Shown here piece by piece: positions 1 to 35,384 of a stretch of 35,384 bases of DNA. Where the stretch lies: IMG/VR virus record IMGVR_UViG_3300032893_000195, positions 1 to 35,384 of that record. The stretch is one strand, 5' to 3'. Every line of letters begins with the position of its first letter. The first letter of the stretch is position 1. Origin of the DNA: a virus. Under the pieces are notes generated by a model. That model did not search any database. It saw only the letters and a program-made list of their open reading frames with translations, and was not told the DNA's origin. A program made the position numbers and the translations under genes.

Positions 1-127
1 GGGTGAAAATGGCGCATTCCCCATACTGCAAACTTTTCGCACGGACTTGAGGCGCAACCGAAATCAAACCGTGGCGCACCGCTACGCCGGCAGATTTCGG
101 CAAGGGATGAGATCGCAAGGACGTTTG
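1..127. repeat. Left copy of the 127-bp terminal direct repeat (assembly overlap)
   Basis: Bases 1-127 are identical to 35258-35384. The repeat lies inside a coding sequence that reads in frame through the join, so it is most simply the overlap left when a circular molecule is assembled; 127 is a common assembler k-mer size. The circular unit would be 35,257 bp. Confidence 0.95.
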
Positions 128-266
128 CTTTTACGAAATAACAGCGCTCCGGAAGTGACTCCGGCTCCACGAGATCGATCACGACGCAGTGCCACCCGCG
201 GCGGGCAAACTCACGAGCCCAACCGAGCCGGCCACAAAACAAGTCAAGCATCCATCGATCGCTCAT
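1..266 (-). CDS. C5 cytosine methyltransferase-like protein, 5' part (continues across the circular join)
   Basis: This is the first 88 codons of a gene that continues at the right end of the window. The ATG at 266 overlaps the TGA of the gene upstream (263-265). Visible motifs are DLFCGRLGW at residues 8-16, matching the SAM-binding motif I (DLFxGxGG), and SSPCEKFA at 73-80, in the place of the catalytic PPCQxFS, with Cys76 as the presumed nucleophile. After the join, ENVR follows at 118-121, matching motif VI. The family methylates cytosine in duplex DNA. The changed motif IV (SSPC for PPC) and the short length compared with classical enzymes of 300 or more residues make activity uncertain; a modification-related or regulatory role is possible. 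See the 3' part for the apparent frameshift. Confidence 0.75.
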   Translation of the reverse strand, partial: MSDRWMLDLFCGRLGWAREFARRGWHCVVIDLVEPESLPERCYFVKANVLAISSLAEICRRSGAPRFDFGCASSPCEKFAVWGMRHFH

Positions 267-1054
267 AGGCTCCAAGCATCCTTATGCGCGGGTATCGAGT
301 CGAGCAGTGTCAGTGCCGGCTGTTGCGGTTTGCGATCCTCGGTCCGCGTCACATTGCAAGCCCACTGCAGGGCCTTGGTAAATTCGCGGCCGCGGGTGAG
401 TTGGCGCACGTCGTCGACGCGGTGCTCTGCCTGCAGGTAAGCCCGTACGGCGGCGAGGGTCTTGCCGTTCGTGGCGCAGATCTCCTCGAATTTGTTTACC
501 TGATGGTCGGTCACGAGCTGGGCCGCGGGGCGCTTCGGCGCCGGCGAGCTCGGGATCTCATCGAAGGATGCGCGGCCGAATTCCACCTCCTCGGCCGGCG
601 TCGGGGCGAATCCCGCCATGACCATGACCCATGCAAACACGTTGCGGAAAGCTTTCGCGATCGCCCTGGTTTGGGCCATAGAGCGGAGCTGAAAGCACGG
701 CAGCCCGGACCAATGCGGCTCAGCGAACATGCATACAGCCTCGGCGCCGCTGATGATCTGGCCAACGGCGTTGCGCACGTGGGCGACTGCTAGGAACCCG
801 GTGCACTCCTCGAGCTCCTGCGTCGAGGTGATCAGCGCGGTGCACTCGAAGCAGGCGCCGAGAAACTGCCACGTTTCCACGCGGGGGTATTGTTTTTCAT
901 CGATCGTGATCACCTGGCCGGGATTAGCTCGGGCGAATTTCTTCACCGCTCTGGCGGCGGTGCCGGCCTGGCGGAGCAAGTCGCGCTGATGGTTCTTGCG
1001 CGCCGCGGGGAGCTGCGCGGCCGGCGGATCTGGCATGGTGGGCACGGTGCTCAC
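263..1054 (-). CDS. Putative single-strand annealing or recombination-associated phage protein
   Basis: The GTG at 1054 is chosen because GGAGAGG lies just upstream; this gives 263 residues. The central region (about 60-170) carries the pattern YPRVETWQFLGA, then WSGLPCFQLRSMAQTRA, then a segment ending TPAEE. I remember this signature from a conserved family in phage early regions. The RSMAQTRAxxKA helix resembles the conserved helix of Rad52/ERF-type annealing proteins, so a role in annealing ssDNA during recombination or replication is inferred, not shown. The C-terminal third (TDHQVNKFEEIC onward) looks like a helical accessory region. It sits in an operon with the methyltransferase-like gene downstream (ATGA overlap) and an OB-like protein further upstream. 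Alternative: a nucleic-acid-binding protein of unknown role. Confidence 0.6.
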   Translation of the reverse strand: MSTVPTMPDPPAAQLPAARKNHQRDLLRQAGTAARAVKKFARANPGQVITIDEKQYPRVETWQFLGACFECTALITSTQELEECTGFLAVAHVRNAVGQIISGAEAVCMFAEPHWSGLPCFQLRSMAQTRAIAKAFRNVFAWVMVMAGFAPTPAEEVEFGRASFDEIPSSPAPKRPAAQLVTDHQVNKFEEICATNGKTLAAVRAYLQAEHRVDDVRQLTRGREFTKALQWACNVTRTEDRKPQQPALTLLDSIPAHKDAWSL

Positions 1055-1056
1055 TG

Positions 1057-1416
1057 TTAATCCTCTCCCTTGGCCGCGCGGATCGCTGCTCGAACCAATT
1101 CGACGGGCCAATGACAGCCTTCATCACCTACGAGCAGAAGTTTCTCCGCTTCCTCCATGTAGGACAGCGCGCCTTCGAGCGCGTAGAGCATATCCGGGGC
1201 CGATTTGATCAGTCGAGCATTTGCGCGCACTGCCTCGGGCGCAACTAAAGTTGCACCATCTCCGCCAAGCGAGACGATGCAAAATGCATTTCCGTTGACG
1301 ATTCCGTTTTTTCCGGGGTGAAGCAAGCACTCGATTGCATTCTTTCCGTAACACTCGTGTCCTTGGCGTTCTGAGATTGCCCACGGTCCTGGCGTGTGCT
1401 TTGCTGCGACGGTCAT
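1057..1416 (-). CDS. Phage conserved protein with HTPGPW motif
   Basis: The start at 1416 is set by an ATGA overlap with the HNH gene upstream (stop 1413-1415), giving 119 residues. The N-terminus reads AAKHTPGPWAI and the middle reads VRANARLIKSAPDMLYALE. From memory this pairing (HTPGPW plus ANARLIAAAPELL) marks a family common in early regions of phages and prophages, with no established function. The fold implied is a small beta domain followed by a helix. No catalytic motif or membrane segment is visible. Confidence 0.75.
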   Translation of the reverse strand: MTVAAKHTPGPWAISERQGHECYGKNAIECLLHPGKNGIVNGNAFCIVSLGGDGATLVAPEAVRANARLIKSAPDMLYALEGALSYMEEAEKLLLVGDEGCHWPVELVRAAIRAAKGED

Positions 1417-1829
1417 GCGGGATTCCTCCATGCCCACGAAACGCGCTCACGCTCGGCGTAAAGCTTTTTCAACAAGCCGGGCTCGTTCCGTTCTTCGGGC
1501 GAAATCCGAAAGGGTTTTGGTTTACCTATAGCGAGATGGGCTGTGCGTTTCTCTTTCAGCACGTGGAAGTCGCGCAAAAATTCCTCTTCGGTGCGCCACG
1601 CTTTCATCAAATTGCAGGACAGGCACGCCGGCACAATGTTGGCGATCGTGTCGGCTCCACCGCGGCAAAGTGGCGTCAGATGCTCCTTTACGGCGGTGTC
1701 AAAGCTTAGGGGCTCTTTGCAGTAGTGGCAGAAAAAACCGTGATCTTGTAATTTTTTCAGCCATGCGGCCGCGCGCAAAGGTTTCCTCTCGGGCTGTGGA
1801 TTTGTCGTGTGGATCGGAGCGTCTGTCAT
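1413..1829 (-). CDS. HNH endonuclease (1 of 3)
   Basis: The start at 1829 is preferred because AGGAG lies about 10 nt upstream; this gives 138 residues. The core is FFCHYCKEPL, then VKEHLTPLCRGGADTIANIVPACLSCNLMKA: two CxxC zinc knuckles around an H...N...H-like ββα-metal centre. That matches stand-alone HNH nucleases of phages, which nick or cut DNA, either in packaging or recombination or as homing enzymes. The charged tail (LKEKRTAHLAIGKPKP) could bind DNA. In tailed phages a small HNH often sits next to terminase genes; no terminase is present here. Confidence 0.85.
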   Translation of the reverse strand: MTDAPIHTTNPQPERKPLRAAAWLKKLQDHGFFCHYCKEPLSFDTAVKEHLTPLCRGGADTIANIVPACLSCNLMKAWRTEEEFLRDFHVLKEKRTAHLAIGKPKPFRISPEERNEPGLLKKLYAERERVSWAWRNPA

Positions 1830-1893
1830 CGTTTGGTGCTCCTGTGAATCGCCGTCAGTAGTTATTCGTGTGGAAATTGTGAAAAACAAAAAG

Positions 1894-2094
1894 TTAGGTC
1901 GAGGGCCACGCTTCGTGCATGAGTTCGCGGCGAAGTTTGCCCAGTCGCGCCGTCGGATCGGCTGCTTTCAGCTCTTGCGCGCGGCGCAACAAAGTCGAAA
2001 TTTCTCCCATCGTCAACTCGCCGACGCGCACCTGTTTCGAGTGCTGCAAACAATACTCGGTCACGGCTTGTTCGAAATATTTCGTATCGTCCAT
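1894..2094 (-). CDS. Small helical protein, unknown function
   Basis: 66 residues from the ATG at 2094, which has AAAGGA a few bases upstream; another ATG lies at 2100. The sequence is all-helical and charged (FEQAVTEYCLQHSKQ, then EISTLLRRAQELKAADP, then LGKLRRELMHEAW). It has no cysteine pair, membrane helix or recognised motif. It sits between the structured gap 2101-2186 and the HNH gene. A small DNA-binding or adaptor protein is possible but not shown. Confidence 0.55.
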   Translation of the reverse strand: MDDTKYFEQAVTEYCLQHSKQVRVGELTMGEISTLLRRAQELKAADPTARLGKLRRELMHEAWPST

Positions 2095-2114
2095 GGCCAT
2101 CCTTTAGGCGCTAC

Positions 2115-2174
2115 GGGGCGAGACTCGCGGCACGCGCTAGCAGCGTGAACAGTCCGTACAGCCTCGCCCCTTTT
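2115..2174. promoter_or_regulatory. Structured intergenic element (nested inverted repeats)
   Basis: GGGGCGAG at 2115-2122 pairs with CTCGCCCC at 2163-2170, and CACGC at 2131-2135 pairs with GCGTG at 2143-2147 around a 7-nt loop. On the plus strand the outer stem is followed by TTTT (2171-2174). On the transcribed minus strand the structure would lie in the leader between the genes ending at 2187 and starting at 2094. It may be an attenuator, an RNA-processing site or a small RNA; nothing in the sequence decides. Confidence 0.45.
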
Positions 2175-2186
2175 CGGTGGGGTAAC

Positions 2187-2618
2187 TTAGACTGCAATTT
2201 CTTCGTTGGCGTCGTCCTGGCCGTCTTCGCAATCTGACTCGCCGGGGAGAGCGGTGTTGAGCTGCTTGCGCTTCACGAGCTCAATGACCTTCACTTCGCG
2301 CTCGGACATGCGCTCGATCGCAGCAAAAACAGAATCCTTACTGCATGGGTTGAGCGCGTAGACGGCGCCCGGGCCGATAAAGCGCGTGCGGCCTTCAATT
2401 GAGCCGCGCGAGATTTTGGTGCCAACATCGGCAAGCTCGCCGTCTATCCACTGCGGTCGCGCGAGGGTTTCCTCGCGGGCAGGAAGGGAAGGCACCTCGA
2501 TGCGAAACAGGGCGCCCGTACCGAAATATTCTGTCGTGACGTACCCGGCTTCGCGAGAGTGGCCAAAGAGCTCGACTATCGCCCAACCTTCAAACGTTTT
2601 GGTTTGCTGTTGCTCCAT
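2187..2618 (-). CDS. Phage conserved protein of the GWAIVELFGH type
   Basis: 143 residues. The N-terminal half reads FEGWAIVELFGHSREAGYV, then ALFRIEVPSLP, then TRFIGPGAVYALNPCSKD. From memory this matches a widespread phage/prophage family of unknown function, predicted to be a compact beta domain. The C-terminal 45 residues are a charged extension ending in an acidic tail (ESDCEDGQDDANEE). It follows the one-helix protein at 2628-2774 and precedes the structured gap at 2101-2186. Nothing suggests an enzyme. Confidence 0.7.
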   Translation of the reverse strand: MEQQQTKTFEGWAIVELFGHSREAGYVTTEYFGTGALFRIEVPSLPAREETLARPQWIDGELADVGTKISRGSIEGRTRFIGPGAVYALNPCSKDSVFAAIERMSEREVKVIELVKRKQLNTALPGESDCEDGQDDANEEIAV

Positions 2619-2627
2619 GTGTGGTTT

Positions 2628-2774
2628 TTACCTTTCTCCGAATTTAAGCGCGATCAGAAACAAAGCTCCCAGCATGCCGGCGATCAGCCCGGCGCAGATC
2701 ACGATCGTCCACTTGGCGGCGTTCTCGATGTTGATGGGCACGGGTTCCTCGGGATGCTCTAGAAAAAGCTTCAT
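2628..2774 (-). CDS. Small one-helix membrane protein
   Basis: 48 residues, in the gap between two larger genes. A polar N-terminal half (FLEHPEEPVPINIENAAKW) precedes one clear hydrophobic helix of about 20 residues (TIVICAGLIAGMLGALFLIAL) and a basic-acidic end (KFGER). The positive-inside rule is only weakly informative. Position and shape suit a small holin-like, superinfection or membrane-remodelling protein, but no family is recognisable. The ribosome-binding site is weak. Confidence 0.5.
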   Translation of the reverse strand: MKLFLEHPEEPVPINIENAAKWTIVICAGLIAGMLGALFLIALKFGER

Positions 2775-2780
2775 CGTGTC

Positions 2781-3101
2781 TTACCGTTTGGTTTTTTCGG
2801 GTGGCTGCTCGAGCTCGCGCAAGGTCGAGGCGAGGGCCTGGGCTTCGTGATAGTCGAGGGGGATTATGTGGGCGAAAACTTTGCCGGCGCCGCGCCATTC
2901 CGTATAGCGCAAAAACATCGTGCCTTCGTGCTTGTGCTCGACTACCTCGAGCATGCGCATGGGCGTGTCGATCACGCGCGTGCAGCGGAAGTGCGCGGAA
3001 AGGATCTCGCTCACGCTGTTATTGCGGCGCTGCAGAGTTTCGAGCGCCTTGGTGGAAATATGCGCATTGCGCTCGAATTCGCGGGGCGAGGGGGCACTCA
3101 T
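2781..3101 (-). CDS. Hypothetical protein
   Basis: The start at 3101 is set by an ATGA overlap with the stop at 3098-3100, giving 106 residues (MSAPSPREFERN...). A helical N-terminal third (STKALETLQRRNNSVSEIL) is followed by an alternating beta-like stretch (RVIDTPMRMLEVVEHKHEGTM) and a helix rich in Ala and Glu near the end. I do not recognise the family. The tight coupling to the secreted protein upstream suggests co-expression rather than a shared function. Confidence 0.6.
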   Translation of the reverse strand: MSAPSPREFERNAHISTKALETLQRRNNSVSEILSAHFRCTRVIDTPMRMLEVVEHKHEGTMFLRYTEWRGAGKVFAHIIPLDYHEAQALASTLRELEQPPEKTKR

Positions 3102-3490
3102 CGGCACACCTCGAGATTGTTAATTGTGCCGTCGACGTGCACCACGGTGATGACTGCCAGCGGGGCGAACCATAAACGGTGCAGAGTGCCGTGCGTGTGC
3201 TTGCGCAACTGATGCGAGGCGAGGGCCGCGGCGAATACTCCGCCGGCCATGGCGGTGACCATCCGCGGCGCGGTGGGCCTGGCGCCGTACAAGTACGGGC
3301 TGCCGCCTTCGGTGGCGCAGTGCTTGCCGCGGCCGACCATGAGCGCGGTGGTGATGGTGTCGGCGGTGGTGGCGGCGACGGCGACGCCGGCCGCGGTCCA
3401 ATATGTGCGATCGGCGACCGGCGCCGATTCCTGACCCCAGCAGAGCGAGGCGCAAGCAAGCAGGATGAGTGCGAAAAAATAAGTTTTCAT
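3098..3490 (-). CDS. Secreted or periplasmic membrane protein with signal peptide
   Basis: The ATG at 3490 is chosen because it overlaps the stop of the upstream gene and starts a good signal peptide (MKTYFFALILLACASLCWG, cleavage before QES). The product is 130 residues. The mature part has two or three moderately hydrophobic stretches (YWTAAGVAVAATTADTITT; MVTAMAGGVFAAALASH; LWFAPLAVITVVHVDG) and two cysteines. Its plan (signal, W-containing linker, hydrophobic segments, late HVDGTINN) loosely resembles the late gene at 22674-23048, so the two may be distant relatives. An inner-membrane or periplasmic location is inferred; function unknown. Confidence 0.6.
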   Translation of the reverse strand: MKTYFFALILLACASLCWGQESAPVADRTYWTAAGVAVAATTADTITTALMVGRGKHCATEGGSPYLYGARPTAPRMVTAMAGGVFAAALASHQLRKHTHGTLHRLWFAPLAVITVVHVDGTINNLEVCR

Positions 3491-3642
3491 GCGCGCGGCA
3501 GTCTCCTTACAAGAATTCCGAATAGAGCACAGAGCGGGCACCACCAGTGCGGGTGATCGTGATTCAACTCGAGGCAGATAACGACGGCGACGGTGCCATA
3601 TAGAACGGCGAACGTGACAAGCGCCACGATGAGTGTGATCAT
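3487..3642 (-). CDS. Small membrane protein
   Basis: 51 residues, linked by ATGA overlaps on both sides (start 3642 over the stop of the OB-like gene, stop 3487-3489 over the start of the secreted protein), which strongly supports it. One N-terminal hydrophobic helix (MITLIVALVTFAVLYGTVAV) is followed by a His/Trp/Cys-rich segment (HDHPHWWCPLCALFG) that could bind metal or form a second short membrane segment. No family recognised. Confidence 0.65.
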   Translation of the reverse strand: MITLIVALVTFAVLYGTVAVVICLELNHDHPHWWCPLCALFGILVRRLPRA

Positions 3643-4109
3643 GCGCGGATCCCCACGACGTTGAGATAGTTTCCTTTTTTCACGATGTGCAGCGTGGCGC
3701 GGGCTTCCTTGCTGGCTTTGGCGAGGTAAGGGAAAAGCTTTTCATCGAAGCAGGAGGCGTCGCATTGTCCTTGGCCGGTGGGCGAGTCGAAAGCTACCTT
3801 CATGCGCGGCGATTTGTTTCCGGTCTTAAGATCCGCGCGCTCGGCTTTGAACACGTGCACGGCGACGGTGTAGCAGCCTTCCGGGTTGGGCAGTTCGTTA
3901 CCTTTCCGATCGCGAGCCCAGCGGTCCCGCGGTTCTGTGGGTTCAGAGGCAGGGCGGGCCGCCGGGCTCGGTTGCGGTAGGGGGAGCTGCGTTGCCGGCG
4001 GCGCGTCGAGCTGCACCGCGGCGTTTGTAAATTTATTTACGAGCATGGCGAGCGCGTCGGCCACCTGGCGGCGCTCGGCGTCGGTGATGGTGATGGTGTA
4101 GACGGTCAC
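3639..4109 (-). CDS. OB-fold-like protein, possible ssDNA-binding protein
   Basis: 156 residues, with an ATGA overlap to the gene upstream. A helical N-terminus (RRQVADALAMLVNKF) and a Pro/Ala-rich linker lead to a C-terminal beta domain from about residue 78: CYTVAVHVFKAERADLKTG, then KSPRMKVAFDSP, then KGNYLNVVGIRA. The closing 'GxYLNVVGIRA' strand and overall spacing resemble OB-fold single-strand-binding proteins of phages. This is recognition by shape; the identity could equally be an RNA- or RecT-associated accessory protein. Its place in the early operon with a putative annealing protein fits. Confidence 0.5.
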   Translation of the reverse strand: MTVYTITITDAERRQVADALAMLVNKFTNAAVQLDAPPATQLPLPQPSPAARPASEPTEPRDRWARDRKGNELPNPEGCYTVAVHVFKAERADLKTGNKSPRMKVAFDSPTGQGQCDASCFDEKLFPYLAKASKEARATLHIVKKGNYLNVVGIRA

Positions 4110-4324
4110 GAGCGGCGCTCCAATCCCTCGAGGGCCGAGGCGATGCGGTCGAGATTTTGTACTGTGTTGGATCTGAAAACTTGTCGGCCGTCGGGTGCAA
4201 TCACAGACTTAACGGCCTCGTTTAAGTCGGCAAGTTGTGCCGCGATCTCCTGCAGCCATCGGGCACACTCCCACTCGCCGGTGTCGCATTCAAATTTCGC
4301 GGCGCGGATCTGTTCGGCAGTCAA
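4106..4324 (-). CDS. Small coiled-coil-like protein
   Basis: 72 residues with ATGA overlaps at both ends. Almost entirely helical (WECARWLQEIAAQLADLNEAV; NLDRIASALEGLERRS), with heptad-like Leu/Ile spacing suggesting oligomerisation. No catalytic or metal site. Probably a small partner of a neighbouring protein; not recognised. Confidence 0.6.
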   Translation of the reverse strand: MTAEQIRAAKFECDTGEWECARWLQEIAAQLADLNEAVKSVIAPDGRQVFRSNTVQNLDRIASALEGLERRS

Positions 4325-4953
4325 GCGGTCCTCCTGGCGCGCGGATCGCGCACGCTCTGCACGGGTTTTTTGGGGGAGCTGGCGCCGAATACGGTTTCCG
4401 GCTTTAGCGTGCCGTCGGCGGTGTACCAGTCTGCGAATTCAGATCCGAGCCGGCGCTGCCGGTTGGCGAGGATTCTGGGCCAAACTTCCTCCGGCCGGCA
4501 ATTGAGCACGGCGCGCCATGCGAGCAGCATGGGTTCGGGATCTTCGCGATGGCAGTAGAGAGTAAGGCACCACGCGATGCGTAGATCGCTGCGATAGTGG
4601 GGATCTGCTTCTTTTTCCTCGGCGGCGTACAGATAGTGCAGGACGCGGCCGACGACGTGGGCGGCGCGCAGATCTTTCGGCTCCTGATTTTTTTGCGGCG
4701 GAAAACTACCATCGTCGGCGAGCGGATCCGAATCAGTGATGAGATTTTTTACAAAATCCGGAAATAGCGGGAGCTGCTCATTTTGTCGACAATAGGGCGG
4801 GAGCGGGAAGAGCAGCGCTGCGAGCAGTCCGACAATGACCCACGAGCACCGCTGCGCGGCTTTACATAATACCTGCAACATGAAGCGCTTACAGGCAAAA
4901 AAAGAACCGTCAAGCGAGGGCGCGAATTTGTTATCGGACACGGCGCCTATCAT
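4321..4953 (-). CDS. Hypothetical protein with one N-terminal hydrophobic segment
   Basis: 210 residues starting at an ATGA overlap with the HNH gene upstream. A hydrophobic stretch at about residues 38-54 (WVIVGLLAALLFPLPPY) follows a basic N-terminus and may be a membrane anchor. The C-terminal part (about 95-180) is helical: RAAHVVGRVLHYLYAAEEKE, then RIAWCLTLYCHREDPEPM, then EEVWPRILANRQRR. Several internal Met codons would remove the hydrophobic segment, so the true start is uncertain. Function unknown. Confidence 0.55.
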   Translation of the reverse strand: MIGAVSDNKFAPSLDGSFFACKRFMLQVLCKAAQRCSWVIVGLLAALLFPLPPYCRQNEQLPLFPDFVKNLITDSDPLADDGSFPPQKNQEPKDLRAAHVVGRVLHYLYAAEEKEADPHYRSDLRIAWCLTLYCHREDPEPMLLAWRAVLNCRPEEVWPRILANRQRRLGSEFADWYTADGTLKPETVFGASSPKKPVQSVRDPRARRTA

Positions 4954-5417
4954 GCGGTGACTCCCTCTTTCTGCGCGAGGACGCGAAGCCCGACGCGCAA
5001 AACGTTCTGCCAGCGAATCCCGAGTTTGTCCTGAAGCTTAACCAGCAAATTGTGATCGGCGAACGATAGGGAGACATGCACTCTTTCGTTGGATACCGAG
5101 CCGGCGGTTGTGTCCCAGTCGCCGGCGTGAGCTGCCGCGTGGCAACTGACGCAGAGATATTTGAGGTTGTCGATATCGTTGTAATCTTCAGTGTTGTCGA
5201 GGTGATGAACGTGTCCGGAATTCAGGCGAACGCCGCAGCTTTCGCATTTTCCTCCGGCTCGCTTTTTCACAAAATTGAAAATCTCCACCGAGGGCCGCGT
5301 GAGCTGCTGGGCTCGCTGGCGGCTCACGCCGAGGACCTTGCCGATCTCCTCATAAGTGAGTCCCTTGATTTTGAGCTCGATTGCTTGGGTGCGGGAGTTG
5401 AGATTCACGCGAAGCAT
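4950..5417 (-). CDS. HNH endonuclease with N-terminal helix-turn-helix (2 of 3)
   Basis: The ATG at 5417 is preferred over upstream starts because the recognisable protein begins there (155 residues). Residues about 20-40 (GLTYEEIGKVLGVSRQRAQQ) form a sigma-4/AsnC-like helix-turn-helix. The middle is an HNH core: CESCGVRLNSGHVHHLDN, then DIDNLKYLCVSCHAAAH, with two CxxC pairs and the HH metal motif. The C-terminal 50 residues are helical. This architecture fits a sequence-directed DNA-cutting enzyme, for instance a homing-type nuclease. It lies downstream of the palindrome at 5473-5494, which could control it. Confidence 0.8.
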   Translation of the reverse strand: MLRVNLNSRTQAIELKIKGLTYEEIGKVLGVSRQRAQQLTRPSVEIFNFVKKRAGGKCESCGVRLNSGHVHHLDNTEDYNDIDNLKYLCVSCHAAAHAGDWDTTAGSVSNERVHVSLSFADHNLLVKLQDKLGIRWQNVLRVGLRVLAQKEGVTA

Positions 5418-5472
5418 GTTGACAAAGGCTAGTGCGCCTGTCAAGGTTACTGCGCAAGCCCGCACGGGGCGC

Positions 5473-5494
5473 GGTTTCTACTTAAATAGAAACC
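5473..5494. promoter_or_regulatory. Perfect 8-bp inverted repeat, candidate operator
   Basis: GGTTTCTA (5473-5480) and TAGAAACC (5487-5494) flank CTTAAA, and another TTTCTA follows at 5499-5504. The element is AT-rich in a GC-rich genome and lies about 55 bp upstream of the HNH gene on the minus strand, just after the 49-residue gene. This fits an operator or promoter; a terminator is possible but there is no clear U-tract. Confidence 0.5.
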
Positions 5495-5538
5495 TAGATT
5501 TCTACAGATATGCACACGGGCATGCACCGAGAATGGTG

Positions 5539-5688
5539 CTACGCGGTTTTGGCGAGGGTGCGCTCGGGTTTGCGGCGCGCGAGGACGCGATCGACAAGAT
5601 CCGCGAGAGTCTCGCCGGCGGCGAGCTCGGCGACGATCCGCAACCGATCGTAGAGGGTGAGCTTTTGCGTTGTATCTGTTCGTTTCAC
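5539..5688 (-). CDS. Small helical protein, possible DNA-binding regulator
   Basis: A 49-residue reading frame starting at GTG 5688. It begins MKRTDTTQKLTLYDRLRIV and continues as two amphipathic helices (ELAAGETLADLVDRVLARRK), finishing with a basic tail. The frame stays open upstream to the previous gene's stop at 5836, with no ATG, so GTG is the only good start. Shape and the palindromes on both sides suggest a small regulator. The ribosome-binding site is weak, and the call rests on composition. Confidence 0.4.
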   Translation of the reverse strand: MKRTDTTQKLTLYDRLRIVAELAAGETLADLVDRVLARRKPERTLAKTA

Positions 5689-5736
5689 TGGCTTTATTGT
5701 TGCTCGTGTTGCAATGATTTGACGATAGGGTGAGTA

Positions 5737-5768
5737 CCGGAGGTAACCGTTACGAAAGTCACCTCCGG
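5737..5768. promoter_or_regulatory. 8-bp inverted repeat with inner palindrome
   Basis: CCGGAGGT (5737-5744) pairs with ACCTCCGG (5761-5768). Inside it, GTAAC-C-GTTAC (5743-5753) is a second palindrome that partly competes with the outer stem. It sits upstream of the 49-residue gene on the minus strand and contains AGGAGG-like cores on both strands, so it could also sequester a ribosome-binding site. Confidence 0.4.
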
Positions 5769-5835
5769 GCCCGCTCTGTTGAGTTTTGCCGTAAGGGAGT
5801 TTTTGCTCTCTTTGCCTCCTTTCGCGTGTGGGCGT

Positions 5836-6174
5836 TTATCGAAGGGCTTTCCAACCTTCGAACATCATCTGCAGCCCGGCGAGCGAGTGCAGTCGATCGA
5901 CGATCTCGAGCACGCCGGCCGACACCTGGCCGACGATGGCGCTCTCGCGTTCGTCATCGGAAAATTCTTCGTCGTCGCGCAGGAGTACGTCGCGCAAAAT
6001 ATCGCACGCGCGCAGAATCTCAGCGCTGGGCCTTGCGCTTCTGTCGGCAGGGTTTGCAGCGCTTGGGCGGGTTGGTGAATCCTTGCTGCCGATAAAATTC
6101 CTGCTCTCGCGCGGTCCACGTAAAGGATCGCTTGCAGTCGGCACAAGAGCGAGTTTGGTCTGCTGCGGTTTCAT
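5836..6174 (-). CDS. Acidic hypothetical protein, start uncertain
   Basis: The open frame from ATG 6174 gives 112 residues but overlaps the zinc-ribbon gene by 155 bp, so the real start may be further in; a TTG at 5997 would leave 53 residues. The part outside the overlap looks natural: an acidic helix (RDDEEFSDDERESAIVGQV), then GVLEIVDRLHSLAGLQMMF, then EGWKALR. No motif is recognised. The first 50 residues may be a shadow of the zinc-ribbon gene. Confidence 0.4.
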   Translation of the reverse strand: MKPQQTKLALVPTASDPLRGPRESRNFIGSKDSPTRPSAANPADRSARPSAEILRACDILRDVLLRDDEEFSDDERESAIVGQVSAGVLEIVDRLHSLAGLQMMFEGWKALR

Positions 6175-6199
6175 GGCTCACGGCTGCATTTCGTGTCAT
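6020..6199 (-). CDS. Zinc-ribbon protein (zf-trcl-like)
   Basis: 59 residues from ATG 6199; an in-frame TTG at 6262 would give 80. The signature CADCKRSFTWTAREQEFY, then GFTNPPKRCKPCR, contains two CxxC pairs around a conserved F(T/V)xTxxEQxFY segment. That matches the probable zinc-ribbon family (Pfam 'zf-trcl'), found in bacteria and phages with no fixed role. The basic tail (RQKRKAQR) suggests nucleic-acid contact. Confidence 0.75.
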   Translation of the reverse strand: MTRNAAVSHETAADQTRSCADCKRSFTWTAREQEFYRQQGFTNPPKRCKPCRQKRKAQR

Positions 6200-6248
6200 C
6201 TTGCTGGCTCTCGCTCTCGAAAGGTTCACTTTAAGAATGCGCTGAATC

Positions 6249-6473
6249 CTATATCGTTTCAACGATTTTCTTGCACTTCTCGCACATGGCCTTATACGCG
6301 CGCTGTCCGTTCGCGAGGATCACGCGCACGGAAAAATACCGGCTCGAGCCGCATTCGCAGATGCGATCACCTAGCACGCCGGGCACAAAATCGAGATTCA
6401 TCACCTCCACCTGCTCGCCGCTCCACGTCGTGAATCGCGGATACATATGCTCCTGGCCTGGTAGCAGAATCAA
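6249..6473 (-). CDS. Small zinc-ribbon protein
   Basis: 74 residues, with an ATGA overlap to the 470-residue gene upstream. CECGSSRYFSVRVILANG followed by AMCEKCKKIVE gives a CxC...CxxC metal site typical of rubredoxin-like or zinc-ribbon knuckles. It probably acts with nucleic acid or with its large neighbour, to which it is translationally coupled. Confidence 0.65.
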   Translation of the reverse strand: MILLPGQEHMYPRFTTWSGEQVEVMNLDFVPGVLGDRICECGSSRYFSVRVILANGQRAYKAMCEKCKKIVETI

Positions 6474-7882
6474 TTCGGCAATTCCTGCTTCGGCGCTGCC
6501 GGGGGCGGGGCCGACGCCGGGGCTTGAGCGGCGGCGACGTCCTCGGCGTGCATCTGCACAAAGGCGCGGATAAACGCCACGAGCCGCGGCACGTTGGCGG
6601 TGGCCTGTTTCAAGATTGGCCGATTCTGAAAGAGGGTCATCAAGCCGGTTTCGCCCAAGTTGGCGAGCTGGGCGCTGGCTTTGGGGTCGAGCCCGTCGAG
6701 AAAAGCAAGGGCGTCGTCGGCCGCCTGCTCGGGCGAGATCGGCTGCTGGAAGATCTGCAGGATGCGCTTTTCTACAAACTCCATGGTGGGGGCTCCTTCG
6801 CCGGCCGGGCCCGCGGGTTGATTCGGCACCACCTGCGGGGCCGTCACGATCGGGGCCGGGTTGCCGCGCTGAATGGCAAGCGCTGCGGTCTGTTGCTCGG
6901 CGAGCATGCGCTGCTCGCGCATCACCTCGGCGAATCCCTGCACAAGCCCGGGCGCCTGGCGAATGATTTCTCCCATGGTGGTGCTCGGCGCCGTCGTGGG
7001 CTGGGGATTCGTGAGGCGATCGATCGCCGATTCGATCACTTTGTTAACCAGCGGGTTAGTGTTGCCTCCGCCGGCGAGCGAGTTCAGCTCTTTGATCACG
7101 GTGATAAATTGCAGCATTTGCGCCATCGGATCCGCGGTGAGGCGGGAAATTAGGGCGCCGAGCAGTTGCGAAGTCACGCTATCTTGCTGCGCCGGCCGAT
7201 TCGTAATATCGACGGCACGGGTCACGGCGTCGAGCCCGGTGCGCATGGCCGCAAATCCGATCTCGGCCGCGGTGCGCTCCTGGGTCGAGAGTGCATCGAA
7301 GGCGCGACTAGCGACGGCCGCGGTGGGATCTCCGCCGGAGATCGGCGTCACGATCGAGTCGCGCGTCGCCGGCGCTGCATTCGGATCGGGCGGCGGTGCC
7401 TGTATCACGCGGGGCGGGCCTTCGATGAATAGCTCGCCGCGGGTGATGAGCATAGGGCCTCGTTTCACGAGAAAACGAAACTTGCCTCCGCCGTAATAAC
7501 GCATGAGGGCAAACTCGAGCTCTTCTTTGTCCCAAATAGGCACGCGGGCGCCGTCTGGGGCGACAAGATACTGCGTACACTTCTGCACGGGCACGGCCGG
7601 GCTGGGCTCGGTCCGGTGAATGTACACGATGTGATTTCCCCACTCGTTATTCGCTTCGACGCGGGTGAGGTACTCCCAACACTCGGTTGGCTTCGATTCG
7701 GAGTTTTCGACGGGAATGCTGCGGCGTCGTGTGGTGGTTTCGATAATTTCGCCCGCGGGCGCAACGGAAGGTTTCAAACGGTTCACCTGTCCTTGGCCGC
7801 CCAACGGTGGCGACGAGATTTGCAATCTTTTTAGCAGTTTTCCACAGGCAAGACAACCGAGAAAAACCAAAGTAACCGGCAT
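6470..7882 (-). CDS. Large early protein of unknown function, first gene of the leftward operon
   Basis: 470 residues; the start is uncertain because no good ribosome-binding site precedes 7882. Residues about 65-155 form a distinct domain: CWEYLTRVEANNEWGNHI, VYIHRTEPSP, then ALMRYYGGGKFRFLVKRG. I remember this YxYRxxP...YGGGKFR pattern from uncharacterised phage proteins. The rest is a long Ala/Pro/Gln-rich helical region with a second folded segment (FVEKRILQIFQQPISPEQAADDALAFLDG). The most promoter-proximal early gene in a genome with no recognisable initiator or polymerase makes it a candidate replication or host-takeover protein, but no HUH, primase or polymerase motif is visible. Confidence 0.6.
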   Translation of the reverse strand: MPVTLVFLGCLACGKLLKRLQISSPPLGGQGQVNRLKPSVAPAGEIIETTTRRRSIPVENSESKPTECWEYLTRVEANNEWGNHIVYIHRTEPSPAVPVQKCTQYLVAPDGARVPIWDKEELEFALMRYYGGGKFRFLVKRGPMLITRGELFIEGPPRVIQAPPPDPNAAPATRDSIVTPISGGDPTAAVASRAFDALSTQERTAAEIGFAAMRTGLDAVTRAVDITNRPAQQDSVTSQLLGALISRLTADPMAQMLQFITVIKELNSLAGGGNTNPLVNKVIESAIDRLTNPQPTTAPSTTMGEIIRQAPGLVQGFAEVMREQRMLAEQQTAALAIQRGNPAPIVTAPQVVPNQPAGPAGEGAPTMEFVEKRILQIFQQPISPEQAADDALAFLDGLDPKASAQLANLGETGLMTLFQNRPILKQATANVPRLVAFIRAFVQMHAEDVAAAQAPASAPPPAAPKQELPN

Positions 7883-7903
7883 GGTGTCGGCCGGTGCTTC
7901 GGT

Positions 7904-7950
7904 GGTGTCACCTGGTGTTTACACCAGTGTTGCCGTCTGGTGTAACACCA
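7904..7950. promoter_or_regulatory. Divergent control region with three palindromes on a TGGTGT half-site
   Basis: Three palindromes lie within 47 bp between the leftward operon and the rightward late block: GGTG-T-CACC (7904-7912), CTGGTGT-TT-ACACCAG (7912-7927) and TGGTGT-A-ACACCA (7938-7950). The core of the last, GGTGTAACACC, recurs at 30715-30725 in the other orientation. This looks like a multi-site operator for a dimeric regulator; an iteron-type origin is the alternative. Confidence 0.65.
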
Positions 7951-7984
7951 TGAGCATTGCAATCCCGATAGAAACCCGTCATTT

Positions 7985-9001
7985 TTGCTTGCGTCTTGCA
8001 GAATTGCATCGGCGCGAGGCAGGACTCCGGCAAAACTGCCGGCAACGGACTCGCGCCGGCTCTCTTCTCCCAATAGGTTCTGTAGATCGGACGGTTTCGC
8101 TTTGCGCGTTGCTGTGTTGGATCATCCCGCTACGCTTGTCGGGTATCGAGCCCGTTTATTCGCCGGCGACGCCGGAGTCGAGCAAACGGTCGTACTCATG
8201 CGCAAGCTGATCGATCAGGCGCTTTCCGATTCTGCGTTTGTGCGCTTCGCGATGGACGTGGTGCGCAGTGTGCCGGCGCATGATGAGGCGGGCGAAGTGG
8301 CTGCCATCTTCGCGTGGGTACAGGCAAATATTCGGTACACCAAAGATCCGGTTACAAAAGAAAAACTCTATCCTCCGCAAGAGCTGCTAAAAACTCGCGC
8401 GGGTGATTGCGACGACATGGCGATGCTGATCGCGGCGATCGCGATCGCCGACGGCTATCCGGCGCGCTTGGTTACGGTGAGCTCGAGCCCGGATTCGCCG
8501 GATGAGTTTTCGCACGTGTACGTCGAGGTGGAAGTGCCGCCGGGATCGGGCAATTGGATTGCTCTCGATGCGGCTCGACCTGGCGCTGCGTTCGGACGCT
8601 CGCCGGAATACTTTTTCCGCAAACGGGCCTGGTCTCTCACTGACGACACGTATGCGGATCTGAACGGAGCAAGTCAGATGCGCGGTCTCAATGGTTACGC
8701 GCGGCTCGGTGCGGTCGGGGATTTTGATTGGAGCTCACTGCTGCAGCAAACCGTGCAGGAAACTCCCCAGATTATCGCCGCGGCACAAGGAACGCCGACG
8801 CGCTCGGTGCTGCCAAGTGGCGCGACGGTTTCAACGGGCAGCCCGTATGCGTCTTTCGTGACGCCGTACACGCCGGGTTATGGGGCGCCGGCCGCGGGCT
8901 ATCCTCTGTCCACGTTAAATGCAGCCTCGAGCTCGATTTTCACGAGCGCTCTGCCATGGCTCGCGATCGGAGCGGTGCTCATTCTCGCTTTTCGCAAGTA
9001 A
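7985..9001 (+). CDS. Transglutaminase-like protein with C-terminal membrane anchor
   Basis: Counted from TTG 7985 (338 residues); the first 45 residues are poorly convincing and the true start may be GTG 8114 or ATG 8198. The domain is transglutaminase-like (papain-fold): AGDCDDMAML carries Cys142, SHVYVEV carries His177 and WIALDAA carries Asp195, in the family's usual Cys-His-Asp order. A linker rich in Pro, Thr and Gly ends in one hydrophobic helix (ALPWLAIGAVLILAF) and RK, so the enzyme would be held on a membrane. The family can cross-link, or act as a cysteine protease or amidase. As the first late gene before a row of membrane-anchored proteins it may mature or cross-link virion proteins; that role is inferred. 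Confidence 0.75.
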   Translation: MLASCRIASARGRTPAKLPATDSRRLSSPNRFCRSDGFALRVAVLDHPATLVGYRARLFAGDAGVEQTVVLMRKLIDQALSDSAFVRFAMDVVRSVPAHDEAGEVAAIFAWVQANIRYTKDPVTKEKLYPPQELLKTRAGDCDDMAMLIAAIAIADGYPARLVTVSSSPDSPDEFSHVYVEVEVPPGSGNWIALDAARPGAAFGRSPEYFFRKRAWSLTDDTYADLNGASQMRGLNGYARLGAVGDFDWSSLLQQTVQETPQIIAAAQGTPTRSVLPSGATVSTGSPYASFVTPYTPGYGAPAAGYPLSTLNAASSSIFTSALPWLAIGAVLILAFRK

Positions 9002-9007
9002 GAACGC

Positions 9008-9688
9008 ATGAACGTTTACCGCAAACCCGATGACGTGCCGGCACGGCCGAATGCTAATCACAATGTTGTCGGCCTGGGCGTGATGGTGGCGCGTGAGGGT
9101 ATCGAGCCTATTCGGCCGGTCTCGCGCATCGCAGTGCCAGTAGTGCCGCAAGTGGCGCCGGTGGTGGCGCTGCGCACGCGGGTAATCTTTCCGCCGTACA
9201 CCGGACCGGGCGCGGTGAATACCACGCCACAATTGCCGCCGGGGCAATCTTCGGGATCCGTGACGCCGAATCCGACCCCTCCCCCAGTCTCGCCGGCGCC
9301 GGCTCCCGTCGTAAACGTGCCCACGTCGCAAACGTCGCCGACGCTTTCGACGCCGGGCACGACACTCAGCTCGAGCGGCAATTCGCCGGGAGTGTGGGCG
9401 CCGAATAAGTATTACGCCGTGGGGCAGGCGATCGTCGACGCGGCCGGGCACACACAGCAGGTGCTCGTCGCTGGGTTCTCGGGTCCGGGCGCGCCGAATT
9501 TCAATGACGCCGGCGGGAACACGATCGACGGCTCGGTAACTTGGAATGACTCCGGCATGGGCGGAGCGGCAACGGCCGGGATTGGATCCTGGCTCGCACA
9601 GTCGAGTCTGATCTCTGGTATTCCGAACTGGGCGCTCGCCGGCGGCGGGCTGTTCTTGCTGATCTCCATGATGGGGAAAAAGCGATGA
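9008..9688 (+). CDS. Membrane-anchored virion protein with proline-rich stalk
   Basis: 226 residues. Order: N-terminal region with VVGLGVMV; a Pro/Ser/Thr-rich stalk (about 75-125); a compact domain (about 127-182) with WAPNKYYAVGQAIVDAAG, then NFNDAGGNTIDGSVTWN; then one hydrophobic helix (WALAGGGLFLLISMM) and GKKR. The Y..GQ.I.D.G...DG...W pattern resembles small repeats in phage fibres. By the positive-inside rule the stalk and head would face away from the cytoplasm, or outward from a virion membrane. It has an ATGA overlap with the next gene. Spike or membrane structural protein is the best guess. Confidence 0.6.
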   Translation: MNVYRKPDDVPARPNANHNVVGLGVMVAREGIEPIRPVSRIAVPVVPQVAPVVALRTRVIFPPYTGPGAVNTTPQLPPGQSSGSVTPNPTPPPVSPAPAPVVNVPTSQTSPTLSTPGTTLSSSGNSPGVWAPNKYYAVGQAIVDAAGHTQQVLVAGFSGPGAPNFNDAGGNTIDGSVTWNDSGMGGAATAGIGSWLAQSSLISGIPNWALAGGGLFLLISMMGKKR

Positions 9689-10566
9689 GCGGTTACGCGA
9701 TTCCATTGCTCGAGGTGCCGCTATATCAGCAGGGCATCGCGCCGGCGCGGAGAAAGCAGCGGCACGCCAACATGGTGAACGTGCCGGAGCTGCCGCTCTA
9801 TCAGGGCGGGCTCGGAGCTGGCGCCGCGGTTCTGGCGACGACGGCGGGGATCGTGGGCAAGGGAAGCACGTCGCTATTGACGTCGCTGGGCGTGAGCTCT
9901 TCGGTTGCGGGCCCGATCGGCGCCGCGGCCGCATTGGTGGTGAGTTTGATTGCCGGATTTTGGGCAGCGCATGCGGCGCGCGTGAAGGGTGCGCAAACGG
10001 AAAACGCGCAAGTCGCTTCCGCGGTGCAGGCTTTCGATCAGACCATGCACGCGATCTTTGACGCGGCAAACTCGAGTGACCCCACAAAATACATCGATGG
10101 GCCCACGGCCGCCGGGCTATGCGAGCAAGCGTATGCGCAATTCTGGCAAGCATGTTGCTCGTTTACGAAAGGGCCCGGGCGGGCTGACACCTCGAATTGC
10201 GGCGCGAATTGCGGCGGGCCGACGAATCTCGCGAATCCCTGCGCCGGCATGCCGGGCGGGCACAAGTGCGATAAGAGCTGCACGGTGAGCTGCTGCGTCG
10301 GGTGCCAAGATATCAAGCCGGCCGTCGATCAAGCGGTCGCACTTTTTCAGAGCGGGAAGAGCGGCACGATTCAAGTGTGCGCGGTGGCCAGCTCAAAGTA
10401 TGGGCTCGGATCCCGCGGCGCTTACTCGCTGAGCTGGAATCCGCCGGCCGTATCTTCGACGAGCTCGAGCCTTACCTCTCTGCTTACCGGCGGTAGCAGT
10501 GCCGGCGGGCCGAATCTTTTATTGCTGGGCGCGGTCGCGCTCTCGGCATGGATGGTGCTCCGATGA
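9685..10566 (+). CDS. Cysteine-rich membrane protein with two hydrophobic helices
   Basis: 293 residues. The N-terminus repeats a short motif (EVPLYQQG, ELPLYQGG). One membrane helix lies at about 77-95 (VAGPIGAAAALVVSLIAGF) and a second at the extreme C-terminus (LLLLGAVALSAWMVLR). Between them is a helical segment and a cysteine-dense stretch (about 150-210; CCSFTKGPG, SNCGANCGG, CDKSCTVSCCVGCQD) with roughly a dozen Cys, suggesting disulfides or metal binding. It is coupled by ATGA to both neighbours. Probably a virion membrane component; no homologue recognised. Confidence 0.6.
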   Translation: MSGYAIPLLEVPLYQQGIAPARRKQRHANMVNVPELPLYQGGLGAGAAVLATTAGIVGKGSTSLLTSLGVSSSVAGPIGAAAALVVSLIAGFWAAHAARVKGAQTENAQVASAVQAFDQTMHAIFDAANSSDPTKYIDGPTAAGLCEQAYAQFWQACCSFTKGPGRADTSNCGANCGGPTNLANPCAGMPGGHKCDKSCTVSCCVGCQDIKPAVDQAVALFQSGKSGTIQVCAVASSKYGLGSRGAYSLSWNPPAVSSTSSSLTSLLTGGSSAGGPNLLLLGAVALSAWMVLR

Positions 10567-11027
10567 TCGGCGCTTACTATCGAGCGCGCGGCGTGCATGG
10601 ACTGGGCGAGGCGATCTGTCTCGATCAGAATCAGAACACGATCCCGTGCTCGAGCCCAGATTGCACGTATGGCGATTGCGGCGCCGCGGGTCCGCAATTG
10701 TCGACCGGGCCGCTCTGCCTCGATCAATCACAGAATCAGGTGCCGTGCTCGAATCCTGAGTGCACGTATGGGGATTGCACGGCGCCGGCGAAAAGTAACA
10801 CCGTCACGACGGCGATCAACGCGGCCGGCTATTTTTTGCCGGCGGTGACGGGCGGCGTCACGGGCCGCGGGCCGTCGCCGACGGTGCAAGTGCCGCTGAG
10901 CACGTCGAGTGCGGGCTTGTTCCTCGAGAGTTCGAACCTGATCCCGGGCTTGCCAAATTGGGGCGTGCTGTTTGGTGGCCTGGCGGTGCTGCTTTTAGTG
11001 GCAACCGCGGGGGGCCGCCGGCGCTGA
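10563..11027 (+). CDS. Membrane-anchored protein with two cysteine-rich tandem repeats
   Basis: The start at 10563 is set by an ATGA overlap, giving 154 residues. Residues 19-39 and 52-72 are near-identical repeats of the form CLDQxQNxxPCSxPxCTYGDC, spaced 33 residues apart and each with four Cys, so probably disulfide-bonded knots. A Thr/Pro-rich region and one C-terminal helix (WGVLFGGLAVLLLVATA) with GGRRR follow. The N-terminus has RGVHGLGE, similar to RGLRGLGD in the next gene, and the Cys module reappears there in reduced form. Likely an exposed, membrane-held virion protein. Confidence 0.6.
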   Translation: MIGAYYRARGVHGLGEAICLDQNQNTIPCSSPDCTYGDCGAAGPQLSTGPLCLDQSQNQVPCSNPECTYGDCTAPAKSNTVTTAINAAGYFLPAVTGGVTGRGPSPTVQVPLSTSSAGLFLESSNLIPGLPNWGVLFGGLAVLLLVATAGGRRR

Positions 11028-11029
11028 TT

Positions 11030-11758
11030 ATGCCAACCGTACGATACACACGCGAGCAGCAAGGTTATCGGCCGTTTATGAATCCGCGGCCGCTCGCCGG
11101 CTTGCGCGGATTGCGCGGCCTGGGCGATGCGGCAACTCCGTTCAGTGGATGCGTGCAAGCGTATGACTCACAGAGCAACCCGGTGAGCTGCTCGGATCCG
11201 AGTGCTGCGGTGTGGATCGACGCGCAAGGGAACGCGGTGCCGGCGGGAACGGCGAGCACTCCCGTAACAAGCCCGGGCGCCGGCGGCGCACCGTCGGGCA
11301 GCCTGCTTTTATATCAAGGGCAATGGCAGGTAACGCCCACGCTCAACGTGAGCACGATCATTTCGCGGGTGAGTCAAGCACTGCGCACCTATGGGCTGCA
11401 GGTGATCAACTCGCAGACCGACGGCGGAGCGTTCACGCTCACGAGTTTCAATGTCACGTTCACGCTGCAGGTGACGGGATCCGGATTCGCGCAACCATCG
11501 GACGCGGGCAGCATCGTCGACCATGCGCTCTACACGGTCACGGGGCATATGCCGGTGTTTTCGTCGACGGTGTTGCAAGCCGGGCCCGGCGCGAGCATCC
11601 CCATACTCGTGACGCCAAGCACGCCGGCGGGATCGTCGGCCCCGGGGAGCTCGCCGGCGGGCGGTTCCACGTTGCTATGGTTTGAGCAGAACGCGATGAG
11701 CATCGGGCTGTTGATTGCGGCGATGGTGGTTTTGCCGCCTTTGATTCGAAAGCTATGA
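11030..11758 (+). CDS. Membrane-anchored beta-rich virion protein
   Basis: 242 residues from ATG 11030, two bases after the previous stop. The N-terminus (about 20-70) has GLRGLRGLGDA and a degenerate Cys module (CVQAYDSQSNPVSCSDP) related to the repeats in the preceding protein. The middle (about 98-185) alternates like a beta domain: LLLYQGQWQVTPTLNVS, GLQVINSQTDGGAFTLT, FTLQVTGSGF. It ends with one hydrophobic helix (MSIGLLIAAMVVLPPLI) and RKL. Probably a spike-base or membrane protein of the virion; no specific family recognised. Confidence 0.6.
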   Translation: MPTVRYTREQQGYRPFMNPRPLAGLRGLRGLGDAATPFSGCVQAYDSQSNPVSCSDPSAAVWIDAQGNAVPAGTASTPVTSPGAGGAPSGSLLLYQGQWQVTPTLNVSTIISRVSQALRTYGLQVINSQTDGGAFTLTSFNVTFTLQVTGSGFAQPSDAGSIVDHALYTVTGHMPVFSSTVLQAGPGASIPILVTPSTPAGSSAPGSSPAGGSTLLWFEQNAMSIGLLIAAMVVLPPLIRKL

Positions 11759-11763
11759 AGATT

Positions 11764-12090
11764 TTAAGCATTGGCGGCGTCGGCGCGCTTGGTGTTGCGC
11801 TCAATCTGCACGAGGGCGATCAGCTTTTGAGCCTCAACGCGCAGATAAAATGCGCGCTCGAGCCCGATCACGACGCCGGCGATCAGGGCGAGCACTCCGA
11901 TCGCGATGGCGATCGTCAAGGGTGGAAGGGTGATCTGCTCGGGAAAAAAGCGTGCGCCGAGTGCGGCGCCGGCGAATGCGAGCGGAAAGGCGATTGCGAT
12001 GTACTTCGCGGCGCACCAAAGCACGATCAGCCTGGCGCGGTCTTGAAAGCGCATCGCGGCTTTCAGCAAAAGATTTTGATCGTATTGCAT
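11764..12090 (-). CDS. Antisense membrane protein inside the late operon
   Basis: 108 residues on the opposite strand to all surrounding genes, with a GAGG-type ribosome-binding site before ATG 12090. Two strong membrane helices (IVLWCAAKYIAIAFPLAFAGAALGA; LTIAIAIGVLALIAGVVIG) are followed by a cytoplasmic-looking helix (RVEAQKLIALVQIERN). The plus-strand frame across the same bases has an unnatural Asp/Gly-rich composition, so the minus frame is preferred. It looks like an independently expressed cargo gene, for example superinfection exclusion, but its function is unknown. Confidence 0.65.
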   Translation of the reverse strand: MQYDQNLLLKAAMRFQDRARLIVLWCAAKYIAIAFPLAFAGAALGARFFPEQITLPPLTIAIAIGVLALIAGVVIGLERAFYLRVEAQKLIALVQIERNTKRADAANA

Positions 12091-12170
12091 GGGATCCTCG
12101 CTCGGCGTATTTCACGCGCGGGCCGGTGGTTCGGGAATGGCACCTTTGTGCCTCGAATGGCGGGCGAAGC

Positions 12171-12332
12171 ATGTTGACCCCGATCGAGGCGCGCGAGCGG
12201 ATTTACTCGGATTCCGAGATTACGGAATTACTCGAGCGAGCACTGCGCATGGGCCTGAATTTAGACAAGGGCTCGGATCTTGAGCAGTTGCAGATTCCAG
12301 AGCTCGAGCGGCTGGTCACGGTGCTGCAATGA
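12171..12332 (+). CDS. Small acidic helical protein
   Basis: 53 residues from ATG 12171, overlapping the next start by ATGA (12329-12332). The sequence is one amphipathic helical run (IEARERIYSDSEITELLERAL, then SDLEQLQIPELERLV). The coupling to the 477-residue basic protein suggests a chaperone-like or assembly partner. No motif is recognised. Confidence 0.55.
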   Translation: MLTPIEARERIYSDSEITELLERALRMGLNLDKGSDLEQLQIPELERLVTVLQ

Positions 12333-13762
12333 GCAAGCGACGCAAAAACGCGGGCGAGGGCTATGGGTATATGTTTCATGGCGCCTTTTCAGAGAAGAAA
12401 GACGCCGTTGCCAAGGAGCGCAAAACAAAGGGCGCATGGGTCCGCGGCACGATGACGAAAAACGGCTGGCGCTATCTGGTGATGAGCCCGCGCACGAATC
12501 CGATCAAGCGCAAGCGGAAACCTCGCGAGAACTCGATCGCATGGGGCCAGCAGAAAATCAGCCTCAAGGAATTTCGCAAGCTACTCAGGGAGCACGGTTA
12601 CGGTCCAGAGGCAGCGGTGCGCGGCGCAACACGCGAGCAAGCAATGGAGATGATCCGTCGGCTCGACGAGAATCACGGCAAGCACGCCGGACAAAACCCC
12701 AGCGAATTGATTGTGCTCGGCGCCAATCCACACGAGAGTTACTCGCCGCGCGAGATCCAAGCGAAGCCGGGCGAAACCATCACAATCCGTATCAATCCCG
12801 AGCCCAGCATGCGCGCCGGCGATGATTCGCAGTATATGCACATGGCGCTGCTCGAGCTCTATCCCGGGCGCTCGTTCTCGAGTCTTACGGCGAGCGAGTT
12901 GTCGCAAGTGGCGCAACTGGCCGCGCGACTGAAGCACGCGCGCCGGCCGAATCTCTATCTCGGTTTCGGACCGTCGCATCCGAGCAAAAAAGAGCTCGCG
13001 AGCTCGCGGCGTCGATTCAAAGAAAACGTGCGTGCGAAAACGAAAGAAGAGCGCGAATACCTGCGAGCACTGCGGAAGTCGGCGCGGCGCACGCGCGGGC
13101 AGGCAAAACTCGATCGCTTATTTCATGAGGTGTATGGGCCGGCGGATAATCCGCGGCGGATCTGTGGCGCGCGCATTGGGCGATACAAGTGCACGCGCGA
13201 TCCCGGGCACCTGGGCCCGCATCTTCCGCAAGGGGCGACGCTCCGGCCGCGGTCTCGGCACAATTGGGATCCGCGGGACAATCCGAGCGCAGAAGCTTTG
13301 CGCGAGTCTTTCGTCGGCCGCGAAGTGGATCGAGTGAGCATTTATCGCGAGCCACATATGCCGGAAGGCAATTATGCTCTGATCGGCAAGCTGCTCGCGC
13401 TCTACGTCAAGCCGCTGAGCGGCGGGCAAGTGCAGATGATCAAGCCCACGGGCGCGATCGTGGTTTCGGATGAGTCGGCGCGGCAACTGTACTTTGTGGG
13501 CGGGGATCAGGACGTGACCGATGCGCTCGAGATCTTTGGCGCACGCGATCGCGGCAATGGCGTGTACGAGCTCGGCGAGGCGCGGCGCATCGATTACAAG
13601 CAACGGAAAGAGCACGTGCCACAGCCTGAAATCGACGAATGGCGTCACGATCTGGGCGAGGAAAACGGGATCCGGCCGCGGGTACTCTTCGACGCGAAGC
13701 ACAAGCGCCTGATGTTTGAGGGCGGGGATTACGTCGTCCGGACCGAGGGCATTGTTAACTAG
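12329..13762 (+). CDS. Large basic multi-domain late protein, possible virion core protein
   Basis: 477 residues, strongly basic. The N-terminal 60 residues (GYGYMFHGAFSEKKDAVA, then WRYLVMSPRTNPIKRKRK) look like a small beta domain with a basic tail. Folded parts are joined by Asn-Pro-containing linkers (ANPHESY, DNPRRICGARIGRYKC, RDNPSAEALRESFVGRE). The C-terminal 150 residues resemble a domain I recall from uncharacterised viral proteins (NP..A..L.E.F.GR), ending FEGGDYVVRTEGIVN. The Cys/His cluster CGARIGRYKCTRDPGHLGPH may bind zinc. Lys/Arg richness suggests DNA condensation in a virion core. Function is inferred only. Confidence 0.55.
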   Translation: MSKRRKNAGEGYGYMFHGAFSEKKDAVAKERKTKGAWVRGTMTKNGWRYLVMSPRTNPIKRKRKPRENSIAWGQQKISLKEFRKLLREHGYGPEAAVRGATREQAMEMIRRLDENHGKHAGQNPSELIVLGANPHESYSPREIQAKPGETITIRINPEPSMRAGDDSQYMHMALLELYPGRSFSSLTASELSQVAQLAARLKHARRPNLYLGFGPSHPSKKELASSRRRFKENVRAKTKEEREYLRALRKSARRTRGQAKLDRLFHEVYGPADNPRRICGARIGRYKCTRDPGHLGPHLPQGATLRPRSRHNWDPRDNPSAEALRESFVGREVDRVSIYREPHMPEGNYALIGKLLALYVKPLSGGQVQMIKPTGAIVVSDESARQLYFVGGDQDVTDALEIFGARDRGNGVYELGEARRIDYKQRKEHVPQPEIDEWRHDLGEENGIRPRVLFDAKHKRLMFEGGDYVVRTEGIVN

Positions 13763-13814
13763 GTTTCAAGCCGGGCACACCGCGGGCGAATCGCGGTCCA
13801 CCTGGCGATAGAAG

Positions 13815-13834
13815 AAACGCTCCAAGAGAGGGCG
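13815..13834 (+). promoter_or_regulatory. Repeated 20-bp leader (copy 1)
   Basis: The 20 bases here match 21448-21467 with a single mismatch (AAACGCTCCA-M-GAGAGGGCG). Each copy lies just before a start codon and supplies a GAGAGGG ribosome-binding sequence (start ATG 13844). Outside the leader the two upstream regions share only a short CCGGGCAC string. A shared late expression signal is likely. Confidence 0.55.
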
Positions 13835-13843
13835 AAACACAGA

Positions 13844-14548
13844 ATGAGCGCAGCAATCGTTACACCGAACCCGTTTACCCTGGCGGATCGTATCAAGATC
13901 CAGCAACAGACGATGCGCACGCAAGGGTACGTCATCATCGGCCGTCTGACGTCGGTGGTGTTTGAGGCGCAGCGCTCCACGGCCGGCATCTCGCAATCGC
14001 GGGCCCGCTGGAATAACGCGCGGCAAGCGACCGAGCTCCGCGATCAGCCCGGGCTGCATCCGTTCTCTGAGGTGCAAGCGAAGCTCTGGGCGTCGATCAC
14101 GCTCGACTGGCTCACTCACAAAAATGCGCCATTGATTGCGATTTCCCGCGATCAGCGCGATCTGCTACTGCCGCGCGGTCTGACGCCGTTGCCTCCGATT
14201 CCGGATCCACGATGGACACCAAAGCACGCGCAGCAAGCGTGTCCGAATTCCAAAAAGGGCTGTAAGGACTGCGTTGCGCCGCGGATCGCGCAGCGGCTCA
14301 CCGGGTGCCCGGTGGTGGGCGATCGCGTACGCGATGTGATCAAAGCCCGTGACGGGAGCATGTTCGGCGTCATTCATCCGATTCGGGAAATGTGCGTGAT
14401 GCTCGGCGGGCAACAGGGCGGATTCGGAACTATCAAGGGCGCTGTCGAGCCGAGCGACGGCACGCACTTAAGTTTGCTGATCGATGACAGCAATCCCGAG
14501 CAGCTCGAGGCGTATTTCGTGGGCGGGCGATTTCAGTTAGGGGGATGA
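13844..14548 (+). CDS. Hypothetical late protein
   Basis: 234 residues with a good GAGAGGG ribosome-binding sequence in the repeated leader. Predicted order: a helix-rich N-terminal part (ADRIKIQQQTMRTQGY; SRARWNNARQATELRDQ), a middle Cys/Lys segment (ACPNSKKGCKDCVAPRI, then LTGCP) that may bind metal, and a beta-like C-terminus (MCVMLGGQQGGFG, GTHLSLLIDDSNP, LEAYFVGGRFQL). It is coupled by ATGA to the next small gene. A position between core-like and capsid-like genes suggests a virion or assembly protein; no family recognised. Confidence 0.55.
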   Translation: MSAAIVTPNPFTLADRIKIQQQTMRTQGYVIIGRLTSVVFEAQRSTAGISQSRARWNNARQATELRDQPGLHPFSEVQAKLWASITLDWLTHKNAPLIAISRDQRDLLLPRGLTPLPPIPDPRWTPKHAQQACPNSKKGCKDCVAPRIAQRLTGCPVVGDRVRDVIKARDGSMFGVIHPIREMCVMLGGQQGGFGTIKGAVEPSDGTHLSLLIDDSNPEQLEAYFVGGRFQLGG

Positions 14549-14799
14549 GCGACATGGCAGAGCTCGAGGAAGGGCAGTACGTGCGGTTTTTTCGCTCGCA
14601 CGATCGCACGCATGCACTTAGCGGCCTGGTGGTCGACGTGCGCGACGATGAGGTTTTGATCGAATCCGAACCCGATGGCGTGCCGATCTGGGCGAATGCG
14701 AGAGACGTGACGCCAATCGAGGAAAAGGCACCGGATGCTGCAGATGCAACAGATGCGATAGATGCAACAGATGCAAGCGATCCGGATCCCGCAGCCTAG
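14545..14799 (+). CDS. Small acidic protein with SH3-like start and DAT repeats
   Basis: 84 residues. Residues about 8-58 have the alternating pattern of a KOW/SH3-like barrel (GQYVRFFRSHDRTHALSG, then VVDVRDDEVLIESEP). The tail is a low-complexity acidic stretch (DAADATDAIDATDASD) encoded by an 18-bp tandem DNA repeat (14743-14778). The repeat number may vary between relatives. Coupled by ATGA to the gene before. Function unknown. Confidence 0.55.
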   Translation: MSDMAELEEGQYVRFFRSHDRTHALSGLVVDVRDDEVLIESEPDGVPIWANARDVTPIEEKAPDAADATDAIDATDASDPDPAA

Positions 14800-14899
14800 G
14801 GCGCGGAGGTGAGTTTTGGCACAAGTTAGGGTGTTTAATCCGGCATACACACCGCGAAGTTTTTTCGCGCGTGGGGCTGAGAGAGGGGGTACAAGCACA

Positions 14900-15358
14900 A
14901 TGGCACACCATCGTCATCACCGTCGAAACCGTCGGCACAATCCGTTTGGCGTTTCCGGCACGGTCGTCAAAGACGTCGTTTACAACGGCGTCGGCGCGGG
15001 CGTTTCCGGATATCTCGCTGGGCTGGTCGGGCAATCGGGCTGGATGGATGTTCTCGCGACTGCGGCAATCGGAGTCGGTTTGAACTTCGCCGGCAAGTCG
15101 GTCGTCGGGGCAGAAGCAGGTGAGGAGCTCATGAAGGGCGGCTTGCTGTTGGCCGGAATCAAAGCGGCCAAGCAGTTTGGCGTCGCAGTGCCCGGCCTCG
15201 GGCTCTATGTTCCGAGCTACTTCTCGGCACCTACGACGTCAGACGCTTACGGGCGCGCAAGCGCTCCGACCATCATGCTGCCGGCTGCAGCATCGGGCGG
15301 CGGCAAGGGCGTCGGCTACGGCAATCGCTTTAAGTCGCGCTTTGCCACGCGGTTCTAG
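14900..15358 (+). CDS. Basic, glycine-rich hydrophobic late protein
   Basis: 152 residues from ATG 14900 (GAGAGGGGG about 10 nt upstream). An in-frame TTG at 14816 has an excellent GGAGGTGA before it and would add 28 residues, so two starts are possible. The N-terminus is extremely basic (HHRHHRRNRRHNPFG). A long Gly/Ala/Val-rich hydrophobic part with two helices follows (VGAGVSGYLAGLVG; VLATAAIGVGLNFAG), then VPGLGLY and a basic end (NRFKSRFATRF). That end echoes the KRFQSRFAKC start of the next protein. This fits a membrane-embedded, DNA- or capsid-contacting virion protein. Confidence 0.6.
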   Translation: MAHHRHHRRNRRHNPFGVSGTVVKDVVYNGVGAGVSGYLAGLVGQSGWMDVLATAAIGVGLNFAGKSVVGAEAGEELMKGGLLLAGIKAAKQFGVAVPGLGLYVPSYFSAPTTSDAYGRASAPTIMLPAAASGGGKGVGYGNRFKSRFATRF

Positions 15359-15432
15359 CGGACCGGTGTAGTTTTTCCGCTGTGCGTAAGCACGGCATGA
15401 AGGATTCAGACCTGAGAGGAGGCGAAAACAAC

Positions 15433-16203
15433 ATGGTCAACAAACGATTTCAATCGCGTTTCGCGAAGTGCCGCGAAATTACCGAGCGTGAAGTCGGCCG
15501 CCCGAGACTCGAGATGCTCCGCAAAAATCCCATCATCGCAGGGCAACTCGAGTACCTCGTGCAGCCGATTTACGACTTTTACGGCGTGGCAGTTGCCACG
15601 GCCGTGACAAAGCAGAGCACGTTCGCTCAGCCCATCGGCGCCAACTATACGCCGTCCGGCGGAGCGGCGATTGTGAAGTCTCTCTACCACACCAATTTGG
15701 TGCAGCCCGGAATGTTGGATGCACCGAAAAAGATGTTGGTGAAGGGCATCTGCCTCGTGCTGCGGAATGATGTTGCTCCGCAGGATCTCGCGAGTTTCGT
15801 CGGTCAAACACTCCTGCAACTCCAGATCTCCGGTAAAGACTACTGGACCGGTCTAGCGCAGAAGTGCCCGGCGGGTGGCGGGGCTTTCGGCTTCGCAATC
15901 TCGACGCAGACACTCGCGGCCGGTGGAACGATGGCGGTTCTCAATTCGAACGGCTATCCCCACACGCTCAACATCAACACGATCACCGACGATATGCCAC
16001 AGGTGCCCGGACTGCCAGCAATGGATCCGATCCTCGGGCAGCTCATCGAACAGCAGCAGAACTTTTTCGTCACGCTGGATCCGACGATCACAGGCTCGGC
16101 TGCGTTCACGACGCTGGCCGCGGCTCCTGCGACGCAGTTCGTCGGCACGGGCATCAATGCTCACGTGTACCTCGAGGGCGTACTGATGCGGGCGGTGCTG
16201 TAG
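15433..16203 (+). CDS. Candidate major capsid protein (jelly-roll-like)
   Basis: 256 residues with the strongest ribosome-binding site in the late block (GAGAGGAGG before ATG 15433). After a basic N-terminus the protein is mostly beta-like, with no membrane helix: PGMLDAPKKMLVKGICLVLRN, then DLASFVGQTLLQLQISGKDYW, then QQNFFVTLDPTITG, ending AHVYLEGVLMRAVL. From memory this order (TNLxQxGxL, F/M-x-VKxI, QNFxVxL, VxLxGxLxR) recurs in capsid proteins of nontailed phages with jelly-roll folds. Size is close to double-jelly-roll proteins such as PM2 P2 (269 residues). Hairpins follow the gene and may let it be made in excess. It could instead be a large single-barrel protein. Confidence 0.55.
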   Translation: MVNKRFQSRFAKCREITEREVGRPRLEMLRKNPIIAGQLEYLVQPIYDFYGVAVATAVTKQSTFAQPIGANYTPSGGAAIVKSLYHTNLVQPGMLDAPKKMLVKGICLVLRNDVAPQDLASFVGQTLLQLQISGKDYWTGLAQKCPAGGGAFGFAISTQTLAAGGTMAVLNSNGYPHTLNINTITDDMPQVPGLPAMDPILGQLIEQQQNFFVTLDPTITGSAAFTTLAAAPATQFVGTGINAHVYLEGVLMRAVL

Positions 16204-16220
16204 ATCGCAATTACCAACGC

Positions 16221-16271
16221 GCTCGCCGTTGCGCTGTGCTTGGCGAGCCGGGACGCGAGCGGGCCCGGCTC
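16221..16271 (+). terminator. Two overlapping, mutually exclusive hairpins after the capsid gene
   Basis: GCTCGCC (16221-16227) pairs with GGCGAGC (16242-16248), while GAGCCGGG (16245-16252) pairs with CCCGGCTC (16264-16271). The two stems share bases 16245-16248, so only one can form at a time. There is no clean U-tract after the second. Partial terminator, attenuator or RNA-processing site are the options. Confidence 0.5.
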
Positions 16272-16302
16272 CACATTTCTCAAAAGAAGGGAGTCCACCG
16301 CG

Positions 16303-16761
16303 ATGGATACGACGCAGCAAGTGGACGACAATTTCGAGCGGCAATGGTTTTCCTATGTGCTCGATTCGGTGGTTGGCGCGAATGCGGTGCAGGCTCCGAG
16401 TCAATTGCAGATTCTCACCGATGCGGATTTTGAGCTCTGGTGGCTGATTGGCTCAGCGACGGCCGCGGCTTCGCTGAAGGTGTTGATCAAAGAAGCGGCG
16501 ACCGGCCGGGATTTTATCGGCACGACGGCCTCGGTCATTTCCGGCGCCGGCACATTCAACGGCATCAATTTCAATCTACTGTGCGGCCTGGCGAGTGCGG
16601 CGGCGGCGTTTCCCCTGGCGGTTCCGTTTGTCATGCCGGCGACGCGCACCTATACCGTGCTGTATTCGGATTCAAGCGGCGCCCAGCAAACGATCGAGCT
16701 CGTGTTTTCCGGTTTCAAGCTGTGGCAAAAGTCCACGGCGGCATCCGCGGCCGGTCACTAA
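16303..16761 (+). CDS. Small beta-rich capsid-block protein, paralogue A
   Basis: 152 residues from ATG 16303, preceded by AAGGGAG. A polar N-terminus leads into DADFELWWLIGSATAA, a central Gly/Ala-rich part, then FPLAVPFVMPATRTYTVLY and TIELVFSGFKLW. The alternating hydrophobic pattern and the lack of helices suggest one beta barrel. The first and last signatures align with those of the next gene (SDFHLLALLGSATVN; PYQFDLPRSQVIVLL; TVQLVLYGVA), so the two are probably tandem paralogues. A minor capsid, penton or second coat protein is likely. Confidence 0.55.
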   Translation: MDTTQQVDDNFERQWFSYVLDSVVGANAVQAPSQLQILTDADFELWWLIGSATAAASLKVLIKEAATGRDFIGTTASVISGAGTFNGINFNLLCGLASAAAAFPLAVPFVMPATRTYTVLYSDSSGAQQTIELVFSGFKLWQKSTAASAAGH

Positions 16762-16794
16762 AAAACGCTCGAGCGTGCGGGAAGGAACGCAGCA

Positions 16795-17358
16795 ATGCAG
16801 CAAGCAGATCTCAGAACGTTGCGCCGGCAACTGATCAATCCCTACGCGCAGATGTTGCCATTGCGCTCGGATCAGGAATCGGTGTATCGCTTCGCCGAAC
16901 CGAATCCGCCGGGGCTCGAGGGCTACTTTCCGCGGTGGGAAGTGGTGAGCATGGTGTTAGGCGCGCAGCAGTCGCTGCAGGTGCGAGTCGATTTGATGAG
17001 TGATTTTCACCTGCTCGCGCTGCTCGGCTCGGCCACGGTCAACACCGGGCTAGGCGGGTTTCGCGCGGCGCTCTATGACGTTTTGAAAAAGCGGCGCATC
17101 GGCTCCGATCGCGGGATCCAATTTCCCAACATCGGCGGAGCTGCAGGCTCGGCGTTTTACATGCGCGAGCCGTACCAGTTCGATTTGCCGCGGTCGCAGG
17201 TGATCGTGCTTTTGCAGAACATGGAAGTCGCGCAGAACACAGTGCAGCTCGTGCTCTACGGCGTGGCGGCACCGTTCACGGGCAGGCTTAGCAATGAGCT
17301 GCCCAGCTATGGGCCGACACAGCCCGGGCTGCAGGACGATTGCACATTTGGCGGGTGA
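16795..17358 (+). CDS. Small beta-rich capsid-block protein, paralogue B
   Basis: 187 residues, with GGGAAGGAA before the ATG. A helical, basic N-terminus (LRTLRRQLINPYAQML) precedes a beta domain: GYFPRWEVVSMVLGA, SDFHLLALLGSATVN, FRAALYDVLKKRRI, FYMREPYQFDLPRSQ, then TVQLVLYGVA. This shares the 'DF.L..L.GSAT' and 'P...LP...' signatures with paralogue A. The extra N-terminal arm could make inter-subunit contacts. Two related small barrels beside a larger beta protein recall viruses built from several jelly-roll coat proteins (for example the P23-77/sphaerolipovirus type); this comparison is my inference. Confidence 0.55.
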   Translation: MQQADLRTLRRQLINPYAQMLPLRSDQESVYRFAEPNPPGLEGYFPRWEVVSMVLGAQQSLQVRVDLMSDFHLLALLGSATVNTGLGGFRAALYDVLKKRRIGSDRGIQFPNIGGAAGSAFYMREPYQFDLPRSQVIVLLQNMEVAQNTVQLVLYGVAAPFTGRLSNELPSYGPTQPGLQDDCTFGG

Positions 17359-17362
17359 CAGC

Positions 17363-17830
17363 ATGGGCTCTACATTGTGCGGGCCACAGCCCGTTAAAAA
17401 ACCGCTATGGATCGATCCTCCGGATCAGTGGGAGAACCTCGATCTCATCAATTACGTCGCGCTGCCTGGCGTCGGTCTCACCGCGAACGTGATCAGCTTT
17501 AAAGTGCCACTTGGGCACAATGGGGTGATCAAAAAAATCGCCAACAATTTTGTGGGCGGGGGGTGGACCGAAGGCTCGGGCGATGTGACTTGGCAGATCC
17601 TCGTCGATGGCGCACCTCCGCCGGGCTCGGTCGGTTACGACAATATCCTCGCTTCGCTCGGCTCGCCGGCGAATCCGGTGGAGATTGCCGGCTTTCGCAT
17701 CTACGAAAATCAGGTGCTCACGCTGGTGGTGCGCAATGCGGCCGTAGTGCTCGCGCAGCAACTCTCGGGCGGGCGGTTCATCGGGTATCTATATCCGCGC
17801 CAAATGGAGGAGGATAACGCATTCCTATGA
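17363..17830 (+). CDS. Beta-barrel-like minor capsid or spike protein
   Basis: 155 residues from ATG 17363, four bases after the previous stop. After an N-terminal arm (KKPLWIDPPDQWENLDL) the protein alternates like a jelly roll: ANVISFKVPLGHNGVIKKI, DVTWQILVDGAPPP, NPVEIAGFRIYENQV, LTLVVRNAAVVL, FIGYLYPRQ. It has no cysteine in the domain and no membrane helix. It is coupled by ATGA to the secreted spike-like protein that follows. A capsid-vertex or spike-base protein is a reasonable guess; other small virion beta proteins are possible. Confidence 0.55.
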   Translation: MGSTLCGPQPVKKPLWIDPPDQWENLDLINYVALPGVGLTANVISFKVPLGHNGVIKKIANNFVGGGWTEGSGDVTWQILVDGAPPPGSVGYDNILASLGSPANPVEIAGFRIYENQVLTLVVRNAAVVLAQQLSGGRFIGYLYPRQMEEDNAFL

Positions 17831-18903
17831 AAGCTCGCCTTGGCATGCTGTCGCTTTTCCTGGCGCTCGGATCGATCGTCGCGCACGCGCAATTTATCGG
17901 GTACACCTCGGCGCAAAGCACGACGTCGACGCCCTACAATAACGTCACGTGCACCGCGGCGCTCACGGCAAGCCCGGTGACAGTGCGGAACATTGGGCAG
18001 GGCGGGCACTGGGCGACACTCACCGGCAATAGCGGCGCCACCACGCTGCTTTACACAATTCAGGGATCTTACGACGGCATCACGTTTTTCGATATCTCCG
18101 ACGTGGGCAGTCTGCCGCCACAGTCAACGGACATTCCGAACATCACGGGCACGGGCTACTATCCGGTCATCGGGGTCAAGGTCGGGGCGTGCACGCCCAG
18201 CAATGCGACGATCACGATCAAGTACGGCGGAATTTCGCTCACTCCTAGTCAGCCGGTTGGATCCGCACAAGGCGGGCAGCTCAATAAGCACCTGGCCTCA
18301 AACCTGGGCGCGGGGGGAGCGTATCAGTCGGGCGCATTACGCACACCGTTTGGCAGTTCGGCCGGCGTGCTCAATTTCATTTTCGGCAGTGGCGCCGGGC
18401 CGACGGGCTCGACGTTAGTGGTCACGTGTCAAACCCTGGGCACGGCGACGGCCGCGCTGCAGACGTTCACGTTTCCACTGCAAACGACAAACTCGCTCGC
18501 GCAAAGCTTTAATGTGCCGCCCGCGGCGTGTCCCTATTTCAACGTGACCTACAACAATGGCGGGGCGAGTGCGAATGTGTTCTCGCTCGATTATGCGTTT
18601 GCTCCGCCCGGCTCCTCGCCTCCGCCGTATGCCTACACGCACATCACGGGCACGAGCGCCACGACAATCAAGGCGACGCAGGGCACCGTGCATACGGTGT
18701 CGATCAATACCGGTGGAGCGGGTACGTTCACGCTCTTTGATTTGCCGGCCGCCAGCTGCACGGGCACGCCGGCGACGAATCAGGTCGCGATTGTCACCTC
18801 TACAGCGGCAACACTGCAGACGTTCACATATGACGCTAATTTTCTGAGCGGGATCTGCGCGAAAGCTTCGGTCGCCATGGATGTTACGGTCTCGAGTCAA
18901 TGA
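17827..18903 (+). CDS. Secreted beta-rich spike-like protein with signal peptide
   Basis: 358 residues. A clear Sec signal peptide (MKARLGMLSLFLALGSIVA, cleavage after AHA before QF) is followed by a Ser/Thr/Gly-rich, beta-dominated protein with about ten scattered Cys (for example NVTCTAAL, KVGACTPS, LVVTCQTL, PAACPYF). Segments such as LLYTIQGSYDGITFFDISD and ATITIKYGGIS resemble domains of phage spike or fibre proteins that begin 'YxxxGSxDGxxW'. It lies in the capsid block and is coupled by ATGA on both sides. The signal peptide implies export, unusual for a virion protein built in the cytoplasm. Confidence 0.6.
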   Translation: MKARLGMLSLFLALGSIVAHAQFIGYTSAQSTTSTPYNNVTCTAALTASPVTVRNIGQGGHWATLTGNSGATTLLYTIQGSYDGITFFDISDVGSLPPQSTDIPNITGTGYYPVIGVKVGACTPSNATITIKYGGISLTPSQPVGSAQGGQLNKHLASNLGAGGAYQSGALRTPFGSSAGVLNFIFGSGAGPTGSTLVVTCQTLGTATAALQTFTFPLQTTNSLAQSFNVPPAACPYFNVTYNNGGASANVFSLDYAFAPPGSSPPPYAYTHITGTSATTIKATQGTVHTVSINTGGAGTFTLFDLPAASCTGTPATNQVAIVTSTAATLQTFTYDANFLSGICAKASVAMDVTVSSQ

Positions 18904-19070
18904 ATGTGATCGTCACCATCTGGCGCGGGGCGGAAAGCGTACTCACGGCGGTGGCGACGGATGGCGAGCTGGTCGCGGATCTGAAACTACTGGCGCAAGC
19001 GAAAGGCTACCGGGTCGAGATCAAAGAGCAGAGTGATGGAGACCGGGGCTATTCGAAAGTGCGCACATGA
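18900..19070 (+). CDS. Small hypothetical protein
   Basis: 56 residues, with an ATGA overlap to the previous stop. It reads as one small alpha/beta unit: a beta strand (MNVIVTIWRGAES), VLTAVATDGELVADL, then a helix-strand pair (KLLAQAKGYRVEIKEQ). The overlap and natural composition support a real gene. No family recognised. Confidence 0.55.
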   Translation: MNVIVTIWRGAESVLTAVATDGELVADLKLLAQAKGYRVEIKEQSDGDRGYSKVRT

Positions 19071-19233
19071 CTTGGTAAATCGTTTTCAGGTGGCGCTTTC
19101 TCTGCTCGAGTCGGAGCGCTGCACGTGCGAGCATCATCGGCGGGCCGAGCGCGAGATCCGATCGACGATTCGACTGGCGCACCATCTGCAGGAGCTCGCG
19201 AAGGTGCTCGAGGAAGGGGGCACAACGAAATGA
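19036..19233 (+). CDS. Small helical cysteine/histidine protein
   Basis: 65 residues from ATG 19036 (a GTG precedes at 19033); it overlaps the previous gene by 35 bp, and a TTG at 19072 is an alternative start. Helical throughout, with a CTCEHH cluster in the middle (ESERCTCEHHRRAEREI) that could bind a metal, and a leucine-rich end (RLAHHLQELAKVLEEG). It has an ATGA overlap with the membrane protein downstream. Function unknown. Confidence 0.5.
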   Translation: METGAIRKCAHDLVNRFQVALSLLESERCTCEHHRRAEREIRSTIRLAHHLQELAKVLEEGGTTK

Positions 19234-19625
19234 TCGCGGCCTTAAATATCGTGATTTTCGGCGTCGGTTGGGTGCTCTACGTGGCGGCGCAAGCACAAAA
19301 CTCCGTCACCTCTAAGTCGAACGGGCTGCCGTCGGGTTGGCCTGGTATTCGCATCTGGCTGCGCGCGCATGCGGTTAACCTGGCGACGCGCGCATTTTTC
19401 TCGGGCCTCGCTTACGGCTTTCTGGTCCACACGTTCGCCGCCAAAGTACAGAGCGCCGGCATGCCGATCAGCTCGCACGCGATCGCCGGCTGCGCCGGCT
19501 ACGCAGCGAATGCTCTGCTCTATCAATTCTTTGGATTATTTCCGGGGTTGCGGGTTGAGGTTTCGGATCTGGCGCCGCCGGCGAGCTCGAATCCCATACC
19601 ACCACCATCGGAGACACGCTCATGA
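19230..19625 (+). CDS. Polytopic membrane protein, holin-like
   Basis: 131 residues from an ATGA-coupled ATG. Three hydrophobic segments are visible: IAALNIVIFGVGWVLYVAA, LATRAFFSGLAYGFLVHTF and IAGCAGYAANALLYQFFGL. A polar Pro/Ser-rich tail follows (DLAPPASSNPIPPPSE). Three helices, small size and a place just before a lipoprotein and a muralytic enzyme make a holin or related lysis membrane protein likely, although no signature proves it. It could instead be a virion membrane protein. Confidence 0.55.
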   Translation: MIAALNIVIFGVGWVLYVAAQAQNSVTSKSNGLPSGWPGIRIWLRAHAVNLATRAFFSGLAYGFLVHTFAAKVQSAGMPISSHAIAGCAGYAANALLYQFFGLFPGLRVEVSDLAPPASSNPIPPPSETRS

Positions 19626-20209
19626 GAAAAACTCGATCGCTTGCGCTGATCCTCTGCGCGCTCACGCTCACCGCGGCATGCATTCACAAAACCGGCGGCG
19701 CGGTCACGCCGTGGGAGCGGGTTCACACGTATAACGCATCACTGGCCGAAACAAATAATGCGATCGAAAAGGGCGCGGAGATCGCAGTTTCGACCGATTT
19801 GCTGCAGCCCGCACAGGCGGCGCCGGTCATCGGGTGGACCGGGCAAGTTGCGACGCTGCATTTACAGGTGACGGCAATCCTGCAGCAAGGGCAAGCGACG
19901 ACGGCCAACATTGCGGGGGTGCGGTCGCTGATCGATCAGATCAAAGCATCGATCGCGACGCTCCCGCCGGCGGCGCTCGGAATTAAAAATCCGAAATCAC
20001 AGCAAACGTTCGAGCAAGACGTGCAAGCGATCGGCACGCTCGCCGACGGGATCCTCGCCGCACTCGAGGCGATCGGCACGGGCTCGGCGAGTCGCTCGAT
20101 CGAAGCTTATCCGCCGCCGATCACGAATCCGGCGACATTGACAGCTAATCCGTTGCCGATCACGAATCCGGCGACGTTGACGGTGCCGCATTCCGGGGGT
20201 GCAAAGTGA
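19622..20209 (+). CDS. Lipoprotein, spanin-like position
   Basis: 195 residues. A lipoprotein signal peptide ends in LTAAC with the lipidated Cys20. The mature part is helical (WERVHTYNASLAETNNAIEKG; VATLHLQVTAILQQG; FEQDVQAIGTLADGILAALEAI), with a C-terminal tail of two 13-residue repeats of the form PPITNPATLTANP. It would be held on the periplasmic face of the inner or outer membrane. In the lysis-like neighbourhood it could be an outer-membrane spanin subunit or an exclusion lipoprotein; the length is large for a spanin. Coupled to both neighbours by ATGA or GTGA. Confidence 0.65.
   Translation: MRKTRSLALILCALTLTAACIHKTGGAVTPWERVHTYNASLAETNNAIEKGAEIAVSTDLLQPAQAAPVIGWTGQVATLHLQVTAILQQGQATTANIAGVRSLIDQIKASIATLPPAALGIKNPKSQQTFEQDVQAIGTLADGILAALEAIGTGSASRSIEAYPPPITNPATLTANPLPITNPATLTVPHSGGAK
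20117..20181 (+). repeat. Two 26-bp direct repeats in the lipoprotein tail
   Basis: Bases 20117-20142 and 20156-20181 differ at one position and lie 39 bp apart (13 codons), encoding the repeated ITNPATLT segment. In-frame duplication by slippage is the simplest origin, so the copy number may differ in relatives. Confidence 0.85.
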
Positions 20210-20442
20210 CGCCACAGTTACTAACGGAAATCGTTTCGCTCATCGTGCAACTCGGTCCGCTGGGCGTCGATCTTTTCGTCAAGCTCGAGGGCTTGCTGAA
20301 TATCGGGCCGGATGAAAAACAAAACATTGCGAATGCGATCGCGGCGTCGAATGCGGCCGATCAGGACACGATCAGCCGGGTCACGGCGTGGATGACGGCG
20401 AACGGGTTCAAGCTGAGTTTCACGCCGGCGCCGAAAAGCTAA
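20206..20442 (+). CDS. Small hypothetical protein
   Basis: 78 residues starting at a GTG that overlaps the previous stop (GTGA). Two helices (LLTEIVSLIVQLGPLGVDLFVKLEGLL; KQNIANAIAASNAADQDTISRV) and a short end. The first helix is amphipathic to hydrophobic and might sit on a membrane. From memory similar short proteins occur near phage lysis genes, with no known role. Confidence 0.55.
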   Translation: MTPQLLTEIVSLIVQLGPLGVDLFVKLEGLLNIGPDEKQNIANAIAASNAADQDTISRVTAWMTANGFKLSFTPAPKS

Positions 20443-20448
20443 AAGCGC

Positions 20449-20634
20449 ATGGCTGGCGGGTGGCAGATTGCGGTATGCGACGTGTGTCGCCTTTTGGACG
20501 GCGATCAGTCGCTAAAACCCTGCTTTTATTGCGGGACGTGCGACGCGCAGATCTGCGAGGAAGATGCGAACCAGTGGGGCCGCCGGGCGCAAGCGGCGGT
20601 GCTACGGCAAGCAGAAAAATTTGGGGTGTACTGA
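20449..20634 (+). CDS. Small zinc-binding protein
   Basis: 61 residues. CDVCRLLDGDQSLKPCFYC followed by GTCDAQICEEDA gives three closely spaced CxxC-type pairs, consistent with a zinc knuckle or RING-like fold. A helical end (GRRAQAAVLRQAEKFG) follows. Short zinc proteins of this sort are common in phage structural regions. The stop overlaps the next start (TGATG). Confidence 0.6.
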   Translation: MAGGWQIAVCDVCRLLDGDQSLKPCFYCGTCDAQICEEDANQWGRRAQAAVLRQAEKFGVY

Positions 20635-20879
20635 TGGCCTACTTGCTCGAGGTGGCGATCGTCGACGGCGGTGATCGTACGATCAAAGTCGTGCACCAAT
20701 TTTACGGACTCACGGAGGCAGAGGTTGCCACGTACAAGCGCGAGCACCTCGGCTCATGTGAATACTTCCGCGCGGCAGAGCGCGAGGGCCGCACTTTCGA
20801 GGAGCTCGAGGAAATCGACGATAGCGAGCTGCCGGATCCCGATGATTACGAATTCGACGAGGAGGAGCTGAGCGGATGA
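20634..20879 (+). CDS. Small protein with acidic tail
   Basis: 81 residues from ATG 20634, overlapping the previous TGA. An N-terminal beta-hairpin-like part (AYLLEVAIVDGGDRTIKVV) and a helix (LTEAEVATYKREHLG) precede a strongly acidic C-terminus (ELEEIDDSELPDPDDYEF, then DEEEL). The acidic tail could mimic DNA or bind a basic virion protein. Coupled by ATGA to the muralytic gene. Confidence 0.55.
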   Translation: MAYLLEVAIVDGGDRTIKVVHQFYGLTEAEVATYKREHLGSCEYFRAAEREGRTFEELEEIDDSELPDPDDYEFDEEELSG

Positions 20880-21409
20880 GTCAAAAATTACAGATTCCGC
20901 AAATTATTGCGCTCGCGCAGCTCGCCGGCTTTTCGGGCGACGATCTGCCTACGGCTGTCGCGGTAGCGCTGGCAGAATCGAGCGGCAATCCGCAAGCTTA
21001 CAATCCGGAGCGCGCGGCCGGCGCGCCGGAAGGGCAGGGAAGCTTCGGGCTCTGGCAGATCTATCTGCATGCGCATCCGGAATTCCGCGGGCAGAATCTT
21101 TTCGATCCGCAAACGAACGCGGCCGCGGCGTATGCGATTTATGCAGCGGCGGGGCACTCGTTTCGACCTTGGTCGACGTTCACCGCGGGGGCTTACCTGG
21201 CGCACCTCGACGACGTTAATGCCGCGCTGGCGTCAAACTCGGCCGATACGACGGCCACAGCGAGCGCCGGCGATAGCGGTGGCGGTGACACGACGGCCGC
21301 GCCGGCCGATTCGAGCACGCCGGGGTGGACACCGGACGGCGGGCAAACGATCGCGCTTCTGCTGGGCGGGGCCTTGGTGTTTGCATTGATTCGCGCGTTT
21401 GCTTCCTAA
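20876..21409 (+). CDS. Lytic transglycosylase/lysozyme-like protein with C-terminal membrane anchor
   Basis: 177 residues. The lysozyme-like (SLT) fold is shown by AVAVALAESSGNP with the likely catalytic Glu34, GQGSFGLWQIYLHAHPEF, and FRPWSTFTAGAYLAHLD. Such enzymes cleave the glycan strands of peptidoglycan. After about residue 110 a Thr/Ala/Asp-rich linker leads to a C-terminal hydrophobic helix (IALLLGGALVFALIRAF), so the enzyme is membrane-tethered like the late proteins at 7985-11758. A virion-associated entry enzyme fits better than a free endolysin, but it could serve both roles; I see no other endolysin. Confidence 0.75.
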   Translation: MSQKLQIPQIIALAQLAGFSGDDLPTAVAVALAESSGNPQAYNPERAAGAPEGQGSFGLWQIYLHAHPEFRGQNLFDPQTNAAAAYAIYAAAGHSFRPWSTFTAGAYLAHLDDVNAALASNSADTTATASAGDSGGGDTTAAPADSSTPGWTPDGGQTIALLLGGALVFALIRAFAS

Positions 21410-21424
21410 AGGCGCGCAAAGAAA

Positions 21425-21467
21425 GCCCGGCTCACCGGGCACGGAGAAAACGCTCCACGAGAGGGCG
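21425..21467 (+). promoter_or_regulatory. Hairpin plus repeated leader (copy 2) before the first fibre gene
   Basis: GCCCGG (21425-21430) pairs with CCGGGC (21435-21440) around CTCA. Bases 21448-21467 then repeat the leader found at 13815-13834 with one mismatch and supply the GAGAGGG ribosome-binding sequence for ATG 21473. There is no U-tract, so the stem is more likely an RNA end-protector or weak terminator than a strong terminator. Confidence 0.5.
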
Positions 21468-21472
21468 GGCTT

Positions 21473-22669
21473 ATGGGTCGGTTCATCAATCTGCGCGAGC
21501 TGCGGATCGCGGTGATTCTTTACGTCGTGCTTCCGACGGCCGCGGCCGCGCAATTTACGACGGTCTCGGGCACCGTCACCGATCCGAATGGGTTGCCTTA
21601 CGCCGGCGGTACCATCTCGGCGACGCTGATCTCGAGCGGCACGCCCACGCTCAGCGGATTACCGTACACACCACCATCGCAGCCAACCGGGCTCAACTCC
21701 GCGGGCAGCTTCACGCTGCAGCTCGGGGATAACACGGTCCTGCAGCCGGGCGGCACGCAATGGAAATTTATTGTTTGCTCGGGAGTGGCCACGGTGCAGC
21801 CCGCGATCGGTAAGGGTCCGATCTGTTTTACGGCGGGGCCGATCACGATCTCGGGATCCTCGCAATCGATCACGGCAACGCTCACCGCGGCCGCTCTCGC
21901 GTTAACTGTGCCAGTCGGCGGCGGCGGCGTGAGCGGGCCCGGATCCTCGACGCTCAACGCTTTTGCTAAGTGGAATAATACCGGCGGCACGGCACTCGCC
22001 AACTCGCTTGCGGTCGACAATGGCACGACGTTGACATATAGCGGTACTGGCGGGCTCTCCGCGGCGAGCCTGGCGAACACACCCACGGGCACGCTCTCGA
22101 TCGGAACCAACATCACGAGCGGGAAAGTGCAGATCGGAAGCTCGAGCGCGGGCAGCACGGTGGCAAGTACGGCCGACATAACCACCATCAACGATCGAGC
22201 CGGGGGCGGATTTTCCGCCGGCAACGGCTCGGGCGGAGTGCAGCTTCAAGACGACACTTTAAGCGCGATCTTGCGGCTCACGGGTGGCGAGTTCACGCTC
22301 ATCAATAGCTCGATTCTCAATATCACCTCGTCGGGCACCGTGCTCGAGACAAACTTTCCGGTGTTTGAAACGGGCTCCTTTGTTTCTGGGAATGGGCCCG
22401 GGGGCACGTTCACGCTGAGCGGCTGCACGCCGTCGGCTCTTGTCGGTGGCAATACGGCGGGGCAGTTCACGAGCGGCACCACGGGCACGTGCAGCACAAC
22501 GATTACCTTCGGTACGAACGTGATCGCGCCGCATGGCTGGAATTGCGCGGTGAGCGATCGCAATACTGCAGCGGTGGGCGTCACTACGGCGTCAAGTACG
22601 ACAACGGCCACGATCAGCGTTCCAACCACGAGCGGGAACACGGTTTCGTTTTCCTGCATGGGGTACTGA
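21473..22669 (+). CDS. Secreted fibre protein (short paralogue)
   Basis: 398 residues. A Sec signal peptide (ELRIAVILYVVLPTAAA, cleavage before QF) is followed by a domain at about 27-157 that is nearly the same as that in the 1260-residue fibre: QFTTVSGTVTDPNGLPYAG, SSGTPTLSGLPYTPPSQP, then FTAGPITISG. This beta domain resembles the carboxypeptidase-regulatory-like domains common in acidobacterial surface proteins. The rest is Gly/Ser/Thr-rich repeat-like beta structure (FAKWNNTGGTALANSL) typical of fibre shafts. It ends in a small head with Cys (WNCAVSDRNTAAVG; SFSCMGY). It probably binds the host surface; the export signal is the unexpected part. Confidence 0.65.
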   Translation: MGRFINLRELRIAVILYVVLPTAAAAQFTTVSGTVTDPNGLPYAGGTISATLISSGTPTLSGLPYTPPSQPTGLNSAGSFTLQLGDNTVLQPGGTQWKFIVCSGVATVQPAIGKGPICFTAGPITISGSSQSITATLTAAALALTVPVGGGGVSGPGSSTLNAFAKWNNTGGTALANSLAVDNGTTLTYSGTGGLSAASLANTPTGTLSIGTNITSGKVQIGSSSAGSTVASTADITTINDRAGGGFSAGNGSGGVQLQDDTLSAILRLTGGEFTLINSSILNITSSGTVLETNFPVFETGSFVSGNGPGGTFTLSGCTPSALVGGNTAGQFTSGTTGTCSTTITFGTNVIAPHGWNCAVSDRNTAAVGVTTASSTTTATISVPTTSGNTVSFSCMGY

Positions 22670-22673
22670 GCGC

Positions 22674-23048
22674 ATGTGGCGATCGCTTGCAATCTTTGCG
22701 CTTTTGAGTGGCTCCGCCTGGGCGCAGCTTCCGGATGCTCCCGAACCGCAAGCGCCGGTGCACTTTTGGACAATCCGCGCGGATTGGCAATCTCCTCCCC
22801 TGCGAAGCAATCGGCAAGTGCTCAAGTCTTGGCAGTTTTGGGCGGTCCATGCGGCGATGTACGGCGCGGCAATCGCAGCTTTTCGAAGCAAGCACGCGGG
22901 CGAAGAAGTGCACTCAGAAGTTCCGGTACTGGTTAGCCTCACGGCTTTGGATTTTCTGACCGATCGATATTTGGGCGAGCCGTACGCGGTCGGGCCGGCG
23001 ATTTATGCCACGGCGCACTATGCGCGCGCGGCGGGGAAGGGACAATAA
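22674..23048 (+). CDS. Small secreted or membrane protein between the fibre genes
   Basis: 124 residues. A signal peptide (MWRSLAIFALLSGSAWA, cleavage before QLPD) is followed by APEPQAPVHFWTIRADW, then moderately hydrophobic segments (WQFWAVHAAMYGAAIAAF; VPVLVSLTALDFLTDRYL). The plan loosely resembles the early protein at 3098-3490. Placed between two fibre genes, it could be a membrane partner or assembly factor for them. No established family. Confidence 0.55.
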   Translation: MWRSLAIFALLSGSAWAQLPDAPEPQAPVHFWTIRADWQSPPLRSNRQVLKSWQFWAVHAAMYGAAIAAFRSKHAGEEVHSEVPVLVSLTALDFLTDRYLGEPYAVGPAIYATAHYARAAGKGQ

Positions 23049-23051
23049 ACG

Positions 23052-26000
23052 ATGCGACGATGCTTTCTGTGGCTCTGTGTGCTCCTCGCGGCATTGCCGG
23101 CCGCGGCGCAGTTTACCTCGGTGACGGGTACGGTCACGGATCCGAACGGCATCCCGTATGCGTACGGCACCATCTCGGCGACGATCATCTCGAGCGGCAC
23201 TCCCACGCTGAACGGTTTTCCCTACACTCCACCATCGCAGCCCGCGGGCTTGAATTCGCTCGGCTCTTTCGTGATGCAGCTCGCCGATAACACGGTGCTG
23301 CAGCCTGGCGGGTCACAATGGAAATTTACGGTTTGCTCGGGCGCGGGCACGGTCAACCCGGCAATCGGCAAGGGCAGTGTGTGCTTTACTGCAGGGCCGA
23401 TCACGATCTCGGGCTTTTCGCAGAGCATTTCGGCGACGCTCAACGCGGCTGCTCTGGCACTGACGGTGCCGATCGGCGGGGGCGGTGGAGTGTCGAGCAT
23501 CACGGGCGACGGCACGCTGATTACTAACAGCTCATCGGTCGGTGCGGTGGTGCTCACGCTCGGCAATGCGCCGGCCACAAGCGTTTGGGGCAATACGGCG
23601 GGCGGATCCGGGGCGCCGGCGTACACCGCAAACCCGGTAGTAAACGGGCTTTCGCTCGCGGGCATTACGGGAGCAACTCAGTGCTTACACGTCAATGCCT
23701 CGGGCCTTGTTAGCGGTACGGGCTCCGATTGCGGCGCCGGCGGGGGAGTCACGGGATCGGGCACACCTGGCCATGTGTCGTATTGGACGGGGGCCACGGC
23801 GCTCGGCGATTCGCCGATCACAACCGATGGAAGCACCTTTGTCACGCTGGGCACGGGTCTCGCTCCGCTCACCATCACCGGCAATGCAGTCTCGGAGCGA
23901 TCGGCGCCGGCCGGCACGTGCGCGGGCACGAATGCAATTCCCGGGCCGACGGTAGGCTGCAGCTCGTTTTTAAGTTTGGATCTGCCGGCAACCTCGAGCG
24001 CAAGCGCTATCACCTCGGGCGTGACAGCCTTACAGAAAAACAATACGGGCACGGCCGTCGCGCTGCAGATGGCGGGTTATTTTAGTTCGCAAAATCAGGG
24101 CGGGGCGATCACAGAATCGCGCGGGCTCTATGCGGAAAGCTATCAGACGACGGGGGCCGCGCCGACGACGAACCGCGGCATTTTTGGCTTCGCGGCCAAT
24201 ACGGGCGGCGGCACCTCTACCACGAATGAGGCGGGCGTTTTTCAGTCGGGGGCAAGTGCGGGCACGAATACAAACGATTACGGAGTGCATATCCTCACGC
24301 CGGTCGCAGGTGGCACACTCACGAATCACGCCGGGCTAAAGATCGAAACGCAGGGCACGGGCACGGCGATCACTACGGGCTCGGATCCGACGGTTTTGGG
24401 CTCGCTCACATCGGGCGGCACGAACTGCGTGCAAGCGAGCAGCACGGGGCAGTTGTCGATCACGGGCTCACCATGTGGCGCCGGCGGTGGGCTGCCATCT
24501 GGGATACAAGCGCAGCCCTTGGTGAACACAACCGGGGCGACTACCTACGCAACGTCGGCGCTCTTTTGGGATGCATCGCAATTTACGGGTGCGACGGCAG
24601 ACGTCAAGCTCAACACCGCGAATGCGTACGCCATCACGAATAACGGGGGCACGATCGACGCGCGAGCGCTGGGCGGGGCGCAGACGATCGCATCGGAAGT
24701 CAGCATTAGCCAATTGCGGCCGCCGGTCCTCACTTCGCCCGCCGGCACCTCGCCTGGTGCCGGCACTTACAAGCTGGTGTACACACTCACGTCGCCGGCG
24801 GCAACCGAAACCTCGGCGTCGATGGAATCGTCGATCACGATCACGGGCGCGCAGTCGATTCAAGTCGCGGCGCCATCATTCCCGGGATCGGCGACAACCT
24901 ATAGCGTTTACATGACGGCCGCGGGCGGCGCGTCGTGGACTGAGGTAAAGTGCGCGGGGGCGACGGGCGTCGCGATCGGCTCGCCGGTCACCATCACGGC
25001 CACGTGCGGCGGCGGTGCCGTCTCGAAAAGTAATAATGGCTTCGGTGTATCGCTGATCCCTCCGAAAACTGGCATTTGGACGGTCACGATCGCCGATTCG
25101 GTTGCAAACACCTCGTGCGGTCTGAAATTTTTCGATAACGCGAGCTATGAAGGGCAGAGCGCCGGCGAGGGGCGATCGTTCTGGCTCACCTCGAATGCGA
25201 GCACTAATGTCGAGGCGCTCGAGTGCACCGATAACAATCCAAAGCAGACGGCAATTTATGTGCGGATCGACGGGATCGCGGCTCGCGGCACGGGCTCGGA
25301 TCACATACAAACGGCAACGTGCCTTTTTCGCAACGTGTTCGACGTCTCGCGCTCTACAAATATGCAGTGCGGTGCGAATCAGGCAGCCTATCCTGTAAGC
25401 AAGTTTTACGGCACGCTTTCGACGGGCACGGGAGCGGCGACGCAGGTCTCGGGCAACTTCGAAGCGAATTCAGTCAGCGAGCCGATGGTCATCGGCACCT
25501 CGGCGTCGGCCACCACGATCGGATGGGATTTTAATAACATCTCTGCGGTGCATCCTGGCAACACTCTTCCTAACATCGAAATTTTGGGCGGGGTGCGCTC
25601 GGTGCATTTTTCCGGCATCACGTACCTCGAGGGCCCATCCGCCGGCGCGTGCGCTTCGCCGATTCAGATCTCTACGCTCGCGAGCATGCCCGGGCCGGTG
25701 GTCTTTGATAACGTGCACCACGGCGCGGGGTGCTCGGGCACGACGTCTTACCTGATTTCTGTGCCGAATGCGTTCACGCTCGGGCAGCTCAATGTGTTGT
25801 CGGTTTTCACGGGCAACTTTACGAACCTTTTCAATTACAACCCTACGAGCTACACCGTCGCCGGCGTGGGCACGGCGACGACGTACCCCAACCTGGTATT
25901 CGATAAAAACAATCCGAGCACCGTGGCCACTGGGCTCAACGTGACGGGCGCCGTCAATTCCGCGACGGGCTTTCAGGTGAATGCGCTCGCTCCGCTGGGG

Positions 26001-26834
26001 GCGGTGCTCTCGGGCAATGGCACGAATGGAGTATTTCAGCAACCGGGCATTGCGGCGTCGACGCCGGCGGGCACCACGGTCACGATCAACGGTGACGGCG
26101 TGAATTCGAATCGCGGCGGTGTGGTCTATATCAACAATTCGTCGACGGTCACGGTCAACATTCAAGGGCCCGCCAACACCGGATTTCAGTCGAATTACTG
26201 GACGACGGTTTGCAACATCAACAGCGGCATGGGCGTGATCACGGTCACGGGCGGCGGTTCGATCGTAAACGGCTACTCTGAAGTGCCTCCCGGGTCGACC
26301 GCGGTACCGAGCTGCGCGAAGATCGTTACTGACGTCGACGGCACCGATTACGACGTGCTGCTGCAGAGCAACAATTATGCCAACCGGCTCACCTCTGACT
26401 ATACGAATGCGACGACGAGCTACACCTCGCTGCTGTCATTTCCGATCGCAGCGAACACAAAAGTCTCATGGCAGTGCGCCGGCGGCTATAAGGTCACGGG
26501 CACGTTTCAAGCGATCTTTGCGGTTAATTTCTCGCAAGCTCCAACGAATGCGGCAATCGCGGGCAACGCAAATACGGGGGACGTCGGCGGGGCAGGGCAT
26601 CAAGAGTCGAATGGGCAAGGGGTCTCAGGGATCACCACGGCATCGGACAATATCGCCACGCAGCCCACGAACACAGCGAGCGCGGCGGGTACGTTTCCTT
26701 TCATCATTTCCGGAGTTGATGAAAATGGAGGCACGGCCGGCGTGATCACGATCGAGGCTAAGAGCAATAACGTTTCCGGCACGGTCACGGTGAAAAAGGA
26801 TAACCTTTGGTGCGTTTGGCAATTTCTAAATTAA
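23052..26834 (+). CDS. Giant secreted fibre protein with beta-helix-like region (long paralogue)
   Basis: 1260 residues, the largest protein here. Signal peptide CFLWLCVLLAALPAAA before QF; a domain at about 21-150 shared with the shorter fibre; a shaft with motifs typical of fibre repeats (GSGTPGHVSYWTGATALGD); and a mid-region at about 510-545 (ADVKLNTANAYAITNNGG, then TIDARALGGAQTI) that looks like the start of a pectate-lyase-type right-handed beta helix. An Ig/FN3-like segment (APSFPGSATTYSVYM) and long Gly/Ser/Thr-rich beta structure follow. The fold suggests a receptor-binding or polysaccharide-degrading fibre. Cysteines are scattered, as in exported proteins. Its 3' end overlaps the esterase start. 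Confidence 0.65.
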   Translation: MRRCFLWLCVLLAALPAAAQFTSVTGTVTDPNGIPYAYGTISATIISSGTPTLNGFPYTPPSQPAGLNSLGSFVMQLADNTVLQPGGSQWKFTVCSGAGTVNPAIGKGSVCFTAGPITISGFSQSISATLNAAALALTVPIGGGGGVSSITGDGTLITNSSSVGAVVLTLGNAPATSVWGNTAGGSGAPAYTANPVVNGLSLAGITGATQCLHVNASGLVSGTGSDCGAGGGVTGSGTPGHVSYWTGATALGDSPITTDGSTFVTLGTGLAPLTITGNAVSERSAPAGTCAGTNAIPGPTVGCSSFLSLDLPATSSASAITSGVTALQKNNTGTAVALQMAGYFSSQNQGGAITESRGLYAESYQTTGAAPTTNRGIFGFAANTGGGTSTTNEAGVFQSGASAGTNTNDYGVHILTPVAGGTLTNHAGLKIETQGTGTAITTGSDPTVLGSLTSGGTNCVQASSTGQLSITGSPCGAGGGLPSGIQAQPLVNTTGATTYATSALFWDASQFTGATADVKLNTANAYAITNNGGTIDARALGGAQTIASEVSISQLRPPVLTSPAGTSPGAGTYKLVYTLTSPAATETSASMESSITITGAQSIQVAAPSFPGSATTYSVYMTAAGGASWTEVKCAGATGVAIGSPVTITATCGGGAVSKSNNGFGVSLIPPKTGIWTVTIADSVANTSCGLKFFDNASYEGQSAGEGRSFWLTSNASTNVEALECTDNNPKQTAIYVRIDGIAARGTGSDHIQTATCLFRNVFDVSRSTNMQCGANQAAYPVSKFYGTLSTGTGAATQVSGNFEANSVSEPMVIGTSASATTIGWDFNNISAVHPGNTLPNIEILGGVRSVHFSGITYLEGPSAGACASPIQISTLASMPGPVVFDNVHHGAGCSGTTSYLISVPNAFTLGQLNVLSVFTGNFTNLFNYNPTSYTVAGVGTATTYPNLVFDKNNPSTVATGLNVTGAVNSATGFQVNALAPLGAVLSGNGTNGVFQQPGIAASTPAGTTVTINGDGVNSNRGGVVYINNSSTVTVNIQGPANTGFQSNYWTTVCNINSGMGVITVTGGGSIVNGYSEVPPGSTAVPSCAKIVTDVDGTDYDVLLQSNNYANRLTSDYTNATTSYTSLLSFPIAANTKVSWQCAGGYKVTGTFQAIFAVNFSQAPTNAAIAGNANTGDVGGAGHQESNGQGVSGITTASDNIATQPTNTASAAGTFPFIISGVDENGGTAGVITIEAKSNNVSGTVTVKKDNLWCVWQFLN

Positions 26835-27934
26835 TTGTGCTGTTCGTGCTGGCTGTCAGCGCTCGGGCATCCACTCTGCCCGGGGGCTGTTCGTTTGGCG
26901 TCGCGTGTGACACTGGCATTTTGTCGGCAACATTCGCCGGCCGCACTCGCTATTTTTACGCTTATTTTCCCGCGGGGCTTTCGAACGGCGTGGCGTATCC
27001 GATGATCACGCACCTGCATGCTGCGTCTTACGTGACGTGCGGAGCGGGCCTCGGGATCGGCGGGGCGAATGGGTGCCCGTCGCCGGGCGAGGATTCAGCG
27101 GGCCCGCTAAAGCAGTTTGCGAACATGAATAACGTCGCGATTCTGTGGGTTCTTTCCACCTGCATGGATACGACGTCAAACGGCGGAGTGCAACCGTTCA
27201 CAGAATGCAGCACTTCCACCACGGGCACCAACGTCGGCGGGTGGGTCTGGGATATTTCGTACTTTTCGAGCTACTACAATTACACGCCGGCGCTGGCGCA
27301 GTCGGATGATCTTGGATGGATCAGCAATCTGATCGCAACTGCAACCGGCACCTGGGGGGCGAATTGTCCCGCTAAGTGCCTGCTCACGGGCCGGTCGACG
27401 GGATCGATCGAGGCGAGCCAATACGGCGCGCAATTCGTGGGCTCGAGTTTGAGCGCGGTTTCTGCGCTTGGCATGTGGGCCGATACGGTCTGCGCGCGAT
27501 CTACCTCGGGCTGCGATGCTTCGCTCGCGGCGATCAGCACCGTGCTCAACGTGTACATCGTCGACGGCGATGCTGATACAACCCAGATTCCATATTGCGG
27601 GGGCTCCACGACGGTTTGGACGGGATTACCGACGATGACCGTGCCGAGCCAAGATGCGGTGTATAGCTACTGGACGGGCGCCAATGGGCTCAAGTGCACC
27701 ACGTTTTCGACGGCGCAAGCGATATGCTCCGCGGGCGTGCCGAATGCGAGTTTTCCCGGGACGGCGCTCGCGACGGGGTGCACCTCGAGCGCGCGCGTGA
27801 TGTTTACGGATTACGTGGGGCACAAGCACACCGATAGCGGGCCAACTTTGCAGACGCTTTGCGGCTTTTGGAATTTCCAATTTCCTACCGTGGCGTGCGT
27901 GCAAGGCAATTACGTGCCGCAAACTTTTTTCTAG
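26807..27934 (+). CDS. Secreted alpha/beta-hydrolase esterase (PHB-depolymerase/feruloyl-esterase-like)
   Basis: 375 residues from TTG 26807 (GTG 26810 is equally good); it overlaps the fibre gene by 28 bp. Signal peptide KLIVLFVLAVSARA. The mature enzyme has the GxSxG nucleophile elbow as GRSTG with Ser197, an acid candidate in YIVDGDADTT (Asp253, 255 or 257) and a late His in GHKHTDSG (His339 or His341): a complete triad in family order. The secreted LpqC/PHB-depolymerase type cleaves esters in polyesters or acetylated polysaccharides. Next to the fibres it may remove O-acetyl groups from a host capsule. Its TAG stop shares the palindrome CTAG with the convergent gene. Confidence 0.65.
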   Translation: MVRLAISKLIVLFVLAVSARASTLPGGCSFGVACDTGILSATFAGRTRYFYAYFPAGLSNGVAYPMITHLHAASYVTCGAGLGIGGANGCPSPGEDSAGPLKQFANMNNVAILWVLSTCMDTTSNGGVQPFTECSTSTTGTNVGGWVWDISYFSSYYNYTPALAQSDDLGWISNLIATATGTWGANCPAKCLLTGRSTGSIEASQYGAQFVGSSLSAVSALGMWADTVCARSTSGCDASLAAISTVLNVYIVDGDADTTQIPYCGGSTTVWTGLPTMTVPSQDAVYSYWTGANGLKCTTFSTAQAICSAGVPNASFPGTALATGCTSSARVMFTDYVGHKHTDSGPTLQTLCGFWNFQFPTVACVQGNYVPQTFF

Positions 27935-28173
27935 TGTGGCCTGGCGATCGAGCTGGCTTCGGTCTTGGGCACGAAAAACACCTGCGAGCTGAGCAGCGCG
28001 CAACACTCGGGGCAGTACAGGGCGAAGATCATGGCAAGCGCCTGGCCGGCGGCAATCGGTTTTTCCCATTGATACGTGTTCACCGCGAGCAGCTCGGCGG
28101 AGCAATGCGGGCAGCGGGGCGGGGGCTGCACCGCGGGATCGGTCGGGGCGTCGTGGGGGATCGGCGTGCTCAT
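27931..28173 (-). CDS. Zinc-ribbon protein
   Basis: 80 residues with a good GAGGAGC ribosome-binding site. CPHCSAELLAVNTYQWEKP, then a short hydrophobic helix (IAAGQALAMIFALY), then CPECCALL gives a CxxC...CxxC zinc ribbon. It is the last gene of the leftward operon, and its TAG stop overlaps the esterase stop on the other strand within CTAG. Function unknown. Confidence 0.6.
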   Translation of the reverse strand: MSTPIPHDAPTDPAVQPPPRCPHCSAELLAVNTYQWEKPIAAGQALAMIFALYCPECCALLSSQVFFVPKTEASSIARPH

Positions 28174-28185
28174 TCGGCGTGCTCC

Positions 28186-28488
28186 TCAAAAGTTTGCGCG
28201 ATTAAAATCACTTTCTTTGAAAATCATGGATCCGGCGCCGGTGAGCCCGGGGGAGGTGGTGAATTCGAATCCTCCGGCCTCAATCGCGGCAAGCTTCGCG
28301 CGATACCACTCCACGGCGCGAGCTGCAAAGCGCTCTTTTTCCGCCCACTCTTCGCGCGCATCGATCAGTCGTCGCACTTCGCGAATCACAGCCTCGCGGC
28401 GCTCCTCTTCGTGTCGCTGCTGCGCTGCAGTTACGAGCGCTTTGCCAACTTCTGCATTGTTGTAAGTAAGGGCTACGTCGTTGGTCAT
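28186..28488 (-). CDS. Helical hypothetical protein
   Basis: 100 residues, coupled by ATGA to the ATPase upstream. One long charged helix (HEEERREAVIREVRRLIDA, then EEWAEKERFAARAVEWYR) suggests a coiled coil, followed by a short glycine-containing end (FTTSPGLTGAGSM). Its strict coupling to the ATPase makes it a candidate partner in packaging. No motif recognised. Confidence 0.55.
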   Translation of the reverse strand: MTNDVALTYNNAEVGKALVTAAQQRHEEERREAVIREVRRLIDAREEWAEKERFAARAVEWYRAKLAAIEAGGFEFTTSPGLTGAGSMIFKESDFNRANF

Positions 28489-29549
28489 CCGGTATGCTCC
28501 TCGTCAAACTCTCGCACGATTTCGCGCGCACTGTCTATGGTTTCCTCGCCGCGGGCGATGGCCTCGGCGTGCAACGCGCTGCGCATCCATGCCGGCCAAC
28601 AATAGCAGCGATACATTTCCTCATCAAAACACACGATAAACTCGCCGCGGCCTAGGGTCTGGATCTCGGCTCGCGTCGGCCGCGGGTACATGCTTTCCGG
28701 AATGGCGTCGAGGGTTTTCTCGATTTCCGCTTTGAGTCGCTGCACGCCGAAAAGCCACACTCGAATCTGGCTCAGCAGTGTGGCACTGATGCCGGAAAGG
28801 TTTTGAGAATCAATCCACAGAAAATTTTCGAGCGCCGCTCCCTGGCGGATGAATTCTTCCGCGGCGTCGCGCACGGGCGAGCGGCGCGCGGCCGGCGCAA
28901 ACTTCCACGCTTCCGGCATGGTCACGATCGTTTTTTTACCGTGCAGGTGTACCCAGCGGATCACCGATCGCACGATCAGGCTTTGGATGTGGAATTCGTA
29001 GCGCTCCAAGTCGATCACGTTCAGCCCGGGCTCGAGCTCCGGCGCGCGGGATTTGCCTTTCAGTTTTCCGAGCTCTTCGATCGTAATGGCGAGATCGTCT
29101 TGGATCTCACCGAAAATGAGCTCGCGCTGTCCGGTGGCTTTCGAAAGTGCGGTTTTTACGTTGCGCTGCACGTCCTCGAGCGTGCGGGGCTGGGCCCACT
29201 CGGCGAACATCTTGCCGCCCGGCCGGCCGCTCTGCCCGGCACGGCACACCGATCGCAAGCACTGCCTTTGAAACTTATCGTACTTTTCTTCGGTGAGCGC
29301 TTCGCAGAGGGCTTTGATCGAGCGCCAATCGACGGTTTCCTCGAAATAGGGCGGGATCTCCCGGGCGAAGCGGAAAGAACCCTCGCCGCGCTTCGTGAGG
29401 AACGCGATCGTTTTGGAGTCGGCGCGCGTGGCGCAAGCTTCGAGGGCGGTGGTTTTGCCGGCGCGCTGCGTCTGCCCTACGATCACCATGTGTCCGACGG
29501 GGATGTACACCGGGGCGCCGGATCCGAGCTCGTAACCTAGGTGGATCAC
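28485..29549 (-). CDS. HerA/FtsK-type ATPase, candidate genome-packaging motor
   Basis: The GTG at 29549 is chosen for its GTGA overlap with the methyltransferase stop, giving 354 residues. P-loop GQTQRAGKTT (25-34) with Lys32; a Walker B-like strand TIVTMPEAW (207-215) with Glu213 and Pro where Asp is usual; then a helix and WIDSQN (245-250) with the sensor Gln seen in HerA and FtsK motors. A conserved FLTKRGEGSF follows the P-loop. Hexameric motors of this superfamily pump DNA, and in PRD1/PM2-type viruses they package the genome. I recall a family of viral ATPases with this same GQTQxxGKTT and PEAW. It lies at the end of the early operon, with no terminase anywhere. Confidence 0.75.
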   Translation of the reverse strand: MIHLGYELGSGAPVYIPVGHMVIVGQTQRAGKTTALEACATRADSKTIAFLTKRGEGSFRFAREIPPYFEETVDWRSIKALCEALTEEKYDKFQRQCLRSVCRAGQSGRPGGKMFAEWAQPRTLEDVQRNVKTALSKATGQRELIFGEIQDDLAITIEELGKLKGKSRAPELEPGLNVIDLERYEFHIQSLIVRSVIRWVHLHGKKTIVTMPEAWKFAPAARRSPVRDAAEEFIRQGAALENFLWIDSQNLSGISATLLSQIRVWLFGVQRLKAEIEKTLDAIPESMYPRPTRAEIQTLGRGEFIVCFDEEMYRCYCWPAWMRSALHAEAIARGEETIDSAREIVREFDEEHTG

Positions 29550-30190
29550 TTCACACCGTCGGCCGGCGGATTCTCGATATCGAGATGATCGCGAAAGGGA
29601 AGCATCTGCGGTTGCCTTAGCCATTTGTTATAGCGTCGAGCTGGGCCATGGGTGAAGTGGGTCACCGGAGCGAAGTTTTTCGGAGTGTTCGGCCGGAGAA
29701 ATTGCAGCGCGCGGATCTCACAATAGTCGCCGACGCGCACGAGATAGGAGTGCTCCAATTTCAAAAACGTGTAACCAGAAACCCACAGCGGGGCAAACCA
29801 GATCACTGTGCGCCTGGCGATATAAGCGGCATTCATGAGTAAGGGTCTCACGGTGGAAGGCCCGAGCTGTAAATAAGGCGGATACGGCGGATCCACGATC
29901 ACCACGTCGAAGCTTTTCGGCTTGAACGGGGGCAGGAAGGCGTCGCCGATCACGTCGGGCTCTGTAATGGGGTCCATGTCGAGCCGGATCCCGAATTTTG
30001 CCTTTCCGCCAAACAGGTGCAGAGTAGATCGGCCGGCGCACTGCTCGCGCAAAAAGCGCTCCACTTGGGGAGGGAATGACCATTTTTCGCCGCGCTTCTC
30101 CGAAAGATTGCCGCACCAAAAGAGATCGATGGGCTCTCGGGTCCTGCGCTTGGGGAAGTACGTTCCTGGCCGCACTGGCTTTTCTTTCAT
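29546..30190 (-). CDS. DNA methyltransferase-like protein (DPPY motif)
   Basis: ATG 30190 is preferred because it overlaps the stop of the Mom-like gene (ATGA); this gives 214 residues. The catalytic motif IV of amino-methyltransferases is present as VIVDPPYPPY (Asp100-Tyr103). A glycine-containing motif (LHLFGG, 57-62) followed by RLDMDP resembles the SAM-binding loop, though less canonical. The family methylates adenine or cytosine amino groups in DNA. It is small and has no obvious target-recognition domain. Its coupling to a Mom-like gene points to genome modification against restriction. Confidence 0.7.
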   Translation of the reverse strand: MKEKPVRPGTYFPKRRTREPIDLFWCGNLSEKRGEKWSFPPQVERFLREQCAGRSTLHLFGGKAKFGIRLDMDPITEPDVIGDAFLPPFKPKSFDVVIVDPPYPPYLQLGPSTVRPLLMNAAYIARRTVIWFAPLWVSGYTFLKLEHSYLVRVGDYCEIRALQFLRPNTPKNFAPVTHFTHGPARRYNKWLRQPQMLPFRDHLDIENPPADGVK

Positions 30191-30672
30191 GGGGTCCGCA
30201 CCCATCGAATCTTCGCGGTAACGTCACGCTTGGTGCGCTCGCGTCCTTTGTGGGTCTGAAACCCGTAATCGTGGCGCTTTCTTGTTTTCCCGAGAGGGCA
30301 CCATCCGTCGGCGTCGTAAATCGTTCCTTTATGGCCGACGCTAGGATCGGAATAGCTCAGCACGAGCCGAATGCCCGGATTCCAGATCCGGATATGCTTC
30401 CGAGCCATGGCGAGCGCCTGGCTTTCGACGCAGTGCTGCGTCTGGTCGACGAAAAAAACCCGGTAGAGTTGCAGCACAAGGTCGGGGTCGTACATTTCAT
30501 TTGCCTGAGGCCGTCCCCAGATGTGCGCGCCCACGAGTTCGCCGCGTTCGTAAAATTCCAAAATAAAACCAAAGCCCGGCGGAGCGCTTTGCAGGTAGTG
30601 GTGCGCAGCAACCCATGTTTTTGTTGCTCGGGCCTCTGCGGGTTGCGCTCTTCGCAATTGGAGCTGGTTCAT
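30187..30672 (-). CDS. Mom-like DNA-modification protein
   Basis: 161 residues. The N-terminal pattern AHHYLQSAPPGFGFILEFY, then ERGELVGAHIWGRP, then LVLQLYRVFFVDQ, and the later GHKGTIYDADGWCPLGK match the GNAT-like fold of phage Mom proteins. Mu Mom adds a carbamoylmethyl group to adenine N6, which blocks many restriction enzymes. The family identity is from memory and looks good; the chemistry here is inferred. The gene stands alone behind a 68-bp gap that carries the GGTGTTACACC palindrome and is coupled by ATGA to the DPPY methyltransferase, so it may be switched separately. Confidence 0.7.
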   Translation of the reverse strand: MNQLQLRRAQPAEARATKTWVAAHHYLQSAPPGFGFILEFYERGELVGAHIWGRPQANEMYDPDLVLQLYRVFFVDQTQHCVESQALAMARKHIRIWNPGIRLVLSYSDPSVGHKGTIYDADGWCPLGKTRKRHDYGFQTHKGRERTKRDVTAKIRWVRTP

Positions 30673-30714
30673 AAAGCACAGTTTTCGATACAGCCCGGAA
30701 TTTCAAAATCTGGC

Positions 30715-30725
30715 GGTGTTACACC
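30715..30725. promoter_or_regulatory. GGTGTTACACC palindrome upstream of the Mom-like gene
   Basis: An exact 11-bp palindrome with a single central base, equal to the core of the site at 7938-7950 read on the other strand. It lies 43 bp upstream of the Mom-like start, in the only gap of the right early block large enough for a promoter. A shared operator is the simplest reading. Confidence 0.6.
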
Positions 30726-30740
30726 CCTGTTTTCCACACC

Positions 30741-31337
30741 TCACGCACCGGGATTTTGTACCGCATTTTCTGCCCGTTTTAGAGCGCGCATCACGGAAGG
30801 ATGGGACAGTCCAAGCTGCTGCCCGATGGCTCTTAAACTCAATCCCTGTGCTCGCAATGCTAGGATCTCGTCGTCGGTGACGTAGGATTGCGGCCGGCCG
30901 AGTCGCACGCCACGGGCCCGGGCCTGGGCGATGCCGCTTTTAACTCTCTCCCGTATCAGTTCGCGCTCGAATTCGGCGATCGCTGCGATCACGGTGAAAA
31001 TTACCTTTCCGAGCGCCGTGCTGGTGTCGATTTGCTCGTGCACCGAAACAAACTGCACATTGAGCGCGCGAAATTCGTCGAGCGCGTGCAGCAGGTGTTG
31101 CGTCGACCTGGCGAAGCGATCGAAGCGATAGACCATTACAACATCGCACTTGCCGCGGCGCACGAGGGCCATCATTCGGCCGAGCTCTGGCCTCTGGGAT
31201 TTGGCGCCGCTCACGCCGTGATCGGTAAATACCTCCGGCGTCCAGTTTTTTCGCTGGCAGAGCTCGAGCATCTCGCGGAGCTGCATACCTTCGTTCTGCT
31301 CACCGGTGCTCACTCGGGCATAGAGGAAGGCGATCAC
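30741..31337 (-). CDS. Small serine recombinase (resolvase/invertase)
   Basis: 198 residues, with an ATGA overlap to the gene upstream. The catalytic domain opens with FLYARVSTGEQ (Ser10), followed by MALVRRGKCDVVMVYRFDRFAR and AAIAEFERELIRERVKSG. A C-terminal helix-turn-helix (LSLRAIGQQLGLSHPSVMRAL) binds DNA. This is the standard size and plan of Tn3-resolvase/Gin-type enzymes, which make staggered cuts through Ser and rotate strands. In a circular genome it could resolve dimers or invert a segment; it is too short for a large serine integrase. No crossover site was identified. Confidence 0.9.
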   Translation of the reverse strand: MIAFLYARVSTGEQNEGMQLREMLELCQRKNWTPEVFTDHGVSGAKSQRPELGRMMALVRRGKCDVVMVYRFDRFARSTQHLLHALDEFRALNVQFVSVHEQIDTSTALGKVIFTVIAAIAEFERELIRERVKSGIAQARARGVRLGRPQSYVTDDEILALRAQGLSLRAIGQQLGLSHPSVMRALKRAENAVQNPGA

Positions 31338-31519
31338 GGTTGCACTCCGCGGCCGCGCTTAAATCGCAGCTCTCCGCAACGTTTACAGACGTCGGTGCGC
31401 TGGCGCGTGGTGTCCCAGTCGTGAAAAAGAAAAAGGCAGTGCATATACCACGCCCACATGACGACGATGCTTAGCGTGGTAATCAACAAAACTCCTAGCA
31501 AAAATTGCGTCGCGCTCAT
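31334..31519 (-). CDS. Small membrane protein with zinc-knuckle tail
   Basis: 61 residues, with ATGA overlaps on both sides. One N-terminal membrane helix (QFLLGVLLITTLSIVVMWAW) is followed by HCLFLFHDWDTTRQ and VCKRCGELRF. The CxxC plus His-containing context resembles small phage proteins that carry a WxxC...CxxCG zinc motif. It would sit in the inner membrane with its metal site exposed. Function unknown. Confidence 0.6.
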   Translation of the reverse strand: MSATQFLLGVLLITTLSIVVMWAWYMHCLFLFHDWDTTRQRTDVCKRCGELRFKRGRGVQP

Positions 31520-31743
31520 GATTGCACCTCGTCGGCGCCGGGATCCGCGGCCGTGAGCAGCTCTGCACGGTCCTCCGGCGTGCCCACGGCCGCGACGGTG
31601 GTTAGCAGAATTTCCACCACCTCGGCGCCGGTAAAAGTTTTGTCGGCGCTGCTTTGGAAGAGCAGCGCGAGGCGAGTTAACACGTTGCGGGTGGCGAGGC
31701 GGGCGTAACGCGCGGAGTTTTCCGTCTTGCGGGGTAGGCTCAT
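31516..31743 (-). CDS. Small helical protein
   Basis: 75 residues with ATGA overlaps on both sides. Two helices (ARYARLATRNVLTRLALLFQ; GAEVVEILLTTVAAVGTPED) and an acidic end. No motif, membrane helix or metal site. The coupling alone supports it. Confidence 0.55.
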   Translation of the reverse strand: MSLPRKTENSARYARLATRNVLTRLALLFQSSADKTFTGAEVVEILLTTVAAVGTPEDRAELLTAADPGADEVQS

Positions 31744-32510
31744 GATTGCACCTTGCCGGCATCGGGATCCACGGCCGCGGCCGCCGGCCTGGGGTCGGGG
31801 AGGATCGCGTCTTGTCCGAGCAGTTTTTTGCGACGCTTGGCGGCGCGGGTGCGCACGCGCTCCTCGGTGGTGCTCTCGTCGTTCCTGCGAGTGATTTCCA
31901 CTACGACGGTTGCAGAATTTGCGGCTTTCGTTTCAGGATCTGGGGCTTTTGTTGCAGCAGATGCAGGAGTTGTTTCGCCCATGCCCGGAAATACCAGATT
32001 GCCGGCGTGCTTCAGGAGTACTTCGGCGAATGCTTCCAGGTCTTTCTTGTAGCAGCCATGGCGCTCGACGATGCAGCGGAATTCCTCGATATCGTGCTTG
32101 CGCATGCGCCACACGGCGCGGCCTTTTTCATCGTTGGCAGGGGCGAACCATTTATCGAGCGCGCGGGTTGCGTGGCACAACTCGTGATCGAGTAGAGCAA
32201 GGCGCTTTTCGAGCGTGAACGCCGTATCCTGAAAAACTTCTTTGTTTAAGAGGATGACAAAATCCCAATTCACTAGCTCACGCTGTAGGTCGGACGCCTT
32301 CATGCACTTGCCGAGCATGAGATGCCCGTCTTTGTCGCTCTTCAGTCCCTTGCGCCATGCGAGCGCGATCTTGGCGCCGTCGAGATCGGGGTGCCACTTG
32401 TCGCGAACCTGGCGAAGCAGCCTGTAGGCTTCGGGCTCGTGACCGTTGTCCATAGGCGGGATCAGCGAGAAAGAGATTTTCTTGGGCTTGGGGGGCTTGG
32501 GAGTTTTCAT
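31740..32510 (-). CDS. Phage-type putative metallopeptidase
   Basis: 256 residues. The zinc motif HExxH is present as HELCH (109-113) in ALLDHELCHATRALDKW, preceded by WDFVILLNKEVFQ and followed by HDIEEFRCIVERHGCY, whose acidic residues could supply the third ligand. This matches a putative metallopeptidase domain (Pfam PhageMetallopep, as I recall it) seen in early regions of many phages. Substrate unknown; host-protein cleavage or a non-proteolytic DNA-associated role are possible. From about residue 165 the C-terminal tail is Ala/Glu/Arg-rich and probably disordered. Confidence 0.75.
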   Translation of the reverse strand: MKTPKPPKPKKISFSLIPPMDNGHEPEAYRLLRQVRDKWHPDLDGAKIALAWRKGLKSDKDGHLMLGKCMKASDLQRELVNWDFVILLNKEVFQDTAFTLEKRLALLDHELCHATRALDKWFAPANDEKGRAVWRMRKHDIEEFRCIVERHGCYKKDLEAFAEVLLKHAGNLVFPGMGETTPASAATKAPDPETKAANSATVVVEITRRNDESTTEERVRTRAAKRRKKLLGQDAILPDPRPAAAAVDPDAGKVQS

Positions 32511-32776
32511 CTTGGAATACGCGCCTTTCCGCGCTCATCGGCTTGCGCTTCGATTAGGCGAATTGCTTCTTTGATCGAAATCATCCAGTCGCCGTTTCCG
32601 AGTAGGCCGTACGATGGCAACTGGCGCAACGCTGCGGAAAGTTTGTAATCCCGCTCATCCCAGCCGTATGGGCGATGGGCGATTTCGAGCCAACGGGGCG
32701 GGCTTGTTCGTTTGGGGGTGTCGTCAGAAAGCAAGCAGGGATTGTGGCAACTCGGCTTGCAAATGTGCTCGCTCAT
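32507..32776 (-). CDS. Small hypothetical protein with Cys/His start
   Basis: 89 residues from ATG 32776 (ATGA overlap). CKPSCHNPCLLSDD near the N-terminus may bind metal. The rest reads RWLEIAHRPYGWDERDYKL, then ALRQLPSYGLLGNGDWMISI, then a helix (EAIRLIEAQADERGKA). No family recognised; both neighbours are coupled to it. Confidence 0.55.
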   Translation of the reverse strand: MSEHICKPSCHNPCLLSDDTPKRTSPPRWLEIAHRPYGWDERDYKLSAALRQLPSYGLLGNGDWMISIKEAIRLIEAQADERGKARIPR

Positions 32777-33162
32777 GCGGCTCCTTTCGTCCACTGCGGT
32801 CCTGGGTGCCGTTTTCGGTGGCACGAGAAGCAGCTCCAAATCACGTTGGTGAGCACATCACCCGGTCCGGCAGCACCGTGGATTACGTGTGACATTTCGC
32901 CGTGCTTCCAACCGTCCCATGGGGCGAACCGTCCACAGATCCCCTTGGATCCGGTTGCATCGGGGGCCTCGCACAAACCAGATGCGCGACGGTAGACGGC
33001 GCGGCGTAATGCGGTCATGTCGGCGCCGCTGAGAATCACGCGGCCGGAGCGCCACAATTTACGGCTTCGTGAATCTTTGAATCCGTGCTCGCGCATCTGC
33101 TCGGGCGTGGAGCGCTCGCGGGATCGCGGGCGGAGCGGGGAGCGGCGCATTTTCTGACTCAT
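32773..33162 (-). CDS. HNH endonuclease (3 of 3)
   Basis: 129 residues from ATG 33162 (ATGA overlap). After an Arg-rich N-terminus (RRSPLRPRSRERS) come ALRRAVYRRASGLCEAP, then GEMSHVIHGAAGPGDVL, then SCFSCHRKRHPG. The SHV.H segment and the final CxxCH complete an HNH metal centre with zinc ligands. It is the third nuclease of this class here; the sequences are only distantly alike. Roles could include recombination, host-DNA degradation or homing. Confidence 0.75.
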   Translation of the reverse strand: MSQKMRRSPLRPRSRERSTPEQMREHGFKDSRSRKLWRSGRVILSGADMTALRRAVYRRASGLCEAPDATGSKGICGRFAPWDGWKHGEMSHVIHGAAGPGDVLTNVIWSCFSCHRKRHPGPQWTKGAA

Positions 33163-33341
33163 GCGGTGAGATCCTCCCGGCGATACTCGCGAGTCTGGGC
33201 AAGCTTGCGCACGTCCTGCTCGGCGCGGATCTCGGCCACGTCGCGCGTTAGATTGCCTTGAAATTCCATGATGGCGGCGCGCTCTTCGAAGAGCTCGAGC
33301 CATTCGCGCGGCCATCGGTCTCGACGGATTGGGAGATTCAT
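33159..33341 (-). CDS. Small charged helical protein
   Basis: 60 residues coupled by ATGA on both sides. One basic-acidic helical run (WPREWLELFEERAAIMEFQ; VAEIRAEQDVRKLAQTREY). No motif. Possibly a partner of the J-domain protein to which it is coupled. Confidence 0.5.
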   Translation of the reverse strand: MNLPIRRDRWPREWLELFEERAAIMEFQGNLTRDVAEIRAEQDVRKLAQTREYRREDLTA

Positions 33342-33952
33342 GCGCTCAGCTCCATGCGGGCCGCATCGCGGGCCGCGGTGATCTGCTCGAATTTCTCGCG
33401 GTCTCCGCCCTGGTCGGGGTGGTGCACTTTGGCGAGATTACGGAAACGGGATTCGACGAGCTCGAGCGTGGGCGTGCCGTCAATGCCGAGCACTTCGCGC
33501 CACGATTGCGAAGCTTTTTCGGGCAGGGCAGCAAACCCTAGGAATGCGCGATCGAGAATCTGCGCACCTCCGTGCCGCTCGATTGCGCGCATGGCCTCGA
33601 GCGTCGCGGCGATCGCGGCGAGATTGTCGGCCACGCGGTTATAGCGGTCGATCGCCATGCATCGAAGTGGCTGGCCTTCTTTCCAATTGCGGTGACGCCA
33701 ATAGACGGCGGCGCCGGGATCCGCCGGCTCTTTGTCGCTGCGTGGCAATCCGTCGAGGCGGAGCGGCACATTTGTCGAGATGATCACCTCCCAGTCGTGC
33801 ACGCCCATGAGCTCGAGCTCGCGCAGCAAGCGCTGCACCGCATCGTGCACTGAGAGGCGGGTGCCATAGGTTTTGAAATGCGCAGAGGCGCGCGAGGTAC
33901 TGCGCTTCCATCCTGCTGGCCACGACAGCGGGTAAGCTTTACGCTCGGTCAT
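33338..33952 (-). CDS. J-domain (DnaJ-like) phage protein
   Basis: 204 residues from ATG 33952 (ATGA overlap). The C-terminal 60 residues are a J domain: SWREVLGIDGTPTLELVE, then FRNLAKVHHPDQGG with the essential HPD tripeptide. The N-terminal part (YPLSWPAGWKRSTSR; VIISTNVPLRLDGLPRSD; PGAAVYWRH; AFLGFAALPEKA) matches a fusion I recall from phage early regions. J domains stimulate Hsp70/DnaK ATPase, so the protein may recruit host DnaK to a viral replication or assembly complex. The fused domain has no known activity. Confidence 0.8.
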   Translation of the reverse strand: MTERKAYPLSWPAGWKRSTSRASAHFKTYGTRLSVHDAVQRLLRELELMGVHDWEVIISTNVPLRLDGLPRSDKEPADPGAAVYWRHRNWKEGQPLRCMAIDRYNRVADNLAAIAATLEAMRAIERHGGAQILDRAFLGFAALPEKASQSWREVLGIDGTPTLELVESRFRNLAKVHHPDQGGDREKFEQITAARDAARMELSA

Positions 33953-34869
33953 GCCGGCACCTCGAGGGCAGGGAATTCGCGCACGCGCAGGTGCGCGGGC
34001 CATTCGGCCGGATCTCCGCCTTTGCGATCTTTGGGTTTGTGGTGTCCGCAAAAATGCGTGCTTTGGTCCGCGCAATCCTGACAGAATGAATTGCTGCCGA
34101 GCTGCTTCATAAAGAACGGCACGCCGGCTCTCCGGCACTGAGCGAGCAAACTTTCCGCCCACGCGAGATTAAACGGCCGCGCGCCTGGTCCGGATTCACC
34201 GCCACAGATGACCCAATCGACGCCGGAAATCGCTTCGTAATGTCCGAACGGAACGCGGCTCGCGAGTGCGTTATAGCGATAGCCTCCGCCTCCGTCGAGC
34301 GAAATCAAGTTAATGTTTTCTAGTTGTGGCTCGACGCTCAGGAAGCCCACGGCGTAGCGTGTTCGCAGTAATTGCGTAATGCGCTCCTCGGCGCGAGGCT
34401 GATTTTCGACGGATACCCCAAACCACATATGCTGGCCGAATTCCACACCCCAATGCGCTTGCGCATTGTTCACGATCACGCGCATGCGCTCGGCGCGCTT
34501 AGTGAGGAATTGAAACGTGTGCCGCGGTGTTTTCATGGCGACGCGCAGCACCTCGGCAATGAATCCGACCGGGATCTGCTCGTGAAAGAGATCGAACATA
34601 TCGCCGACAAAGATCCGCGAGGGCTTTTTGAGGTTCACGGGCTCGGCGAGGATCCGATCGTCAAGGAAAAATTCGTGCAGCTCGAGATTCGGCACGGTGT
34701 ACTCGAGCCCAGTGCCGAACCGCTTGTTAATGGTCGACGCATAGCAGTGCGTGCAACCCGGCGAGATCCGCGTGCAGAACGTGCCGGAGCGCCGGCCGGG
34801 CTGCCCGATGCGTCGGGCCCGGACGGGGTTCCAAGTGTAGTCACACCATTCAATTGTGGTTTTGTTCAT
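33949..34869 (-). CDS. Gp37/Gp68-like protein (DUF5131, radical-SAM-like)
   Basis: 306 residues from ATG 34869; upstream extension is unneeded. The family marks are WCDYTWNPV near the start, a Cys cluster at 32, 39 and 42 (C-x6-C-x2-CYA), FVGDMFDLFHE, FQFLTKRAERM, WFGVSVENQ, LSVEPQLENI and WVICGGESGPGARPF. These proteins, common in mycobacteriophages and others, look like iron-sulfur radical-SAM enzymes but have no proven substrate. Its coupling to the split methyltransferase gene and the nearby Mom-like gene suggests DNA modification. A C-terminal CQDCADQSTHFCGHH may be a second metal site. Confidence 0.85.
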   Translation of the reverse strand: MNKTTIEWCDYTWNPVRARRIGQPGRRSGTFCTRISPGCTHCYASTINKRFGTGLEYTVPNLELHEFFLDDRILAEPVNLKKPSRIFVGDMFDLFHEQIPVGFIAEVLRVAMKTPRHTFQFLTKRAERMRVIVNNAQAHWGVEFGQHMWFGVSVENQPRAEERITQLLRTRYAVGFLSVEPQLENINLISLDGGGGYRYNALASRVPFGHYEAISGVDWVICGGESGPGARPFNLAWAESLLAQCRRAGVPFFMKQLGSNSFCQDCADQSTHFCGHHKPKDRKGGDPAEWPAHLRVREFPALEVPA

Positions 34870-35010
34870 AAAGTGGCGCTCCTGCAGAGCTGACTCGCTT
34901 CGCGGGCCGGCATTTCCAAAAGTCGCTCGGCATAGTCGGCGACACACGCGGCCAGTTCTCGCGGAATGGTTGCTGATTTTGCTTTCTGGGTTTCAATTCT
35001 TCGCCGGCTT
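34866..35010 (-). pseudogene. Out-of-frame 3' end of the C5-methyltransferase-like gene
   Basis: Past the methyltransferase stop, the +1 frame reads ETQKAKSATIPRELAACVADY, then AERLLEMPAREASQL. In my memory of this enzyme family the chain ends with a segment of the form R/K-A-x-IPxxLA, which matches here and is missing from the in-frame product. The frame ends in TTATGA, overlapping the start of the DUF5131 gene, as normal gene ends do in this genome. An A5 run on the coding strand (35009-35013) lies in the overlap, so a one-base change or programmed +1 slip there would join the parts into about 212 residues. Confidence 0.6.
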
Positions 35011-35384
35011 TTTCGAGGATCCCGTTTGCAGGATCTGGGCGCGAGTCCATCGCCCGAAACCTTTCGTAATTCCTTGCGGCATGAGCGTCGGCACGCCACT
35101 ACCCCAAAGCGAAAACGGGCCGCAACGCATCACTGCACGGCCGACGAATTTTTCGGCTGCTCTGACGTTTTCCATCACATAGAGAATGCCTGATTCCACA
35201 AATAAGGCCCGGGCGTGTTCGAAAAGCTGAATTCCTTCTGTGGGGTGGGCGGGTTGCGGGTGAAAATGGCGCATTCCCCATACTGCAAACTTTTCGCACG
35301 GACTTGAGGCGCAACCGAAATCAAACCGTGGCGCACCGCTACGCCGGCAGATTTCGGCAAGGGATGAGATCGCAAGGACGTTTG
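34993..35384 (-). CDS. C5 cytosine methyltransferase-like protein, 3' part (from the circular join)
   Basis: This continues the gene that starts at 266; in the circular molecule the product is 176 residues. Visible here are motif IV (SSPCEKFA), YVMENVR with the motif VI ENV (118-120), and GPFSLWGSGVPTLMPQG, a segment I recall from short phage cytosine-methylase-like proteins. The chain then runs out through RWTRAQILQTGSSKK to a TGA at 34993-34995. The loss of the usual IP-x-x-LA end, found in another frame just downstream, indicates a frameshift. The coding strand is the lower one throughout. Confidence 0.7.
   Translation of the reverse strand, partial: NVLAISSLAEICRRSGAPRFDFGCASSPCEKFAVWGMRHFHPQPAHPTEGIQLFEHARALFVESGILYVMENVRAAEKFVGRAVMRCGPFSLWGSGVPTLMPQGITKGFGRWTRAQILQTGSSKKPAKN
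35258..35384. repeat. Right copy of the 127-bp terminal direct repeat (assembly overlap)
   Basis: Identical to 1-127. With it removed, the ends join seamlessly inside the methyltransferase-like reading frame. Confidence 0.95.

Follow-up and report, generated by a model that had tools for sequence, protein, structure and literature searches.

Four contiguous genes of an uncultured virus, designated P0001 to P0004, most likely build a tailless icosahedral shell, and the block probably serves as shell module in a lineage of tailless dsDNA viruses whose virions probably contain a membrane. This reading is favored because the block is syntenic and conserved in 25 related contigs; because P0002 and P0003 are paralogues, in agreement with their tree, and portal, HK97 capsid and terminase were found in none of 15 genomes; and because the models of P0003 and P0001 match viral coats, late proteins carry hydrophobic segments, and P0002 and P0003 contrast in evolutionary rate. 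It is weakened by the low confidence of the P0001 model, by non-viral domains that match P0003 at least as well, by the occurrence of the ATPase family in a Mu-like tailed phage, and by searches that found no sequence relation to known coat proteins.

Genome Organization and the Four-Gene Block

The source virus record is circular: the window (the whole stretch of 35,384 nucleotides analyzed) carries a 127-nt direct terminal repeat, positions 1–127 being identical to 35258–35384, from which a circular molecule of 35,257 bp (the unique part) follows. Late genes run rightward from about 8 to 28 kb, and the remaining genes mostly leftward. Neither tRNA genes nor matches to Rfam families were found in the window.

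The block contains four genes on the plus strand: P0001 (256 aa, 15433–16203), a candidate major coat protein that is probably a single jelly-roll; P0002 (152 aa, 16303–16761), a small, slow-evolving coat-type protein; P0003 (187 aa, 16795–17358), its fast-evolving paralogue, with an N-terminal extension before a predicted sandwich; and P0004 (155 aa, 17363–17830), a fourth conserved protein, whose open reading frame opens at 17294 and for which orthologues favor the start at 17363. The coordinates of the first three are exactly those of the initial annotation, and P0004 lies within the same interval, where it had been left unnamed. The ribosome-binding site AGAGGAGG (15415–15422, plus strand) lies 10 nt before the ATG of P0001. 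It had been described as the strongest of the late block, which by duplex energy is true among late genes with ATG starts; a TTG start candidate at 14816 is the only late site that outranks it.

Directly upstream of the block lies a gene for a conserved 180-aa protein (14816–15358, plus strand) with a basic N-terminus and a Gly/Ala-rich, hydrophobic middle part, and adjoining it downstream is that of a 358-aa protein (17827–18903, plus strand) whose N-terminus reads like a signal peptide and which is a candidate vertex or spike protein. They were detected by tblastn in at least 16 and at least 22 of the 25 related contigs, respectively; for window genes outside the block such counts are lower bounds, the contigs being partly covered. 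The genome also encodes a transglutaminase-like protein (7985–9001, plus strand; PF01841, E 7e-15), present in 12 of 14 relatives tested and ending in a hydrophobic segment, a lysozyme-like protein, and several late proteins with hydrophobic segments, all such segments being assigned by hydropathy. Together these proteins fit a membrane-containing tailless virion, short of proving it.

Signal-peptide-like N-termini, unusual for virion proteins, were seen in four late proteins (17827–18903, 21473–22669, 23052–26834, and 26807–27934), and in three of them the segment ends in A-x-A-Q or similar. Three of these proteins are conserved across the group, and their sequences suggest that they may be exported during assembly or have a secreted role. 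A 300-nt direct repeat of 76% identity (21542–21841 vs. 23100–23399) reflects a duplicated N-terminal domain common to two neighboring large genes. On the minus strand, positions 30190–30672 encode a Mom-family protein (PF25680, E 1e-20), a family known for DNA modification in phage Mu; tblastn revealed no homologue in the sequenced stretches searched of the 25 relatives.

Conservation of the Block Among Relatives

When IMG/VR was scanned by pattern plus tblastn, using the 256-aa protein as well as alignments of it and of other proteins, 25 distinct related contigs were obtained, the longer ones of 25–39 kb. The source virus and its approximately 25 uncultured relatives form a group with circular genomes of about 35 kb. 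The order P0001-P0002-P0003-P0004 is kept in every contig that covers all four genes, including a divergent clade with about 42% identity in P0001; four contigs (L009–L012) carry one or more extra genes between P0003 and P0004, one of 320–355 aa in each. By tblastn, P0001 was detected in 23 of the 25 contigs (41–91% identity), P0002 and P0004 in all 25, and P0003 in 19, its divergent versions being recognized via the profile. The four block genes are the best-conserved portion of the group genomes, and P0001 shows the highest tblastn identities of any window gene. The two small proteins contrast with each other: over nearly the same genomes, mean column identity is 68% for P0002 vs. 31% for P0003.

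Outside the group, tblastn found no relative of P0001–P0004 or of the ATPase P0005 (see below) in 50,697 records of isolate phages and none of P0001 in plasmids, and 84,980 prokaryote genomes, scanned twice, revealed no provirus. Comparison of P0001–P0004 with Pfam, PHROGs and NCBIfam gave no informative match, comparison of P0001, P0003 and P0004 with PDB sequences gave nothing of weight, and no description of the group was found in the open-licence literature. As far as these searches can tell, the block proteins do not resemble described virus proteins in sequence.

Some relatives carry insertions in the small genes. The P0003 orthologue of contig L013 (11322–12218) contains about 100 additional residues immediately ahead of the GFRxxxYD segment, which gives the impression of a domain inserted into a surface loop. 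In L008 (3024–3246), L032, and L030 (about 1205–1430), an insertion of about 223 nt splits the P0002 gene at the same codon boundary, between DAD and FEWW, beginning after U and ending with G, and its removal restores the frame. It shows pairings like those of a group I intron (P1 with a U.G at the splice site, a P3/P7 pseudoknot, and P8), and Rfam did not recognize it. The P0002 gene is uninterrupted in L007 and L015.

Paralogy of P0002 and P0003

P0002 and P0003 demonstrably descend from a single ancestral gene for a beta-sandwich (jelly-roll-like) protein. A single BLASTP comparison of the two proteins gave E 3e-6. In the pairwise HHalign comparison that the initial annotation had proposed, the E value fell as rows were added to the family alignments, from 1.6e-3 (13 and 15 rows) to 1.5e-4 (18 and 21 rows) and 1.4e-7 (22 and 25 rows, 47 in total; probability 94%, score 53.6), the last match spanning most of the strand region of P0003. 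The highest score among 200 column shuffles was 20.7 against the real 53.6, and an earlier null (250 shuffles) reached 27.2 against real scores of 36–42. The signal is specific, since the profiles of P0001, P0004 and the ATPase matched neither P0002 nor P0003; by the same comparison, P0001 or P0004 as a further paralogue of the pair was rejected at the sequence level. When the P0003 profile was searched in the divergent clade, the only other matches were the P0002 orthologues, at E 0.0015–0.008. In the tree, the P0002 and P0003 families are separate and the divergent clade splits deeply in each, so that the duplication predates the group. A second tandem copy of P0003, with 46–49% identity to the first, is present in L007 and L008. 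The paralogy of the 152- and 187-aa proteins proposed initially is thus borne out by BLASTP, HHalign and the shuffle controls, which agree, and the duplication of a small beta-protein gene by these comparisons together with the tree.

The motifs on which that proposal was based are real and occur in the same order: DFELWWLIGSAT in P0002 and DFHLLALLGSAT in P0003, PFVMP...V-L and PYQFDLP...V-x-L, and finally TIELVFSG and TVQLVLYG, the 152-aa protein having MP instead of the LP that had been claimed. The GSAT tetrapeptide is largely specific to the window, most relatives carrying ASRT or similar; it is therefore weaker evidence of paralogy than it seems, and its presence in both proteins appears to be mostly a local coincidence.

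Predicted Folds of the Block Proteins

The model of P0003 (pLDDT 72.7, pTM 0.66) shows eight main strands over residues 45–158, arranged as a sandwich behind a partly helical N-terminal arm. It supports a jelly-roll-type sandwich for P0003 and, by homology, for P0002. The viral coats of STMV and FBNSV (VIA Z 8.4 for both) and of SPMV and SPV1 (8.2 for both) were matched, PHM (9.3) and GOLD (9.0) at least as well, and similar scores were obtained with a subtilase C-terminal domain, the Pam1 capsid chain 7eel_H and the KP1 baseplate protein 9f4b. PHM is one of the jelly-roll proteins with which virus coats have been compared (PMC8812541). Jelly-rolls are common, and the fold of P0003 does not tell its function.

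The model of P0001 is weak (pLDDT 51.9, pTM 0.51, 137 of 256 residues below 50), with about eight strands over residues 43–256 and poorly modeled stretches at 54–95 and 148–173. Foldseek (E 0.033) and VIA (Z 7.3, 3.9 Å over 129 residues) agreed in ranking SPV1 first, and the coats of HHIV-2, HCIV-1 and SH1 reached VIA Z 5.8–6.2; many of the leading matches are single-jelly-roll coats, with PHM, Kex2 and other unrelated beta domains beside them. Since unrelated models reach such Z values, a range that the tool itself calls common, these matches are a lead, and they weakly support P0001 being a single-jelly-roll coat protein. A fold search of BFVD with this model gave no significant match. None of the PM2, PRD1 and FLiP coats was among the fold matches listed for the block proteins, which is not evidence of their absence.

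The initial reading of the block as jelly-roll coat proteins accordingly stands for P0003 through its model, for P0002 through homology and for the block in that it is conserved and coat-like, and it is weak for P0001. Models lacking jelly-roll topology, or a match to tailed-phage decoration or tail proteins, had been expected to speak against that reading. Jelly-roll topology was found in P0003, yet the tailed-phage chains 7eel_H and 9f4b and non-viral domains matched at similar scores; because jelly-rolls are common and viral, non-viral and tailed-phage chains score alike, the fold matches are not decisive either way.

The Candidate Packaging ATPase

P0005 (28485–29624, minus strand) is a P-loop ATPase with weak profile resemblance to HerA/DUF87 (E 0.3–0.6; HerA of NCBIfam, E 0.15) and a weak, Walker-A-level match to the P23-77 ATPase (hhalign E 1.6e-3, probability 16%). 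It was found in all seven longer contigs tested and, by tblastn, in at least 17 of the 25. It is a candidate packaging ATPase. A distant relative is encoded in a Mu-like tailed-phage contig (L071), together with Portal_Mu and a Mu-type transposase. Because the family also occurs in such a phage, P0005 need not package DNA, and the ATPase was dropped as proof of a packaging lineage.

Proposed Shell and Alternative Readings

In the proposed shell, P0001, with its high conservation and the first-ranking ribosome-binding site among ATG-start late genes, would make up most of the capsid, and the small, slow-evolving P0002 would be its partner coat protein. P0003 may be located at the vertices or on the outside of the shell, because it is fast-evolving and has a partly helical arm, a variable tail and, in some genomes, extra copies or the loop insertion of about 100 residues. 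P0004 could form a vertex complex with the downstream secreted-type proteins, and P0005 may drive the DNA into a shell assembled beforehand. We infer this division of labor, P0001 and P0002 in the shell and P0003 and P0004 at the vertex, as the one that best fits the conservation, the P0003 arm and the repeated copying of P0003.

A different assignment, in which P0001 is a minimal double-jelly-roll coat of the PM2 P2 type and P0002–P0004 are penton, spike-base and minor proteins, would place the lineage with Varidnaviria and not with the single-jelly-roll viruses. At 256 aa P0001 is long for one barrel, the stretches 54–95 and 148–173 could hide strands, and FtsK-HerA ATPases also accompany double-jelly-roll viruses (PMC8812541). 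However, only about eight strands were modeled over residues 43–256, the closest structures are single-barrel coats, and no prokaryotic double-jelly-roll virus coat was among the matches listed, an absence that is not decisive; this assignment seems unlikely. We regard as quite unlikely a shell made of P0001 alone, with P0002, P0003 and P0004 as vertex, spike or decoration proteins. SPV1 offers a precedent in its hexamer-forming VP4 coat and separate VP10 penton, both single jelly-rolls (PMC8459092), and the fast divergence of P0003, its renewed duplication in L007 and L008 and its long insertion in L013 would agree with such a role; P0002, however, occurs in 25 of 25 contigs and is nearly as conserved as P0001, unlike typical receptor-binding proteins.

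That the genome belongs to a divergent tailed phage, its block coding for jelly-roll decoration, tail or fibre proteins, is very improbable. Jelly-rolls do occur in decoration and baseplate proteins of tailed phages, 7eel_H and 9f4b being among the fold matches, and one contig that encodes distant ATPase relatives also carries a Mu portal and transposase. Against this, none of the Caudoviricetes hallmarks, that is HK97-fold capsid, portal and terminase large subunit, was detected in the source record or 14 relatives with models (PF05065, PF04860 and PF03237) that strongly divergent versions could escape and whose positive controls worked. Scanning about 30 window proteins against PHROGs gave no head or tail family beyond chance-level matches, and the block profiles had no match in the stretches searched of those contigs, including the Mu-like one, that encode distant relatives of the ATPase.

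Comparison With Known Single- and Double-Jelly-Roll Viruses

With PM2, PRD1 and FLiP (Bamfordvirae) the source virus would share a tailless architecture, and the length of PM2 P2 is close to that of P0001. It differs from them in that the block has no sequence match to their proteins and in the single barrel modeled, with low confidence, in P0001.

Portogloboviridae (SPV1) have circular dsDNA, as here, and two single-jelly-roll capsid proteins; the SPV1 coat is the best match of the weak P0001 model and also matches P0003. SPV1 differs in its genome of about 20 kb, vs. 35,257 bp here, and its archaeal host, and it is without a packaging ATPase (PMC8812541), whereas P0005 is a candidate here. 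The block comprises four proteins, including a duplicate pair visible in the sequence, and PDB sequence searches with P0001, P0003 and P0004 gave no relation to SPV1. Portogloboviridae have an A-form nucleoprotein core; the resemblance observed is one of fold only.

Helvetiavirae, a single-jelly-roll kingdom now placed in the realm Singelaviria (PMC12714852), are thought to have arisen via duplication of a jelly-roll coat gene, and it has been proposed that an ancestor with one single-jelly-roll coat acquired two by duplication, together with a packaging ATPase (PMC8812541). As is predicted for the block, they have adjacent genes for a small and a large single-jelly-roll coat (VP16/VP17 of P23-77; VP7/VP4 of SH1, HHIV-2 and HCIV-1), and their FtsK-HerA ATPases, for which P0005 is a weakly matching candidate counterpart, lytic enzymes and membrane proteins are further points of possible likeness. 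Each of their two major coats is a single vertical jelly-roll; here such a fold is indicated by a model for P0003, by homology for P0002 and by a low-confidence barrel for P0001. In HCIV-1 and HHIV-2 the penton is surrounded by two single-barrel-type coats that assemble as heterodimers and pseudo-hexamers; VP9, the HCIV-1 penton, consists of one beta-barrel and an N-terminal helix of about 34 residues (PMC6414509), a layout like that of P0003. Comparison of the block with 14 P23-77 proteins by hmmsearch and hhalign revealed no sequence relation (best E 0.03 or worse), the ATPase gene here is on the other strand and far from the block, and the genome is about twice that of P23-77. The two coats of Helvetiavirae are similar in structure and are not known to show this any longer in sequence, whereas the paralogy of P0002 and P0003 is detectable by sequence.

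There is a real chance that the source group is a separate lineage. It is possible, though somewhat doubtful, that this lineage lies outside the described families, perhaps at family to order rank or above, with a shell of three single-jelly-roll proteins, two of them recognizable as duplicates by sequence; next to Helvetiavirae and Portogloboviridae, it would be the third such case. If so, a jelly-roll coat gene duplication would be directly traceable. The duplicate pair itself can be tracked at the sequence level in about 25 genomes, two of which show a later second duplication. If P0002 and P0003 are coat proteins, the step from one coat to two becomes testable, and viruses of this kind, which are known chiefly from extremophiles, would gain a probably bacterial, non-extremophile branch. 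The best reading of these comparisons is that the group works like Helvetiavirae and Portogloboviridae, as a tailless dsDNA lineage with several single-jelly-roll-type coats.

Follow-up and report, generated by a model that had tools for sequence, protein, structure and literature searches.

Late genes of the window and its relatives

The window, by which we mean the whole stretch of DNA analyzed here, is virus record IMGVR_UViG_3300032893_000195 (35,384 bases). Its two ends have an exact 127-base repeat in common, as do those of several relatives; this is consistent with a circular molecule that the assembler cut open. The features considered are the following, with export as predicted, arrows at putative cleavage sites, and genes named below by their first position.

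15433..16203 (+): late protein with the highest conservation in the virus family, candidate major capsid protein, without signal peptide
17363..17830 (+): conserved capsid-module protein, overlapping 17827 by 4 nt
17827..18903 (+): exported protein with beta-sandwich domains, predicted to begin with QFIGY after cleavage, candidate base of a vertex or spike
17827..17889 (+): its signal peptide, 21 residues, AHA↓QF
21473..22669 (+): exported fiber with conserved N-domain QFTTVSGTVTDPNG
21473..21550 (+): its signal peptide, 26 residues, up to AAAA↓QF
22674..23048 (+): small protein, signal peptide AWA↓Q, further hydrophobic stretches, weak gene
23052..26834 (+): exported fiber of 1260 residues with 20 Cys, N-domain paralogue of 21473
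23052..23108 (+): its signal peptide, 19 residues, AAA↓QF
26807..27934 (+): exported hydrolase-like protein with GxSxG and 16 Cys, accessory
28485..29549 (-): P-loop ATPase, packaging candidate, kept in 12 of the first 13 relatives

Scans with the conserved 15433 protein matched 16 further IMG/VR contigs, several of them fragmentary; three distant relatives (G021, G024 and G026) emerged from a profile search. The late gene order is common to the window and these relatives. The AF2 model of the 15433 protein (pLDDT 37) was too poor for a fold search; in contig G014 (L097), the homologue of this capsid candidate contains one in-frame TGA. No confident PHROGs match to terminase, portal or tail genes was obtained among the 20 window proteins scanned. 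The conserved ATPase family, with its Walker A-like GQTQRAGKTT, reached a PHROGs terminase family at E 0.027 only, and its best PDB profile match, to a HerA-like DUF87 protein, was weak (E 0.08). The virus family of the window looks tailless.

Several single-pass membrane proteins are also encoded in the window, along with a gene of the lysozyme family and a group of genes resembling a lysis cassette. This group (19230-20442, +), a possible lysis cassette, consists of consecutive genes for a membrane protein, for a lipoprotein (LTAAC↓IHK) and for a conserved protein of small size. Between 8198 and 11758 (+) lie five adjacent proteins, each with one C-terminal hydrophobic segment that is mostly followed by a basic tail. 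Proteins 9685 and 10563 contain 12 and 8 Cys, respectively, the latter in CLDQNQN..CS.P.CTYGDC repeats. In the early gene block, a small protein (3098-3490, -) with the signal peptide ASLCWG↓QES has homologues at 30-35% identity in three relatives. Contig G001 contains two low-complexity, A/G/E-rich open reading frames (33331-33561 and 34444-34716) with the common start MEIFNFLFRKA.

Five proteins carry predicted Sec signal peptides

All five genes for which a preliminary description had proposed good signal peptides (17827, 21473, 22674, 23052 and 26807) are present as open reading frames at these positions. To score their N-termini we used a custom scorer that looks for a positive n-region, an uncharged hydrophobic core and an AxA-like site; it gave 6.8-10.8 for eight known E. 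coli signal peptides, while shuffled N-termini reached at least 8.5 in 0.78% of cases. All five proteins scored between 9.3 and 10.8: 17827 at 9.8 (SIVAHA↓QFIGY), 21473 at 10.8 (TAAAA↓QFTTV), 22674 at 9.3 (GSAWA↓QLPDA), 23052 at 10.6 (LPAAA↓QFTSV) and 26807 at 10.3 (VSARA↓STLPG). By the same scorer they have the positive n-region, the hydrophobic h-region and the small residues at -3 and -1 of Sec/signal peptidase I substrates. An A-x-A before Q, described earlier for most of them, is found in four, the exception being 26807 with S at +1. None of the five has the lipobox Cys at +1 of a signal peptidase II lipoprotein, whereas the neighboring 19622 does. Signal-anchor (SAR) endolysins were also considered and set aside, as no muralytic domain was found in the five and the A-x-A sites are clear. 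Across 14 genomes, 56 of 510 genes scored at least 8.5, against 4 expected.

Two of the five genes stand apart. The weakest, 22674, was skipped by the gene caller, and tblastn found no homologue of it in the relatives. Gene 26807, likewise absent from the relatives by tblastn, begins with TTG inside the end of fiber gene 23052, which it overlaps, and its product had no sequence match in Pfam, NCBIfam or PDB. The name esterase that it had been given has a GxSxG motif (GRSTG, residue 195) behind it, and this motif is its sole basis.

The cleavage site and mature N-terminus are conserved in two families

Comparison with related contigs, as the preliminary description had proposed, revealed two families in which the cleavage site and the mature N-terminus are conserved. 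Homologues of 17827 occur in nearly all relatives; in their alignment the hydrophobic part varies while Q22, F23 and G25 of the mature protein are invariant, Q at +1 and F at +2 being found in 11 of 11. An AF2 model of 17827 (pLDDT 66) consists of a signal helix followed by beta-sandwich domains. Compared with jelly rolls, the first of these domains came closest to XepA (Z 10.5) and YomS (Z 9.7) of Bacillus subtilis prophages (6i56 and 6i5o are listed for XepA/YomS), which have a similar jelly-roll fold, with no sequence relation to 17827 shown. Only these two stand out; the STIV turret protein (Z 7.0-7.3) was not outstanding, and Foldseek matches, with low TM-scores of about 0.2-0.3, were not used. 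XepA and YomS form pentamers, and XepA is found outside the cytoplasmic membrane and is reported to be absent from mature particles (PMC6834076). The modeled jelly-roll likeness would fit a vertex base and a nonvirion role equally well.

The second family consists of 21473, 23052 and one or two genes in each relative. A hydrophobic N-terminus ending in A or G and followed by Q is present in 23 of its 24 members. The signal peptides show 28% identity, versus 55% for the mature part. A drifting signal before a constrained mature part is the pattern of a cleaved signal preceding a constrained N-terminus. Proteins 21473 and 23052 and their relatives are of the fiber type, in that the N-terminal anchor is conserved and the C-terminus variable; this layout, at one or two copies per genome, is as expected for anchored receptor-binding proteins. 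The N-domain also resembles, weakly and below the cutoff, the carboxypeptidase-regulatory domain of bacterial exoproteins. At the other end, a CNGT(N/T)W tip motif in exported fibers (G001 gene 34, G028 gene 1 and gp12 of the cultured phages Tunturi_1 and Tunturi_2) is common to tailless, tailed and Tunturi proteins.

A scan with the fiber N-domain yielded 33 viral loci, most of them with a signal peptide and four (three sequences) clearly without. Loss of the hydrophobic N-terminus in homologues, named earlier as the observation that would speak against export, is therefore not the general pattern, but signal-less variants do occur in G013, G029 and G030/G031. In the G013 fiber (L047:18207-18659, -), which has 0 Cys, the initiating M directly precedes the mature domain, and just upstream no frame encodes a signal peptide; the adjoining 17827 homologue has retained its own. 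The other signal-less versions are G029 gene 54, with 0 Cys, and the G030/G031 fiber, with 16. Such natural variants indicate that the N-domain can do without export. A strict coupling of signal peptide and cysteines was rejected, since G013 and G029 fit it but G030/G031 keeps its 16 Cys.

The same signals occur in tailed phages

The fiber N-domain is also present on contigs G027 to G031, of which PHROG matches to terminase, portal or head proteins identify G027, G028, G029 and G030 as tailed phages. It is preceded by a signal peptide in G027 and G028 and lacks one in G029 and G030/G031, although G029 and G030 encode other proteins with signal peptides. Tunturi_1 and Tunturi_2 are cultured podoviruses of Tunturiibacter, Acidobacteriota, and the paper describing them leaves signal peptides unmentioned (PMC11924767). 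We found signal peptides in gp12, gp13 (by eye), gp14 and gp17 of both phages, and in gp113 and gp114 of the siphovirus Tunturi_4. As in the window, these are large spike, fiber or structural proteins with many, mostly even numbers of cysteines; unlike the window virus, all three phages are tailed Caudoviricetes with terminase and portal genes. The notion of a feature of tailless viruses only was dropped, since tailed contigs and Tunturi phages have it too.

The signal peptide of gp114 directly precedes a domain that starts at residue 486 of Tunturi_2 gp17, indicating that the same domain acquired a signal peptide in two different layouts. Both proteins contain a choice-of-anchor Q domain, which is also found in bacterial exoproteins, and gp14 shows a likeness to pectate lyases. 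Tunturi gp17 and an exported protein of relative G002 also have a domain in common (40% over 119 aa), a hint of related hosts, and we tentatively infer an Acidobacteriota host for the window virus. A search for prophage relatives, with the capsid candidate and the fiber N-domain as queries, found none in two genome-collection scans, and named phage records contained no relatives of 23052, the 28485 ATPase or 26807.

Among T7, P22, lambda, N4, PRD1, PM2, FLiP, P23-77 and Tunturi_3, the custom scorer flagged no spike or fiber. What it flagged were membrane proteins, spanins, endolysins, a transglycosylase and the outer-membrane protein Lom; the one flagged protein of Tunturi_3 is small and lies outside the structural module.

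Proteins with predicted export mostly have even numbers of cysteines

In disulfide-forming bacteria, exported proteins tend toward even Cys numbers (PMC7678975, pointing to earlier work). We counted cysteines in exported proteins whose mature form has at least 200 residues, after removal of near-duplicates, lipoproteins and truncated genes. In the virus family the ratio of even to odd was 36:2 (p = 2.7e-9), compared with 64:76 in nonexported proteins (Fisher 7e-9); the tested sequences are related to each other, so these p-values are guides. The ratio remained 25:2 without the 17827 family, and among nonexported proteins with at least 4 Cys it was 42:34. For exported proteins without either conserved N-domain (6:2) and for the tailed contigs alone (8:3), the bias was not significant. 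An even-Cys bias is a mark of disulfide-bonded exported proteins and lends indirect support to the predicted transport and cleavage. Taken with the fixed cleavage site and mature N-terminus, it makes export look real, and on these sequence grounds we regard the predicted export of the adhesion proteins as well supported.

Discussion

Phage fibers and receptor-binding proteins are generally assumed to fold and assemble in the reducing cytoplasm. Among the coat and adsorption proteins of filamentous phages (pIII, pVIII), the adsorption protein is exported by Sec and has its signal cleaved. These proteins differ from those of the window in being membrane anchored and assembled by extrusion, and they are unrelated to them. 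The lambda protein Lom has a signal peptide, flagged by our scorer, and a gene adjoining the fiber genes, but it is a single outer-membrane protein of the host cell and not a fiber. Other late phage proteins likewise use host Sec, among them fOg44 Lys44, the SAR endolysins and spanins (PMC6116005), but these are lysis enzymes or spanins rather than adhesins. Searches of the open-access literature yielded neither an account of tail fibers with signal peptides nor a paper on virions assembled with exported, externally folded adhesion proteins.

The reading that we favor, as slightly more likely than not, has the adhesion proteins secreted and cleaved, folding oxidatively once outside the cytoplasm and attaching to virions when the cell lyses. 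The products of the late spike and fiber module would be exported from the cytoplasm by the Sec system of the host, and signal peptidase I would remove the signal and expose the fixed mature N-terminus (QF...). Folding would follow in an oxidizing compartment, where paired cysteines could form disulfides. At cell lysis, the exported proteins would meet particles made in the cytoplasm and dock by the conserved N-terminal domain, leaving the variable C-terminal part to recognize the host surface. For secretion, cleavage and oxidative folding, with the actual cleavage and disulfides predicted, the support comes from sequence: the signal peptides and their conservation, the even-Cys signature, the modular layout and the occurrence in unrelated virion types. 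That the proteins are part of the virion, and dock when the cell lyses or later, we infer from the layout of anchor plus variable tip, the C-terminal tip motif, the overlap with a capsid-module gene and the absence of other evident candidates for receptor binding. In the window and in Tunturi_1 and Tunturi_2, the large fiber and spike candidates all carry signal peptides; if they were not virion parts, the obvious receptor-binding proteins would be missing. Against this reading we count the natural signal-less variants and the choice-of-anchor Q domain of gp17 and gp114; the latter would also suit surface display. Whether such two-compartment assembly, with cytoplasmic heads and tails and external, disulfide-bonded receptor-binding proteins joined at lysis, extends to several unrelated lytic phages of Acidobacteriota and similar soil bacteria is more tentative, and we put its chances slightly short of even.

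The main rival, somewhat unlikely in our view but a serious one, keeps export and denies the virion: the proteins would be polysaccharide-active enzymes, decoys, adhesins or exclusion factors, released or displayed to aid release and spread or to keep other phages out. The GxSxG motif of 26807, the pectate-lyase likeness of gp14 and the exoprotein domain of gp17 and gp114 would all suit such a role. Lom provides a precedent for a phage-exported surface protein encoded beside fiber genes, and XepA, whose fold comes nearest to that of the first 17827 domain, is found outside the membrane and not in mature particles. What such a role leaves unexplained is the modular anchor and variable tip in two or more copies per genome, the adjoining capsid genes, the fiber-tip motif and the want of any other receptor-binding candidate in these genomes. 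Alternatively, the signal peptides could be poorly working leftovers of captured host exoprotein domains, with the virion copies made in the cytoplasm, as the weak carboxypeptidase-regulatory likeness and the signal-less variants might suggest. We consider this improbable, because signal and fixed cleavage site are kept in two unrelated families and in diverged relatives, the signal precedes one and the same domain in different layouts, and it is accompanied by even Cys numbers.

The preliminary description had connected the signal peptides with the membrane-anchored proteins and seen in them a hint of an unusual exit or assembly route. Its case for export held up, through the cleavage site, the mature N-terminus and the Cys bias; the link to an unusual exit did not, as signals of the same kind are found in ordinary tailed phages, cultured podoviruses and a siphovirus among them. 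Exit by budding or extrusion, with exported spikes acquired on the way out, would make sense of one genome holding both membrane-anchored proteins and exported spikes. The lysozyme-family gene and lysis-cassette-like group, mature spikes that by eye lack a C-terminal anchor, and the same feature in phages with conventional tails and lysis genes render it quite improbable. Even less probable, we think, are uncleaved anchors holding spikes in the internal or outer membrane of a tailless membrane phage. The several single-pass membrane proteins of the window would be in keeping with such a virion, but the conserved A-x-A↓Q site and the same signals in membrane-free tailed phages are not; moreover, PRD1, PM2, FLiP and P23-77, also tailless icosahedral phages with spike proteins, have spike and capsid proteins without signal peptides. 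The data can be explained without an unusual exit route, and external assembly, display on the cell and release as free enzymes, the options originally listed, are still the right ones.

A group of soil bacterial viruses thus appears to send its host-recognition fibers out through the export channel of the host, and probably to harden them with disulfides. If this is true, the Sec and disulfide machinery of the host would be part of the virion assembly line, and phage adhesins may be carried or released by infected cells before lysis. Such proteins would then have to be produced and modeled in their processed, oxidized form. A signal peptide together with even cysteines would offer a simple annotation mark for receptor-binding proteins of soil phages that belong to no known family, and since cultured phages have the feature, the question is directly testable.
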